Source: Fundicoccus culcitae | GTDB taxonomy: Bacteria; Bacillota; Bacilli; Lactobacillales; Aerococcaceae | Direction of reading: 5' to 3' | Assembly: GCF_024661895.1 (NCBI RefSeq) | Contig: NZ_CP102453.1 | Span: forward strand, 1,984,001-2,048,000 | Length of the DNA stretch: 64,000 nt | Shown here: positions 1-64,000 of the stretch, piece after piece | Layout: each line of letters begins with the position of its first letter | Numbering within the stretch: position 1 is the first letter of the stretch | Made by a program: the position numbers and the translations under genes | Notes under the pieces: model-generated | What the model was told of the DNA's origin: nothing | What the model saw: only the letters and a program-made list of their open reading frames with translations | Databases searched by the model: none

Positions 1-448
1 GTGCAATTCGATCCCCTTTCTGAATGGTTTGATCAAAAGGTCCAAAGTTGATTAATTGCACATGAATGTGGCCTTCATTTTGATTATTATTATAATAGTC
101 TGCATCAATGATGCCAATGCCATTGGGTAAATTTAAAAAACGTTTAAGGGGGTTGCTGGAGCGATTAATAATTTGTAGATATTCATCATCTTGCATATAA
201 GCTTTTAAACCCGTTGGAACTAAAGTCGGTTTAACCAATGCCCTAGCTTCTTCTTGGTTAAAATTCATGGTTGACATACCTTGCATAAAATAATTGGCCA
301 TTTTTTTCCAAAAGCTAGGTAAAATAATTGTCTCTGCTGCTTCAATATCATAACCCGCCGATTGATAGGTAGCCCGCTGGGGCAAATTAATGCCGGCTTC
401 CTCATAAGCTGTAATCACTTCAAATCCACGTTTACGTTGCGTTCCCAT
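1..448 (-). CDS. dut: dUTP diphosphatase (dUTPase), partial at its C-terminus
   Basis: The gene starts at ATG (complement of 446-448) behind a GGAAAGAGG ribosome site and runs off the left edge, leaving 149 codons. My translation shows a trimeric-dUTPase pattern: a YDIEA segment near residue 32, an RSSNPLKRF motif (the usual RSS substrate motif) near residue 107, GIGIIDADYYNN near 120 (the usual G(V/I)IDxDY uridine-binding motif) and a GDRIAQ segment at the cut end. The family hydrolyses dUTP to dUMP and pyrophosphate in the cytoplasm, which keeps uracil out of DNA. It is longer at the N-terminus than the Escherichia coli enzyme, as in many Lactobacillales homologues. It diverges from the sugar ATPase gene. 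The assignment is secure although the end is missing. Confidence 0.88.
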   Translation of the reverse strand, partial: MGTQRKRGFEVITAYEEAGINLPQRATYQSAGYDIEAAETIILPSFWKKMANYFMQGMSTMNFNQEEARALVKPTLVPTGLKAYMQDDEYLQIINRSSNPLKRFLNLPNGIGIIDADYYNNNQNEGHIHVQLINFGPFDQTIQKGDRIA

Positions 449-482
449 AAAATGCCTCTTTCCATCAAAATTATTCTTTCAA

Positions 483-513
483 AATAAATACCTTAGTCCA
501 GAGATATTTACTT
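483..513. repeat. Dispersed 3'-end palindrome, compact full copy
   Basis: AATAAATACC is followed after eight bases by GAGATATTTACTT, so both arms of the dispersed element are present. This copy lies in the divergent gap between dut and the sugar ATPase gene, unlike the others, which sit at gene ends. Confidence 0.6.
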
Positions 514-659
514 AGTTATCTTTCATTATAAGCGTTAATTATAGATAAAACAATTTGTTAGTCAAATTGCCGAAGGATTTTGTGCAAGCTGTCAATAGAA
601 TTGTAAATCGCTTTCAACTATTATTAGATTATCCCATAACAAGAGAGGAAATTGTACAA

Positions 660-1820
660 ATGGTAGAAATTAAATTAAATCATATTCATAAACAATACGA
701 AGGTTCAGACTTTTATTCAGTAACTGACTTCACTTTAGAAATCAAAGATCGTGAATTCATCGTTTTCGTTGGACCTTCAGGCTGTGGTAAATCAACTACA
801 TTACGTATGATTGCTGGTTTAGAAGATATTACTAAAGGCGAACTATATATTGGCGACCGTTTAATGAACGACGTAGCGCCTAAAGACCGTGATATCGCGA
901 TGGTTTTCCAAAACTATGCTTTGTATCCACATATGACGGTGTATGATAACATGGCTTTTGGTTTGAAACTTAGAAAATACAAAAAAGATGAAATCAAAAA
1001 ACGTGTCGATGACGCTGCTGAAATTTTAGGCTTAACACAATACTTAGACCGTAAACCAGCTGCTCTTTCAGGGGGTCAACGTCAACGGGTGGCTTTAGGA
1101 CGTGCTATTGTACGGGATGCTAAAGTGTTCTTGATGGATGAGCCGTTATCCAACTTAGATGCGAAACTACGTGTACAAATGCGGGCTGAAATTGCTAAAT
1201 TGCACCAACGTTTAAATACTACGACGATTTACGTAACTCATGACCAAACAGAAGCAATGACCATGGCAACACGTATCGTTATCATGAAAGATGGTTTTAT
1301 CCAACAAATTGGAACGCCATCAGAAGTTTATGATTCACCTGTTAATACATTCGTAGCTGGCTTTATCGGTTCACCTGCAACGAACTTCTTCAATGTTCAC
1401 TACAAAGATGGCACAATTACTAACAGCCACGGTATTGATTTAAAAGTTAACGAACCACATAGACGTTTGTTAGACGAACGTGGATACAATGGTAAAGATA
1501 TTATCTTTGGTATTCGCCCAGAAGATGTACAAACTGAACAAGTGTTCTTAGATGCTAACCCAGAATCAATCGTTAATGCTGAAGTAGTGGTATCTGAGTT
1601 ACTTGGTGCCGAAACCATGCTTTACTGTAAAGTGGGTGACACTGAATTTATCGCTCGTGTTGATGCTCGTGACTACCATAAACCAGGTGACCAAATTGAA
1701 TTAGGTTTCAATATGAACAAAGCGCATTTCTTTGATCCTCAAACAGAAGAAGTTATCCGTGTGGATGTTGAACCTGGTTCTACAAATACGGCTAACACCA
1801 ACAATGCGGTAACCGCATAG
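660..1820 (+). CDS. msmK: Sugar ABC transporter ATP-binding protein, MsmK/UgpC/MalK type
   Basis: This is a cytoplasmic ATPase subunit that energises carbohydrate ABC importers. The ATG at 660 follows an AGAGAGGAAA ribosome site and gives 386 residues, the usual family length; the frame is open further upstream but that extension matches no family feature. Walker A (GPSGCGKST, residues 38-46), ABC signature (LSGGQRQR, from 136) and Walker B (VFLMDEP, 156-162) are intact, followed by the C-terminal TOBE/regulatory region typical of MalK-like proteins. No permease or sugar-binding gene is next to it. In streptococci MsmK is known to serve several distant importers, so a shared-ATPase role is likely here. 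The exact sugars cannot be told from sequence. Confidence 0.88.
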   Translation: MVEIKLNHIHKQYEGSDFYSVTDFTLEIKDREFIVFVGPSGCGKSTTLRMIAGLEDITKGELYIGDRLMNDVAPKDRDIAMVFQNYALYPHMTVYDNMAFGLKLRKYKKDEIKKRVDDAAEILGLTQYLDRKPAALSGGQRQRVALGRAIVRDAKVFLMDEPLSNLDAKLRVQMRAEIAKLHQRLNTTTIYVTHDQTEAMTMATRIVIMKDGFIQQIGTPSEVYDSPVNTFVAGFIGSPATNFFNVHYKDGTITNSHGIDLKVNEPHRRLLDERGYNGKDIIFGIRPEDVQTEQVFLDANPESIVNAEVVVSELLGAETMLYCKVGDTEFIARVDARDYHKPGDQIELGFNMNKAHFFDPQTEEVIRVDVEPGSTNTANTNNAVTA

Positions 1821-1847
1821 TCTCAAACAAACAAGCAATCTGCCATG

Positions 1848-1884
1848 TAAAATCCCGCAATCATCCGTTGCGGGATTTTATTAT
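1848..1884 (+). terminator. Rho-independent terminator after the sugar ATPase gene
   Basis: A perfect 13-bp inverted repeat (1848-1860 and 1868-1880, core AAAATCCCGCAA) with a 7-base loop ends in a T-rich stretch. It separates the ATPase gene from the formamidase-family gene. Confidence 0.85.
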
Positions 1885-1910
1885 ATAAAAATTTTAGGAG
1901 GCATTACAGC

Positions 1911-2780
1911 ATGAGAATTTCTAGCGAACACATCCTATTTGAAATGAACGCAAGCAATCCCCCTGCCCTAGCCGTAAAAAGCGGATCTACCGTTATTTTT
2001 GAAACACTGGATTGTTTTTCAAATACCGTCAAAACAGAAAATGATTTAGTCAGTTCCATCGATTTTAACCAGGTAAATCCAGCTACAGGTCCTTTATATA
2101 TTGAAGATGCTCTGCCGGGTGATGTTCTAAAAGTTACGATTGATGCCATTCAGTTAGCTAAACAGGGGGTTATTGTCACCGCACCAGGTTTAGGTCGTCT
2201 AGCTGATCAAATTGAAAAAGAAGAAACCATTGTTTGCCCAGTAACCGATACATATATTGATTTTAAAGGTATTCACATCCCCTTACGAAAAATGATTGGC
2301 GTGATTGGTACAGCACCTGCTGGTCATGGAGTAAATACTGGAACCCCTGACACACATGGTGGTAACCTTGATACGACACGCATGACTGAAGGAGCTACCT
2401 TATACTTACCCGTCAATGTTGAAGGCGCCCTACTCGCTATGGGTGATTTACATGCTAGTATGGGTGATGGAGAAATTATGGGGTCCGGTCTTGAAATTGC
2501 AGGTGAAGTGACGGTGACGGTTGAAGTGCTTAAAGATTTTAACCTACCCCTTCCTTTAATAGAAACGGAAGACTTATGGATTACTCTAGGATCCGCTCAA
2601 AGTATGGAAACAGCCAGCCAAATCGCCATTGATAATATGGCGCAATTAATCATGGCGCACTCGAACCTTACCTTAAACCAAGCGGGTATGTTGATGTCAC
2701 TGGCTGGGAATTTACACAGCTCACAAGTTGTTAATCCAAACGTTACTTTTCGCATGGAACTTCCAAAAAGTGCATTTTAG
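1911..2780 (+). CDS. Acetamidase/formamidase family protein
   Basis: The 289-residue protein matches the FmdA/AmdA family, metal-dependent amidases that release ammonia from formamide, acetamide or related short amides. Visible hallmarks are PATGPLYIEDALPGDVL near residues 57-71, the region GHGVNTGTPDTHGGNLDT near residues 138-155, and MGDLHASMGDGE near 179-190. The start ATG lies behind a TAGGAGGC ribosome site. It is preceded by a terminator and followed after 62 bp by a flavoprotein reductase gene, with which it may be cotranscribed. The true substrate is unknown; many Firmicute members are uncharacterised. A link to nitrogen supply together with nearby glnRA is only a guess. Confidence 0.85.
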   Translation: MRISSEHILFEMNASNPPALAVKSGSTVIFETLDCFSNTVKTENDLVSSIDFNQVNPATGPLYIEDALPGDVLKVTIDAIQLAKQGVIVTAPGLGRLADQIEKEETIVCPVTDTYIDFKGIHIPLRKMIGVIGTAPAGHGVNTGTPDTHGGNLDTTRMTEGATLYLPVNVEGALLAMGDLHASMGDGEIMGSGLEIAGEVTVTVEVLKDFNLPLPLIETEDLWITLGSAQSMETASQIAIDNMAQLIMAHSNLTLNQAGMLMSLAGNLHSSQVVNPNVTFRMELPKSAF

Positions 2781-2842
2781 TTGCTAAAATGCTTTAATAA
2801 GCATAACTTAAAGATAGGCATAATACATTGGAGGAACCTATC

Positions 2843-4225
2843 GTGGAAAAATTTGATACAATTATCATCGGATTTGGAAAAGCCGGCAAAACCTTGGCTA
2901 ATTTTCTCAATAAAAAAGGTGAAACCGTCGCTCTAATTGAACAATCACCTAAAATGTATGGTGGAACATGTATTAATGTGGCATGTTTACCTTCAAAAAA
3001 CCTCATTATTGCAGCTGAAAGAAAGCCTGAAAACACTGATAATAGCCAATATTATACACAAGCGGTTCAAAATAAAAAGGCTATTATTAGTCAACTCAAT
3101 CAGGGTAACTACCACAACGTGGCCGATTTAGACAAGGCCCAAGTTATTGATGGTCGCGCCTTTTTTAAAGATCCGCATACGATTACCATCAAAACAGATA
3201 GCAATGCATCTCTGGATGTCTATGGAAATAAAATTATTATCAATACAGGATCCTTACCCACTATCCCAGAAAAGATTGAAAACCTGTCCGAATTAGTGAA
3301 AAAAGGCAAACCCTTCTATACGTCCGAAACTTTAATGGATGAAGAAAACTACCCTGAGACCTTAACCATTATTGGGGATGGTTTTATTGGTTTAGAATTT
3401 GCTTCCATGTTCAATCAATTTGGTACGCAAGTAACCATCCTATCGCATCATAAACAAAGTGCGTTTCTAGCTAAAGAAGACACAGAAGTGGCGGAAGCAG
3501 TATACACAGCTATGGTTAGTCAAGGGATTAAATTTATTTTTGAGGCTCATACTGTTAAAGCCCAGGCCAAAGAAGGTCAAGCAATCCTTAGCTACAAACA
3601 AAATGAAGAAGAAATAGACATTGTATCGGAGGCTGTTTTAGTTGCGGTCGGACGTCACGCTAATACACAGGGTTTAGCCTTAGAAAATGCTGGCGTTGAA
3701 ATCAATGACAATCAATCAATTAAAATCAATAAATATCTACAAACCACCCAAGACCATATTTTTGCTGTTGGTGATGTTAATGGAGGCCCACAACATACCT
3801 ACATTTCGTTAGATGATAATCGTATTTTACAAAGCTACCTTTATGGGGATAAATCGTACCATTTAGATAATCGAAAACAGACACCCTCAGCAACCTTTAT
3901 AGAACCGCCTCTAGCTTCCGTCGGGCTAACTGAAAAACAAGCTACAGCAGCCGGCTATCAAATAAAAACAGCCGTCTTAGAGGTCAAAGATATTCCTAAG
4001 GCTAAAATAGCTTATCGAACAACCGGAATCTATAAAGCCGTTGTTGATGCGCAAACCAATCAGATACTAGGTGTTCGACTATTTGGGGAAGAAGCTCACG
4101 AAATGATTAATATTGTTGTAACTGCTATGAATGCCAACTTACCTTATACTGATTTACGCGACCAAATCTATACGCATCCAACGATGAGTGAAGCGTTAAA
4201 TGATTTATTTGGAAAAATTGAATAG
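2843..4225 (+). CDS. FAD-dependent pyridine nucleotide-disulfide oxidoreductase, RclA/hypothiocyanous-acid-reductase type
   Basis: The GTG at 2843 is chosen because GGAGG (2830-2834) lies eight bases upstream; the TTG at 2828 would overlap that site. The 460-residue protein has an N-terminal FAD motif (GFGKAG, residues 10-15), a redox-active pair Cys43 and Cys48 in GGTCINVACLPSK, an NAD(P)H-binding GDGFIGLEFAS segment mid-protein and a C-terminal HPTMSEALNDLF dimer motif. The MYGGTC and HPTMSEALNDLF signatures resemble E. coli RclA and the streptococcal reductases that detoxify hypochlorous or hypothiocyanous stress products. Dihydrolipoamide dehydrogenase is less likely because no 2-oxo-acid dehydrogenase genes are nearby. 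The substrate assignment is inference. Confidence 0.8.
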   Translation: MEKFDTIIIGFGKAGKTLANFLNKKGETVALIEQSPKMYGGTCINVACLPSKNLIIAAERKPENTDNSQYYTQAVQNKKAIISQLNQGNYHNVADLDKAQVIDGRAFFKDPHTITIKTDSNASLDVYGNKIIINTGSLPTIPEKIENLSELVKKGKPFYTSETLMDEENYPETLTIIGDGFIGLEFASMFNQFGTQVTILSHHKQSAFLAKEDTEVAEAVYTAMVSQGIKFIFEAHTVKAQAKEGQAILSYKQNEEEIDIVSEAVLVAVGRHANTQGLALENAGVEINDNQSIKINKYLQTTQDHIFAVGDVNGGPQHTYISLDDNRILQSYLYGDKSYHLDNRKQTPSATFIEPPLASVGLTEKQATAAGYQIKTAVLEVKDIPKAKIAYRTTGIYKAVVDAQTNQILGVRLFGEEAHEMINIVVTAMNANLPYTDLRDQIYTHPTMSEALNDLFGKIE

Positions 4226-4234
4226 ATATCATGC

Positions 4235-4316
4235 AAAAAAAAACTGTTTGTTAAATAACTGATAGATAAACGAATCAAATGTATCTACCGTTATTGAAAA
4301 CAAACAGTTTTTTTTG
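4235..4316. terminator. Bidirectional terminator between convergent genes
   Basis: An 18-base arm with an A tract (4235-4252, core AAACTGTTTGTT) pairs with 4299-4316, giving U tracts on both strands. It lies between the reductase gene and the convergent amylase gene; the loop is about 46 bases. Confidence 0.75.
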
Positions 4317-4331
4317 TTTTTACCCATCCTT

Positions 4332-5798
4332 CTACCCTAAAGTGGCTTCATCCACATAGGCGGCAATCGAGCCACCATTTACATGAAAATGCCCGACACC
4401 ATCCGCATTTATTTCGACTTTATCTTCACGATTATTTAAATAGTCAACATAAATTTTACCTGCATGCACTTGACCAACATACATATCTTTCCATCCTTCA
4501 TCACTATTTGCAATAACAACCGCGACGGTATTCGGATTTTCTTCCGTCCCTAAGCGAGTAAAGCCAACCGTATGCGGGTGATCAAAATAAAGTTGTTCTT
4601 CACCATAGGCATAATTTTGGCGTAAAAATAACAATTGATCAATGACCGTTTGAAAACTTGCTTGACCAACATCTTCTTGTTCAACGCCATAGTAATCCCC
4701 ATAAAATACCGTAGGTAAACCTGACTGTCGTAATAATATCATGCCATAGGCTAGTGGTTTAAACCAATCTTCAACCACTGATTCTAACGACTGCCCTCTT
4801 TGGGTATCATGATTATCGACAAAAGTCACCGCACTCATAGGCTTTTCTTGCATTAAAGAGCCATCGAAGATATTTTGCATATCGTAATCTTTACCCATTT
4901 TACTAGCAGTGTGGAAATTCATATGTAAGCCTACATCTACAATATCAAATTGATAGTCAATACTGTCTAAATAAGCACTTTTAGATTCATAATCAGCATT
5001 CCAATATTCACCAAACACATAAAATCCTTCGCCCATGTGTTCATTAACTAATCGAATAAATTCGCGCATAAAATCAGCATCAATATGTTTAATCGCGTCC
5101 AAACGGAAACCTTCAACTCCGGTTGTTTCTAAAAACCATTTAGCCCAATCCCTCACATTTTGACGAACTTCTGGATGATCGAAATCAATATCTGAAAACA
5201 TCAAATAGTCAAAATTACCATTTTCTGAATCGACCGTATCGTTATCTGCCCATCCTTTATTCTCACCTAAAATCATATACACGCCAGTTTCATTATTTTT
5301 CGCATCATAATCAATACCGGAAAAATGATACCAATGCCAATTAAAATCATTGTATTTGCCTTGACGTCCTGGAAAGGTGAAGTTTGTCCAACCTTCTATT
5401 TCATAGGGCTCAGAAATCGGTACTTGACGATTATTAGGATCCATTTTTAACACTTTAAAACGCTCTAGTTTGTCCCCATTGGCTTTATGATTTAATACCA
5501 CATCCGCAAAAGGTTTTATGCCGTGTTCTTTCAAACTGTTAATAGCTTCTAAATATTCATCTTTCGTTCCATATTTCGTCCGCACGGTCCCATGTTGATC
5601 AAATTCACCTAAATCAAAAATATCATAGACACCATAACCAACATCCGATGAGCTTGTTGCTTTAAAAGCCGGTGGCATCCAAACCGCTGTGATACCAATT
5701 TCAGCCAGATGAGGTGCATCATCCCGTAATCTCTGCCAATGTTTGCCATCATCCGGTAGATACCATTCAAAATATTGCATAATTACGCTATTTGCCAT
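4332..5798 (-). CDS. amyS: Alpha-amylase, GH13, cytoplasmic
   Basis: The 488-residue protein hydrolyses internal alpha-1,4 bonds of starch, glycogen or maltodextrins. It begins directly with the (beta/alpha)8 barrel and has no signal peptide, so it acts inside the cell. GH13 motifs are intact: DVVLNH near residue 99, GFRLDAIKH with nucleophile Asp234, VFGEYWN with acid/base Glu264, and FVDNHD with Asp331. Length and motifs match the bacterial liquefying-type group (GH13_5). An AAGGAG ribosome site precedes the ATG. It lies downstream of glnA in the same direction, but a hairpin and a separate promoter stand between them. Confidence 0.92.
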   Translation of the reverse strand: MANSVIMQYFEWYLPDDGKHWQRLRDDAPHLAEIGITAVWMPPAFKATSSSDVGYGVYDIFDLGEFDQHGTVRTKYGTKDEYLEAINSLKEHGIKPFADVVLNHKANGDKLERFKVLKMDPNNRQVPISEPYEIEGWTNFTFPGRQGKYNDFNWHWYHFSGIDYDAKNNETGVYMILGENKGWADNDTVDSENGNFDYLMFSDIDFDHPEVRQNVRDWAKWFLETTGVEGFRLDAIKHIDADFMREFIRLVNEHMGEGFYVFGEYWNADYESKSAYLDSIDYQFDIVDVGLHMNFHTASKMGKDYDMQNIFDGSLMQEKPMSAVTFVDNHDTQRGQSLESVVEDWFKPLAYGMILLRQSGLPTVFYGDYYGVEQEDVGQASFQTVIDQLLFLRQNYAYGEEQLYFDHPHTVGFTRLGTEENPNTVAVVIANSDEGWKDMYVGQVHAGKIYVDYLNNREDKVEINADGVGHFHVNGGSIAAYVDEATLG

Positions 5799-5815
5799 AA
5801 TTTTTCTCCTTAAAA

Positions 5816-5846
5816 AAACTTACCTAAGATAGCCTTCGGTAAGTTT
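5816..5846 (-). terminator. Hairpin with U tract between glnA and the amylase gene
   Basis: On the minus strand a 9-bp stem (5838-5846 with 5816-5824, AAACTTACC/GGTAAGTTT) and 13-base loop run into seven T residues, directly before the amylase ribosome site. It is a good intrinsic terminator for glnA transcripts. Confidence 0.7.
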
Positions 5847-5875
5847 ATCATATCGATTATAGGATTTAATTGCAA
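5847..5875 (-). promoter_or_regulatory. Candidate amylase promoter
   Basis: On the minus strand TTGCAA (5870-5875) and TATGAT (5847-5852) are separated by exactly 17 bases. Initiation would fall near 5840, inside the first arm of the terminator hairpin, so transcripts from here could not form the full hairpin. Confidence 0.55.
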
Positions 5876-5898
5876 TTAAGATAACACTTTTAATTTAT

Positions 5899-5915
5899 CC
5901 AGAGATATTTATTAG
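5899..5915 (-). repeat. Dispersed 3'-end element, half copy at the glnA stop
   Basis: On the glnA strand the sequence reads TAATAAATATCTCTGG. The glnA stop codon TAA (5912-5914) overlaps the first bases of the AATAAATATC core. Confidence 0.55.
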
Positions 5916-7249
5916 TATTGAGTAAAGTATTTTTCTATTTCCCATTCAGTGATTTGCTTTTGATAAGAGAAGTATTCGTGGGTTTTTTCAGCAACAAAGT
6001 TTTGCTCAATATGCTCGCCCAAGGCTTCAGTCATTAAAGGCTCATTTTTCAATTCTTTTAACGCTTCTCTTAAAGAACCGGGTAAATCATTGACTCCTTC
6101 CGCTAAACGTTCCTCACGAGTCATTGAATAGATGTTACGATCCACTGCAGGTGGTGGTGTTAGTTTATCTTCAATGCCTTTTAGACCAGCGGTTAATAAC
6201 ACACTCATTGCTAAATAGGGGTTCGTTGAAGGATCCACACTACGTACTTCAATACGTGTTGAATTGCCACGTGCTGCAGGAATTCTAATTAAGGGTGAAC
6301 GGTTTTTAGATGACCATGCAATATAAACGGGTGCTTCGTAGCCAGGAACTAACCGTTTATAAGAGTTAACGGTTGGGTTACAAATGGCGGTAAAACTTCT
6401 TGCATACTTCATAATCCCACCAATAAAGTACATGGCTGTTTCTGACAGTTCATCTGCACCTTCTGGATTATAAAAAGCATTCCCATCTTCTGTAAATAAT
6501 GATAGATTGCAGTGCATACCAGACCCATTGATACCATAGATGGGTTTTGGCATAAAAGTGGCATGTAAATTATGCCGACGAGCCACTGATTTAACGATTA
6601 ATTTAAAGGTTTGGATATTATCACAGGCTGTAACAGCATCAGAATATTGCCAGTCAATCTCATGTTGTCCTGGCGCTACTTCGTGGTGGCTTGCTTCAAT
6701 ATCAAAGCCTAAAGCTTCTAATTCTAATACAATATCACGACGGCAGTTTTCAGCCAAATCATTTGGTGCTAAATCAAAATAATGACCATGGTCATTTAAT
6801 TCTTTCGTTGGATTGCCTTTTTCATCCAATTTAAATAGGAAGAATTCTGGTTCTGGTCCTAAGTTAAATGAAGTAAAACCCAAATCGCCCATTTTTTTCA
6901 AAACTCGTTTAAGATTCGAACGAGGATCACCTGCAAACGCTTCACCTTCTGGTGTATAGACATCACAAATCAAGCGTGCGATACGTCCAATATGATTACC
7001 TTCTTCCCAATTGAAGATTAACCATGTGTCCAAATCAGGTTTTAGATACATATCACTTTCTTCTATACGCACAAAGCCTTCAATCGATGATCCATCAAAC
7101 ATCATCTTTCCATCAAGCGCTTTAGGTAATTGTGCGATAGGTATCTCAACATTTTTAATTGTTCCATTAATATCTGAGAACATTAAACGGATGTATCTCA
7201 CATCTTTATCCTTTGCATCTTGAAGTATTGATTCGTTGGTCCATTTCAT
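5912..7249 (-). CDS. glnA: Glutamine synthetase, type I
   Basis: The enzyme makes glutamine from glutamate, ammonia and ATP and is the main ammonia-assimilation step. The 445-residue length and motifs fit the Gram-positive GSI-alpha form: [10 protein letters not shown] near residue 50, the substrate-site region [12 protein letters not shown] near 190, [12 protein letters not shown] near 240 and [19 protein letters not shown] near 320-340. The E. coli-type adenylylation loop is not evident, as expected for feedback-regulated Firmicute enzymes. It follows glnR by 24 bp in one operon, so GlnR should repress it when glutamine is plentiful. The ATG has an AAGGTGAAAG ribosome site. Confidence 0.96.
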
Positions 7250-7273
7250 ACTTTCACCTTCATTTCTTAAAAT

Positions 7274-7612
7274 TTAGAAGCCACCTTGGTTTTCAATCTC
7301 TTCACGTAAAATACGTCGAACATCTTGATCCGTCAGTTGTTGTCTTTTTTCCTCTTCTTCATCTCTTTGCGCCTGCATAAACCGTTTTTGAATGCCTTTT
7401 AGTGTCGTTCCATCAGCAAGTAAATCACCAATTTCTAATAGACGATCTACATCATTTAAGGAGTAGCGACGTCGATTGGTGGATGTCCGCTCCGGATGAA
7501 TTAATTTAAATTCTTCATAATATCGAATTTGTCTGGCTGTTAAACCTGTTAATTCCATAACGGTTCCTATTGGAAATACAGCTAGTGAACGTCTGAATTC
7601 TCTCTCAGTCAT
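7274..7612 (-). CDS. glnR: GlnR, MerR-family nitrogen-control repressor
   Basis: The 112-residue protein has an N-terminal MerR-type winged helix (MELTGLTARQIRYYEEFKLI, about residues 19-38, then NRRRYSLNDVDRLLEIGDLL) and a short charged C-terminal tail. In Firmicutes GlnR binds TGTNA-N7-TNACA operators when feedback-inhibited glutamine synthetase is present. Two such sites, one strong and one weak, lie upstream, and another lies upstream of the amino-acid ABC operon in this window. The gene is first in the glnRA operon; AAGGAG precedes the ATG. Confidence 0.93.
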   Translation of the reverse strand: MTEREFRRSLAVFPIGTVMELTGLTARQIRYYEEFKLIHPERTSTNRRRYSLNDVDRLLEIGDLLADGTTLKGIQKRFMQAQRDEEEEKRQQLTDQDVRRILREEIENQGGF

Positions 7613-7642
7613 CTCATCACTCCTTAAATTCTTTTTTATTAT

Positions 7643-7701
7643 ATTTTATGTTAAAAGGTTGGTCAAAGTTTTTATGACATGATTTGTAATATTTTCTAAC
7701 A
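7643..7701 (-). promoter_or_regulatory. glnR promoter and GlnR operators
   Basis: On the minus strand TTGACC, 17 bases and TATAAT form a near-consensus promoter. Upstream, 7685-7701 matches the GlnR box TGTNA-N7-TNACA exactly (TGTAA/TAACA read on plus). A second, half-matching box overlaps the -35 element (TGACC-N7-TAACA on the minus strand). This arrangement fits glnRA autorepression. Confidence 0.85.
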
Positions 7702-7863
7702 TTATAATTGACTGTATCAATAGATTGCAAATGTTTCTAGAATCATTAGCAAAAAAATTTAGCGATTTTATAATTTTGTTTGAAGGAAGCAAAAATTTCT
7801 CTATTTTTAATCCTATTTATGTTAGAATGTTCAATGTAATCATATTTAAAAGGGGCTAAACGA

Positions 7864-8823
7864 ATGCCATCTAATAAAGTAAATCTAATCGCCTCATCCA
7901 TTTCAATTATTTTAATTGTTGTTGGTGTCTATTTAATCGTACGATTAGGCGATTTAACTGCACAAAATAGTGTCATTAATGCAGATACAGCTCATTTTGC
8001 GAGCGAATCCGATTTATCAGAACAAGCAAATTTAGAGGATTTTTCCTCATCTAGTAATGAAAAAAGTATTGAAGAATCAGAAACTGTTGTTTTGGAAGAA
8101 GAGCTTAATTTTAATACGGTTTTAGCTAATCCACCGGAAGATCAAGAAGCTAGTAAGCAATTGATTAATGATATTATCGCTGAAGACTATAATGATAATA
8201 TTCTATTGGCTCAAGACGATATTGTCGCTGCTATTAATGAACAAAATTTGGATACTGAAGAGATGGGGGCATTATTTCTACCTGAAAATCCAGCTCAATC
8301 GCCTAATTTACAAGCTATCCCTCAGTTAGACGTTCCCTTATTAACGCAAAAAGATCCTGAATGGCGCGATGTGAAATATGGTAATGATGCCAACGAGCTA
8401 ATGGGAGAAACAGGCTGTGCCATCTTATCTTTAGCCATGGTTCATGAATATTTATCTGGTTCACCTGTGTCGCCAATCGATATTCTCGACTGGAGTAAAG
8501 AAAATTATTATGTTGACAACCATGGCACCTCATGGAATATTTTTGGTGATTTCGCTAATCAATTTGGATATGGTTTTATTAATCATGGTGATAATTTTTA
8601 CTCAGCGATCAACGCTGTCCAAAACGGAGAAGTTGTTGTAGCTTCTGTTTTACCAGGCTATTTTACGGATGTTGGTCATATCTTAGTCATTCGCGGATAT
8701 CAAAATGGAATGGTTTACGTGAATGATCCAAATGATGACCCTGATAAAATGTATAGTGTGCAAGGCATTGATGAATCTGTTTTTCTAAACGAAGGTGTTA
8801 ACTACTGGTCATATACCAACTGA
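7864..8823 (+). CDS. Membrane-anchored C39-like cysteine peptidase domain protein
   Basis: The 319-residue protein has an N-terminal hydrophobic anchor (about residues 7-27), a low-complexity acidic stalk (about 45-145) and a C-terminal Peptidase_C39_2-like domain. Papain-like residues are visible: Cys185 in GETGCAIL, His272 in VGHILVIRGY and Asp288 in VNDPND. The domain should face the cell exterior. Such stand-alone C39 proteins in Gram-positive bacteria are poorly characterised; there is no bacteriocin transporter here, so leader-peptide cleavage is not supported. It is 19 bp before the cation-efflux gene and may be cotranscribed with it. The substrate is unknown. Confidence 0.78.
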   Translation: MPSNKVNLIASSISIILIVVGVYLIVRLGDLTAQNSVINADTAHFASESDLSEQANLEDFSSSSNEKSIEESETVVLEEELNFNTVLANPPEDQEASKQLINDIIAEDYNDNILLAQDDIVAAINEQNLDTEEMGALFLPENPAQSPNLQAIPQLDVPLLTQKDPEWRDVKYGNDANELMGETGCAILSLAMVHEYLSGSPVSPIDILDWSKENYYVDNHGTSWNIFGDFANQFGYGFINHGDNFYSAINAVQNGEVVVASVLPGYFTDVGHILVIRGYQNGMVYVNDPNDDPDKMYSVQGIDESVFLNEGVNYWSYTN

Positions 8824-8842
8824 AAAGAGGGATAAATTATAA

Positions 8843-9721
8843 ATGTCAAATAATAGTAAAGCTAGCAATGATCCCACTAATGAAGCCTCCAAAGGCTCCT
8901 TTACGGGGATCATTGTTTATTTAATTTTAGCGGCAGTCAAAATAGTATCAGGTACTTTATTTAATTCATCAACCATGTTAGCCGATGGTTTAAATAACCT
9001 TACTGATACGGTCTCATCAATTACCATTTTCATTGGTTTGCGTTTATCTAACCGTCCTGCAGATAATAATCACCATTTCGGTCATGATAAATATGAACCC
9101 TTAGCTAGTTTCTTGATTTCCTTATTAATGTTTACCGTCGGTTACGACATTATTGCTTCTGGCGTTCGTCGCTTTATTTCACAAGAATTTCTCGTTCCAG
9201 ATACCACAATCATCTGGATTACACTCGCTTCATCCGTCGTTCTATATTTTACTTATTTATATATTAGTAGATTAGCCAAAAAAACGAATAGCCTTGGATT
9301 AAGCTCAACGGCTAAAGATATGCGTAATGATATTCTAATCAGTTTAAGTACTGTCGTCAGTACACTGGCCAGTACGAATGGCTACCCAATCGTTGATACC
9401 ATTGTTTCGATTGGTGTTGGTTTAGTTATTATTAAATCAGCTTTTGAAGTTTTTCGTGACAGTACCTTTATTTTATCCGATGGTTTTGATGAGGAGCGTA
9501 TTCAACAATATAAAGAATTAATTTTAAAACACCCAAAAGTTATTGAAGTTTCTGGAATACGTGGTCGTTTAAGTGGACAAATGATATACTTAGATGTAAC
9601 CATAAAAATTGATGGGAAGATGTCTGTCAACGAATCCCATCATGTTACTGAAGAGATTGAACATGCTTTAACTTATAAATACGGGGTACATGATACGGAT
9701 GTTCATGTCGAACCTATTTAA
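8843..9721 (+). CDS. Cation diffusion facilitator (CDF) efflux transporter
   Basis: This 292-residue membrane protein fits the CDF family, proton-driven exporters of divalent metals such as zinc, manganese or iron. It has about six membrane helices, an ADGLNNLTDTVSS metal-site helix near residues 48-60, the HHFGHDKYEPL loop near residues 76-86 and a cytoplasmic C-terminal ferredoxin-like domain with HVTEEIEHAL and DTDVHVEP near the end. The usual HxxxD/DxxxD sites are partly altered (the first site reads DGLNN), so metal choice is uncertain; manganese exporters often have N/D variants. It sits between the C39-like gene and purA. Confidence 0.85.
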   Translation: MSNNSKASNDPTNEASKGSFTGIIVYLILAAVKIVSGTLFNSSTMLADGLNNLTDTVSSITIFIGLRLSNRPADNNHHFGHDKYEPLASFLISLLMFTVGYDIIASGVRRFISQEFLVPDTTIIWITLASSVVLYFTYLYISRLAKKTNSLGLSSTAKDMRNDILISLSTVVSTLASTNGYPIVDTIVSIGVGLVIIKSAFEVFRDSTFILSDGFDEERIQQYKELILKHPKVIEVSGIRGRLSGQMIYLDVTIKIDGKMSVNESHHVTEEIEHALTYKYGVHDTDVHVEPI

Positions 9722-9732
9722 GTATAAAATAA

Positions 9733-11046
<1,314 letters not shown>

Positions 11047-11058
11047 TTCGAACCATAT

Positions 11059-11100
11059 AATAAATATCCCTGCTGATCCGATTAGCAGGGATTTGTTTTC
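11059..11100 (+). terminator. purA terminator built on the dispersed element
   Basis: AATAAATATCCCTGC (11059-11073) is a left arm of the dispersed element. AAATCCCTGCT-type pairing with AGCAGGGATTTG around 11083-11095, followed by TTTTC, makes it an intrinsic terminator after purA. Confidence 0.65.
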
Positions 11101-11107
11101 TTATTTT

Positions 11108-11166
11108 AAAAGCTACAGAATCGAGTGTATTCACTAATAGTGTAAACCCTCGGTTCTGTAGCTTTT
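11108..11166. terminator. Bidirectional terminator between purA and dnaB
   Basis: Perfect 13-bp arms AAAAGCTACAGAA (11108-11120) and TTCTGTAGCTTTT (11154-11166), with further partial pairing inside, lie between the convergent genes. Confidence 0.75.
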
Positions 11167-11175
11167 CAATTACAA

Positions 11176-12552
11176 TTAATAGCCCGTCGGATCCTGTGCA
11201 TATGACAAACTAGAAAACTTATTATACTCCTTCTTAAAGAGCAAATTAACAGTCTCCCTAGCACCACTCCGGTTTTTCGCCAAAATAACTTCAACCGTAT
11301 TATCTGGTAAATCATCCTTAAAACCTTCATCCTCATCACCATCTTGTTGATGATAATCTTCACGATATAAAAAGGCCACGATATCCGCATCTTGTTCAAT
11401 CGAACCAGACTCGCGAATATCACTTAATATAGGGCGTTTATTTTGACGTTGTTCTAAACCACGTGATAATTGTGACAAGGCGATAACGGGAACCGAAAGT
11501 TCTTTAGCTAATTTTTTCAATTGACGCGAAATTTCTGAAACCTCTTGTTGTCTGTTTTCACGTCCATTACCATCGATGAGTTGCAAATAATCAATCACTA
11601 TTAAGCCTAAATCAGGATTTTGTTGTTTTAAACGTCGGCACTTCGCACGAATTTCTGATACTTTTATCCCAGCTGAATCATCGATAAATATCGGTGCATC
11701 CTTCAATGTATTGGTAGCAACGGTGAAACTATTCCATTCATCATCCGTTAATTGACCTGTTTTTAAATGTGAAGCATGAATAATACCTTCAGAACAAATC
11801 ATTCGATAAACTAAGTCAATTGCACCCATTTCTAAGGAAAATACGACAACAGGTACTTTAGATTTTGTGCCAACATTTTGAGCAATATTGAGCGCAAAAG
11901 CTGTTTTACCTACCGAAGGACGAGCCGCTATAATAATTAACTGGTCAGGCTGAAGTCCACTCGTCACACGATCCAGTTCAATAAAACCTGTTGGTAAGCC
12001 GACAACTTCCCGTTTTTCTTCTGACAATTTAATAATGTTATCAAAAGCTTCCGAAATTAATTTACTCATCGGCTGCGGTTCATTACTTTGACTATTTTCA
12101 CCAATTGATAAAATGAGTTTTTCACTACGATCAATGATGTTTTCAATTTCATCGCCTTCATTATAAGCATCATTTGAAATTTTCTGACTGGCTGAAATTA
12201 ATCGACGTAACGTAGCCTTTTCTTTAACAATCCGTGCATACTGTTCAACATTATGTGCCGTTGGTGTATAGTTGGAAATAGTTATTAGATAAGCGTCTCC
12301 ACCAACATTCTCCAATTCATCATAGGAGTCTAGTTGATAAATTAATTGGACGATATCGATGGATCCCGTTTTATCATAAACTTTTTCCATAGCATTAAAT
12401 ATAATTTGATGCCGTTGTTTATAAAAGTCCTCAGCAACTATGATGGATTGAACGGTTGCAATTTTAGAATTATCGATCATGAGTGAACCTAAAACCGACA
12501 TTTCTGCTTCATCACTATAGGGTAATGTCCGTTCATTTTGATTAACTTCCAA
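11176..12552 (-). CDS. dnaB: Replicative DNA helicase DnaB
   Basis: The hexameric helicase unwinds DNA at the replication fork (called DnaC in Bacillus subtilis). The 458-residue protein has the N-terminal primase-interacting helical domain (SDEAEMSVLGSLMID near residue 13) and a RecA-like motor with Walker A ARPSVGKTAFALN near residue 210, Walker B LIVIDYLQLI and the SQLSRGLEQR segment. The TTG start is chosen because GAGAAGGTG lies a short distance upstream and the translation MEVNQNERTLPYS matches family N-termini. It follows rplI in the canonical gdpP-rplI-dnaB order. No intein is present. Confidence 0.96.
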   Translation of the reverse strand: MEVNQNERTLPYSDEAEMSVLGSLMIDNSKIATVQSIIVAEDFYKQRHQIIFNAMEKVYDKTGSIDIVQLIYQLDSYDELENVGGDAYLITISNYTPTAHNVEQYARIVKEKATLRRLISASQKISNDAYNEGDEIENIIDRSEKLILSIGENSQSNEPQPMSKLISEAFDNIIKLSEEKREVVGLPTGFIELDRVTSGLQPDQLIIIAARPSVGKTAFALNIAQNVGTKSKVPVVVFSLEMGAIDLVYRMICSEGIIHASHLKTGQLTDDEWNSFTVATNTLKDAPIFIDDSAGIKVSEIRAKCRRLKQQNPDLGLIVIDYLQLIDGNGRENRQQEVSEISRQLKKLAKELSVPVIALSQLSRGLEQRQNKRPILSDIRESGSIEQDADIVAFLYREDYHQQDGDEDEGFKDDLPDNTVEVILAKNRSGARETVNLLFKKEYNKFSSLSYAQDPTGY

Positions 12553-12678
12553 AAATTCACCTTCTCTTTCTAAAAAAGCAATTAAATTACTTAGGATTCA
12601 TCCATAATAGGTATATTGTTTTCGACCTATTTTTTTGTACCAGGGATTTCAACTAAGTAATTAATTGCTAATGAAAAG

Positions 12679-13131
12679 CTATTGTGCTTCTACATGGACA
12701 CGTATGGTGGCAGTTACCTCAGGATGCAATTTCACTTCGACATTATGAAACCCTAAGGCAGAAAGATTTTGACTTAAATTAATTTTACGGCGATCGATAG
12801 AAATTTTATACTGTTTGTTCAATTCATCAGCAATTTGTTTTGAAGGTATTGTACCAAATAGGCGACCGTCATCACCACTTTTTGCATAAATCTTAACAAC
12901 CGTGTTCTTATCTTCAATTTTTTCTTTCAATTCTTTAGCTTCAGCTAATTCTTCTTCCGCTATACGTTGTTTGGCCTGCTTTTCAGCATTCCACTGACTC
13001 ATGGCACTACTATCAGCTAATTTAGCTAAATTATTTTTAATTAAATAATTACGACCGTATCCATCTGAAACTTCAATAACTTGACCTTTTTTACCTTGTT
13101 TTTTTACATCCTCTAATAAGATGACTTTCAT
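12679..13131 (-). CDS. rplI: 50S ribosomal protein L9
   Basis: The 150-residue protein has the bL9 N-terminal domain ([20 protein letters not shown], residues 1-20, then GYGRNYLI), the long connecting helix and the C-terminal rRNA-binding domain with [16 protein letters not shown] at the end. Its ATG overlaps the gdpP stop codon by 4 bp (ATGA), so the two are translationally coupled. This gdpP-rplI pairing is common in Firmicutes. Confidence 0.97.
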
Positions 13132-15140
13132 TTTGATTCTTCCTCCTCTTTTAAAAATAAAACTGATTTTAATAAATCATAGACTTCTTCAACTGTTTTA
13201 TCTTCAAGTTGTGTCGCAGCATTCGATAAATGACCCCCACCATCTAATTGTTCCATGATTGTTTGAACATTAACTTCACCTAGACTGCGGGCACTAATAC
13301 CAACAACATTTTCACTGCGTCGATAAATAACAAAAGAAGCTTCTACTTTATTAACATCTAAAATCATGTCGGCTGTTTGAGCAGCCGTTACATTATCAAT
13401 AATTTCTTCATTTGTTCCACGTGAAACAGCAAAACCATTTCCTAAATATTCTGTTTTCGCAAATAAATCATTTCTAGCAATTATGTCATCAAAGTCTTCT
13501 TTTAAAATACGATTTATTTGATTGGTATTAGCTCCGCGTGCTTTCAGATAAGAAGCGACATCAAATGTTTTTGAACCTACTCTTTGCGAAAAATTATTCG
13601 TGTCAACAATGATTCCTGCTAGTAAAGCCGTCGCTTCAAATTTATTAAGATTAGTATTTGATAAGCGATTATTGATGAAAAACTCCGTAACTAATTCAGC
13701 TGTTGATGATGCATAAGGTTCTATGTATGTCAATTCTGTTTGTTTCGGAATATCTTCACCTCGGCGATGATGATCAATAATAACAATTCGATGATTTTCA
13801 AGAATTGTTTCAGCTTCACTTAAACTTGGCCGATGATGATCCACCATCACAATTAAAGAGCGATCGGTAATTTGGCTTTGAGCCTGTTTAATATCAATCA
13901 TATACTTATTTAATTCTAAACGATTGGGTGAATACGCTAATAATGATTGTATGTCTTGATTTAATTCATTCGGATTAATAATAATTTTTCCGACTTTTTT
14001 AAATTGACGGACAATATTCAAAATTCCTATAGCAGATGCCATTGAATCTAAATCAGGAGTTTTATGTCCACTAATAAATACCTGGTCAGACTGTTCAATT
14101 AGATTCGATAAGGCTTGATAAACTAGTTTAGAACGGACATTCGTTCGTTTTTCACTAGGATTTGTCTTGCCACCGTAAAAACGGGCACGTTCCTCATCAA
14201 CTTTAACGACAATTTGGTCTCCACCACGGCCTAAAGCTAAATCAAGATTTAACTGAGCTTGTTTGGCTAAATCATCAATATGATAGGTATTTTCTAAAGA
14301 AGAAGCAATACCGATACTTACGGTAATAGGAACATTATTTAAGAAACTTCGTTCACGCAATTGATCAAAGTATCTAAAATTATCTTTTTCTAAAGTTTCT
14401 AAAACAGCTTGATTAAAAATCAACATGAACTTATCATCAGACAAACGCTTGAAGAAAATATTATATGATAAAGCCCAATTATTTAATTCATTAACAATTT
14501 CGGCATCAAAGGTTGTTGATTGTTGGTCATCCATTGATTGAACAATCTCATCATATTCTTCTAATAATAAATACCCAAAGACAACCCGATCATACTTTCT
14601 ATTCTCAATGATTTCATATTCTTTGGATACATCTATTAAATAAAATGAATTATTTTCTTTTTGGTGCATCAATTTATAGTGCTTGTCTTTCAGTTTGACT
14701 GCATGCCACTTTTTATCCGAAGGGATATCTAAAAAGCTTGCAAATTGATTATCCACTTCAATCATCGATTCACCTAAGATATCTTGCTTTCCAAATATCC
14801 GTTGCATAGCAGGATTTACCCATCGAATCTTTAAATTTTCATCATAAATAATCGCTGCTATTGGCGATCTGAATAATGAATCATGTTGAACATCATCGAT
14901 AGTCGTTGATAATTTAGTAGATTGATGATTCAAATCCTTAGCAAAACTATTGATATTAATGAAAAACACTAAAATCATTGCTAAGAGGAGTATGAATTGT
15001 AATACCCCTATTTGCCAATTGACGACAAAAGTGGCTATCATAATTAATATATAAAAAATCATCAAACTATAAATTTGCCAACTAATTTTTAGTTCATTGA
15101 AAGAACGAAAAAATTCTTTAATTTTTTCAAAGCTTATCAC
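13128..15140 (-). CDS. gdpP: Cyclic-di-AMP phosphodiesterase GdpP
   Basis: This membrane enzyme cleaves c-di-AMP to pApA and so tunes osmolyte, cell-wall and beta-lactam responses. The 670 residues contain two N-terminal membrane helices (about 18-65), a PAS-like domain (about 85-150), a degenerate GGDEF domain (about 170-310) and a C-terminal DHH/DHHA1 phosphodiesterase. The DHH motifs are intact: [24 protein letters not shown] and [11 protein letters not shown], with GGGHLSNAA in DHHA1. Loss-of-function mutations here are known to raise beta-lactam tolerance in other Firmicutes; no truncation is seen in this copy. Confidence 0.95.
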
Positions 15141-15222
15141 ATCTCACCTCTTTGATTAAACTCAATCATTAGTTAATTTTAGCATATTATCATTAAGATT
15201 ACTAACTAAGATAGACGATTAA

Positions 15223-15238
15223 TGTTTCACGTGAAACA
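15223..15238. promoter_or_regulatory. parS site (perfect 16-mer)
   Basis: TGTTTCACGTGAAACA matches the bacterial ParB-binding parS consensus at every position. It lies between gdpP and rpsR, about 16 kb from oriC. The parA-parB operon is in the same window. Confidence 0.95.
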
Positions 15239-15251
15239 TTTTAAATAAATA

Positions 15252-15302
15252 AAAAGATAGCCCGCAGGCACAAGCAGATGCATGGCTTACGGGCTTTTAG
15301 TA
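15252..15302 (-). terminator. Terminator after rpsR
   Basis: On the minus strand GCCCGTAAGCC pairs with GGCTTGCGGGC-like bases (as GCCTGCGGGC) around a 14-base loop, then runs into CTTTTTATTT. It follows the rpsF-ssb-rpsR operon. Confidence 0.7.
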
Positions 15303-15369
15303 TTTAAAATGTTTTGATCCAATATATAAACCTTATATATTTTTAGATCTGACCATATACTTTATTCAA

Positions 15370-15603
15370 TTAGTCTTGAACGGTAAATGGTAAAAGTGCC
15401 ATAATACGTGCACGTTTAATTGAATTAGTTAAAGCACGTTGGTGCTTAGCACAAGTTCCTGTTACTCGACGAGGTAAAATTTTACCTTTTTCAGATACAA
15501 AACGTTTTAACAAATCTGTATCTTTGTAATCAGGATGGTCAATATGGTTTGCACAGAAATAACAAACCTTTTTTCTGCGTCTTCCGCCACGGCGTTGTCC
15601 CAT
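15370..15603 (-). CDS. rpsR: 30S ribosomal protein S18
   Basis: The 77-residue basic protein matches bS18: [20 protein letters not shown] at residues 9-28, then [26 protein letters not shown]. The two CxxC-like cysteines are present as Cys14 and Cys17. It closes the rpsF-ssb-rpsR operon, 25 bp after ssb, with a GGAGG-type ribosome site. Confidence 0.97.
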
Positions 15604-15628
15604 TTTTATTCCTCCTTAAGTATTTTAA

Positions 15629-16186
15629 TTAGAATGGTAAATCGTCTTCAGAAATATCTATTTGACGATCATCATCCATGAATGGTGAAGATTGTTGATT
15701 AAAATCGTTATTAAATGAAAAATTATTTTGTTCATTATTACTTGCATTATTATTAGAATAGTTTTGCGAATTATTGTTATTATAGTTTTGATTTTGGTTA
15801 GCTTGATAGCTATTACTATAATTATTTTGTTGATTTCCACTCGTATTTTGAGGACGTTGTTCAGTAACAGCCTTTGATTCTAGTAGATGGAAATTGTCAA
15901 CGACAACTTCAGTTACATAGACACGTTGACCTTGTTGATTGTCATAGTTCCTTGTTTGGATACGACCTTCAATACCTACTTGCGAACCTTTACGTGTAAA
16001 ATTAGCAAAATTTTCAGCAGACTTTCTCCAAATAACACAATTAATAAAATCGGCTTCACGTTCACCTTGTTGGTTAGTAAAATTACGATTGACAGCTAAA
16101 GTAAATGTCCCAACAGCTACGCCAGATGAAGTGAATCGTAAATCAACTTCTTTAGTCAAGCGACCAATTAACTGCACTGAATTCAT
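15629..16186 (-). CDS. ssb: Single-stranded DNA-binding protein
   Basis: The 185-residue protein has an N-terminal OB fold ([19 protein letters not shown], then [14 protein letters not shown]), a long Asn/Gln-rich linker (about residues 112-165) and the acidic tip DISEDDLPF that recruits replication and repair partners. It coats ssDNA during replication and repair. It lies between rpsF and rpsR as in most Firmicutes; the promoter is presumably upstream of rpsF. A parS site sits just upstream of the ssb start. Confidence 0.97.
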
Positions 16187-16205
16187 TTTTACTTCCTCCT
16201 ATAAG

Positions 16206-16221
16206 TGTTTCACGTGAAACA
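16206..16221. promoter_or_regulatory. parS site (perfect 16-mer), second copy
   Basis: TGTTTCACGTGAAACA again matches the consensus exactly. It lies in the short gap between rpsF and ssb, 983 bp from the other copy, directly after the rpsF stop codon. Confidence 0.95.
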
Positions 16222-16223
16222 AA

Positions 16224-16523
16224 TTAATCTTCTTTTTTAACGATCATATGACGTAAAATGTCACGGTTAATTCGAGCAAGACGATCAAACTCATCGATAC
16301 CATTTGAATTTTCAGCAACTACGTTAATTAGATGATAAACACCTTCACGATAGTCTTGAATTTCATAGGCTAAACGTTTTTTCGCCCAGTCTTTTGATTC
16401 AACAACTTCTGTTCCATTACTTGTCAAAATACCATCAAAACGTTCTACTAATTCTTTTTTAGCATCATCGTTCATATCAGGACGAATAATATATAAGATT
16501 TCATACTTTGTTGATTCATTCAT
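16224..16523 (-). CDS. rpsF: 30S ribosomal protein S6
   Basis: The 99-residue protein matches bS6 ([20 protein letters not shown], residues 4-23; [20 protein letters not shown] mid-protein). The start at 16523 is chosen because AAAGGAGGT lies nine bases upstream; the frame extends 15 codons further but that stretch overlaps the ribosome site and is not conserved. It is first in the rpsF-ssb-rpsR operon. Confidence 0.96.
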
Positions 16524-16667
16524 TAGACTAGCACCTCCTTTTGGTCTATTGGCTCTTAAAAAGAGCAAGGAGAGTAGGGGGTTAACCCAATACTCACATC
16601 AAAAAATTATAGCATATTAATTTGGAAACTTCAATCACTTTTTGGAATCCATAGCCAATAAAATTTG

Positions 16668-16683
16668 GCAGAGATATTTACTT
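16668..16683 (-). repeat. Dispersed 3'-end element, half copy
   Basis: Plus-strand GCAGAGATATTTACTT, which on the minus strand reads AAGTAAATATCTCTGC, lies just after the terminator of the amino-acid permease operon. Confidence 0.5.
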
Positions 16684-16688
16684 AAAAA

Positions 16689-16713
16689 AACAGAAACCTT
16701 TTTTAGGTTTCTG
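16689..16713 (-). terminator. Terminator of the amino-acid ABC operon
   Basis: On the minus strand CAGAAACCT and AGGTTTCTG form a 9-bp stem followed by seven T residues, 11 bases beyond the last permease stop codon. Confidence 0.85.
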
Positions 16714-16723
16714 AAAATTTCTT

Positions 16724-17389
16724 TTATCGAGTTGTTTTATTGCGTTTAGCTAAGTAACGCGCAAAAGATGAAATGGTAAAGTTAACCATAAAGTATATAA
16801 GAGCCAACAGACCGTATAAAACAAATACCTGAGCAGTCGTTGTATAGCGGCCCATTAAAATACTGGCTTTACCTAACAACTCTTGTAAGGCTAAGATGGA
16901 GTATAAGAAACTTGTATCCTTAACTACGGTGACAAATTGGGAAATGATCGCCGGTAACATGTTTCTAAAGGCTTGAGGTAAAGTGATATACCATAAAATC
17001 TGGCCCGAAGAAAAACCTTGTGACTCGGCTGCTTCAATTTGGCCTTCATTCACACCATTTAAACCCCCCCGGATGATTTCGGCTAAGGCTGCGGTAGTAA
17101 ATAAGGTAAAACTCACAATGCCGGCTTCCACTGAGCGTAGACGGAAAATAAGAAAAATAACAAAAATCCATAAAATATTAGGGACATTCCGTACGATTTC
17201 GATATACGTCCCAGCAAGCCACCTTAATAATCGATTCTTATGGTTGCGCATAACGGCTAAGATTGTTCCAAAAAAAGTACTTAAGATAATCGCGATAAAA
17301 GCAATGTAAAGGGAGAGCATTAAACCTTCAAAAAGAAATCGCATATTATTATACGTAAATAACTCATTCATTTGTTCGAGAAATGTCAT
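16724..17389 (-). CDS. Polar amino-acid ABC transporter permease (second subunit)
   Basis: The 221-residue membrane protein belongs to the His/Glu/Gln/Asp permease family, with about five helices and the EAA loop (GQIEAAESQGFSSGQILWYI, near residues 136-155) that contacts the ATPase. It pairs with the permease encoded 12 bp upstream to make a heterodimeric channel. The start has AAGGGGG upstream. It is the last gene of a four-gene operon (ATPase, binding protein, two permeases). Confidence 0.92.
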   Translation of the reverse strand: MTFLEQMNELFTYNNMRFLFEGLMLSLYIAFIAIILSTFFGTILAVMRNHKNRLLRWLAGTYIEIVRNVPNILWIFVIFLIFRLRSVEAGIVSFTLFTTAALAEIIRGGLNGVNEGQIEAAESQGFSSGQILWYITLPQAFRNMLPAIISQFVTVVKDTSFLYSILALQELLGKASILMGRYTTTAQVFVLYGLLALIYFMVNFTISSFARYLAKRNKTTR

Positions 17390-17401
17390 TCAAAAGCCCC
17401 C

Positions 17402-18109
17402 TTATCGAGAAAAAGCTTCTTTATTACGTTTCTCTAAATAAATAGCTAATTTAGTAAGTGGGAAACATAATATAAAGTATAGAAAAGCAGCAGTTGTAAA
17501 AGCTGGTACGTAATGTAGATTAAAGGCAGACCAACTATTGGCCGTAAACATAATATCTGCTCCCGATATTATGGCAACCGTTGATGTATTTTTTATCAAA
17601 TTCACTACTTGGTTGGTCATAGGTGGCAACATAGACCGGACAGCTTGCGGTAAAACGATATACCACATGGTTTCCCAATAGCTAAAGCCTTGTGACTGGC
17701 CCGCTTCAAATTGGCCTTGATCAACGGAGCCAATACCCGAGCGAATGACCTCAGCAATATAAGCGGCATGATAAAGGCCAACACATATAATCCCTGTTGT
17801 ATACGTATCTAAAACGATACCGACCAAAGGTAATCCGTAGTAGACGAAAAATACCTGAATCAATAAAGGAATATTTTGGAAAAATTCTATGTATATGCGC
17901 GTGATGACTCTAAGGAAACGATTGTTGGCCGAAGAACTTATCCCGATAATAATCCCTAAAATAAATGCGATAATTAATGCGCCAATTGATAGTCCAATGG
18001 TATAGAAAAAAGATTCAATGAAAAGGGGCAGATCTTCGAAAAGCGCTGCCCATCTTTTCAATGCAAATGGTCCTTCCTGTAGCCACGAGACTGCTAACAA
18101 ATTAGCCAT
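17402..18109 (-). CDS. Polar amino-acid ABC transporter permease (first subunit)
   Basis: The 235-residue membrane protein has about five helices, the family motif NTSTVAIIS and an EAA loop (GQFEAGQSQGFSYWETMWYI, near residues 135-154). Together with the next gene it forms the membrane channel of a glutamine/glutamate/aspartate-type importer. A GAGGAGG ribosome site precedes the ATG. Substrate is inferred from family and the GlnR box upstream of the operon, not from sequence alone. Confidence 0.92.
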   Translation of the reverse strand: MANLLAVSWLQEGPFALKRWAALFEDLPLFIESFFYTIGLSIGALIIAFILGIIIGISSSANNRFLRVITRIYIEFFQNIPLLIQVFFVYYGLPLVGIVLDTYTTGIICVGLYHAAYIAEVIRSGIGSVDQGQFEAGQSQGFSYWETMWYIVLPQAVRSMLPPMTNQVVNLIKNTSTVAIISGADIMFTANSWSAFNLHYVPAFTTAAFLYFILCFPLTKLAIYLEKRNKEAFSR

Positions 18110-18146
18110 GTTTATACTTCCTCCTCGTGAGTAAAATTAAAAACCA

Positions 18147-18989
18147 CTATTCTGCATCTTCTTCAGTTTCTTCAGCAGCGGCATCAACTAAGCCATGCTC
18201 TGCTAATAGACCTTCTAATGTACCATCCTCTAACCATTGATTAATTAAATCATTAATGTAAGCTGCTAATTCATCATTACTTAAGGCCGTAGCCACACCA
18301 TATTCTTGAGGTGCAAAGCCAATTTCTAAGATTTCAGTATTGTCATCCACATAACCAGCTAAAATTGATTTATCGACTGAAAAGGCATCAATACGACGTG
18401 AAGTTAAAGCTGTTTTTAATTCTGGATAAGAGGCTAATTCACTAAATTTGAAAGCTAAACCATCTTCTGCGCCGATTTCTTCAATTTTTTGTTTCGTCGT
18501 TGCCGATTGAGCCACTCCAATGGTTTTACCATTTAAGCTAGCTAAATCGGTATAGCCATCTTCTGAACGGACTAAAAAGCCAACTTGATCAGTAAAATAG
18601 GCATCTGAGAAATTATAGGTTTCTTTTCTTTCTTCCGTAATGGTGAAAGTAGCAATAATCATATCAACTTCACCATTATCTAACAGAGGTCCCCGCGTTT
18701 TGGCCGTAACACCCGTAAATTCAACATTATCAGGGCTACCCGTGATCTCTTCAGCCAGTAAACGAGCTAAATCAATTTCAAATCCTTCATGTTCATTCGT
18801 ATCTGGATTTAAGAAACCAAAATATGGCACATCTTCTTTTATTCCCACACGAATAACGCCGGCATCACGTAAGGCTTGGACTTGAGCAGGTAATTCCTCT
18901 TGAGCTGAGACAGTTGTCGCTTGGAAAGTTGGCATAACAGCTGATAATAACAATAAGCTACTGAATAAAAATTTTAATCCTTTTTTCAT
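18147..18989 (-). CDS. Amino-acid ABC transporter substrate-binding protein with an unusual signal peptide
   Basis: The 280-residue protein belongs to the SBP_bac_3 family that captures polar amino acids outside the cell. It has an export signal (residues 1-29) followed by GVIRVGIKEDVPYFGFLNPD (near 44-63) and FEIDLARLLAEE, both typical for the family. Unlike most Gram-positive binding proteins it has no cysteine or lipobox; the signal ends in a VSAQ site suited to signal peptidase I. The C-terminal tail is strongly acidic. How it stays near the transporter is unclear. The gene lies 14 bp after the ATPase gene. Confidence 0.9.
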   Translation of the reverse strand: MKKGLKFLFSSLLLLSAVMPTFQATTVSAQEELPAQVQALRDAGVIRVGIKEDVPYFGFLNPDTNEHEGFEIDLARLLAEEITGSPDNVEFTGVTAKTRGPLLDNGEVDMIIATFTITEERKETYNFSDAYFTDQVGFLVRSEDGYTDLASLNGKTIGVAQSATTKQKIEEIGAEDGLAFKFSELASYPELKTALTSRRIDAFSVDKSILAGYVDDNTEILEIGFAPQEYGVATALSNDELAAYINDLINQWLEDGTLEGLLAEHGLVDAAAEETEEDAE

Positions 18990-19003
18990 AGGTAAAAACT
19001 CCT

Positions 19004-19735
19004 TTATGAATGTGAAATTATTTTACTTAAAAATTCTTGAGCTCTAGGGTTAACCGTCTGTGTGAAAAACATCTCTGGATCACCTTGTTCTAAGATTGAC
19101 CCTTGATCCATAAAAATTATTCGATCAGCCACTGAACGGGCAAAGCCCATTTCATGTGTCACAACAACCATCGTTATATTGGAATCAGATAAATCAATCA
19201 TAACATCTAATACTTCTTGAATCATTTCCGGGTCTAAAGCTGACGTTGGTTCATCGAACAATATGACTTCCGGATGCATATTCAATGCCCGTGCAATCGC
19301 CACCCGTTGTTGTTGGCCACCTGATAACTGAGCTGGAAAAGAACTGGCTTTATCGGCTAAACCAACACGTTCCAAATACTTCATAGCTGTTTCTTCGGCT
19401 TGTTTTTTATTAACACCCTGAACCTTAATGGGTGCGAGTGTAAGGTTATCTAAAACAGTTTTATGGCCATATAAATTAAAATTTTGAAATACCATCGCAA
19501 CTTTCTGTCGGACTTTCTGAATCGGTGCTTTCTTCTGAGTTAAGTCAACTCCATATACGGTCGCTACGCCATCACTCACTTCTTCCAATCGATTCATACA
19601 ACGAATCAATGTACTTTTTCCTGATCCTGAAGGACCTATGATGACCACTTTTTCGCCTTCATCAATATCAAGATTGATATCTTTTAACACATGATTATCA
19701 CCAAAATACTTATTCACATTTTTTAAGTGAATCAA
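19004..19735 (-). CDS. glnQ: Polar amino-acid ABC transporter ATP-binding protein (GlnQ type)
   Basis: The 243-residue ATPase powers the importer encoded by the next three genes. Walker A GPSGSGKST (near residues 34-42), signature LSGGQQQRVAIARAL (near 138) and Walker B VILFDEPTSALDP are intact. The TTG start at 19735 is used because AGGAGGTG lies nine bases upstream and no ATG fits. The gene is first in the operon; a consensus-like promoter and a perfect GlnR box lie upstream, suggesting nitrogen control and a glutamine or glutamate substrate. Confidence 0.92.
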   Translation of the reverse strand: MIHLKNVNKYFGDNHVLKDINLDIDEGEKVVIIGPSGSGKSTLIRCMNRLEEVSDGVATVYGVDLTQKKAPIQKVRQKVAMVFQNFNLYGHKTVLDNLTLAPIKVQGVNKKQAEETAMKYLERVGLADKASSFPAQLSGGQQQRVAIARALNMHPEVILFDEPTSALDPEMIQEVLDVMIDLSDSNITMVVVTHEMGFARSVADRIIFMDQGSILEQGDPEMFFTQTVNPRAQEFLSKIISHS

Positions 19736-19773
19736 TTATCAGCACCTCCTTTTATGAGATTATAATTAAGATT

Positions 19774-19802
19774 ACCATAAAAAATTAATATTGAATAGTC
19801 AA
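19774..19802 (-). promoter_or_regulatory. Promoter of the amino-acid ABC operon
   Basis: On the minus strand TTGACT (19797-19802) and TATGGT (19774-19779) are exactly 17 bases apart, about 40 bp before the TTG start of the ATPase gene. Confidence 0.65.
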
Positions 19803-19870
19803 TTTTTTATTCTATTATAATATTATTTTTAATTTATTTTTATATTTGACTACCTATCTATGACATATAA

Positions 19871-19887
19871 TGTTATGAAATGTGACA
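19871..19887. promoter_or_regulatory. GlnR box upstream of the amino-acid ABC operon
   Basis: TGTTATGAAATGTGACA fits the GlnR/TnrA box TGTNA-N7-TNACA at every fixed position. It lies about 70 bp upstream of the -35 element of the ABC operon promoter. Confidence 0.75.
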
Positions 19888-20254
19888 TAGAAAATGGATA
19901 TAAAGTAAGGCTTTTTTGGTTTTTAAAAGAGAATTTTACGGTATTTCTTACTTTTATCCCCTTTTTCCATTCAAAACAAGCATTTAAAAAATTTATTTTC
20001 AATCACTTTCATAATAAATACCCATTCTGTGTTAGATATTTTAACTAACTTATTTTCAAAAATTTTAAGTTAAATTTAAACGTTTTCAGTCATTTATTTA
20101 CCTTACAAGGATTGTAATAGATTGTATTTCAATATAAGAAAAAAGTAATTTTTACCCTTTAATATTAATATTTAGTTAGAAAAATTATAGCCATGCTAGT
20201 ATAATTGACTATTTTCTGTATAATAGATGTATTCGAGCTACAAGGAGCAAACAT

Positions 20255-21061
20255 ATGGAACGTGCATTTATTAAAGACTATCAACGTATCGTGATAAAAA
20301 TTGGTACAAATTCAATTATGCAATCTAAAAGAAAGATTAATTATCAAAGGATTGATCGCTTGGCTTATGTCTGTTCAACCTTACAACAAGCGGGTAAAGA
20401 AGTTATTTTGGTATCCTCTGGTGCGATAGGGGTAGGGGCAAGTACTTTAGGTTATGAAGTATATCCCACCGATATTGGAGAACAACAAGCGGTTGCCGCC
20501 TTTGGTCAAAGTGTCTTAATAGGACATTACAGTCGCTTCTTTAACTACTATAATCAGAAAGTGGCACAAATTCTATTAACACGTGATGTCATCGATTTTC
20601 CCGAATCATTAGCTAACGTCAGAAATGCTTTGGAAAATCTGTTAACCAAAAATATCATTCCGATTATTAATGAAAATGATGCTGTGGCGATTGATGAAAT
20701 GGACCATCAAACGAAATTTGGCGATAATGATACCCTCTCATCCATTGTAGCTAAAGTTGTAGATGCTCCGTTGTTAATTATTCTAAGTGATGTAGATGGC
20801 TTATATACGGACAATCCGATGCGCAATCCTAAAGCAGTTAAAATAGATTATGTTTCTGAAATTAATGATGACATTTTATATATGGCAAGTGGAAAAGGTT
20901 CAGAATTTTCTAAGGGTGGCATGTTAACTAAAATTAAAGCTGCACAGAATATGTTAGAAGATAATAAAACGATGATTATTACAAGTAGTGATAATCCAAC
21001 GGTTTTATTCGATATTTTAGATGGAGTCGCTGTCGGTACTTTATTTAAAAATAAGGAGTAG
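20255..21061 (+). CDS. proB: Glutamate 5-kinase, short form without PUA domain
   Basis: The enzyme phosphorylates glutamate, the first step to proline. At 268 residues only the amino-acid-kinase domain is present; the PUA domain found in the E. coli enzyme (367 residues) is absent, which is usual in Lactobacillales. Motifs include IVIKIGTNSIM near residues 11-21, VSSGAIGVG near 54-62, NENDAVAIDE near 139-148, FGDNDTLSS and the K-rich GGMLTKIKAA near 222-231. An AAGGAG site precedes the ATG. It lies 31 bp before proA and runs head-on to replication. Confidence 0.95.
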   Translation: MERAFIKDYQRIVIKIGTNSIMQSKRKINYQRIDRLAYVCSTLQQAGKEVILVSSGAIGVGASTLGYEVYPTDIGEQQAVAAFGQSVLIGHYSRFFNYYNQKVAQILLTRDVIDFPESLANVRNALENLLTKNIIPIINENDAVAIDEMDHQTKFGDNDTLSSIVAKVVDAPLLIILSDVDGLYTDNPMRNPKAVKIDYVSEINDDILYMASGKGSEFSKGGMLTKIKAAQNMLEDNKTMIITSSDNPTVLFDILDGVAVGTLFKNKE

Positions 21062-21080
21062 GGCAGGGGTATTTATTAAG
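21062..21080 (+). repeat. Dispersed 3'-end element, half copy after proB
   Basis: GGCAGGGGTATTTATTAAG directly follows the proB stop codon. Its complement begins AATAAATACCCCTGCC, a left arm of the dispersed element, so it sits between proB and proA without an obvious hairpin. Confidence 0.45.
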
Positions 21081-21092
21081 GGGGTTTTGGGG

Positions 21093-22340
21093 TTGACTTA
21101 TTTAGACACTTTAGGGCAAAATGCCAAACAAGCGGCGCGGCTAGTACGTCGTTTAAAAGCGAGTGAAAAAAATAAAGCGTTACAATCAATGGCTGAGGCT
21201 TTGCTACAACATCAAGATCAAATTTTAGAGGCTAATCAAAAAGATTTGGCTAAAGGCCAGGCGAATGGTTTATCCACTGCGTTACTGGAGCGTTTAACAT
21301 TAAATGAAAGTCGTATTCTGGGAATGGTCAATGGCTTAAAGCAAATTGCAGGCTTGGATGATCCTACTTTAAAAACGGATAGTCAATGGATTAATCGCGA
21401 TGGTTTGCGGATTAGTCGACGTCGGGTACCGCTTGGCGTTATCGGAATTATTTACGAATCCCGTCCAAATGTGACGGTTGATGCAACGGCTTTGTGTTTA
21501 AAAGCAGGTAATGCTGTTATTTTACGTGGCGGAAAAGAAGCTTTGGAAAGTAATCAAGCGATTATTTTAGCTTTACAGGAAGGTTTGTCGCATACAAATG
21601 TGCCAATGACAGCGGTCCAATTGATTACAGATCCTTCGCGTGAATTAGCTACTGAATTTATGCAATTAAATCAATATGTTGATTGTTTGATTCCACGGGG
21701 TGGTGCAGGCTTGATTCAAACGGTGTTAAAACAAGCAACGGTACCTGTCATCGAAACGGGTGTGGGAAATTGTCATTTGTATGTGCATCGTGCGGCTGAT
21801 TTAGCAATGGCTCAACGGATTCTTTTAAATGGCAAATTGCAGCGTCCATCAGTTTGTAATGCTTTGGAGACTTTAATTGTTGATGCTTCCGTTGCCAATG
21901 AATTTTTACCAACTGCCGCCTCAGCCCTTAAGGAGGCGGGGGTCGAGATTGTAGGCGATGAGGCTGTGTTGGCGCTTGTTTCGGAGGCTGAATTAGCTAC
22001 CGATATCGATTATGCCTCTGAATTTCTTGATTATAAGCTTGCTATTAAGGTTGTGGATAGTTATGAACAAGCGATTGATCATATCGACCATTATTCAACA
22101 GGGCATTCGGAAGCAATTATAACGAATGATTACCAAACTTCCCAAAATTTCTTAAATGATATTGATTCAGCTTGTGTTTACGTCAATGCCTCGACACGTT
22201 TTTCAGATGGAGAAGTCTTTGGTTTTGGTGGTGAAATTGGGATTAGCACACAAAAATTACATGCCCGTGGTCCAATGGGATTGGAGGCTTTAACAAGTTA
22301 TAAGTATGTTATTGAAGGTGAAGGTCAGGTAAGAGGGTAG
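21093..22340 (+). CDS. proA: Gamma-glutamyl phosphate reductase
   Basis: This NADPH-dependent enzyme converts glutamyl 5-phosphate to the semialdehyde, the second step of proline synthesis. The TTG at 21093 is used because AAGGGGG lies upstream and the translation LTYLDTLGQNAKQAA matches family starts; the open frame further upstream overlaps proB. The 415-residue length is typical. GVIGIIYESRPNVTVDA (near 112-128), the catalytic-cysteine region GKLQRPSVCNALETLIVD (near 250) and EIGISTQKLHARGPMGLE at the C-terminus are intact. Confidence 0.95.
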   Translation: MTYLDTLGQNAKQAARLVRRLKASEKNKALQSMAEALLQHQDQILEANQKDLAKGQANGLSTALLERLTLNESRILGMVNGLKQIAGLDDPTLKTDSQWINRDGLRISRRRVPLGVIGIIYESRPNVTVDATALCLKAGNAVILRGGKEALESNQAIILALQEGLSHTNVPMTAVQLITDPSRELATEFMQLNQYVDCLIPRGGAGLIQTVLKQATVPVIETGVGNCHLYVHRAADLAMAQRILLNGKLQRPSVCNALETLIVDASVANEFLPTAASALKEAGVEIVGDEAVLALVSEAELATDIDYASEFLDYKLAIKVVDSYEQAIDHIDHYSTGHSEAIITNDYQTSQNFLNDIDSACVYVNASTRFSDGEVFGFGGEIGISTQKLHARGPMGLEALTSYKYVIEGEGQVRG

Positions 22341-22364
22341 CCATTGTGATGAAGTGAACTGAAA

Positions 22365-22431
22365 AAAAAAACCGGCTTTTTAGTTATAGGGTAAAATATT
22401 TCCACTATAACTAAAAAGTCGGTTTTTTTAT
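22365..22431. terminator. Bidirectional terminator between proA and gyrA
   Basis: A 19-base arm (22371-22389, starting ACCGGCTTTTT) pairs with 22405-22423 with a single mismatch, with A and T tracts outside. It ends both convergent genes. Confidence 0.85.
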
Positions 22432-22443
22432 CGGAATTCTAAA

Positions 22444-25020
22444 CTATTCAAAGTCATCATCTTCATCGTCGAATTCTGATTCATCATCCAATTCTTCTTC
22501 ATCTATATCGATGACTTCATCTTCTAATAAATCGTCTTCATCTACTTCAGCTAGCTCACTAATGGCCTCTTCATCTGAATGTTCAATCTTTGTAATTGAG
22601 CTTACTAGTGCATCATCTGTTAGACGAATCATTCGTACACCTAAGGTTTGACGACCCGTTTTTGAAATACTCGCAATATTAAAGCGAATAACCGTTCCTT
22701 GATTGGTCATAATCATCAAATCTTCGCTACCATCCGTCGTTGTAATTCCAGCTAAATCACCGCTCTTTTCAGAAATATTAGAAGTTTTAACCCCTTTACC
22801 ACCACGGTTTTTCACCACATACTCACTAGCTGGCGTCCGTTTGCCATAGCCTTTTTCCGTAACAACAAGGACTTCATCCGTGTCATTAAGAATCGCTGCT
22901 CCAATGACATAATCGCCTTTACGTAAACGAATACCACGTACACCCGTTGCTGAACGCCCCATTGGACGAACATCTGTCTCTTTAAAGGTGGTTGCAAAAC
23001 CTTTACGGGTTCCAATGATAATATTCTTAGTCCCATCTGTCACTAACACATGAATCAATTCATCCTCATCATTAAGTTTAATTGCTACTAAACCATTTTT
23101 ACGGATATTCAAGTAACTAGCCGATGGTGAACGTTTAACGGTACCATTTTTGGTGACAAACATTAAATACTCTTCGACCGTATTATTTGTTTGTTGATTC
23201 ACGCGAACAATATCACGGACTTCTTCGTCTTTTTCAAGGTTTAATAAGTTAACGATTGGAATTCCCTTAGCCGTGCGACCATATTCAGGGACTTCATAGC
23301 CTTTAGTTTGATAAACCTTACCTAAATTAGTAAAGTATAACAAATTATCATGCGTTGAGCAGGATAACATCGTTTGAATGGAATCATCTTCCGAAACACC
23401 CATGCCTTTAACGCCACGACCCCCACGATTTTGAACTTGGAATTCATCTTCAACCATGCGTTTGATATAGCCATTTTTAGTTAATACAATTAAAGATTCT
23501 TCTTCCTCAATAAGATCTTCGTCATCAATATCGGTTAATTCACCCACCATTAATTGGGTACGTCGCGCATCGTTAAAGCGTAATTTAATATCATTTAATT
23601 CATCTTCAATGATTTCAAATACACGTTCTTCACTGCCTAAAATTTCATTCAAGCGCGTAATCAATGCTAGTAAATCTTGGTATTCTTGTTCAATTTTCTC
23701 ACGTTCTAAACCTGTTAAGCGGACCAAACGCATATCTAAGATGGCTTGTGCTTGAACATTAGATAATTCGTAGCGTTCCATCATTAAATTTTTAGCTGTT
23801 TCGGCTTCTTGAGATCCTCGAATAATGGCAATAATTTCATCAATAACATCCAGTGCAATACGTAAACCTTCTAAAATATGGGCACGTTCTTCAGCTTTTC
23901 GTTTTTCAAAAGCAGTCCGGCGACGGATAACCTCAACTTGGTGATCGAGATATTTACTTAGGATGTCTTTAATACCTAAAACTTTTGGAATTCCTTTATC
24001 GATGGCTAGCATATTCATCCCAAAAGAACTTTGAAGGGCTGTTTGTTTAAATAAATTATTTATGACCACATTAGCGCTCATATCACGACGGACTTCAACC
24101 ACAATACGCATACCTTCGCGACCTGACTCATCAGCGACATAGGTAATACCTTCAATTTTCTTCTCACGGGCTAATTCGGCAATTCGTTCAACAATTTTAG
24201 CTTTATTAGCGCCATAAGGTATTTCGGTAATAACTATCCGTTCGCGGTCTTTACCCATGGGTTCAATTTCAATTTTACTACGAACAATAATTTTTCCTTT
24301 ACCAGTTGCATAGGCTTTACGAATCCCAGATTTACCTATGACAATCCCTCCGGTAGGAAAATCAGGTCCAGGTAAAACTTCCATAATTTCAGCAATGGTT
24401 GCGTCCGGATTTTTCATTAATAAAATTAGGGCATCAATAACTTCACCTAAATTATGTGGAGGTATATTCGTAGCCATCCCAACAGCAATTCCCGAAGCAC
24501 CATTAACTAATAGATTAGGAAAACGGGCTGGTAATACCACGGGTTCGCGCTCTTCTTGTGAGTAGTTATCTTGAAAATCGACGGTATCTTTATTAATATC
24601 TTTCAACATTTCTAAAGCAATCTTACTCATTCTAGCTTCCGTATAACGCATAGCTGCTGCGCCATCTCCATCGACAGAACCAAAGTTTCCATGACCATCT
24701 ACTAGCATTTGGCGATAACTAAAAGGTTGTGCCATACGTACCATGGCTTCATAAATCGCACTGTCCCCATGAGGATGGTATTTCCCCATAACGTCTCCAA
24801 CAATTCTGGCAGATTTTTTATGCGGTTTATCCGGTGTAACACCTAATTCGTTCATTCCATATAAAATACGACGATGGACGGGTTTTAAGCCATCACGTAC
24901 ATCCGGTAATGCGCGCGCAACAATCACACTCATCGCATAGTCTAAAAACGATGTCCGCATTTCATCAGGAAGATTAACGACTTCAACTTCTCTAGGTGTT
25001 CCTCCAAATGTTTCACTCAT
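22444..25020 (-). CDS. gyrA: DNA gyrase subunit A
   Basis: The breakage-reunion subunit of gyrase introduces negative supercoils with GyrB. The 858 residues include the N-terminal winged-helix region, the catalytic tyrosine in [10 protein letters not shown] (near residue 124), and C-terminal beta-pinwheel repeats, ending in a long Asp/Glu-rich tail. The quinolone-determining segment reads [19 protein letters not shown], so the usual Ser and Glu positions are unmutated. It follows gyrB by 33 bp in the dnaA-side operon order. Confidence 0.97.
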
Positions 25021-25053
25021 CTAATCTTACGTCCTTTCTTCAAAACAAGACTT

Positions 25054-27003
<1,950 letters not shown>

Positions 27004-28119
27004 CTATGGTTCACTAATTGTGCCTTTTTTAACGTGATATATCTTGGCTTGTTTTAATTCTGCTAGCTTTAAACCACTAATAGAAGCAGTCGTTAAAAAA
27101 GTTTGAACTTTTGATTCAATATAACTCATCAAAATATGTTGACGTTGGTCATCCAATTCAGATAATACGTCGTCTAATAATAAAATAGGATATTCTGACG
27201 TGAGTTGATACATTAAATCAATCTCAGCTAATTTTAAGCTAAGAATAATTGTACGTTGTTGCCCTTGCGAGCCATATAACTGGGCTGATTTATCATTTAA
27301 AATAAATTCTAAATCATCCCGGTGAGGTCCATACAAGGTATTGCCTAAGTCTTTCTCTCGTTTTTGGCTATGTTTGAATAATTGCATCAATTGATCGGTC
27401 AGTGTATCCAACTGAGTATAATCTAAACGAGAGCTAGAACTTTTATAATTAATTTGTAATTGATCGGACTGATTAGACAAACGATGATGGACTGGCTGGG
27501 CTAATTTAACTAATTGCTCAACAAAGTTTAGGCGATATTTAATGATGTTAACAGCTTTTTCAATCAATTGTTCGGTTAAAACCTCAAAATAAATAGCATC
27601 AAAATTTGACTGTTGACCAAACTGTTTTAAATACGTATTGCGTTGTTTTAAAATACGGTTGTAATCCAATAATTCATTTAAATAGACGGGGTGGGATTGT
27701 CCAAGTTCCACATCAAGAAAACGACGGCGTAAAGCAGGTGAGCCTTTAATTAATTGGAGGTCTTCAGGAGCAAATAAAATAACATTTAATTTGCCAATAA
27801 AATGACTGAGTTTAGCTTGTTCTAAATGATTAAACTTGGCTATCTTTCCTTTTTTATTGAGTTGTAATTCTAAAGGAAAGGTATAGTGTTTCGTTTCCAC
27901 TTCACCTTTAATCATTGCTTCGGTGTTAGACCAACGAATCATTTCTTGGTCATGATTCGTTCGATGACTTTTGGCTAAAGACAACAAAAAAATCGCCTCA
28001 AGGATATTGGTCTTTCCTTGGGCATTTTCACCGGTGAAGATGGTTAAACTGTGATCAAAACTCAGCTCTAAATTGGCATAATTTCTAAAATTAGTTAATT
28101 CGAGTCGTTTAAGTCTCAT
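27004..28119 (-). CDS. recF: DNA replication and repair protein RecF
   Basis: RecF is an SMC-like ATPase that with RecO and RecR loads RecA at gaps. The 371-residue protein has Walker A GENAQGKTN (residues 30-38), a central coiled-coil-like region and a C-terminal signature and Walker B region (YGSQGQQRTIILSLKLAE, then PILLLDDVLSELDDQRQ). Its start overlaps the S4-domain gene by 11 bp, indicating translational coupling. The order dnaN-S4-recF-gyrB is canonical for Firmicutes. Confidence 0.95.
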   Translation of the reverse strand: MRLKRLELTNFRNYANLELSFDHSLTIFTGENAQGKTNILEAIFLLSLAKSHRTNHDQEMIRWSNTEAMIKGEVETKHYTFPLELQLNKKGKIAKFNHLEQAKLSHFIGKLNVILFAPEDLQLIKGSPALRRRFLDVELGQSHPVYLNELLDYNRILKQRNTYLKQFGQQSNFDAIYFEVLTEQLIEKAVNIIKYRLNFVEQLVKLAQPVHHRLSNQSDQLQINYKSSSSRLDYTQLDTLTDQLMQLFKHSQKREKDLGNTLYGPHRDDLEFILNDKSAQLYGSQGQQRTIILSLKLAEIDLMYQLTSEYPILLLDDVLSELDDQRQHILMSYIESKVQTFLTTASISGLKLAELKQAKIYHVKKGTISEP

Positions 28120-28357
28120 TAGGCTTTGCTGGTGATATTTGTTGGATGGTAATGGTCATATTTTCATTAGGTAAGAATATTTTATCACCTGAATAAAGTT
28201 TTTTACCGCGTCTTTGTTCTAATTCATCGTTTAAATAGACTTCAAACTCACTTAAATACCACTTAGCCATCCCGCCACTGGGAATATAACTTTCTAATTT
28301 AAGTAATTGACCTAAGGTTATATACGAATCTCTAATTTTTAGTATTTTTTGTTGCAT
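28109..28357 (-). CDS. yaaA: S4-domain RNA-binding protein, YaaA family
   Basis: This small protein (82 residues from the ATG at 28357, 88 if the GTG at 28375 is used) has an S4-like fold: YITLGQLLKLESYIPSGGMAKWYLSE, then VYLNDELEQRRGKKLYSGDKI. It is the conserved small gene between dnaN and recF in Firmicutes; a role near the ribosome is suspected but not proven. I prefer the ATG at 28357 because GGTGA lies before it, with modest confidence. Confidence 0.85.
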   Translation of the reverse strand: MQQKILKIRDSYITLGQLLKLESYIPSGGMAKWYLSEFEVYLNDELEQRRGKKLYSGDKIFLPNENMTITIQQISPAKPNET

Positions 28358-28474
28358 CTTTATCACCATCCTCACTATTTCTTCTTATTATATTATACAC
28401 TTATTTCACTAAAAACTCAAATAAATCAATTTTAAGCGAAATTCACTTAAAATAATATAAACCTATTATAAAAC

Positions 28475-28503
28475 AAAAAAATAGCCTATACAGGCTATTT
28501 TTG
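28475..28503 (-). terminator. Terminator after dnaN
   Basis: On the minus strand AAAAATAGCC and GGCTATTTTT form a stem around a short loop, followed by a T tract. It separates dnaA-dnaN from the yaaA-recF-gyrBA group. Confidence 0.8.
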
Positions 28504-28521
28504 GCATTTTAAGACATTGAA

Positions 28522-29676
28522 CTATGAATGATGGGTGCGAATTGGAGTAAGTAATTGTAAAAGTTGGCTATGGGGAACTTCGTCTTCTAGATCTTGACTC
28601 ATTAATAATGGACGGATCGATGATTGGAATTGAATTTTAATATCCACATCGCCAAATGATTTTAAGGCATCTTTCATGTAGTCTGGGTTAAAGGAAATAA
28701 TAATCGCATCTCCTTCAGCTTTTTTATAATCAATTTCTTCTGCTACATGGCCGACTTGATTGCCTTTTACAGATAGCTCAACATTATCTTCACCAATTTC
28801 GAGTTGTACCACATTATTTTTACTTTCATGTGACATTAAAGAAGCCCGATCAATAGCCTGTAAGAAATTATTAGCATTTAAAACTAATTCTGTTTGATGA
28901 CTACTTGGAATCAAACGGTAAACATCAGGATAATTGCCTTCAAGTAAGCGCGAAAAGATCGTCAGATTTTCTAAAAAGAAAATAACTTGTTGTTCAGTAA
29001 CCGCAAAAGCTAATTTTCCATTATCATCAATCATTCGTGTTAATTCAACCATTGTTTTTTTAGGGATGGTAATTGGTTTGAAGCTATCCTCACCATTGGG
29101 TAAATCAGTTGGAATTTCTCGTAAACTTAAACGATGACTATCGGTAGCTGCTGCAGTAATACTGGATGCATTAGCAGTTAAATGAATCCCAGTTAGTACA
29201 GGGCGACTTTCTTGATTAGACGTCGCAAATACGGTTTGATCGACCATTTGTTTAAATAATAGAGGAGGTAAATTAATTTGTTGGTCAATTTCAATATCGG
29301 GTAAACGGGGATACGATTCACTATCTTGTCCATTAATATTGAAAGTTGCTGATCCTGAAGTTATGGTTGCATGATAAAAATCATCGCTTTCTATAACTAC
29401 TTCATCTTTAGGTAGTTTTTTAATAATGTCATTAAACAAACGAGCGGGTAAAACAATGCTACCTTCTTCTTCAATTGATAAATCATAAGATTCGTTATCA
29501 ACAGGTAAAAAACTTTCAATGGAAATATCAGCATCGCTCCCAATTAATGTAATCCCCTCATTAGTTGCTGTAATTTTAATCCCTTGTAAAATAGGAATTG
29601 TTGCTTTTGAAGGAATTGCACGGGTTACATGGTTTAATTGGATGATAAAGGCTTGTTTTTGAATAACAAATTTCAT
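28522..29676 (-). CDS. dnaN: DNA polymerase III sliding clamp (beta subunit)
   Basis: The clamp tethers polymerase III to DNA as a ring-shaped dimer. The 384-residue protein shows the three-domain clamp pattern: MKFVIQKQAFIIQLNHVTRAI at the start (conserved in Firmicutes), YPRLPDIE near residue 113, and RPVLTGIHLTA near residue 158. The C-terminus has the hydrophobic-pocket region SSIRPLLM near residue 355. It lies 186 bp after dnaA. Confidence 0.96.
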   Translation of the reverse strand: MKFVIQKQAFIIQLNHVTRAIPSKATIPILQGIKITATNEGITLIGSDADISIESFLPVDNESYDLSIEEEGSIVLPARLFNDIIKKLPKDEVVIESDDFYHATITSGSATFNINGQDSESYPRLPDIEIDQQINLPPLLFKQMVDQTVFATSNQESRPVLTGIHLTANASSITAAATDSHRLSLREIPTDLPNGEDSFKPITIPKKTMVELTRMIDDNGKLAFAVTEQQVIFFLENLTIFSRLLEGNYPDVYRLIPSSHQTELVLNANNFLQAIDRASLMSHESKNNVVQLEIGEDNVELSVKGNQVGHVAEEIDYKKAEGDAIIISFNPDYMKDALKSFGDVDIKIQFQSSIRPLLMSQDLEDEVPHSQLLQLLTPIRTHHS

Positions 29677-29862
29677 TTATTTTTCCACTCCTTAATAATT
29701 AATAGTATAAATAAATAAGAGAAGTCATAGTAGTAGGGCTTGTTGATAACGGGTAAAAGTCTGTTTGATCTTGGAATAACAATAATCTTACTTGTGGATG
29801 GCCTGTGAATGATTCGGTTGATAAAAAAATAGTTATGCACAGGTCATAAAAAAACGACTAAA
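29677..29862. other. dnaA-dnaN spacer with DnaA boxes
   Basis: This 186-bp spacer contains TTATGCACA (29833-29841), a near-match DnaA box, and related TGTGGATGG near 29795. In B. subtilis the corresponding spacer is the second part of a bipartite oriC, and the same arrangement is plausible here. Confidence 0.55.
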
Positions 29863-31206
29863 TTATGTTTTTAATCGTTTCTTTAATTGATTGATTTCAT
29901 CATCTAAAGTAGGTGATGTTTTTAAGTCATCACTGATTTTTTCGTAAGCATGAATAACAGTCGTATGATTTTTGTTTCCAAAAGCCTCACCAATCTTAGG
30001 AAACGAAATATCGGTTAATTCACGGGCTAGATACATGGCAATTTGACGTGGATAAACAATATTTTTAGTGCGTTTCTTTCCTTTAATATCTTGACTCGTA
30101 ATTTGATAATAATGAGCGACTTGATTAATAATTTCATTGATACTCAAAGGCTTCTTCTCTTGAGTGTCAACCATATTTCTTAAAGCTTCAGCAGCCAATG
30201 AGGTGGTTATTTCTCTACCTTGAATAGCTGCATAAGCAATAACGCGCACTAAGGCGCCTTCTAACTCACGAATATTGGTATCAATGTTATTAGCTATATA
30301 GGTCAAGGTCTCTGAATTAATATCTAATCGGTCGTTACTGGCTTTTTTACGTAAGATAGCAATTCTAGTTTCCAAATCTGGCGGTGTAATATCAGTTGAT
30401 AACCCCCATTTAAAACGACTAATCAAACGTTCTTCCAAATTGTCGATATTATTTGGTAGTCGATCACTGGTTAAGACAATTTGTTTGTTATTGTTGTATA
30501 AAGCATTAAACGTATGAAAAAACTCTTCTTGCGTCTTATCTTTATTAGACAAAAACTGAATATCATCAATCAAAAGAACATCGATACTGCGATACATCTC
30601 ACGAAATGCAATTTGTGATCCATTTTGAATACTTGTAATAAAGTCATTGGTAAAGGATTCACTCGTAGCATATTTAATTTTAGCTTTGGGGTTTTTAGCT
30701 AAAATTTCATTGCCGATAGCTTGCATTAAATGTGTTTTCCCTAAGCCAACTCCCCCATAAATCAAAAAGGGATTATACGTTTGACCTGGATTATCACTAA
30801 CTGCTAAGGCTGCTCCATTGGCCATTTTGTTATCTTCTCCAACAACAAATGTTTCGAACGTATAGTTAGGATTCAATTGTGAATCATTAAAGTTACTCTC
30901 AGAGCTGCCTATTTGTTGATTACTATCCTCTGATTTTACTTCCGTTTGTGTGCTATCTTGCGGAACAATAATAAAAGTTGGTTCATATTCCATTCCGTAA
31001 TTTTCTAAACTATACTGCAAAATATAACCAGATAAATGGCGCTCCCAATGCTTTTTAGTCAATGCATTTGGGACAGAAAGTGAAATCGACTGATGGCCAA
31101 TACGTGTAGGTTTAACCGGTTCAACCCAAGTAGCATAAGCATTTTCACTTAATATTTCCTTTAAATAATTGGTAATCTCTAACCAAAAGCGATCCTTTTC
31201 ATCCAT
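29863..31206 (-). CDS. dnaA: Chromosomal replication initiator DnaA
   Basis: DnaA binds DnaA boxes at oriC, melts the origin and helps load DnaB. The 447-residue protein has the N-terminal helicase/DnaD-interaction domain, an AAA+ core with Walker A GGVGLGKTHL (near residue 150) and Walker B VLLIDDIQFL, and a C-terminal DNA-binding domain with the signature GNKNHTTVIHAYEKI. AGGTGAG precedes the ATG. Boxes TTATCCACA and variants lie directly upstream, allowing autoregulation. Confidence 0.98.
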   Translation of the reverse strand: MDEKDRFWLEITNYLKEILSENAYATWVEPVKPTRIGHQSISLSVPNALTKKHWERHLSGYILQYSLENYGMEYEPTFIIVPQDSTQTEVKSEDSNQQIGSSESNFNDSQLNPNYTFETFVVGEDNKMANGAALAVSDNPGQTYNPFLIYGGVGLGKTHLMQAIGNEILAKNPKAKIKYATSESFTNDFITSIQNGSQIAFREMYRSIDVLLIDDIQFLSNKDKTQEEFFHTFNALYNNNKQIVLTSDRLPNNIDNLEERLISRFKWGLSTDITPPDLETRIAILRKKASNDRLDINSETLTYIANNIDTNIRELEGALVRVIAYAAIQGREITTSLAAEALRNMVDTQEKKPLSINEIINQVAHYYQITSQDIKGKKRTKNIVYPRQIAMYLARELTDISFPKIGEAFGNKNHTTVIHAYEKISDDLKTSPTLDDEINQLKKRLKT

Positions 31207-31688
31207 CTATTTATCTCACCTCACTTGTGGATAAGTATTTCATTATAGTTGTATTTTAGCATAGTTCATTATTTGAACAAGTTGATAGCTATAAAAAGCT
31301 TATCCACACATCCACAATAAACTTATGCACAACTGAATAAAAACTGTGAATAACCACAATAAATATCTTTGAAACAAAGAACATTGTGGATAATTACTTA
31401 TTGATTTTATCATATTTTGAAGACTTATGCACAGTTTTTGTGGATAATTTTATAAGCTTATTAACACTTGTCGATAAGTGCATAAAGTAGAGGATTAGCT
31501 GTGGATATTTATTTTGAAAAAAAAGTTATTCACAGGGGCTGTGTATATTGTGGATAAGTTGTGCATAAGTCGCGAAGGGGGAATATTTATTTTATAAGGG
31601 GAATTTGGCTTGAATCGCTTGACTTTAGGCTTTATTTTCTATAATATATTCTAGGTATTTACATCGAAAACTTGAGGAGGTGCGATTG
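31207..31688. other. oriC: Origin of replication (oriC), between dnaA and rpmH
   Basis: This 482-bp AT-rich gap between divergent dnaA and rpmH has at least ten DnaA boxes. Exact TTATCCACA (either strand) occurs at 31226, 31300, 31385, 31439 and 31549. One-base variants (TTATGCACA or TTATTCACA) occur at 31323, 31345, 31425, 31526 and 31560. Very AT-rich stretches between them are candidate unwinding zones. A TTGACT and TATAAT pair (15-base spacing, 31619-31645) probably drives rpmH. On the dnaA side TAAAAT and TATAAT hexamers lie upstream of the 31226 box, so DnaA may repress its own gene. Confidence 0.93.
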
Positions 31689-31823
31689 ATGAAAAGAACA
31701 TACCAACCAAAAAAACGTACACGCAAAAAAGTTCACGGCTTCCGTAAAAGAATGAGCACTAAAAATGGACGTCGCGTATTGAGAAACCGCCGTCTTAAAG
31801 GTAGAAAATCTTTAACCGCTTAA
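31689..31823 (+). CDS. rpmH: 50S ribosomal protein L34
   Basis: The 44-codon gene encodes a very basic protein starting [20 protein letters not shown] and ending GRKSLTA, unmistakably bL34. The ATG follows GAGGAGGTG. It begins the rpmH-rnpA-yidC-jag arm on the other side of oriC from dnaA. It is too short for routine open-frame cut-offs. Confidence 0.98.
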
Positions 31824-31829
31824 TCATTG

Positions 31830-31864
31830 ATAAAGGTAACCTTTAGTGGTACCTTTATTTTTTT
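31830..31864 (+). terminator. Terminator after rpmH
   Basis: ATAAAGGTA (31830-31838) and TACCTTTAT (31850-31858) form a 9-bp stem followed by a T tract. It may partly separate rpmH from rnpA; the 200-bp gap probably also holds an rnpA promoter. Confidence 0.7.
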
Positions 31865-32030
31865 AGCAATAAATAAATTAAAACGATTACATTCATTGAA
31901 TTTACGCTTTTGTTCATGGAAAAGACTTAATTTATTGTGTAGATTGTAATATAATCGTATTAATGATTGTTGATTGTCATGAAATAAAGCAAATAGATTC
32001 AGTTAATGTAAGTAGAGAATGAGGGATTTT

Positions 32031-32384
32031 TTGAAAAAAAAATATCGCGTAAAATCAGAAAAAGATTTCCAATTGGTTTTTCATCAAGGTGAATCGATTG
32101 CTAACCGTCAGTTAGTTCTTTATGTATATCCTAAACCTGGACAAGAACATTTTCGTGTAGGATTATCGGTAGGCAAGAAAATTGGAAATGCCGTTGTGCG
32201 TAATCAAGTGAAGCGTTATTTACGCCAAGCTATATTTGAATTGAGTGATGCGATAAATCCTGAAATTGATTTTTTACTTATTGCGCGTCCCGATATTCGT
32301 CAAAAGGATTTTGCACAAATTAAACAATCCATCATTCATGTTATGAATTTAGCTAAAATCATCGATAAATCAGCACTTAAATAA
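32031..32384 (+). CDS. rnpA: Ribonuclease P protein component
   Basis: This small basic protein assists the RNase P RNA in tRNA 5'-end maturation. The TTG at 32031 is chosen: GAGGG lies five bases upstream and the resulting start MKKKYRVKSEKDFQ fits the family; the ATG at 32019 has a poor ribosome site. The 117-residue protein has the RNR-like helix VGKKIGNAVVRNQVKRYLRQA (near residues 55-75). It precedes yidC by 18 bp. Confidence 0.95.
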   Translation: MKKKYRVKSEKDFQLVFHQGESIANRQLVLYVYPKPGQEHFRVGLSVGKKIGNAVVRNQVKRYLRQAIFELSDAINPEIDFLLIARPDIRQKDFAQIKQSIIHVMNLAKIIDKSALK

Positions 32385-32402
32385 TAGTTTTAGGAGGTAA
32401 GA

Positions 32403-33233
32403 ATGAAAAAATATCGTAAATGGATCCAAATAGGTCTCTTACTTGGCATCGTCTTATTTTTAACTGCGTGTGGGAATACAAACGAAGCAGTGAGTGCAGA
32501 AAGCACAGGCTTTTGGGATCGCTACGTCATATATAATTTATCCCAATTTATTGTTTGGTTATCTAATCTTATGGGGGGCAGTTATGCTTTAGGTATTATT
32601 GTCTTTACCATTATTGTCCGTCTTCTATTATTACCATTAAATAATATGCAAACAAAGTCACAACGCAAGATGATGGAAATTCAACCAGAGTTAGATGCCA
32701 TCAAAGAAAAATATCCCAATCAAGATAAGGCTTCGATGGAAGCGATGCAACAAGAACAACAAGCTTTATTAGATGAACGAGGTGTCAACCAATTTGCTGG
32801 TTGTTTACCGTTGGCTATCCAACTACCGGTCATGATGGCCTTGTATCAATCTATCTTGAGAACAGATGTTTTAAGAGAAGGTACTTTTTTATGGACGAAT
32901 TTAGGGGAAATGGATCCTTATTTTATTCTTCCAATTTTAGCAGCCCTCTTAACTTTTGCAAATTCCTATTTGACGATGAAGAGTAATCCGACACAAAATA
33001 CGACAAGTAAAATGATGATTTACGTTATGCCTATAATGATTCTAATCATTTCGCTTGGTTTACCAAGTGCGATAACCTTATACTGGGTTGTTTCTAATGC
33101 CTTTACCGTTGTTCAAACATTAATTTTCAATAATCCTTATAAAATTATTGCTGAACGTGAAGCCAAAGCGCAAGCTGAAAAAGATCGCCAACGTGAATTG
33201 AAAAAAGCCCTCAAGCGTGCCAAACGCCGTTAG
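32403..33233 (+). CDS. yidC: Membrane protein insertase YidC/Oxa1, lipoprotein form
   Basis: YidC inserts and folds membrane proteins alone or with SecYEG. The 276-residue protein has a lipoprotein signal with the lipid-acceptor Cys23 (FLTACG), then five membrane segments; the conserved Arg lies in the first segment (FTIIVRLLLLPL) and the cytoplasmic coiled region follows. The tail is highly basic (KKALKRAKRR), typical of ribosome contact. It sits in the canonical rnpA-yidC-jag order with GGAGG upstream. Confidence 0.96.
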   Translation: MKKYRKWIQIGLLLGIVLFLTACGNTNEAVSAESTGFWDRYVIYNLSQFIVWLSNLMGGSYALGIIVFTIIVRLLLLPLNNMQTKSQRKMMEIQPELDAIKEKYPNQDKASMEAMQQEQQALLDERGVNQFAGCLPLAIQLPVMMALYQSILRTDVLREGTFLWTNLGEMDPYFILPILAALLTFANSYLTMKSNPTQNTTSKMMIYVMPIMILIISLGLPSAITLYWVVSNAFTVVQTLIFNNPYKIIAEREAKAQAEKDRQRELKKALKRAKRR

Positions 33234-33257
33234 TCATTAAGGAAAGGAACTTTGTTT

Positions 33258-34280
33258 ATGCAAGAGAGTACGACAGTAAGAGCCGAAACAGTTGAAAAAG
33301 CAATTAACATTGCTTTAACCAAATTAAATTTAAGTCGTGATGAAGCTGACGTTAATATCATTAATGAAGGCAAAAAAGGACTTTTTGGTTTTGGAAAACA
33401 AGATGCAATTGTTGAAGTGACTGCCAAAAAAGCTAAAAGTATTGGACAAATAATGGATCTCCTTGAACAGGAAGAGCAGTTATCCAATAAGCCAAATTCA
33501 CCGATGCAAAAAGCAACAGAAGATACACCACCCGCACAGGATGAGCCCGTAAAAGTTGAAAAACCAACTGCGAAACGGGAGCCTAAAGTTGAAACAGTTT
33601 TAGAAGTTGTGGAAGTTCAAGTTACTGAAACAGTCGTTGAAGCGGTAAGTAAACCAAAAGCAGCACCTGTTAAAGTAGAAAAAGTAGCAACAAAGGTGAC
33701 CGAAACACCTATCCCAGCCGCAACCGTTGATGTTGATGAAGAGGATGATGAGGACTATTTTGATGCTGAACCAACCGATGAGAGCCTTGAAAGTCCCGAA
33801 TCAAAAGCACAAAGACGTAAGGAAGCCAATGAAAAAGTAGCCAATTATTTACAAAATGTCATTCGTGAGTATGGTGCCGATGCAGATGTTACAGTTGAGG
33901 ATACAGGTTACCAAGTTATCTTCAATATCGAAACAAGCAAATCAGGTTTAGTTATTGGTAAACATGGTAAAATTATCAATGCCCTTCAAACCCTTGCACA
34001 AATATTATTACATCGTTACAATCGTCGTCGTGTCTCAGTCATCCTAAATGTGGGAGACTATCGCGATCGCCGCGCCAACGTGCTTGAACAAATCGCCGAA
34101 CGCACCGCTAAAGATGTTTTACGTAGCAAACAAGCTGTGATCCTTGATCCGCTACCTGCCTACGAACGCAAACAAATTCATGCCTATCTCAGCAAGGTTG
34201 AACATATCAAAACCCATTCAGAAGGTAAAGACCCCAACCGTTACTTAGTCGTAGAGTACGACAACAAAACAGATTATTAA
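33258..34280 (+). CDS. jag: KH/R3H-domain RNA-binding protein Jag (KhpB/EloR)
   Basis: Jag binds RNA and, in streptococci, affects cell elongation with KhpA and MltG. The ATG at 33258 is used (GGAAAGGAAC upstream) rather than the TTG two codons earlier. The 340 residues comprise the Jag_N domain (about 1-50, with EGKKGLFGFGKQDA), a long acidic and Lys/Val-rich linker (about 65-185), a KH domain (VIGKHGKIINALQTL) and a C-terminal R3H domain (SEGKDPNRYLVVEY end). It ends in a strong terminator. Confidence 0.95.
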   Translation: MQESTTVRAETVEKAINIALTKLNLSRDEADVNIINEGKKGLFGFGKQDAIVEVTAKKAKSIGQIMDLLEQEEQLSNKPNSPMQKATEDTPPAQDEPVKVEKPTAKREPKVETVLEVVEVQVTETVVEAVSKPKAAPVKVEKVATKVTETPIPAATVDVDEEDDEDYFDAEPTDESLESPESKAQRRKEANEKVANYLQNVIREYGADADVTVEDTGYQVIFNIETSKSGLVIGKHGKIINALQTLAQILLHRYNRRRVSVILNVGDYRDRRANVLEQIAERTAKDVLRSKQAVILDPLPAYERKQIHAYLSKVEHIKTHSEGKDPNRYLVVEYDNKTDY

Positions 34281-34283
34281 CCC

Positions 34284-34299
34284 AATAAATACCTCCGCC
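34284..34299 (+). repeat. Dispersed 3'-end element, left half, after jag
   Basis: AATAAATACCTCCGCC starts 3 bases after the jag stop codon and runs into the jag terminator stem. Confidence 0.55.
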
Positions 34300-34344
34300 T
34301 ACCTCGAAGCTTGTGCTTTCATGAGGTAGGCGGAGTTTTTTTTG
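34293..34344 (+). terminator. jag terminator
   Basis: CTCCGCCTACCTC (34293-34305) and GAGGTAGGCGGAG (34323-34335) form a perfect 13-bp stem followed by at least eight T residues. Confidence 0.92.
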
Positions 34345-34423
34345 TCTTAATTGGGATCTACCAGCCTGCCAAATGGCGTAAGCAGGAAGTAAATGACCGT
34401 CATTTCTCTTTTATGTGGGCACA

Positions 34424-34505
34424 CACATATTCGGGCAGTTGTTGTGAGCGTGATGGGGAGCGCACACATATTCTGACAGTTGTTGTGTGCGTGAATCTGA
34501 GCGGG
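34424..34505. repeat. Tandem repeat, CACATATTC family, two units of 41 bp
   Basis: CACATATTC recurs at 34424 and 34465 with the same following TTGTTGTG-type arm. The same family returns as three units at 34805-34925. Confidence 0.7.
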
Positions 34506-34537
34506 AATTGTGTGACTGTTAAATAAACGACAAATTA

Positions 34538-34590
34538 GGCTATTCGGTCATGAAATTAGGTATTTGGTGACCGATTAGCTTTATTTAACG
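34538..34590. repeat. TCGGTCA-type inverted-repeat unit
   Basis: ATTCGGTCA is followed about 20 bases later by TGACCGATTAG, a hairpin with a 7-bp core. The same sequence family occurs at 34940-35030 and, 28 kb away, at 62832-62920. Confidence 0.65.
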
Positions 34591-34642
34591 TTCACTCACT
34601 TCCCGATTACTCACAGGTAAGTGGGAAGTGACGGACCGGCTC

Positions 34643-34757
34643 ATTGTCACTCAGATTTTTCCCCATGACAATAAAGCCTTCCATTGTCACTCAGATTTTT
34701 CCTCATGACAATAAAGCCTCCCATTGTCACTCAGATTTTTTCTCATGACAATTAAGG
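34643..34757. repeat. Tandem repeat, ATTGTCA family, three units of 40 bp
   Basis: ATTGTCA starts at 34643, 34683 and 34723, each followed by CTCAG, a T-rich loop and TGACAAT. Each unit is a hairpin with 7-bp arms and a loop of about 17 bases. Confidence 0.85.
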
Positions 34758-34804
34758 AAAGCGGGAAGTGGAGCACCGTCATTTCTCATTTACCGCGAAC
34801 TGGG

Positions 34805-34925
34805 GCGCTCACATATTCTAGTGCTTGTTGTGTGCGCGAACCAGAGCGCTCACATATTCAGGCGCTTGTTGTGTGCGCGAACCGGGGCGCTCACATATTC
34901 GGACGCTTGTTGTGTGCGCGAACGT
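34805..34925. repeat. Tandem repeat, GCGCTCACATATTC family, three units of 41 bp
   Basis: GCGCTCACATATTC starts at 34805, 34846 and 34887; each unit ends with TTGTTGTGTGCGCGAAC, whose TGTGTGCGC pairs imperfectly with the start of the unit. Confidence 0.85.
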
Positions 34926-34939
34926 AAGCGGATGTTAAG

Positions 34940-35030
34940 TAAAGCTAATCGGTCAACAAATGACTGATTTCGTGACTGAATAAAGCTAATCGGTCACGAA
35001 ACATCTGATTTCATGACCAATTAGCTTTAT
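34940..35030. repeat. Tandem repeat, TAATCGGTCA family, two units of 41 bp
   Basis: TAAAGCTAATCGGTCA-like starts lie at 34940 and 34981, and the second unit closes with TGACCAATTAGCTTTA, its near-perfect inverted arm. Confidence 0.7.
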
Positions 35031-35102
35031 CGTAGTCTATTTTACGGTAATATATTTCCTGCTTACGCTCGTTCACTTCCCACTTACCTCACAGGCTTTC
35101 CT

Positions 35103-35207
35103 CTGGCGGTTGAGACTCGCCATCCGCCACTCAGGCTTCCCTCTGGCGGTTGGGAGTTGCCATCCGCCACTCAGACTTTTCTCTGGCGGTTGGGAGTAAG
35201 CGAGAAG
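35103..35207. repeat. Tandem repeat, CTGGCGG family, three units of 40 bp
   Basis: CTGGCGGTT starts at 35103, 35143 and 35183. CCGCCACTCAG follows the first two, so TGGCGG and CCGCCA pair, with CACTCAG shared with the ATTGTCA family. Confidence 0.85.
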
Positions 35208-35305
35208 TGAACGAGCGGTTGTTTGCGATACAGCAATACAATAAAAAGCTGATTCTCTTCGATGAATCATATCAATCTGATATTTTTGCAGAAATCACTA
35301 GTTTA

Positions 35306-35356
35306 AAAGGATTAATCTGGTCACTGCTAACAGCGTAATGACCAGATTAATCCTTT
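35306..35356. repeat. Long perfect hairpin
   Basis: AAAGGATTAATCTGGTCA (35306-35323) and its exact complement (35339-35356) make an 18-bp stem with a 15-base loop. No gene ends nearby and no good T tract follows. Confidence 0.8.
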
Positions 35357-35506
35357 ACCTAATTGTTATTGTGGATTTCCTACATAGGTAGGCCATCATA
35401 GACTGACGATCACTTACTTTCCACTTACAAATGAAGGATAGGTTAGGCGTGCAATCATAAATGGAAATGAAGGGTTGTTTAAAAGAAGTTCTCGCATGAC
35501 AATAAA

Positions 35507-35588
35507 CCTTCCCATTGTCACTCAGAATTCACCCCATGACAATAAGCGCTCCCATTGTCACTCAGAATTTCCCCCATGACAATAAGCC
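35507..35588. repeat. Tandem repeat, ATTGTCA family, second block
   Basis: ATTGTCA at 35514 and 35554 (period 40), each with CTCAGAATT and CATGACAAT arms. It is the same family as at 34643-34757, about 750 bp away. Confidence 0.8.
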
Positions 35589-35724
35589 CCCATTTCCCCA
35601 CACTCCAGAATCTATCGCCCATTTAGTTCGGAATAAACGAACGATAGATTAAGAAATGATTAAAAGATATTAATTTTTACATTAAAATTTGCATTACAAA
35701 CGATTTCACATTACAATGGTCTTA

Positions 35725-35745
35725 AGTTGTATAGACAACTATAAT
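35725..35745 (+). promoter_or_regulatory. TreR-type operator overlapping the treB promoter
   Basis: AGTTGTATAGACAACT (35725-35740) is a palindrome one base off the TTGTATATACAA core known for TreR repressors. It abuts TATAAT (35740-35745), the likely -10 element of treB, so repressor binding should block transcription. A treR gene lies 6 kb downstream. Confidence 0.75.
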
Positions 35746-35759
35746 AAGGAGGTCAGGAA

Positions 35760-37292
35760 ATGGCAAATTTTGAGCAAGATGCCAAAGCGCTCTTGGAACA
35801 TATTGGTGGGTCTGATAATATTAGTGCGGTGACGCATTGTGCAACACGTATGCGTTTTGCATTAAAAGATCCAGAAAAAGCAGACATTAAAGCAATTGAA
35901 GCTTTACCCTCTGTTAAAGGTAGTTTTACACAAGCAGGTCAATTTCAGGTCATTATCGGTAACAATGTATCGGAATTTTACAAGGATTTTGCTGCTGTAT
36001 CAGGTGTTAGTCAGTCAAGTAAGTCAGATGTTAAACAAGCGGCCGAGTCAAATCAAGTATGGTGGCAACGTTTAATGACGTTTTTAGCGGAAGTTTTTGC
36101 ACCCATTATTCCTGCAATTATTGTTGGGGGTCTTATATTAGGATTCCGTAATATTTTAGAAGGTGTCGGTTTTTCGGGTTTAGGTCAATTGGTTATTGAT
36201 GGGGTACCACAATTTACAGCTGATGGCGAGCCAATTTATAATACAATCGTTAATGTTAGTCAGTTTTGGAGTGGAGTGAACCATTTCTTATGGTTGCCAG
36301 GTGAAGCAATTTTCCACTTCTTACCTGTAGGTATTACATGGTCAGTTACACGTAAATTAGGTACAACAGAAATCTTAGGTATTGTTTTAGGTATTACCCT
36401 TGTATCACCACAATTATTAAATGCTTATGGTGCTGCAGGTGCTATGGCAGATGGTACGGTACCGCAATGGGATTTTGGTTACTTCCAAATTGATATGATT
36501 GGTTACCAAGCACAAGTATTGCCAGCGATGTTCGCGGGTATTGCCTTATCTTATTTAGAAAGATTCTGGCGTCGTGTCGTTCCAGAAATGTTCTCAATGA
36601 TTTTGGTTCCTTTCCTATCCCTTGTTCCAGCCGTTATTTTAGCGCATACGATTTTAGGTCCAATTGGTTGGTGGTTAGGTAGCATTATTTCTAATGTTGT
36701 TTTAGCTGGTTTAGAAGGACCATTAAGTTGGTTATTTGGTTTCCTATTCGGAGCATTGTACTCTCCATTAGTTATTACAGGTTTACACCATATGACCAAT
36801 GCAATCGACTCACAGTTAATTGCCGATACAGGTTCAACTGGTTTATGGCCAATGATTGCTTTATCAAATATGGCACAAGGTTCAGCCGTTCTAGCTGTTT
36901 GGTGGTTAACCCGTAAAGATGTAGTTGAAACACAAATTACAGTTCCGTCAGCTGTTTCTGCTTTCTTAGGTGTTACAGAACCAGCCATGTTTGGGGTAAC
37001 CTTAAAATATGTGTATCCATTTGTAGCTGCTATGATTGGATCAGGTATTGCAGGATTAATTTCAACAATGGCCAATGTACAAGCTAACTCTATTGGTGTT
37101 GGGGGTCTACCAGGCTTCTTAGTTATTCAAGTTGGTTCACAAGGTTGGTATTGGATTGCGACAGCCGTGGCTATCATTGTTCCATTTGTTTTAACCTTGG
37201 TCTTCCAGCGAACAGGCTTTTTAACGGATGCAGGCTTAAACTTTGATCTTCCGTTCTTTAACAATTCATCCAAAAATACTTCTGAAGCATAA
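35760..37292 (+). CDS. treB: Trehalose-specific PTS transporter, EIIBC
   Basis: The protein imports trehalose and phosphorylates it to trehalose 6-phosphate. The 510 residues comprise an EIIB domain with phospho-cysteine Cys27 (VTHCATRMRF), a linker near 85-105 and a multi-pass EIIC domain carrying the sugar-site motif LGVTEPAMFGV near residue 401. No EIIA domain is attached, so the phosphate donor EIIA must come from elsewhere, as is usual for this group. GGAGG precedes the ATG. Trehalose rather than sucrose specificity is inferred from treC and the TreR operator. Confidence 0.92.
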   Translation: MANFEQDAKALLEHIGGSDNISAVTHCATRMRFALKDPEKADIKAIEALPSVKGSFTQAGQFQVIIGNNVSEFYKDFAAVSGVSQSSKSDVKQAAESNQVWWQRLMTFLAEVFAPIIPAIIVGGLILGFRNILEGVGFSGLGQLVIDGVPQFTADGEPIYNTIVNVSQFWSGVNHFLWLPGEAIFHFLPVGITWSVTRKLGTTEILGIVLGITLVSPQLLNAYGAAGAMADGTVPQWDFGYFQIDMIGYQAQVLPAMFAGIALSYLERFWRRVVPEMFSMILVPFLSLVPAVILAHTILGPIGWWLGSIISNVVLAGLEGPLSWLFGFLFGALYSPLVITGLHHMTNAIDSQLIADTGSTGLWPMIALSNMAQGSAVLAVWWLTRKDVVETQITVPSAVSAFLGVTEPAMFGVTLKYVYPFVAAMIGSGIAGLISTMANVQANSIGVGGLPGFLVIQVGSQGWYWIATAVAIIVPFVLTLVFQRTGFLTDAGLNFDLPFFNNSSKNTSEA

Positions 37293-37312
37293 TTAAAAAA
37301 GGGGTCAGCAAA

Positions 37313-38971
37313 GTGAGTAAAACAAAAAAAGTTATTTATCAAGTTTACCCTAAGTCTTTCTATGATACGAATGGTGATGGAATAGGTGATTTACCAGGTG
37401 TAACGGAGAAGCTTGACTATATTGCTGATTTAGGCGTGGATATGATTTGGTTAAATCCATTTTATCCTTCACCACAAAATGATAATGGTTATGATGTCAG
37501 TGACTATACAGCCGTTGATCCGATGTTTGGAACAATGGAAGATTTCGAAACATTAGTTGAAGAAGCTGGTAAACGTGGAATTGAAATTATGCTAGATATG
37601 GTTTTAAATCACACATCAACTGAACATGAGTGGTTTCAAAAAGCCCTGGCAGGCGACCCATATTATCAAGACTTTTACTATTTAAGACCAGCAAAAGAAG
37701 ATGGCTCGTTACCAACCAACTGGGACTCCAAATTTGGAGGACCTGCTTGGGAGCCATTCGCTGATACTGACAAGTATTACTTGCATTTATTTGATGTCAC
37801 GCAAGCGGATTTAAATTGGCATAATCCCAATGTTAGACAAGCACTCTTTGAAGTGGTTAATTTCTGGATTGCAAAAGGCGTTAAAGGTTTTCGTTTTGAC
37901 GTTTTAAATGTCATTGGTAAATCAGAGGTATTGATTGATAGTGAAAAACCGGGTTCATCACAGGAAAAACGCCTGTACACAGATACACCCATTGTGCATG
38001 AGTGGATTCATGAAATGAATCAAGCGACATTTGGGACACAAGAAGGCTTTACGACCGTCGGTGAGATGTCTTCAACCACAGTTGAAAATGGTGTTCGCTA
38101 TTCCAAACCAGATGCCAAAGAATTAACCATGATCTTCCAATTCCATCATTTAAAAGTAGATTATGAAAATGGCGAAAAATGGACGAATCCACCTTTTGAC
38201 TTCATTGAATTGAAACGTATTTTAGATGATTGGCAAACGGGCATGTCAGATGGTGATGGTTGGAATGCGTTATTTTTAAATAATCATGATCAACCACGCT
38301 CTAACAGTCGTTTTGGTGATGTTGAAAATTATCCCTTTGAAACACAGTCAATGTTAGGTCAAACCATTCAATTTCTCAGAGGAACCCCTTATATTTTCCA
38401 AGGGGAAGAAATTGGGATGACCAATCCGAATTATGACACCATTGATGATTACAGAGATGTTGAGACATTGAATAATTACAAAATTCTTGTCGACAAGGGC
38501 ACACCTCATGATGAGATTATAAAAATCATCCAGTCTAAATCACGCGACAATTCACGCACCCCAATGCAATGGGATGATAGTGAACAAGCTGGTTTTACCA
38601 GTGGTACACCTTGGATTAAAGTGGCTGCTAACTACCCTCAAGTAAATGTCGCTCGCGAACGTCAACAAGGTAAAATTTTCACTTACTACCAAGAATTGAT
38701 CAAGATAAGACATACAAATGATATTATTAGTGAAGGCACATATAGAGGTTTGTTCCTTGACCATCCTTCAATTATGGCCTATGTACGGGAATATGAAGGT
38801 CAACAAATTCTCGTCTTTAGTCACTTCTACGCTGGTGATGTGACATTTACTTTACCGGAAGAATTTCAAAAGCGCACAGCAACTAAATTAATTGGGAATG
38901 GTCCATTAGAGACTTTTAGTCCAACCATGACCTTATCCAATTATGAAACCATCGCTTTTATACTAGATTAA
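37313..38971 (+). CDS. treC: Trehalose-6-phosphate hydrolase, GH13
   Basis: This cytoplasmic enzyme splits trehalose 6-phosphate into glucose and glucose 6-phosphate. The GTG start follows AAGGGGT. The 552-residue length fits the TreA/TreC group; GH13 residues are intact: DMVLNH (near 95-100), GFRFDVLNV with Asp196, TTVGEMSS with Glu251 and FLNNHDQPR with Asp326. It lies 20 bp after treB in one operon. An oligo-1,6-glucosidase is the main alternative, but the operon context favours trehalose. Confidence 0.92.
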   Translation: MSKTKKVIYQVYPKSFYDTNGDGIGDLPGVTEKLDYIADLGVDMIWLNPFYPSPQNDNGYDVSDYTAVDPMFGTMEDFETLVEEAGKRGIEIMLDMVLNHTSTEHEWFQKALAGDPYYQDFYYLRPAKEDGSLPTNWDSKFGGPAWEPFADTDKYYLHLFDVTQADLNWHNPNVRQALFEVVNFWIAKGVKGFRFDVLNVIGKSEVLIDSEKPGSSQEKRLYTDTPIVHEWIHEMNQATFGTQEGFTTVGEMSSTTVENGVRYSKPDAKELTMIFQFHHLKVDYENGEKWTNPPFDFIELKRILDDWQTGMSDGDGWNALFLNNHDQPRSNSRFGDVENYPFETQSMLGQTIQFLRGTPYIFQGEEIGMTNPNYDTIDDYRDVETLNNYKILVDKGTPHDEIIKIIQSKSRDNSRTPMQWDDSEQAGFTSGTPWIKVAANYPQVNVARERQQGKIFTYYQELIKIRHTNDIISEGTYRGLFLDHPSIMAYVREYEGQQILVFSHFYAGDVTFTLPEEFQKRTATKLIGNGPLETFSPTMTLSNYETIAFILD

Positions 38972-38977
38972 AGCCAT

Positions 38978-39021
38978 TTAACCCACTAAAACTCTTTTTT
39001 TGAGAGATTTAGTGGGTTTTT
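38978..39021 (+). terminator. treBC terminator
   Basis: AACCCACTAAA and TTTAGTGGGTT form an 11-bp stem, followed by a T run, seven bases after the treC stop codon. Confidence 0.85.
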
Positions 39022-39035
39022 CAGTGATATTTATT
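39022..39035 (+). repeat. Dispersed 3'-end element, right half, after treC
   Basis: CAGTGATATTTATT lies directly after the treBC terminator T run. Confidence 0.5.
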
Positions 39036-39116
39036 AAAAAAAGCTATAATTATATCTTTAGGTGGAGAGTTTTGTGATATAATTAACGGGAATCTTAAGA
39101 GGAGAACCTATACTAA

Positions 39117-40337
39117 ATGAATAAATATTACTTTATATATTTAATAATTTTTTCAATTTTTTTGGTTGGATGTAGTAGTGAACCGATGATTCGTATTAGT
39201 GATGAAAATCAGGCAATCATGGAATCTAAGCGTCAAGCATCCATAGAGGAACAACAGCGAGCCGATGAATTGGCTGCGTTAGAAGATCAAGCTTCGGTTG
39301 AAGAATCAGCTAGTCAAACGCCAGCGGATAGTCAAGACCAAGTTTCAATTGAAGAAGAGGCCGTGGATGTTACCATCCTTGATCCGACTCAATGGTCAAC
39401 AGCAGCTGAGGGTACCATTTGGGAACTGAATGCATTCATCCCTTATCAGGTTAACCAAATCCGACAGTTTGCCCCTAATCCATCAATCACTTATGTGGAT
39501 TTTACGAATGATACACAAACCGCTTGGCAAGTTAGAGAATTTGGTGGTAATCAGCAAGCCATTCATTTAATTGAATTACAAACGGAACAAATAACGCAAG
39601 TAACGTTAACGCAATCCACGCGACCGTTTGTCAATTATTTGTCAACGTTAGCTAACCAAACGGAAAACAGCCAAATTTTATTGCAAGCTCCGGTGACAGT
39701 TGGCACAACGTGGACAAATACGGATGGCTCTAGCGGAACAATTACTGCGCTGTACGACGCCATTGATTTAAATGGTCAAACCTACCCCCATGTAGTGGAA
39801 GTGACAACTTCAACTTCAGCTGGGGACGAACGTCGCTATTACGGCGCTGACCAAGGTTTGTTGTTAGTTTTATCTGATACCGATTCAATGGTGGTTGATT
39901 CAATAACCGATAATGTACAGATTGTTGTATCTTACCCTATTTGGACACCAAACGAGGCGCAAAATCAAACAGCTCTTTTAGTGCCTGCAACAGCTAATTT
40001 TAATTGGCAAACGAATTCGAGCGCTGCAAGTATTTTTACCCAACTGTTTAGAAATCAAAATTGGATTGATGATACGGTGTCGATTAACAGTATCCAACTG
40101 ATGGAAGACGCTGTTACCATTGATTTTACACCAGGTGTTGTAGCGGCTATGAACCGCCATCCTGCCACCGAACAAGGCGTCATTCCTGCCATCGTGACGA
40201 CAATGAGTGATTTGTTCAATGTGACCAATGTTATCTTAACCGTTAACGGCAACGGCCTCCTACCAGACACCTTACCTTACCCAACAGCTGGTAGTTGGCA
40301 AGTCAATCCTGCGTGGCTTTCAGAAACCACCCCATAA
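39117..40337 (+). CDS. GerMN-domain lipoprotein
   Basis: The 406-residue protein has a lipoprotein signal with Cys19 (FLVGCSS), an acidic Glu/Gln/Ala-rich linker (about residues 30-88), a central beta-rich domain without a recognised name and a C-terminal segment (about 290-385) that resembles the GerMN domain of spore-germination protein GerM (SIQLMEDAVTIDF, then ATEQGVIPAIVTTMSDLF and VILTVNGNG). It should be anchored on the outer face of the membrane. Non-sporulating Lactobacillales do carry such proteins, function unknown. The domain call is from pattern only. Confidence 0.68.
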   Translation: MNKYYFIYLIIFSIFLVGCSSEPMIRISDENQAIMESKRQASIEEQQRADELAALEDQASVEESASQTPADSQDQVSIEEEAVDVTILDPTQWSTAAEGTIWELNAFIPYQVNQIRQFAPNPSITYVDFTNDTQTAWQVREFGGNQQAIHLIELQTEQITQVTLTQSTRPFVNYLSTLANQTENSQILLQAPVTVGTTWTNTDGSSGTITALYDAIDLNGQTYPHVVEVTTSTSAGDERRYYGADQGLLLVLSDTDSMVVDSITDNVQIVVSYPIWTPNEAQNQTALLVPATANFNWQTNSSAASIFTQLFRNQNWIDDTVSINSIQLMEDAVTIDFTPGVVAAMNRHPATEQGVIPAIVTTMSDLFNVTNVILTVNGNGLLPDTLPYPTAGSWQVNPAWLSETTP

Positions 40338-40339
40338 AA

Positions 40340-40400
40340 ACACAAAACCCCTTCAAATAAATATCCCCGTTAAAGGCAGTGATATTTATTGGAGGGGTTG
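40340..40400. terminator. Bidirectional terminator made from the dispersed element
   Basis: AAAACCCCTTC ... GGAGGGGTTGTTTT arms flank a full copy of the dispersed palindrome (40356-40390). It ends the GerMN gene and the convergent hydrolase gene. Confidence 0.75.
40356..40390. repeat. Dispersed 3'-end palindrome, full copy
   Basis: AATAAATATC (40356-40365) and GATATTTATT (40381-40390) are exact complements, separated by CCCGTTAAAGGCAGT. Confidence 0.75.
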
Positions 40401-40402
40401 TT

Positions 40403-41383
40403 TTAGTTGTTTGCTACTTTATATTCATGGGACCACTCGTTGACTAAGAGGTTCAACTCGCCAATGAATATCTCGGGATAATTAGCATCGCGGGTCATCA
40501 ATACAAGGGTATAAACCGGCTCGCCATCTTCATAGTAAATGCCGCTATCATTCAGCATTTCATCAAGTTGGCCATACTTGGTTGCCATATTATTAACAAA
40601 TAATGAAAACAATTGCTTAGGGTATGTTTGCATCATCAAATCAGTTAAGGGTTCATAAATCGGGTTAGAAGCGATCTTAACCAAGGCTTCGTTCATAATA
40701 TAGGCCGATCCATAATTGTCTTGATAATAAAGGTCAGGAACATCGTAGTAGTCGACAAAGTCCAGCAAAGCGGTTCTAAAGCTACCAAAGTTATTCACAT
40801 AATAAAAATATAAAATCAATGAGGCTGTGTTATCAGAATAGACAATGGCTTGATAGGCTAATTCATCGAGTGAGTAATAATCACGTTTTGCTTCAGCGGT
40901 AATATCACCAGCACCATCTTGAAAGTAGTCTTCCGAATAGGGCAACTGACTATCCCAGGACAAAACGCCTTGGTTAATTAAATCAATATACATAGCGATC
41001 ATTGGTACTTTGTACATACTGGCGACAATCATTTGTTCGTCTTCGTTAATATAAATATTTTCACCGGTTTGAAGATTGGTGTAAGCAATAGCCACTTGGG
41101 ATTCATCGATTTGGTATTCAGCCATTAAAGCATAGATGGCTTCCCGTAAAGAATTGTGTTCACTTAAATCATGGTTTTCAACGCCCAAATTGGCCATGGC
41201 ATCATAATCATATCGCTCTAAGGCCGTATCAGCAGCCAGTGTAATTTTTTTATCAGCTTCATCATTTGTAATAATGCTTTCTGTGATATCGGGCCAATTA
41301 CTGGCTGACGCCGTCACGGGTAGCCATTGACTCATCATTGATAGACATAAAGTCGTAACAAGGGTTAATTTAATAAAATGCAT
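40403..41383 (-). CDS. Secreted class-A beta-lactamase-like serine hydrolase
   Basis: The 326-residue protein has a signal peptide (cleavage near residue 27, SASN) and a penicillin-binding fold. Ser122 and Lys125 form SxxK (ASMYKV), Ser183-Asn185 form SDN (VYSDNTAS), and KYG near residues 269-271 may replace KTG. It fits the Beta-lactamase2 family, whose members are often cell-wall linked proteins rather than true lactamases. The Glu166 region is not clear. It lies next to treR, transcribed the same way, with no evident functional tie. Confidence 0.75.
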   Translation of the reverse strand: MHFIKLTLVTTLCLSMMSQWLPVTASASNWPDITESIITNDEADKKITLAADTALERYDYDAMANLGVENHDLSEHNSLREAIYALMAEYQIDESQVAIAYTNLQTGENIYINEDEQMIVASMYKVPMIAMYIDLINQGVLSWDSQLPYSEDYFQDGAGDITAEAKRDYYSLDELAYQAIVYSDNTASLILYFYYVNNFGSFRTALLDFVDYYDVPDLYYQDNYGSAYIMNEALVKIASNPIYEPLTDLMMQTYPKQLFSLFVNNMATKYGQLDEMLNDSGIYYEDGEPVYTLVLMTRDANYPEIFIGELNLLVNEWSHEYKVANN

Positions 41384-41465
41384 AGTGCCTCTCTTTCCTC
41401 CAAAGGTTATTCAATCGACATAGAATAATTGTAACAATATATTCAATTATGTAAATAGAGAAATA

Positions 41466-42182
41466 TTAAAAGTGGTGGCGACGACGAGCAAATTCTGAAA
41501 AGCGAAAACGTTCTAAATGATGGCGTGAGCTCGTCAATTGAAAGAAGGTCATATCTTCCAAGAACACATGGCTTTCAACATTAATGATATAGTCCGTATC
41601 CTTTAAATGCATCAATTCTTGATCAAGTTCATTGGCTTTTTCTGCGGTAAATTCTTTTTTGGCATAATCGATTTTCAACCCTAATTCCTCTTCAAAATAT
41701 TGGTAAATAGAATCAAGGGCAACTTCATCGGGTATTGTTGCTACGATTGACTGACGAATATAGTCTTCGTCAATAATCACCGTTTCACCGTTTATTTTCC
41801 GAGCTCGGATTAAATGAATGAATAATTCATCTTCTGCCAAATCATACTTGCCACATAAAGAAGGTGGGACTGACACCAATTCATTTTTAATGAGATGGGT
41901 TTCGGATTTAAAGCCTTGATCTTTTTGTAATTCCTTATAACTAATCAAACCTGAGATGGGAAACGAGTAAAGTGTATGGTTCAGCACAACGGATCGGCGT
42001 CCATGTTGTTTTTGAATATAACCATTTTCAGTTAATAACTTTAAGGTTTTGCGAATCGTTTCACGCGAAACACCATAAGTGTTCGCTAAACTATTTTCAG
42101 TGGGTAAAGAACTCCCAATCTGATAAGTATTATCTTTAATCTTTGCTTCTAAATCTAAATATATCTTTTCAAACTTATTCAA
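41466..42182 (-). CDS. treR: Trehalose operon repressor TreR, GntR family
   Basis: The 238-residue regulator has an N-terminal GntR winged helix (LPTENSLANTYGVSRETIRKTL near residues 25-46) and a C-terminal UTRA ligand domain. The C-terminal SSRHHLERFRFSEFARRRHH is characteristic of TreR, which senses trehalose 6-phosphate. Its probable operator lies at treB. Between treR and treBC lie two unrelated genes, so the regulon is split. There is no clear operator upstream of treR itself. Confidence 0.9.
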   Translation of the reverse strand: MNKFEKIYLDLEAKIKDNTYQIGSSLPTENSLANTYGVSRETIRKTLKLLTENGYIQKQHGRRSVVLNHTLYSFPISGLISYKELQKDQGFKSETHLIKNELVSVPPSLCGKYDLAEDELFIHLIRARKINGETVIIDEDYIRQSIVATIPDEVALDSIYQYFEEELGLKIDYAKKEFTAEKANELDQELMHLKDTDYIINVESHVFLEDMTFFQLTSSRHHLERFRFSEFARRRHHF

Positions 42183-42286
42183 TTAATAGACACCTCCAAG
42201 AGCTATACACTATTGTAACAAAAAATGAACATTGAAGGATATTCAACTGGAAAATTTAATAAATAACTTAGATACTTAATAAGATG

Positions 42287-42315
42287 TTGACCGCTTACAT
42301 AATACATGCTATGTT
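42287..42315 (+). promoter_or_regulatory. Promoter of the alpha/beta hydrolase gene
   Basis: TTGACC (42287-42292) and TATGTT (42310-42315) are 17 bases apart, shortly before the ribosome site. Confidence 0.6.
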
Positions 42316-42336
42316 TCTAATAAAGGAGTTTTGCGA

Positions 42337-43149
42337 GTGGCTTATTTTTCACATCAAGGGGTTAACTTATATTATGAAATTAAAGGGAATCCCCATTCAG
42401 ATAAAGTAGTGGCTTTTTTCAATGGCGTGATGGCGAATACGAATTCTTGGAATTTAGTGATTGATATTTTTAGAAAATTAGATTTCAAAATTCTGTGTCA
42501 TGATTTTAGAGGGCAACTGCAATCGGATAAACCGGATGGCCCCTATACCTTTGATCTTCATGCCGAGGATGCTAAAGCTTTATTTGATTATTTAGAAATG
42601 GATCAGGTTCATATTGTTGGCACTTCCTATGGTTCAGAGGTCGGTATGCGTTTTGCCATGCTATATCCTGAAACGGTCGCAAGTCTTGCGGTCATTGATG
42701 GTGTCAGTGAATTAGATGAGGTTTTGAAGAGCTTTATTTATAATTGGGAATGTCTTCTGGAGTTGGAGGATGGCGAGAAGTTTTTCAAGGCAATGGCACC
42801 GAGTATTTATGGCAATCGCTTTATGGAAGAAAATGCTGACATGCTTGAAGAGAGAGCACAGGCTTTGAAGAAGGTTGATCCGAGTTATTTTAGGGGTCAA
42901 AAAATCCTATATGAAACATTCAAAAACGATGTGACGATGACTGACCGCTTGCATACCATTCAAGCACCCACATTAGTTGTGTGTGGACAAGATGATTTAT
43001 TAAAGCGACCGAAGTTTTCCCAAATTATTGCCGATCATATTCCTCATTCTGAGTATTATCTACTCCCTGATTGTGGTCATGTGGCGATTTTTGAAAAGCC
43101 TGAAGAACTAAAAACATTGTTAGCGGGTTTTATCATTAAAAACCTCTAG
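42337..43149 (+). CDS. Alpha/beta hydrolase
   Basis: The GTG at 42337 is used because AAAGGAG ends eight bases before it; the TTG at 42331 is too close. The 270-residue protein has the nucleophile elbow GTSYGS with Ser97, an acid residue in VCGQDDLL near 218 and a catalytic histidine in DCGHVAIFEKPE near 247, so the triad is complete. FNGVMANTNSW near residues 28-38 is the oxyanion region. The family includes esterases, lactonases and ring-cleavage hydrolases; the substrate is unknown. No signal peptide is present. Confidence 0.85.
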   Translation: MAYFSHQGVNLYYEIKGNPHSDKVVAFFNGVMANTNSWNLVIDIFRKLDFKILCHDFRGQLQSDKPDGPYTFDLHAEDAKALFDYLEMDQVHIVGTSYGSEVGMRFAMLYPETVASLAVIDGVSELDEVLKSFIYNWECLLELEDGEKFFKAMAPSIYGNRFMEENADMLEERAQALKKVDPSYFRGQKILYETFKNDVTMTDRLHTIQAPTLVVCGQDDLLKRPKFSQIIADHIPHSEYYLLPDCGHVAIFEKPEELKTLLAGFIIKNL

Positions 43150-43170
43150 ACAGAGTCTTATAGAATTTTA

Positions 43171-43205
43171 AAGAGACGGTTCCTTTTTAACGGTACCGTC
43201 TCTCT
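43171..43205. terminator. Bidirectional terminator
   Basis: AGAGACGGT and ACCGTCTCT pair around a loop of 14 bases with flanking A and T runs, between the alpha/beta hydrolase gene and the convergent CorC-type gene. Confidence 0.8.
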
Positions 43206-43210
43206 TAATG

Positions 43211-43222
43211 GAGATATTTATT
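43211..43222 (-). repeat. Dispersed 3'-end element, half copy containing a stop codon
   Basis: On the minus strand AATAAATATCTC; the TAA within it (43218-43220) is the stop codon of the CorC-type gene. Confidence 0.6.
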
Positions 43223-44528
43223 GAGGGGATTCTGCGTCTGAGGGTTCAGTCCCTGCTAAACGAGTAACTTTTAGGAGGGTTGCAGTGGCTTCACTGACTT
43301 CCATCAGTTCAATTTGGTAGTTTTCGACGGTTAAGGTTGATCCGATGGTATCTTGACTTGGGATAATGCCAGAAATATGCGTGAAGTAGCCTCCAACTGT
43401 ATCGGCTTCATTACTGGTCAGGACCGTTTCAAAATATTCGTTGAAATCATTCAGATTCATTAAACCTTTGACTGTCCAAGTGTTTTCACTGGTTACATCA
43501 ATCATGTCTTGGTGCATTGGATTATCGTATTCGTCGTAAATTTCACCGACGATTTCTTCAATAATATCTTCTAGGCTGACGATACCAGCGGTTTGGCCGT
43601 ATTCATCTTTAACGATTGCTATATGGTTATTAGAAGTTTGCATTTGGGTCATGGCATCATCTAATAAGAGGGTCTCAGGAACATTGATAGAGTCATGGGC
43701 TAAGTCTTTTATGTCGATATCTTCATAAGAATCGGCTAAGAGGTTGGCGCGTAAGTAATCTTTAACTAACAAGATTCCCAAGATAACGTCTTTGTCACCT
43801 TCATAAATGGGTATTCGCGAATAGGTAGAATTAACAATTAATTCATGGTTTTCAGCTTTGTCATCTTCAATATCAATCATAAAGGCTTTGTTACGCGGTA
43901 CCATAATTTCACGCACACTGCGGCGGTTAAGTTTTAAGACACCTTTCATCATACCGACCTCATCTTCTTCTAAGGCGCCGTCTTCACCCCCTTGGATAAC
44001 TATTTCGCGAATATTGGTAAACGTCAGTTTTTCGTCTTCATTTGAAAAGTCAATGGGTAAGAGTGATTGGAAAAAGTTTAAGGCTTTCGTTAAGAACCAG
44101 ACAACCGGTTTAAACACGCGATAGACAATGTTTAAAACCGAAGAAGAGAACGTAGAGTATTGTTCGGGAATGGCTTGACCGATGGACTTGGGCAACAGTT
44201 CACCAAAAATGAGGGTAAGTAATGTCACCACTAGTGAAATAACTAAGTTGGCTCCTTATTCACCAATGTACGGCGAGAGGAATTGAGATAACCCACTGGT
44301 CGCAAAGGAAGCATTCAAGGTTCCAATTAAGGTAATGGCTACTTGAACCACAGCGAGAACACGGTCCTGGTTGCGGTATAATTTTAAAGTTAACTGAGCT
44401 CTTTTACTACCCGTTTCAGCTGCTTTTTCTAATTTATTTTCGTCGGCGGTGATGAATGCCATTTCTGAACCGGAGAAAAAACCATTCAATAAGGTAAAGA
44501 CAATAATTAATATGACTGAGGAAAGCAT
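43218..44528 (-). pseudogene. CorC/HlyC (CNNM-CBS-CorC) family membrane protein, broken by one in-frame stop
   Basis: Two open frames lie in the same reading frame, 44256-44528 (N-terminus, MLSSVILIIVFTLLNGFFSG) and 43218-44231 (C-terminus). They are separated only by TAA at 44256-44258, after SPYIGE and before GANLVISLVV; no frameshift is needed. Together they make 436 codons, the full family length: a CNNM/DUF21 membrane domain with FGELLPKSIGQ, two CBS domains (REIMVPRNKAF, ILGILLVKDYL, IVKDEYGQTAGIVSLEDIIEEIVGE) and a C-terminal CorC_HlyC domain. The family is linked to magnesium or other ion homeostasis. It is a recent nonsense mutation or a base-call error. Confidence 0.82.
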
Positions 44529-44632
44529 ATGATCGCCCTTTCTTTAATTTGACGCTATTTTCTATTTTTTGTTATTAAAACCCATTATATAGAAGTTTCA
44601 AGAGTGAATAAAGGGAAATTCGTTTTTTTGTC

Positions 44633-44661
44633 TTGCTTTTTATTAAAACCTTCGTTATAAT
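44633..44661 (+). promoter_or_regulatory. mnmE promoter
   Basis: TTGCTT (44633-44638), 17 bases and TATAAT (44656-44661) fit a vegetative promoter. The leader to mnmE is about 125 bases; I see no strong structured element in it. Confidence 0.75.
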
Positions 44662-44793
44662 GTCAAACAGCAATCAAACCAAATTTAAATCGTTAAGCAG
44701 TCAAAGTGCTAACTATCTTCTTAGTCATCCTAAGGGGGTAGTCTGTACTTTTTTTGTGCGTATTTTTATAGATAGAAAGGAAACGATGGATAC

Positions 44794-46173
44794 ATGTACC
44801 AAAATGATACAATTGCAGCAATTTCGACGGCTTTAGGTGAAGGCGCCATCGGTATTGTCCGTTTAAGTGGTCCTGAGGCGATTCCAATGGCAAACAAGGT
44901 ATTTAAAGGAAAAAATTTAGCGAATGTACCGACACATACCATTCATTACGGGCATGTTATCGACCCTAAAACGAACCAAGTGATTGACGAGGTCATGACC
45001 AGTGTTATGAAGGGACCCCGTTCCTATACGATGGAAAATATCGTTGAAATTAACTGCCATGGTGGGATTATCGCTGTTCAGCGGACACTTGAAGTGGTTT
45101 TAGATCAAGGCGCACGCATGGCGGAACCGGGGGAATTTACTAAAAGGGCTTTTCTCAATGGCCGGATTGATTTGTCGCAAGCTGAAGCTGTGATGGACTT
45201 AATTCAAGCCAAAACGGATAAAGCGATGAATGCCTCAATGAATCAACTGCAAGGAAGCTTATCAAATAAAATAAGCGCATTAAGAGAAGAAATGCTACAA
45301 ACCTTAGCGCAAGTGGAAGTGACCATTGACTATCCCGAATACGATGATGTGGAAGAGATGTCTTTGACGCAGTTGAGAGAAACAGCTGAATCGGTTAAAG
45401 GCCAAATCCAACAGCTTTTGCAGCAAGCTTCGCAAGGAAAATTATTTCGTGAAGGTATTAATACAGCCATTATCGGTCGGCCGAATGTTGGGAAATCGAG
45501 TTTACTGAATTTTCTATCGGGGATTGATAAGGCCATTGTAACGGATATCGCAGGCACCACCCGCGACACGATTGAGGAATTTATTAATATTCGGGGGGTA
45601 CCCTTGAAATTAATTGATACGGCTGGGATTCGTCAAACGGATGAATTGGTCGAGCAAATCGGTGTTGAAAAAAGCCGCCAAGTGATGGAAAAGGCAGATT
45701 TGGTCATATTAATTTTAAATCAAGCCCAAGCTTTAAATGAAACGGATATTGAACTTTTAGAGTTAACCAAAAATCAACAACGAATTATTTTATTAAACAA
45801 ATCCGACTTAGAGCCTGTTTTGGACCGCGAAAAATTAGCTGAGTATTGTGATGATGATAGCATTATTGCGACATCTATTACTGAGGAATCGGGTCTAGAC
45901 CAACTGGAAGCCATGATTGAAAAACGTTTCTTTGGTGGGCAACTGCAATCAGCGGATGTGAATTATTTATTAAATACACGACACACGCAGTTGTTAAAAC
46001 AAGCCATTGAAGCTCTGGATGAAGTGATTCAAGCCACTGAAATGGCTCTACCGGTCGATTTAATTCAAATTGACTACACCCGTGCCTGGGATTTACTCGG
46101 TGAAATTACCGGTGAAAGTGTTCAAGATGAACTGTTAAACAAACTCTTTAGTCAATTTTGTTTAGGAAAATAG
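44794..46173 (+). CDS. mnmE: tRNA modification GTPase MnmE
   Basis: With MnmG it makes the cmnm5U/cmnm5s2U modification at the wobble uridine of several tRNAs. The 459 residues have the N-terminal folate-binding domain (IAAISTALGEGAIGIVRLSG near residues 6-25), the inserted G domain (GRPNVGKSSLLNF near 223, DIAGTTRDTIEE, then DTAGIR and LLNKSDL) and the C-terminal FCLGK ending with the essential cysteine. It starts the canonical mnmE-mnmG stretch. Confidence 0.97.
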   Translation: MYQNDTIAAISTALGEGAIGIVRLSGPEAIPMANKVFKGKNLANVPTHTIHYGHVIDPKTNQVIDEVMTSVMKGPRSYTMENIVEINCHGGIIAVQRTLEVVLDQGARMAEPGEFTKRAFLNGRIDLSQAEAVMDLIQAKTDKAMNASMNQLQGSLSNKISALREEMLQTLAQVEVTIDYPEYDDVEEMSLTQLRETAESVKGQIQQLLQQASQGKLFREGINTAIIGRPNVGKSSLLNFLSGIDKAIVTDIAGTTRDTIEEFINIRGVPLKLIDTAGIRQTDELVEQIGVEKSRQVMEKADLVILILNQAQALNETDIELLELTKNQQRIILLNKSDLEPVLDREKLAEYCDDDSIIATSITEESGLDQLEAMIEKRFFGGQLQSADVNYLLNTRHTQLLKQAIEALDEVIQATEMALPVDLIQIDYTRAWDLLGEITGESVQDELLNKLFSQFCLGK

Positions 46174-46183
46174 GAGGGCACTC

Positions 46184-46663
46184 ATGGTACAATTAGCCAC
46201 CATGTGTTATTTGGACAATGGTAAGCAATATCTCATGTTAAAACGCGACAAAAAGGCCAACGATATCCATGAAAATAAATGGGTGAGTGTCGGCGGCAAG
46301 TTTGAAGCTGGTGAAACGCCTGAAGCCTGTGCCATTCGCGAGATTAAAGAGGAAACGGGCTTAACCGCCACGAAATTAGATCTTAAGGGAATTATTACTT
46401 TCCCCAATTTTACCCAAAATGACATTGACTGGTACTGCTTTGTTTATGTTGTCACTGAATTTGAGGGGGAGCTGATTCCCGTTTGCGACGAAGGCACCCT
46501 GAATTGGGTGGATTACGCCGATATTTTAAACAAACCCACTTGGGAAGGCGACTACATCTTTTTAGATTGGCTTTTGAATGATGCGCCCTTCTTTTCTGCC
46601 GAATTTACCTATATTAACAATGTATTAACCCATCACGACGTTATTTTTTATGATAATAAATAA
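46184..46663 (+). CDS. NUDIX hydrolase, 8-oxo-dGTP diphosphatase type
   Basis: The 159-residue protein has a complete NUDIX box at about residues 38-60 (G, then E at 44, REIKEETGL), so it should hydrolyse nucleoside diphosphate-linked substrates; MutT-like clean-up of oxidised nucleotides is likely. TATMCYL-like start and VSVGGKFE are typical of this group. It is inserted between mnmE (10 bp gap) and mnmG, and is probably cotranscribed. Its stop codon lies inside a dispersed element. The substrate is inferred. Confidence 0.88.
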
Positions 46664-46669
46664 CACTGC
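46655..46669 (+). repeat. Dispersed 3'-end element, left half at a stop codon
   Basis: AATAAATAACACTGC; the TAA at 46661-46663 is the stop codon of the NUDIX gene. One base differs from the consensus core (AAC for ATC/ACC). Confidence 0.55.
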
Positions 46670-46713
46670 TACTCGCCCAAGAAATTACTAGACTATTCAC
46701 AAGGAGTGAAACT

Positions 46714-48624
46714 ATGCAAACATATGAAGCAGGCAATTATGATGTGATTGTCGTTGGTGCTGGACACGCAGGCTCTGAAGCCGCTCTAGCATCCGCCCGT
46801 CTCGGCAGTAAAACCCTACTAATTACCATGAATCTTGAAATGGTCGCCTTTATGCCCTGTAACCCATCCATCGGTGGTCCCGCTAAAGGGGTTGTCGTCC
46901 GTGAAATTGACGCCTTAGGGGGTGAAATGGGTAAAAATATTGACCGCACCTATATCCAAATGCGGTTGTTAAATACCGGAAAAGGTCCAGCAGTCCAAGC
47001 CCTAAGAGCGCAAGCGGATAAACAACTCTATGCTTCTTCTATGAAAAAAGTCTTAGAAGAAACCCCAGGTTTAGATTTAAAACAAGGGGTCGTTGAACGA
47101 CTTGTGATTGACGAAGAGGGTCAGTGCCGAGGTGTTGTGACTGCAACTGGTGCTGTATACTCAGCTCAAGCCGTTGTTTTAACAGCGGGGACGTCGTCAC
47201 GCGGTAAAATTATTATTGGTGAATTAAGTTATGCCTCTGGTCCTAATAACACCTTACCTTCAGTGAAGTTATCAGAAAACTTAATGGAGCTTGGTTTGGA
47301 GTTGGTCCGTTTCAAAACAGGAACCCCTCCACGGATTCATCGCAATTCCGTCGATTATGAACTGACAGAAGAACAACCAGGGGATGAAAAACCCAATCAT
47401 TTTTCATTTTTAACGGAAGATGACGACTACCGCTCTGATAGTGTCTCATGCTGGTTAACCCATACTAATCCGACGACCCATGAAATTATTCAAGAAAACT
47501 TACATCGCGCCCCAATGTTTTCAGGTATGGTTGAAGGGGTAGGTGCTCGTTACTGCCCGTCTATTGAAGATAAAATTGTTCGTTTTAGTGACAAACCACG
47601 CCATCAAGTATTTATTGAACCGGAAGGTTTATCAACGGATGAAATGTATGTTCAAGGCTTATCCACCTCAATGCCTGAAGATGTTCAACTGAAAATCATC
47701 CGTAGTGTACCAGGTATGGAACATGCCGAATTGATGCGTCCAGGTTATGCCATTGAATATGACGTGGTTGTGCCCCATCAATTGAAATTAACTTTAGAAG
47801 TGAAGTCTATTCCAGGTCTATTCACCGCCGGCCAAATGAACGGAACTAGCGGCTATGAAGAAGCTGCCGGTCAAGGAATCATTGCTGGTATCAACGCTGC
47901 CCGCCAAGCTCAAGGCAAAGAACCGTTAGTCTTGAAACGTAGCGAAGCCTATATTGGGGTCATGATTGATGATTTGGTGACGAAAGGAACCACGGAACCC
48001 TACCGCTTATTAACTTCACGAGCGGAATACCGCCTCTTGTTGCGTCACGACAATGCTGATTTGCGTTTAACCGAACTCGGCCACGAACTCGGCCTCGTCG
48101 ATGAAAACCGTTATAATAAATATCTGGCTAAACAAGAAAAAGTTCAAAGTGAGTTAGGCCGTTTATCTAAAGTTCGCTTAACACCGAATACCGAAGGGTT
48201 AACCGACTTATTTAATCGTGTGCATTCAACGCCTTTAAAAGATGGGATCTTAGCCATTGATTTATTGAAGCGTCCAGAAATTCATTACGATGATCTCATT
48301 GCTTTGATTCCGCGTGAGGAGGGGGATGCCTTAAACCGTGTGGAAGCAGAACAAGTTGAAATCCAAATTAAATACGACGGATACATTAAGAAAGCTATCC
48401 AAAAGGTAGACAAAGTAAAATCGATGGAAGAAAAACATATTCCGGAAGATATCGACTATGACGCCGTTGATTCATTAGCGAACGAAGCCCGTGAACGCTT
48501 GAAACTGATTCAACCAAGCACCTTGGGACAAGCGAGCCGTGTCAGTGGTGTTAATCCAGCTGACATCGCTATATTATCCGTCTATATCCAACAAGGCCGT
48601 ATTGCACGGGTTGGGGATAAGTAG
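46714..48624 (+). CDS. mnmG: tRNA uridine-5-carboxymethylaminomethyl modification enzyme MnmG
   Basis: This FAD enzyme partners MnmE in wobble-uridine modification. The 636 residues begin with the FAD motif [19 protein letters not shown] (near residues 13-31), then [22 protein letters not shown] (near 49-70) and FKTGTPPRI (near 205); the helical C-terminal domain that binds MnmE is present. AAGGAGTG precedes the ATG. A hairpin follows. Confidence 0.97.
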
Positions 48625-48646
48625 GTTAATTGAAGAGTAAAATCAA

Positions 48647-48692
48647 TGAGGTTAGATGATACCCTATTATGGGCATTATCTAGCCTGTTTTG
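48647..48692 (+). terminator. Probable mnmG terminator
   Basis: AGGTTAGATGATACCC and GGGCATTATCTAGCCT pair with G-U wobbles around a short loop, followed by GTTTTGTT. It lies about 25 bases after the stop codon. Confidence 0.6.
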
Positions 48693-49015
48693 TTAGCTGT
48701 CGCCTTTTGGGAATATGAGTGTGGAACAACCCAAATCGTCATTTGCCGTCAGATTAACCTTATTTGTAGTATACGCAACAATCCTTCCCTTTCAGCAAAC
48801 CACAAGTGGAATATTCTGGTCGGGTTCGTTCCACTTTATAGACTATCACTGAATAGCCATTTAACAATTCGACTTTTCTCGCTTACTGACAAGAGCAGGA
48901 GCACTCCCTCAACCCCAACAAAATCTCTCCTACCCCTTGCACTCACTCACAAGAAGAGTACAATGGTTTTATGAGAATATTTTAATATTTAACGCATAAG
49001 GAGGAAGATGATTTT
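48693..49015. other. Gap before pepC with an inverted repeat and promoter
   Basis: GTGGAACAACCC near 48720 is mirrored by GGGTTCGTTCCAC near 48822, arms about 90 bases apart; its role is unknown. TTGCAC (48937-48942) and TACAAT (48959-48964), 16 bases apart, are the likely pepC promoter. The open frame 48690-48974 has no ribosome site and no protein-like composition. Confidence 0.55.
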
Positions 49016-50350
49016 ATGATAAACGCGGAACTCATTCAACGCTTTGAGGCCAATTATACGAGTGATCCAACCAACAAGGCGGTTGAAAACGCGATTGCCA
49101 AAGTGGGCATGCAAGATGCATCATTTAACAATCAAACGCTACGCAACCACCCGTTTGTTTTCTCAAATGAAACAAAGAAAGGTGAAATAACGAATCAAAA
49201 ATCGAGTGGACGCTGCTGGATGTTTGCAGCCCTTAACACAGCTAGAGTTGACTCACTGACGAAATTAAATGTTGAGACCTTTGAGTTCTCACAAAACTAT
49301 CCTTTCTTTTGGGATAAATTGGAACGCTCAAACTATTTCCTCAATAGTATCATCGAAACCGTGGCTGAGCCTTTGGAAGGACGTCTGGTCCAACATTTAT
49401 TATTTGATCCGATTTCCGATGGGGGTCAATGGGATATGTTTGCTGGATTACTCCGCAAGTATGGGGCAGTGCCAAAATCAGTCATGCCAGAAACGCATCA
49501 TTCATCGAACTCAGGCGCTTTAAACCAATTTTTAACGTCAAAATTACGTGAGTTTGCTAAAACCTTACGTGACGCAGCGGCAGCAGGTGCGACCGCCGAA
49601 GAGCTTGAAGCCAAAAAAGAAGACATGCTATATTTTGTTTACAATACATTAGTCAAAGCCCTCGGGATGCCACCAACCGCCTTCACTTATGAATACCGTG
49701 ACCGTGATAAACAATATCACCGGATTGAAAACATAACTCCACAAGCCTTTTTCCAACAATATGTAGGCTGGGATTTAGAAAATATTGTCAGCTTAATCAA
49801 TGCCCCAACCCAAGACAAACCCTATGGCAGAAGCTATACCGTTAAATATTTAGGAACCGTCTTGGAAGAAAAACCGATTAACTACATTAATGTCCCGAAT
49901 GACGTTTTAAAAGCAGCTGCGATTGCTTCGATTAAAAACAACGACCCGGTATGGTTTGGTTGCGATGTCGGCAAAATCTCTGACCGTAAATCAGGGATTA
50001 TGGATATGGATTTATACCAATACGACCTGACCCTTGGTCAACCAACCCAACTCGATAAAGCAGCCCGCCTGGATTATGGTGACAGTCTCCTAACACATGC
50101 CATGGTGCTTGTTGGGGTTGACCTTGACAACGACGGTAAGGCCATCAACTGGAAAGTAGAAAACAGCTGGGGGAAAGACGTTGGAGATAACGGTATTTTC
50201 TCAATGTCCGACGCTTGGTTTGACCAATACACCTACCAAATCGCTGTTGACAAAAAGTACATTCCTCAAGAATGGCTCAAAGCCCTTGAACAACCCGTGA
50301 TCGAATTAGAACCCTGGGATCCAATGGGTGCCCTAGCTAACGTTCAATAA
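49016..50350 (+). CDS. pepC: Aminopeptidase C (bleomycin hydrolase family)
   Basis: This cytoplasmic cysteine aminopeptidase (C1B) trims peptides taken up for nutrition. The 444-residue length is typical. Cys67 lies in KSSGRCWMFAALN, the histidine in LLTHAMVLVGVD near residue 358 and the asparagine in KVENSWG near 380. The C-terminus ends in a conserved EPWDPMGALA-like tail that reaches into the active site and enforces aminopeptidase activity. GGAGGAAG precedes the ATG. It has its own promoter. Confidence 0.96.
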   Translation: MINAELIQRFEANYTSDPTNKAVENAIAKVGMQDASFNNQTLRNHPFVFSNETKKGEITNQKSSGRCWMFAALNTARVDSLTKLNVETFEFSQNYPFFWDKLERSNYFLNSIIETVAEPLEGRLVQHLLFDPISDGGQWDMFAGLLRKYGAVPKSVMPETHHSSNSGALNQFLTSKLREFAKTLRDAAAAGATAEELEAKKEDMLYFVYNTLVKALGMPPTAFTYEYRDRDKQYHRIENITPQAFFQQYVGWDLENIVSLINAPTQDKPYGRSYTVKYLGTVLEEKPINYINVPNDVLKAAAIASIKNNDPVWFGCDVGKISDRKSGIMDMDLYQYDLTLGQPTQLDKAARLDYGDSLLTHAMVLVGVDLDNDGKAINWKVENSWGKDVGDNGIFSMSDAWFDQYTYQIAVDKKYIPQEWLKALEQPVIELEPWDPMGALANVQ

Positions 50351-50353
50351 TCA

Positions 50354-50412
50354 AATAAATATCACTGCTTCGCTACAGAAAAACAATTGTAGTTGAGGCA
50401 GTGATATTTATT
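50354..50412. repeat. Dispersed 3'-end palindrome, longest perfect copy
   Basis: AATAAATATCACTGC (50354-50368) and GCAGTGATATTTATT (50398-50412) form a perfect 15-bp stem 3 bases after the pepC stop codon, with a 29-base loop that has a smaller hairpin (CTACA...TGTAG). TTAGTAAAAAAAAC follows, so it may terminate pepC. Confidence 0.85.
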
Positions 50413-50500
50413 AGTAAAAAAAACTTAAGCAAATCGCAAGCAGAACTTTACTCTCAACTGCTATGATAAGGATAGATTATTTAGAAAGTTGGGCAATAAA

Positions 50501-51424
50501 ATGACACAAAAAAAGATTCTCATTCTCTCGTTCTTCCTTGCTCTTGGCTTAACTTTTATTATTCGTGAAGATTTATTAACGCAATATTTACCTGAACAAA
50601 CGATTTTAGCCTTAAATGAAGCAAACATTGAAGGGATTCCGGAAGAAATTCAAGGGGTTTGGGAATACCAAGATGCTAATGGTCGCCATCAAATGGTGTT
50701 ACGTGGGGACACGATGATTATGACCAACCCGGATGGGACCTATTTTTATGAAGATATTCAAACGCAAGCAGACAATCAAGGTGGGACAAGTCATTATACC
50801 TTAAATTGGGATGTCAATCAGTTCAATGACCGCTATCGTAATATTGAAATCAATCCTTTATCACCGAATTATCAATTAACCTATGATAAAAATGCGGACA
50901 CCTTAACATCCTTAAACGAAGTCACTTTTAGTCGTAATTTAAATGCGGAATGGAGCACGATTATGCGTGATCGTTTGAACCAAACGCAGCCGATTAATGC
51001 AGAAACGTTACGTCGTGTCGATAATCAAACCTTGATTGATTATTATGCCACGGCTCAACAGCAATACGGAGAAGATGACCCCGTCATTTGGCAAGAAATC
51101 TATTTTATGATTGTTGATGATTACCCGGCCTTGGATCTTATACCAAGACAGGATTACGCGACGTATTTAAGCCTGGCTGAAACGATTGCTACTCAACTTA
51201 GTTTGCCCTTAAATCAGCTAAATAAAGCAGATCCCGTACAGGTTTTAGAATGGTATCAATTGGCAGACGGTGAGACGGATGAGGAAAAAATTAATACGAT
51301 TCAACCTGCGATTGAACAGGCTCGGATCGACTATGCCAACCGCCAGGATAGCTATATTTATAGCTTAAGAACGATTAGTGACCCGCAAGCAATTTGGACC
51401 GGCGCCATTCACAGTTTAGAGTAA
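50501..51424 (+). CDS. Secreted or membrane-anchored protein of unknown function
   Basis: I do not recognise this 307-residue protein. The ATG at 50501 is preferred over the TTG at 50489, with no strong ribosome site for either. An N-terminal hydrophobic segment (about residues 5-22) looks like a signal anchor. Residues 45-145 (GIPEEIQGVWEYQDANGRHQ, then MVLRGDTMIMTNPDGTY) resemble small lipocalin-like beta domains that start with a G-x-W motif. The second half is helical (DRLNQTQPINAETLRRVDNQ). It stands alone between pepC and rsmG, with a terminator after it. Confidence 0.7.
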   Translation: MTQKKILILSFFLALGLTFIIREDLLTQYLPEQTILALNEANIEGIPEEIQGVWEYQDANGRHQMVLRGDTMIMTNPDGTYFYEDIQTQADNQGGTSHYTLNWDVNQFNDRYRNIEINPLSPNYQLTYDKNADTLTSLNEVTFSRNLNAEWSTIMRDRLNQTQPINAETLRRVDNQTLIDYYATAQQQYGEDDPVIWQEIYFMIVDDYPALDLIPRQDYATYLSLAETIATQLSLPLNQLNKADPVQVLEWYQLADGETDEEKINTIQPAIEQARIDYANRQDSYIYSLRTISDPQAIWTGAIHSLE

Positions 51425-51430
51425 AATTTA

Positions 51431-51478
51431 AATCTGAAGCTTTCCCTAAAGCCATATACGGGAGTGCTTCAGATTTTT
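51431..51478 (+). terminator. Terminator after the unknown secreted-protein gene
   Basis: AATCTGAAGC (51431-51440) and GCTTCAGATT pair with a loop of about 25 bases, then TTTTT. Confidence 0.75.
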
Positions 51479-51561
51479 GGAATTTTAGGCTTGTTTCCCT
51501 CTAAATGTTCCCCAATTTTTCGACACAATTTCATTGCTATTAAAGTCAGAATCAGGTAAAG

Positions 51562-51590
51562 TATAATAGGCGTGAAACAAAATGTTTCAC
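51562..51590 (+). promoter_or_regulatory. Promoter region of rsmG-parAB with an everted parS palindrome
   Basis: TATAAT (51562-51567) is followed by GTGAAACA, AAA, TGTTTCAC (51572-51590), which are the two halves of parS in reversed order. It lies at the predicted transcription start of the operon. No clean -35 hexamer is seen at 17 bases. Confidence 0.55.
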
Positions 51591-51609
51591 AAAAAAGGAG
51601 GGAATCCAT

Positions 51610-52329
51610 TTGACGGTTGATGAATTTATTCAAGCTTTAGCTGAACAGGGAATTGAGTTAACTGAACAACAACTTACTCAATTCGAAGACTATTACCGCT
51701 TACTCGTTGAGTGGAATCAAAAAATTAATTTAACAGCTATAACGGATAAAGAAGAAGTATATTTAAAACATTTTTATGATAGTTTAATGATGCTATGGTT
51801 AAATCCACTCGACAACTATCAAATTAAATTATGTGATGTTGGCTCAGGAGCGGGTTTTCCAAGTATTCCACTTAAAATCGTCAAACCTGAATTAGACGTC
51901 ACTATTATTGACTCACTCAATAAACGCATTAATTTTTTAAATTTATTAGTAGCAGAATTAGGTTTAACGGGTGTCCAAGCCATTCATGCACGCGCTGAAG
52001 AAGCTGGCCAAGATCCCTTGTATAGAGCTCAATTTGATGTAACAACTGCAAGAGCGGTAGCCCCCTTAAATGTTTTATGCGAATTTTGCCTCCCTTTAAC
52101 CAAAAAAGGCGGCTATTTTTTAGCCATGAAAGGCCAAAAAGCTAACCAAGAAGTGGCGGAAGCTCAAAAGGCCATCACCACCTTAGGGGCCAAAATCGAA
52201 GGCCAAAAGGATGCACAATTACCCGGGGAAGAAAGTGACCGTTCGATTGTTATCATTAAAAAAACGTTGGACACCCCTAATAAATACCCCCGTAAAGCAG
52301 GCAAGCCACTTAAACAACCTATTATTTAA
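51610..52329 (+). CDS. rsmG: 16S rRNA (guanine-527-N7)-methyltransferase RsmG
   Basis: RsmG methylates G527 of 16S rRNA with S-adenosylmethionine. The TTG start lies seven bases after GGAGGG. The 239 residues have the SAM motif LCDVGSGAGFPSIPLKIV (near 75-92), DSLNKRINFLN and TTARAVAPL (near 144). The C-terminal tail NKYPRKAGKPLKQPII is encoded by a copy of the dispersed intergenic element. It precedes parA by 13 bp, the usual Firmicute order. Confidence 0.95.
   Translation: MTVDEFIQALAEQGIELTEQQLTQFEDYYRLLVEWNQKINLTAITDKEEVYLKHFYDSLMMLWLNPLDNYQIKLCDVGSGAGFPSIPLKIVKPELDVTIIDSLNKRINFLNLLVAELGLTGVQAIHARAEEAGQDPLYRAQFDVTTARAVAPLNVLCEFCLPLTKKGGYFLAMKGQKANQEVAEAQKAITTLGAKIEGQKDAQLPGEESDRSIVIIKKTLDTPNKYPRKAGKPLKQPII
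52279..52292 (+). repeat. Dispersed 3'-end element inside the rsmG reading frame
   Basis: AATAAATACCCCCG followed by TAAAGCAGG closely matches the full copy at 40356. It encodes part of the last 16 residues of RsmG. Confidence 0.6.
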
Positions 52330-52342
52330 AGGAGAATGAACC

Positions 52343-53110
52343 ATGGGAAGAATGATAGCGATTGGTAATCAAAAAGGCGGTGTTGGAAAAACAACCACGA
52401 CCGTTAACCTTGGAGCCGCTTTAGCCTCGTTAGGTCAAAAAGTCTTAATCATCGATTCAGACTCACAAGGTAATGCAACAAGTGGTTTAGGCATTGAACG
52501 GGGCGATGTTCATCAAAGTTTATACGAAATTCTTGTCAATGAAGTCCCGATGAAAGATTATATTTTACCCACCTCACGTGAAAATTTATATATCGTGCCT
52601 TCAACCATCCAATTAGCAGCGGCTGAGATTGAACTAGCCGGTGTTAAAAATCGCGAACAACGACTCAAACAAGCCGTCGAACCTGTTCGTGACCAATATG
52701 ATTTCATTTTAGTAGATTGTCCACCCTCTTTAGGACAGCTTTCGATTAACGCATTTACGGCCAGTGATACGATTTTAATCCCTGTCCAAGCCGAATATTA
52801 CGCCTTAGAAGGCTTAAGCCAGTTATTGAATACCATTCGTTTAGTCCAAAGAACCTACAACAAAGACTTTAGAATTGAAGGGGTCCTTTTAACGATGTTA
52901 GATGCTAGGACCAATTTAGGCTATGAAGTTGTCGAAGAAGTGAAGAAATATTTCCAAGAGAAAGTTTATGATACCATTATCACCCGCAATGTTAGACTGT
53001 CAGAAGCACCATCATATGGCCAATCAATTATTGACTATGATCCGCGCTCACGTGGCGCTGAACTATATATGGACTTAGCAAAGGAAGTGTTAGCAAATGT
53101 CGAAAGCTAG
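52343..53110 (+). CDS. parA: Chromosome partitioning ATPase ParA (Soj)
   Basis: This Walker-type ATPase works with ParB to segregate origins and control initiation. The 255 residues have the deviant Walker A KGGVGKTTTTVNLGAALA (near residues 10-27), VDCPPSLG (near 125) and the RNVRLSEAPSYGQSI segment (near 215). GGAGAATG precedes the ATG. It overlaps parB by 14 bp. Confidence 0.96.
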   Translation: MGRMIAIGNQKGGVGKTTTTVNLGAALASLGQKVLIIDSDSQGNATSGLGIERGDVHQSLYEILVNEVPMKDYILPTSRENLYIVPSTIQLAAAEIELAGVKNREQRLKQAVEPVRDQYDFILVDCPPSLGQLSINAFTASDTILIPVQAEYYALEGLSQLLNTIRLVQRTYNKDFRIEGVLLTMLDARTNLGYEVVEEVKKYFQEKVYDTIITRNVRLSEAPSYGQSIIDYDPRSRGAELYMDLAKEVLANVES

Positions 53111-53978
53111 AAAAAGTGGCTTAGGGCGTGGAATGGATGCTTTGTTTAGTTCTTACGAAGAAACACCCGCTGACCATGAGATTGTAGAAGATATCTTATT
53201 AGAGGATATTCGGCCCAATCCTTACCAGCCACGGAAAAAATTTGATGAAACCTTGTTACAAGAACTAGCCGACTCGATTAAACAATCGGGCGTTTTTCAA
53301 CCCGTTATTTTACGTCAATCGACGATTAAAGGCTACGAACTGATTGCCGGTGAACGTCGTGTTCGAGCTAGTCGCATGGCAGGTAAAACATCAATTCCAG
53401 CCATTGTTCGTGACCTAGATGAACAACAAATGATTGAAATTGCCGTCATTGAAAACTTGCAACGGGAAGACTTGAGTCCGCTCGAAGAAGCAGAGGCATA
53501 CAGCTTATTAATGAATAAATTATCCTTAACACAAGCCGAAGTGGCCGATCGTATGGGGAAAAGTCGTCCTTACATTGCCAATTATATTCGGTTATTGAGT
53601 TTACCTGATGAAGTCAAAGAAATGGTGAATGATAACCATTTGTCCATGGGTCAAGCTCGGACTTTATTAGGCTTAAAAGATAAAAATCAATTAATCCCCC
53701 TAGCTAAAAAAGTCTTGGATGAACAATTAACGGTTAGACAGTTAGAAGAGTATGTGCAACGTCTCAATAGCCAGTCACCAGCACCTGATGATACGAAAAA
53801 GAAACCGGCTAAAGTTAAAAAACCAGCGGAAATTATCGCGATTGAACAACAAATGCAAGACTACTTTGGGACATCGGCGATTATCCATCAAAAAGGGGAT
53901 AAAGGTAAAATTGAAATTGAATATTTATCTCAATCGGATTTAATTCGTATCTTAGATTTATTAGATATTCAACTGTAA
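53097..53978 (+). CDS. parB: Chromosome partitioning protein ParB (Spo0J)
   Basis: ParB binds parS, slides on DNA as a CTP-dependent clamp and loads SMC. The 293 residues show an N-terminal KARKSGLGRGMDALF motif, the CTP-binding GERRVRASRMAGK segment (near residue 87), IENLQREDLSPLEEA, a helix-turn-helix near 140-165 (TQAEVADRMGKSRPYIANYIR) and a C-terminal dimer domain. Two perfect parS sites lie 37-38 kb upstream across oriC. Confidence 0.96.
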   Translation: MSKARKSGLGRGMDALFSSYEETPADHEIVEDILLEDIRPNPYQPRKKFDETLLQELADSIKQSGVFQPVILRQSTIKGYELIAGERRVRASRMAGKTSIPAIVRDLDEQQMIEIAVIENLQREDLSPLEEAEAYSLLMNKLSLTQAEVADRMGKSRPYIANYIRLLSLPDEVKEMVNDNHLSMGQARTLLGLKDKNQLIPLAKKVLDEQLTVRQLEEYVQRLNSQSPAPDDTKKKPAKVKKPAEIIAIEQQMQDYFGTSAIIHQKGDKGKIEIEYLSQSDLIRILDLLDIQL

Positions 53979-53993
53979 GGAGTTAGTAAGAAG

Positions 53994-54215
53994 ATGGAAC
54001 AAAAACAATACGATCTATTAGATATCGTTGAAATGCGTAAACCGCATGCTTGCCAAACAAACCGTTGGCAAATTATTCGCATGGGGATGGATATTAAAAT
54101 TAAATGCCTTAACTGTAATCATGTCGTCACCTTGTTACGACGCGATTTTGATAAGAAATTAAAACGCGTTCTTGTCAAACATGCATCCAATGACATAACT
54201 GAATCAACCGACTAG
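53994..54215 (+). CDS. DUF951 family small protein
   Basis: The 73-residue protein matches the DUF951 family often found between parB and ychF: DIVEMRKPHACQTNRWQIIR (residues 10-29), then IKIKCLNCNHVV with a zinc-ribbon-like CLNC pair. Function is unknown. GGAGTTAG-type sequence precedes the ATG. Confidence 0.88.
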   Translation: MEQKQYDLLDIVEMRKPHACQTNRWQIIRMGMDIKIKCLNCNHVVTLLRRDFDKKLKRVLVKHASNDITESTD

Positions 54216-54232
54216 AAGAAAGAGAGTGAACT

Positions 54233-55333
54233 ATGGCACTAACAGCCGGAATCGTTGGCTTACCCAACGTAGGAAAATCAACTTTATTTAATGCAATTAC
54301 CAAAGCCGGAGTCGAAGCGGCTAACTATCCTTTCGCAACAATTGATCCCAATGTAGGGGTTGTAGAAGTACCTGATAAACGATTAAATAATATTACCCAA
54401 CTAGTTAAACCTAAAAAGACCGTTCCAACAACCATTGAATTTACCGATATTGCCGGGATTGTTAAAGGGGCTAGTAAAGGTGAAGGCCTAGGCAACAAAT
54501 TTCTTAGCCATATCCGCCAAGTCGATGCCATTTGTCATGTGGTTCGTTGCTTTGATGATGGTAACATTACCCATGTTTCTGGTAAAGTTGATCCTATATC
54601 AGATATTGAGACCATCAACTTGGAATTAATCTTTGCTGACTTAGAGTCCATTGATAAACGCATCGGTCGTGTCGCAAAATTGGCTAAAACAAAAGATAAA
54701 GAGGCGGTTGCCGAATTAGAAGTTTTAGAAATTTTAAAAGAAGCTCTGGAAAATAACCAAATGGCTAATGCGATTGAATTTTCAGACGAACAAGAACCCA
54801 TTGTTAAAAGTTTATTTTTATTAACCCGTAAAAAAATGATCTACGTAGCTAACATCGCAGAAGATGAAGTCAGTGATCCATCTAATAATCCTTACCTTAA
54901 ACAAGTCGAAGCCTTAGCCGCTGAACAAGGTGCTGAAGTTGTACCAATTTGTGCTCAACTTGAGGAAGAAATTGCCGAACTAGATGATGAGGAAAAAAGC
55001 GACTTTTTAGCTGGTTACGGCTTAGAAGAATCAGGACTTGACCGCTTGATTCAATCCGTTTATTCTTTACTAGGACTATCAACGTATTTTACAGCCGGTG
55101 AACAAGAAGTCCGCGCTTGGACCTTTCGAAACGGCACCAAAGCCCCTCAAGCAGCTGGAATTATTCACTCTGATTTTGAACGTGGTTTTATTCGCGCTGA
55201 GACAGTTTCATATGAGGATTTAATGACTTACGGTTCCATGCAAGCGGCCAAAGAAGCCGGTCGCGTCCGCTCCGAAGGTAAAGAATACGTCGTAAAAGAC
55301 GGCGACATCATGCTATTCCGCTTTAACGTCTAA
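54233..55333 (+). CDS. ychF: Redox-regulated ATPase YchF (OLA1 family)
   Basis: This OBG-like P-loop protein hydrolyses ATP rather than GTP and associates with ribosomes. The 366 residues have [15 protein letters not shown] (near residues 6-20), the switch [21 protein letters not shown] and, at the C-terminus, a TGS domain ending [21 protein letters not shown] precedes the ATG. It follows parB-DUF951 in the same direction. Confidence 0.96.
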
Positions 55334-55355
55334 TAATATATACAGGAGGCCAACG

Positions 55356-56213
55356 ATGAGCGAAGAAAAAAATACCACACCTCAAACGGATGAAGTAGTT
55401 GAAACCCTTGAGCGTGAGGAATCAACAGAAACAACTGAAACAACGACTGAAAACAATTTGAACAAGCAAGGATCAACTAATAAAGAGACGGAAAAGCCAC
55501 AAAGTCTATCTGAACAAATGTCTTCGGATGATTATGTAATCTACGGCGTCACCCCAGAGGTATTTAATCAATTAACTAAAAAGAATCAACAGTTTATTAT
55601 TGCCGTGGATCGTCAATTACAACAGACCGATATCGCCCCCAGTGCGCTAGCGGCTGTCTATTTGGAAATTGCTGAAACCTTGATTCAAGGACAATCGACA
55701 GGTCAAACGGCTAAACATTTATACGGAACGCCAACCGAAGCTGTGGCGGTTATTAAAGAACAAAAATTTCCAACCCAAGACCAATTAGAGCCCGTTCGTT
55801 CGCCGGATTGGCAAATCGCACTAGATGGCTCTCTAATTCTTGGATCAATTTATGTGGCTTTAACAGGTTTTTCATTGATAAACAATGCAACGGAAGAAGT
55901 TACCTATCAAGGCATGGGAATTATTACCGTTATTGTTAACTATATCATGGCTGGTTTAGCGATGTTACAAACATCTAAAGTGTTGCCCAACCCTGATGCA
56001 CCAAAGGGCAAAAAAGGTTACTTTAAATACTTCGGTGTTGCGACCTTGTCCATGGTTGCTTGGATATTATCCGTAGTACTGACATCAACCTTTATTCCAC
56101 CATCTATCAATATCCCCGTACCTGGCGAATGGTTATTAGGTATAGGACTAGCTACTTTTGCTTTACGCTTCTACTTAAAACGCAAACTCAATATTCAAGG
56201 CGGGATATTTTAA
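55356..56213 (+). CDS. DUF1129 family membrane protein
   Basis: The 285-residue protein has an acidic, Glu/Thr-rich N-terminus (about residues 1-60), a helical DUF1129-like domain (LTKKNQQFIIAVDRQL near 72, GQTAKHLYGTP near 117) and four membrane helices (about 150-275). The DUF1129 family is common in Lactobacillales and uncharacterised. It begins 22 bp after ychF with a CAGGAGG site and ends in a small hairpin. Confidence 0.85.
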   Translation: MSEEKNTTPQTDEVVETLEREESTETTETTTENNLNKQGSTNKETEKPQSLSEQMSSDDYVIYGVTPEVFNQLTKKNQQFIIAVDRQLQQTDIAPSALAAVYLEIAETLIQGQSTGQTAKHLYGTPTEAVAVIKEQKFPTQDQLEPVRSPDWQIALDGSLILGSIYVALTGFSLINNATEEVTYQGMGIITVIVNYIMAGLAMLQTSKVLPNPDAPKGKKGYFKYFGVATLSMVAWILSVVLTSTFIPPSINIPVPGEWLLGIGLATFALRFYLKRKLNIQGGIF

Positions 56214-56217
56214 TCAT

Positions 56218-56247
56218 GAGGGCACTATCTACACAGATAGTGTCTTT
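56218..56247 (+). terminator. Hairpin after the DUF1129 gene
   Basis: GGCACTATCT and AGATAGTGTC pair around ACAC, then TTTT. A weak terminator. Confidence 0.65.
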
Positions 56248-56329
56248 TAGTATAAAAAACCTGAACGATTAAATAATTTCTCATTTTTAAATTCACATTC
56301 TACTTGAGTCTCTCTATCAAACATGATAG

Positions 56330-57850
<1,521 letters not shown>

Positions 57851-57854
57851 ACCT

Positions 57855-57880
57855 TAGCAGCCTACGGGCTGCTTTTTTTA
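57855..57880 (+). terminator. guaB terminator
   Basis: GCAGCC and GGGCTGC form a short GC-rich stem followed by seven T residues. Confidence 0.88.
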
Positions 57881-57939
57881 ATAAATACCTCTGCTGATCT
57901 TTTACAAAAAAGTTTATTTTTAGTTTAGAAATATTTATT
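57880..57939. repeat. Dispersed 3'-end palindrome, diverged copy
   Basis: AATAAATACCTCTGC, which continues CTGATC as in the purA copy, starts at the end of the guaB terminator; AAATATTTATT about 40 bases later is the weaker second arm. Confidence 0.5.
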
Positions 57940-58096
57940 ATTATTAATCTTTATCTAGTATTATTGACGATAATATGAATTTATTAAGATAAAAGCTAGT
58001 ATTCATATCATTTTGATTTAATAATTAAGAAAAATAGTTATAATAGTATATGAGGAGCTATTAATTAAAAATAGACATCTTTAGAAAGGAAGTGGC

Positions 58097-58789
58097 ATGA
58101 TGCGTATCCTAGTTGTTGATGACGATCGTGAAATAGTAGAATTATTAAATATATACTTACAAAATGAAGGGTATGAGGTTATTAAAGCGTACAACGGGCA
58201 ACAAGCCCTGAACTACATTAAAAATGATGACGATATATCCTTGGTAATCTTAGATTTAATGATGCCAAAAGTACAAGGTTCAGAAGTATTAGAAAAATTA
58301 AGGGCGGCTAATCATAGTATTCCTGTCATAATTTTGTCGGCAAAATCTTCCGATAATGACAAAATCCAAGGCTTGATTTCTGGAGCGGATGATTATGTAA
58401 CCAAACCATTCAATCCGTTAGAAGTCATTGCTCGCGTTAAATCGCTCTTACGTCGCCAATACCGTTATGCAGAAAATGAAGAACCAGATGTGGTTGAAGT
58501 GGGACCTCTCATTATTCGTAAAGAATCCCATGAAGTAAAGACGATTACAGGCAAAGATATTCAGTTAACAGCTTTAGAATTTGGTATTTTATATCTGTTA
58601 GCGAGCCATCCAAACCGCGTATTTAGTGCGGAAGAAATTTTTGAATCGGTCTGGAATCAAGAAAGTATTGTGAGTGCCAAAACGGTAATGGTCCATGTAA
58701 GTCACTTGCGTGACAAAATTGAAAGTGCCACTGGTGGCGAAAAAGTAATCCAAACGGTGTGGGGAGTAGGCTATAAAATTGAAGGCTGA
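58097..58789 (+). CDS. OmpR/PhoB-type response regulator, VanR-like
   Basis: The 230-residue protein has a receiver domain with phospho-acceptor Asp53 (VILDLMMP) and the conserved lysine in YVTKPFNPLEV, followed by an OmpR-type winged helix (LTALEFGILYLLASHPNRVFS). Its sequence is closest in style to the VanR group. It overlaps the kinase gene by 11 bp, so the pair is a two-component system. Its targets are unknown; the DacA-like gene downstream is a candidate. AAGGAAGTGG precedes the ATG. Confidence 0.92.
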   Translation: MMRILVVDDDREIVELLNIYLQNEGYEVIKAYNGQQALNYIKNDDDISLVILDLMMPKVQGSEVLEKLRAANHSIPVIILSAKSSDNDKIQGLISGADDYVTKPFNPLEVIARVKSLLRRQYRYAENEEPDVVEVGPLIIRKESHEVKTITGKDIQLTALEFGILYLLASHPNRVFSAEEIFESVWNQESIVSAKTVMVHVSHLRDKIESATGGEKVIQTVWGVGYKIEG

Positions 58790-59945
58790 TAATCCACAAA
58801 CAAATCAGCCAACAATGAAGCTCACCCGTTTAGAAATTAGTGAGTTAATTGTTGAAATGGTAATAACACTCGGAATCGTCTTTTTTCTATATCTGAGTGT
58901 TATTTTGCTAGCTCGTGATTTGATTGATTTTCCATTTTCCTGGCGCGGTTCACCTCCGATTTCGATTCGAATGCGCTTTTTTCTTGATGATGCAACAATC
59001 AATTTTTTCTTGTGGATATTTACTTTGTTGTCTTTTGTAGTCGGTTTGTTAATTACCTATTGGCGCTTTAAAAGACGCTATCGTTTGATGAAGTTAGAAC
59101 ATGTTTTAAGCTATGTGACCTACATTGCTCAAGGAAATTATGATATTCGGATTCCGGAAAACACGATTCCCGATTTAGCGGAAGTGACAAATAGTATCAA
59201 TATGTTGGTTGATAGTACGGTGGAAGCGTTGGAGGAAGAACGGCGTGTTGAAAAGACAAAAGATGAATTAATTACCAATATTGGTCATGATTTACGAACG
59301 CCGTTGACATCCATTATCGGATATTTAGGTTTAATTGAAAATAAGCAGTACCATGACGAAGAAGAAATGTTACAATATACACATACGGCATATACCAAAG
59401 CACTTCGCATGCAGTCCCTTGTGGATGATTTGTTCGATTACGCTGCTTCACGCCAAACAACCTACGAAATTGATCCACAACCTGTACAAGTCGCTTTATT
59501 TTTAGAACAATTAGCAGCTGATTTTGTCTTAGCGGCAAGAGAAAAAGGTTTAGACCTGCAAGTCAATGTCACGCCTGCTAACTTGTCAGCTAATTTAGAC
59601 CTTGATAAAATGGCGCGTGTTTTTTATAACCTCATCACTAATGCCTTTAAATATGGTTATGATGCGACCTTTATTAAATTAAATGCTTATCCGTCAAAAA
59701 ATAAAGCGAATTATGTGATTTTTGAAGTGATCAATGATGGTGCCCCGATTAACGAAGCAGAAATTGAACGTATTTTTGAAAGAAGTTACCGTTCCGACCA
59801 ATCCCGTCACGGCGACGAACCTGGTAGTGGAATTGGCCTAGCGATTGTTTCGAGCATTGTCGAATCGCACCAAGGTCAGGTATATGCGGCGAATGAAAAC
59901 AATCAAACCGTTTTTCGCATTGAAATGCCGCAAAATTTAAAATAG
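58779..59945 (+). CDS. Sensor histidine kinase, VanS-like
   Basis: The 388-residue kinase has two membrane helices (about residues 24-46 and 75-95) with a short outer loop, a HAMP-like linker, a dimerisation helix with His170 (NIGHDLRTPL) and an ATPase domain with FYNLITNAFKY (N box) and GSGIGLAIV (G2 box). The TTG at 58779 is used because GGGGAGTAGG lies upstream; it overlaps the regulator gene. A wall-stress stimulus is suggested by the VanS-like form and the DacA-like neighbour, but this is inference. Confidence 0.9.
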   Translation: MKADNPQTNQPTMKLTRLEISELIVEMVITLGIVFFLYLSVILLARDLIDFPFSWRGSPPISIRMRFFLDDATINFFLWIFTLLSFVVGLLITYWRFKRRYRLMKLEHVLSYVTYIAQGNYDIRIPENTIPDLAEVTNSINMLVDSTVEALEEERRVEKTKDELITNIGHDLRTPLTSIIGYLGLIENKQYHDEEEMLQYTHTAYTKALRMQSLVDDLFDYAASRQTTYEIDPQPVQVALFLEQLAADFVLAAREKGLDLQVNVTPANLSANLDLDKMARVFYNLITNAFKYGYDATFIKLNAYPSKNKANYVIFEVINDGAPINEAEIERIFERSYRSDQSRHGDEPGSGIGLAIVSSIVESHQGQVYAANENNQTVFRIEMPQNLK

Positions 59946-59955
59946 GTGACTTAAA

Positions 59956-61299
59956 ATGAAACTACATATCTCTGCCTTAAAAAACTGGAAGAAGCTATGT
60001 CTTCTTCTGGTTTTATTTATTCAAATGCCTGTTACTGTAACCGCTCAGGTCCAAAATCAAACTCTACCTACAATTGAAAGTCCGACCGCCTTGCTGTTTA
60101 ATGCCAACTCAGGCCAAATTATTTTTGAAAAAGAAAGTGACATCCCTATGGATGCTGGCTCAGTCAGTAAGTTATTATCTTTATATATTCTTAGAAAAGC
60201 CATCGACGCGGGTGAAATCGATTGGGACACCACCGTCCCCATCTCCGATTATGCTTATGCGGTCAGCCAAGATTATGATGTTGCCAATGTACCTTTACGT
60301 CAAGATAAAACCTATACCGTTGAAGAATTATACGAAGCCGTTATTATCAATTTAGCGCATGGCGCCACCATTGCCTTATCTGAACTGCTTGCAGGTAGCG
60401 AACCCGAATTTGTCCAAGTGATGAGCCAACAATTAGACGCTTGGGGCATAGAAGATTATGATTTAATTAATGCTACCGGCTTAACTTCAGCTTATGACCC
60501 AACGGTTGTTGGGAGTGAAGAGGAAGGGACGACCAACCAGCTAACTGCTGAAGCCGTTGGCGTTATTGCTTATTATTTATTAGAAGATTACCCAGATATT
60601 TTGTCGCTTACATCGGTGACTGAAAAGACATTTCGTCAAGGCACCTCCGACGCTTTTCAAATGACCAACTATAATCAAATGTTGCCATCAAGCAACTTTG
60701 GCTATCCTGACGTTGACGGATTAAGTTCCGGTTCCTCTCTAGCAGGTGGCTACAACTTAGTCGTTACAGCTGACCGAGACAATTACCGCTTATTGGCCGT
60801 TATCCTTGGTGCTACCAGCAATGAAGAACGCTACAACTCAGCCACAGCTCTTTTGGATTACGGTTTTGGTTATTTCCGCAACGACCGTTTGATTCAAGCC
60901 AACCAAGTTGCAACCCAAATTAGTGAAATTCCTGTTGTCGGCGCAACTGAGAAAAGTGTCAGCCTCGTTTACGAGGAACCCCTTGATTTGACTGTTCCCA
61001 TCGGCCAAAACAACGTGAGTCTAGCCTATGATTTTATTCCGAACGACGCTTATTTTGATGACAACAACCGTCTGGTCAGCCCCGTTGCGGCCAACACAAC
61101 CGTCGGTTCCGTGCAAGTTACCTTGCGTGACAGCCCCATTAATTATCTACCCAATGTGCAGGGCAACCAGACCCCCGTCAAAATCGCGTCGGCGATCGAG
61201 GAAGCCCCCTGGTACACTAACTCTTGGAACCAGCTGTCCGACGGTTTTTCGCAAACCATGGAGTCCATTCGTGTCTTTTTCACCGATCTCTTTAACTAA
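59956..61299 (+). CDS. DacA-like D-alanyl-D-alanine carboxypeptidase homologue with degenerate motifs
   Basis: The 447-residue protein has a signal peptide (cleavage near residue 30) and the penicillin-binding fold of DacA/PBP5. The SxxK motif is present (Ser69-Lys72, GSVSK), but where relatives have SAN it reads LAH (133-135), and where they have KTG it reads SSG (257-259, DGLSSGS). The C-terminal domain and a final hydrophobic helix-like end are retained. It lies 10 bp after the kinase gene and is probably in its operon. It may be inactive in DD-carboxypeptidase activity or have another role. The 3' third is visibly richer in G and C than the 5' part. Confidence 0.85.
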   Translation: MKLHISALKNWKKLCLLLVLFIQMPVTVTAQVQNQTLPTIESPTALLFNANSGQIIFEKESDIPMDAGSVSKLLSLYILRKAIDAGEIDWDTTVPISDYAYAVSQDYDVANVPLRQDKTYTVEELYEAVIINLAHGATIALSELLAGSEPEFVQVMSQQLDAWGIEDYDLINATGLTSAYDPTVVGSEEEGTTNQLTAEAVGVIAYYLLEDYPDILSLTSVTEKTFRQGTSDAFQMTNYNQMLPSSNFGYPDVDGLSSGSSLAGGYNLVVTADRDNYRLLAVILGATSNEERYNSATALLDYGFGYFRNDRLIQANQVATQISEIPVVGATEKSVSLVYEEPLDLTVPIGQNNVSLAYDFIPNDAYFDDNNRLVSPVAANTTVGSVQVTLRDSPINYLPNVQGNQTPVKIASAIEEAPWYTNSWNQLSDGFSQTMESIRVFFTDLFN

Positions 61300-61335
61300 A
61301 ATAAATACCACTGCTGCTCGGCAGAGATATTTATT
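61300..61335. repeat. Dispersed 3'-end palindrome, full compact copy
   Basis: AATAAATACCACTGC (61300-61314) and GCAGAGATATTTATT (61321-61335) are near-perfect complements around a 6-base loop. It starts immediately after the stop codon of the DacA-like gene. Confidence 0.8.
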
Positions 61336-61361
61336 AGGAATATGAAAGGAAGTGCTATGAA

Positions 61362-61880
61362 ATGAGTCAAGAAATTGCAATTTTAGCCGGAGGCTGTTTT
61401 TGGTGTATGGTGAAGCCCTTTGACCAGTGGGACGGTGTCGAAGCCGTGGTTTCGGGTTATACCGGTGGCCACGTACCCAACCCGACCTACGAAGAAGTGT
61501 GTACGGGAACCACGGGACACACTGAAGCCGTCCAAATTACTTTTGATCCCGATGTGATTTCCTATGAAAAGATTTTAGATGTCTATTGGACAGTAATGGA
61601 TCCAACCGATGCTGGCGGCCAATTTGTTGACCGTGGTTCATCTTATCGACCAGAAATCTTTTATACTAGTGACGAACAAAAAGCAATTGCCGAAGCGTCT
61701 AAAGCGGCTTTGGATCAAAGCGGCCGTTTTGATAAACCAATTGTCGTGCCAATTACCGCGGCTTCCGCATTTTATCCAGCCGAAGATTACCATCAAGACT
61801 TTTACAAAAAAAATCCCGACCACTACCAGCGCTATAGCGTAGGTTCAGGCCGCGTTGACTTTTTAAATCAACATAATTAA
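61362..61880 (+). CDS. msrA: Peptide-methionine (S)-S-oxide reductase MsrA
   Basis: MsrA repairs oxidised methionine (S-sulfoxide) with reduced thioredoxin. The 172-residue protein has the catalytic [11 protein letters not shown] motif (Cys12 and Cys15), [18 protein letters not shown] near residues 33-50, and [16 protein letters not shown] near residues 86-101. No fused MsrB domain is present. GAAAGGAAG precedes the ATG. It stands alone with its own terminator. Confidence 0.96.
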
Positions 61881-61889
61881 GAACACCCT

Positions 61890-61935
61890 AAAACAAACAA
61901 TCCGGCTGTTAAGCAGTCGGATTGTTTGTTTTGTG
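61890..61935 (+). terminator. msrA terminator
   Basis: AAAACAAACAATCCG (61890-61904) and CGGATTGTTTGTTTT (61918-61932) form a perfect 15-bp stem with a 13-base loop. Confidence 0.88.
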
Positions 61936-61954
61936 TGAAAGTGGATTTGAATAA

Positions 61955-62050
61955 GCCCGCCAAATGGGAATGTGGTTTGGCGATGAAAGTGGGCGAGCCC
62001 GCCAAATGGGTATATGGTTTGGCGACGTAAGTGGGCGCACCCGCTTAATG
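61955..62050. repeat. Tandem repeat, CCCGCCAAATGG family, period 42 bp
   Basis: GCCCGCCAAATGG at 61955 and 61997, with a diverged third start near 62039. CGCCAAA and TTTGGCG within each unit are complementary. Confidence 0.75.
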
Positions 62051-62081
62051 GAGGAAGATAAGTTCCACTAAGGAAAACTTT

Positions 62082-62160
62082 GATTGGTGGCGAGGAGATA
62101 TGAAACCTTCGCCACCAAATTAAATTGATGGCGAGGGGGTTTATGAGCTTCGCCACCAAA
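62082..62160. repeat. Tandem repeat, TGGCGAG family, two units of 41 bp
   Basis: TGGCGAG at 62088 and 62129, each closed by TTCGCCACC, forming a hairpin with about 8-bp arms. Confidence 0.75.
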
Positions 62161-62232
62161 TAATACTATTCCTGTCACGGAAGTGGATAACAGGTCATTT
62201 GTGATAATTTTAGTCATATATTCTAATTTGCC

Positions 62233-62792
62233 GGACGACAATTTACGCTGACGACCGGCAAGTTCGATTGGTGGCCTTCCCGCAAAAAAGAAAGCCGGCA
62301 AATGCTCGAGATAGCTTAAATTGCACTGAGATTTCAAAAAAGGCGGACGACAATTTACGCTGACGACCGGCAAGTCTATTTGCCGGCCTTCCCGTGAAAA
62401 AGAAAGCCGGCAAGTGCTCGAGATAGCTTAAATTGCACTGAGATTTCAAAAAAGGCGGACGACAATTTACGCTGACGACCGGCAAGTCTATTTGCCGGCC
62501 TTCCCGTGAAAAAGAAAGCCGGCAAGTTCTCGAGATAGCTTAAATTGCACTGAGATTTCAAAAAAGGCGGACGACAATTTACGCTGACGACCGGCAAGTC
62601 TATTTGCCGGCCTTCCCGCAAAAAAGAAAGCCGGCAAATGCTCGAGACAGCTTGATTTGCACTGAGATTTCAAAAAAGGCGGACTGCAATTTACACTGAC
62701 GACCGGCAAATCCGTATGCCGGCCTTCCCTCACAAATGACGACCGGCAAATAGGCGAAACAGCTTGATTTGCACTGACATTTCAGAAAAGCG
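62233..62792. repeat. Five-copy tandem array with exact 112-bp period
   Basis: GGACGACAATTTAC-like starts lie at 62233, 62345, 62457, 62569 and 62681, and a degenerate sixth start (GGACAACAATTTTA) at 62793, all exactly 112 bp apart. Each unit has a CCGGCAA-GTCTAT-TTGCCGG hairpin and a further GCCGGCAAG arm, then CACTGAGATTTC. Unit 1 is variant in its first hairpin and unit 5 is most diverged; units 2-4 are nearly identical. Confidence 0.92.
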
Positions 62793-62831
62793 GGACAACA
62801 ATTTTAGATGAGTTCCGCTAAACGAAGCGTT

Positions 62832-62920
62832 ATTCGGTCACGAAATCAGGCGTTTGCTGACCGATTAGCGTTATTCGGTCACGAAATCAGGCGTTTGCTG
62901 ACCGATTAGTGTTATTCAAA
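62832..62920. repeat. Tandem repeat, ATTCGGTCACG family, two units of 41 bp
   Basis: ATTCGGTCACGAAATCAGG at 62832 and 62873, each followed by TGACCGATTAG, with a truncated third start near 62914. The same family occurs at 34538 and 34940. Confidence 0.85.
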
Positions 62921-62974
62921 CTCACCTACACCCACCTAGCAACAACAACCTTTATCTACCCCGCCGCTCTCATA

Positions 62975-63020
62975 CAAAAAAAGCGTCAGCTCTACTCAAC
63001 TCACTAGTAGAACCAACGCG
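62975..63020 (-). terminator. niaX terminator
   Basis: On the minus strand GCGTTGGTTCTACT pairs imperfectly with AGTAGAGCTGACGC, then seven T residues. Confidence 0.7.
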
Positions 63021-63034
63021 ATCACCATCAAAAT

Positions 63035-63598
63035 TTAATTCAAATTTGGCAACTGAATTCGTGTCCGCCCTTGCAAGACGCGTGCAAAGTAATAGGCTAG
63101 CTCAAAATCAATCATGCCGTGAATCACCGTGCCAATGCCGACCAAAACAAATAAGGTATACCAGAAATTCGCATCCAGCCCCTGTGAACCCACAGCCGTG
63201 AAAACAAACACCACGACCACTTCGCCGATGCCGTGAATCAGATTCAACACAAAACTAAATAAATACCGCTTAGGGGCAGGTTGTAAATCCACATTGTCGC
63301 GATTCAAATAGTAGGCTCCAATACTGACGAAAACTAAGTGTGATAGAGCTCGCAACACAATAATAATCGGGAATCCCCCAATGAAAAAGCCTAAGGTTGT
63401 GCCTAAAGTTACTAAGATAGCCGTCGTCGGCGAAATGAACATGGCTAAAAATAAAGGAATGTGACTTCCCAAGGTATAAGAAGCCGGCCCAATGACCAAC
63501 CGAATCGGCATAACCATCGGAATTAAAATACCAATCGCGGTTAAAGCGGCGGTTATTGTTAATTGCTTGGTTCGAGAAGTTCTATTTGTTTGTCCCAT
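63035..63598 (-). CDS. niaX: ECF transporter S component, niacin type (NiaX)
   Basis: The 187-residue membrane protein has about six helices and the S-component style motif near the start (QLTITAALTAIGILIPMVMP, about residues 12-31) that couples to the shared ECF module. The neighbouring niaR gene and the palindrome overlapping the promoter point to niacin as the vitamin. The shared EcfA/EcfA'/EcfT genes are not in the window. GAAAGGAAATT precedes the ATG. The substrate is inferred from context. Confidence 0.75.
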   Translation of the reverse strand: MGQTNRTSRTKQLTITAALTAIGILIPMVMPIRLVIGPASYTLGSHIPLFLAMFISPTTAILVTLGTTLGFFIGGFPIIIVLRALSHLVFVSIGAYYLNRDNVDLQPAPKRYLFSFVLNLIHGIGEVVVVFVFTAVGSQGLDANFWYTLFVLVGIGTVIHGMIDFELAYYFARVLQGRTRIQLPNLN

Positions 63599-63635
63599 AA
63601 TAATTTCCTTTCATGAAAGCTTAATAATCTAAATC

Positions 63636-63673
63636 ATTATAGAACGATATCTTTTAGCTGTCAAGACACATGT
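63636..63673 (-). promoter_or_regulatory. niaX promoter with probable NiaR operator
   Basis: On the minus strand TTGACA (complement of 63659-63664), 17 bases and TATAAT (63636-63641) are a perfect consensus promoter. ACATGTGTCTTGACA (63659-63673) overlaps the -35 element and contains the TGTC-TTGACA palindrome, which resembles my recollection of NiaR sites (GTGTCTTGACAC core). Confidence 0.7.
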
Positions 63674-63684
63674 AATAAAACACA

Positions 63685-64000
63685 TCACTCCTCATCCAAC
63701 AACAAGCCCGCATCCCCCATCGCCCCAAGCAACTTTTCAAAGGTCTGCTTATCGACGCAGCTCACCGTATGAATATGAATGCCGTTGGTCAAACTACTCA
63801 AATAGGTTCCGCTATACAAGGCCATTTGTTCCATAAAATAATCCACATCTTGATGGCTGCGGATATTTAATGGGGCCGTAATCAAGCCGTAAAAAGGATG
63901 GTCGACCTGAATGTCTTCTACTTCACCGCCATGGTCCACAATTAAGCGCAATTCAGCCTCACTTGCTTCCGGCTCATGCTGAACGACCACCTTGGCCGTA
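63685..64000 (-). CDS. niaR: Niacin-responsive repressor NiaR, partial (C-terminal 3H domain)
   Basis: The frame enters from the right edge and ends at TGA (63685-63687), so the N-terminal helix-turn-helix is outside the window. The visible part of about 104 residues matches the 3H ligand-binding domain, with three histidines in conserved places: DHPFYGLITAPLNIRS, SSLTNGIHIHTV. NiaR binds niacin and represses nicotinate transport or NAD synthesis genes. The apparent GTG near 63990 is internal. The adjoining niaX is the likely target. Confidence 0.85.
   Translation of the reverse strand, partial: TAKVVVQHEPEASEAELRLIVDHGGEVEDIQVDHPFYGLITAPLNIRSHQDVDYFMEQMALYSGTYLSSLTNGIHIHTVSCVDKQTFEKLLGAMGDAGLLLDEE

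Follow-up and report, generated by a model that had tools for sequence, protein, structure and literature searches.

The hairpin arrays described here form the interior of MITE-like, non-autonomous elements, and the inverted ends of these elements match those of a resident IS66 element. The window is the whole 64-kb stretch of DNA analysed (C1:1984001-2048000), from a 3.22-Mb single-contig genome. The reading that we favour, at a probability of roughly 60%, is that the clusters are nests of such IS66-type elements and that their arrays are rows of predicted protein sites in double-stranded DNA, spaced by whole helical turns. The clusters are real and genome-wide, and miniature elements of IS66 type and BOX-like build account for part of what is seen.

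The region 34378-35594 of the window is filled by four hairpin families and one lone hairpin, with array periods of exactly 40 or 41 bp. A preliminary description, which counted five families including the lone hairpin and reported these periods, was confirmed by Tandem Repeats Finder. Family A (GCGC[T/A]CACA..TGTG[T/A]GCGC) has periods of 41 at 34422-34503 and 34794-34923, as does family B (TCGGTCA..TGACCGA) at 34940-35017. The period is 40 for family C (ATTGTCA..TGACAAT) at 34642-34756 and 35495-35594, and for family D (CCGCC..GGCGG) at 35092-35197. The lone hairpin (35306-35356) has a perfect stem of 18 bp. The features are as follows.

33252..34280 (+): upstream neighbour, jag/eloR (NCBIfam NF041568)
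34378..34610 (+): element M1, 233 bp, with IS66-type end GTAAGCAGGAAGTAAATGACCGTC, two A units, one B unit and inverted end ..TCACTTCCCGATTAC
34422..34503 (+): A array, 2 units of 41 bp, CACACATATTC..TGTTGTG
34544..34574 (+): single B hairpin, TCGGTCA..TGACCGA, assigned from sequence
34617..34756 (+): border GTAAGTGGGAAGTGACGGACCG, then C array, 3 units of 40 bp, truncated by the next element
34757..35087 (+): element with border AAAGCGGGAAGTGGAGCACCGTC, three A units (41 bp), two B units (41 bp) and double inverted end ..CTTACGCTCGTTCACTTCCCACTTAC
35092..35197 (+): D array, CCGCC..GGCGG, 2.7 units of 40 bp
35196..35428 (+): element M4, 233 bp, holding the lone 18-bp hairpin, with ends GTAAGCGAGAAGTGAACGAGCGG and ..CACTTACTTTCCACTTAC
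35495..35594 (+): C array remnant, 2.5 units of 40 bp
35760..37292 (+): downstream neighbour, trehalose PTS EIIBC (NCBIfam TIGR01992)
61954..62917 (+): second cluster, with G-type (42 bp) and H-type (41 bp) arrays, an N array (112-bp unit) and B hairpins (41 bp)

Because the ends of the type-1 IS66 match the borders, and because elements sit inside hairpin arrays, the first cluster reads as a nest: 34378-34610, 34617-34756 (cut), 34757-35087, the D array, 35196-35428 and the C remnant. The border at 34617 has exactly the sequence of one type-1 IS66 end, and the border at 34757 is close to the other. No clean target duplication was seen for the elements in the window, as is common for old nested copies. 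Several parts of the nest recur in the same genome. M1 has near-full copies in loci L077, L062 and L063, and a 234-bp relative in L077 is flanked by an 8-bp target duplication, CAATGGGG. The element at 34757-35087 has copies in L049 and L056 (96%), M4 occurs again in at least 11 near-full copies (76-85% identity), and the D array gave 40 BLAST matches in an 864-kb sample of the genome. In the second cluster (61954-62917) the array periods are 42, 41, 112 and 41; its 112-bp unit occurs five times at 62232-62804, with GCCGG/CCGGC hairpins at 40- and 72-bp spacing.

Alignment of 215 border sites gave one consensus, GTAAGYGGGAAGTGA..GACCGTC, with family-specific interiors. This consensus has 162 matches in the genome, versus none for the reversed pattern, and inward-facing pairs of borders enclose elements 172-1376 bp long. 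Three bordered elements have perfect 8-bp target duplications (0.1 expected) and two more have duplications matching at 7/8 positions (also 0.1 expected). GTAA ends and target duplications of 8 bp are general features of IS66 elements. Nine IS66 transposase matches of three types occur in this genome. The two type-1 copies (2286 bp, 99.96% identical) have ends GTAAGCGGGAAGTGAAGCACCGTC and GTAAGTGGGAAGTGACGGACCG, and encode TnpC (NCBIfam NF033517, E 4e-99) and TnpB (NF033819). Target duplications are 8 bp for the type-2 copies and 7 bp for the type-1 copies. The hairpin arrays themselves are non-coding and have no transposase gene, while an IS66 transposase is resident in the same genome. Within 50 bp of a border lie 76 of 148 arrays, compared to 9.8 under random placement, and six of the nine IS66 copies, along with several small elements, are inside hairpin arrays, judging by their flanks. 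The elements insert into one another's arrays, and clusters of mixed families therefore arise. What the preliminary description missed is that, in this genome, the arrays do not form a free-standing class of element but are internal to IS66-ended mobile elements. IS66 is a likely driver of these hairpin-bearing miniature elements, and their nesting shows how mixed repeat clusters arise.

The 864-kb sample, which was picked around border-motif matches and not at random, contains 174 non-coding tandem arrays, located away from long open frames; 148 of them have a period of 40-43, more than expected by chance. Because of the way in which this sample was chosen, we also examined an unselected 400 kb of the same genome. 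There, 8 of 34 non-coding rows had periods of 40-42, and about 15 of the rest belong to one CRISPR array. The peak is thus seen in unselected DNA too. No rows at 40-42 were found in 400 kb of the relative G089 or in 200 kb of the relative G011. The arrays have roughly 2-9 units, and the 864-kb sample holds some 15-20 stem families with a common geometry. The earlier claim that the stems are unrelated does not hold throughout. Families B and T have a common loop, GAAATTAGGTATTT, with stems that differ (TCGGTCA versus TCTGACG) and are both paired. Moreover, B and E have stem positions in common and, by sequence, C and D a loop motif. Rfam gave no match at the gathering score, array DNA had no plasmid matches, and a literature search, with subscription journals mostly outside its reach, returned no description of this element.

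Length is held much more tightly than sequence. Adjacent units differ by 30% in their spacers, 15% in their loops and just 4.5% in their arms, and the spacing equals the family value in 303 of 307 cases by gapless unit finding, so that unit length is kept under sequence change. Since the unit finding had been gapless, the length test was repeated from the arms alone, with gap length free. Each family again has one dominant inner gap (A 15, B 17, C 16, D 16, E 17, F 15 and G 17 nt) and, likewise, one dominant outer gap. The constraint falls on architecture: length is kept while loops and spacers diverge. This was the central proposal of the preliminary description, and it is borne out in many families, as well as in a second genus.

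That genus is represented by G017. A search of 75 other Aerococcaceae genomes found none with the hairpin families or borders of our genome, apart from a single stray match to the border, with 2 mismatches, in G003. In G017 there are two hairpin families, P and Q, unrelated to ours, with 86 matches genome-wide and neighbours 42 or 43 bp apart (42 bp, n=12; 43 bp, n=19; 84 bp, n=1; none at these lengths in the control). Loops and spacers differ between neighbouring units at this constant spacing. We looked for IS66-like ends around the G017 arrays and did not find them; G017 has IS66 copies of its own. Because its arrays lack such ends, IS66 carriage is separable from the array architecture. 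In family Q, arms of about 11 bp enclose a variable core of roughly 8 bp. Tandem modules of 420-423 bp, each with about four family P hairpins, occur in G017 at L276 4804-6656 and L280 6924-7973. G089 and G011 have a few arrays of 51-52 bp; unrelated non-coding arrays of this period, in which inverted repeats are present, were seen at L246 6757-6872, L239 16878-17071 (G089) and L253 10657-10784 (G011). Absence from relatives together with a match to a known mobile repeat had been named beforehand as a refuting outcome. This applies in part: the families of our genome are absent from the relatives and part of a mobile repeat, yet G017 has unrelated families at 42/43 bp.

The earlier statement that the period is always 40 or 41 holds for 34378-35594, but 31, 42-43, 51-52, 62 and 72 occur elsewhere. 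That these values are also allowed points to helical turns rather than to one fixed unit. Most spacings that depart from 41 take the values 31, 51-52, 62 or 72, which lie close to multiples of 10.3 bp, and the spacings as a whole cluster near 3, 4, 5, 6 or 7 helical turns, mostly four. Within families, spacings of 31, 39-42, 51-52, 62, 102 and 122 occur with few between them, and half turns are largely avoided. In family N, 40 alternates with 62 or, in the window, with 72. One family U array has nine spacings of 41, whereas a second U array, 4.3 kb away, runs 51/51/51/52/51/52. These U arrays (ATAACTTCRTAT..GTAYGAAGTTAT; 41 bp and 51-52 bp) are at L221 14657-15054 and 19340-19677 (genome ~1574657 and 1579340). 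One 23-bp hairpin family repeats every 31 bp; two such arrays (TAGTTCGT..ACGAACTA), oppositely oriented and separated by about 5 kb, are at L079 3255-3654 and 8752-9215, and the same type of array is present at L215 2289-2686.

Distances between units of different families show a related pattern. Those between A and B are 61, 71 and 82, and the 61/71 difference looks like one inherited 10-bp deletion. Different-family distances that recur at two or more loci have a peak at 10.5 bp with a phase near zero (R 0.69); the one-sided p is 0.0003 with a period of 10.4 and phase 0 fixed, and 0.015 over a 6-15 bp grid, the idea of phasing having been drawn from the very data used to test it. Taking all 68 merged different-family classes, and with them the singletons, leaves a weak signal, with p 0.014 at 10.4 bp and 0.22 for the grid as a whole. 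The 40-43 spacings may largely be one ancestral class. Phasing by helical turns is likely, resting on few independent events, and the spacing pattern favours DNA helical phasing, with protein on one face, over a role in RNA.

Under the favoured reading, the IS66 transposase would move bordered elements in trans, and recombination between units probably adds and removes copies in the tandem inverted repeats. Each inverted repeat would be recognised as double-stranded DNA, the partner probably being a DNA-binding protein, and the separate families would need different or loosely specific proteins. Neighbouring sites would have to face one way to allow side-by-side contact or wrapping. Insertion at divergent promoters would be harmful, which may be why arrays avoid them and are found downstream of genes. 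Our best guess is that coating of the array keeps the element silent or insulated and that the array gives further IS66 insertions a place to land without harm.

We consider it unlikely that the arrays act instead in transcripts, terminating or stabilising RNA or being processed into small RNAs, with pairing under selection, although several observations could be read in this way. Compensatory changes in families B, E and T (14 double-change cells) give a covariation of 0.285 versus 0.072 in shuffles (0/500), in few sequences whose relatedness may inflate the value, and B and T keep pairing in differing stems around their common loop. In G017 family P, by contrast, covariation was not above that of shuffles. 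Certain arrays out-fold shuffles (z -7 to -8), but a 7-bp stem that closes a loop of 15-17 nt makes a weak RNA hairpin, Rfam offers no match at the gathering score, and the better-folding strand shows no preference by gene orientation (sense 45, antisense 51). Mismatches of the G.T and A.C types are balanced in families B, C, F and H, which speaks for DNA over RNA. An excess of G.T over A.C in families A, G1 and G2, together with the constant choice of better-folding strand within each family, would fit an RNA role; in both counts, the units of one family are not independent. With simple ORF calls and no gene finder, arrays are enriched in gaps between convergent genes (23 of 66 versus 28 of 264; p 1e-5) and rare in divergent ones (3 of 66 versus 81 of 264). 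This placement fits tolerance downstream of genes, and alone is no proof of termination. An RNA role also leaves the exact length of diverging spacers and the 10-bp steps unaccounted for.

These last properties bear equally on the idea that the arrays have no function, which we find about as improbable. In that case, slippage or recombination would produce duplicates that IS66 spreads, the period would reflect common ancestry, and stems would be re-paired by template switching. Several families are homologous, as seen in the B/T loop and B/E stem positions, and tandem copying keeps length. Quasi-palindrome correction is a known bacterial mutational process and could keep stems paired. However, neutral units would be expected to diverge evenly in arms, loops and spacers and to gain indels, and the units observed here do otherwise. 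Nor does this idea predict a near-equal length in unrelated families of another genus, or the use of both 41 and 51-52 by family U. Family U also suggests that the repeats serve a site-specific recombinase as targets or accessory sites, with recombination altering copy number: its arms, ATAACTTCGTAT..TACGAAGTTAT, resemble those of loxP, G017 family Q has arms around a variable core, and synaptic complexes usually use whole-turn spacing. This is very unlikely, given that the 15-17-nt centres of most families exceed a tyrosine recombinase core and that inspection by eye of the open frames separating the two U arrays recognised no recombinase-like gene.

The arrays could represent a novel kind of protein-coated array in chromosomal DNA, in which unrelated inverted repeats are selected at whole turns (3-7) in at least two Aerococcaceae genera, with IS66-ended carriers in one. 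We propose this only tentatively, at somewhat less than even odds.

Several known systems share properties with the arrays. Like CRISPRs, they are regular repeats with hairpin potential, but CRISPR was rejected because the entire unit repeats, without unique spacers. A separate, ordinary CRISPR-like array with the repeat ATTTCAATCCACGCACTCACGAGGAGTGCGAC is present in the same genome at L222 63-7226 (~1670063-1677226). Iterons and partition centromeres are helically spaced, protein-binding repeats. They have in common with our arrays conserved short arms, free spacer sequence and near whole-turn spacing, whereas our arrays are dispersed in the chromosome and borne on transposable elements.

MITEs paired with a resident IS include MITEPsy1 of Pseudomonas syringae (PMC3189936) and MITECca01 of Cardinium (PMC9769881). 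The present elements are likewise short and non-coding, with resident-IS ends and target duplications, although the partner is IS66 and the interior consists of tandem hairpin arrays. REP/BIME and REPIN sequences are clustered extragenic palindromes associated with RAYT transposases (PMC2817692, PMC3116915). Our arrays resemble them in being clustered, regularly spaced extragenic palindromes of about 40 bp, and differ in their many stem families within one genome and in their IS66-type ends. A RAYT/REP origin was rejected, since the genome has no Y1 (RAYT-type, PF01797) transposase.

BOX elements (boxA-boxB(n)-boxC) of Streptococcus pneumoniae and S. suis are modular and non-autonomous, with MITE features and several module families per genome (PMC3049150). 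As in BOX, fixed end modules enclose tandem hairpin modules whose number varies. By description, our elements are set apart by their many hairpin families, IS66-type ends, 8-bp duplications, resident autonomous IS, heavy nesting and near-helical spacing. BOX and REP are usually defined by sequence; here, the conserved property is the spacing, with steps that resemble helical turns.
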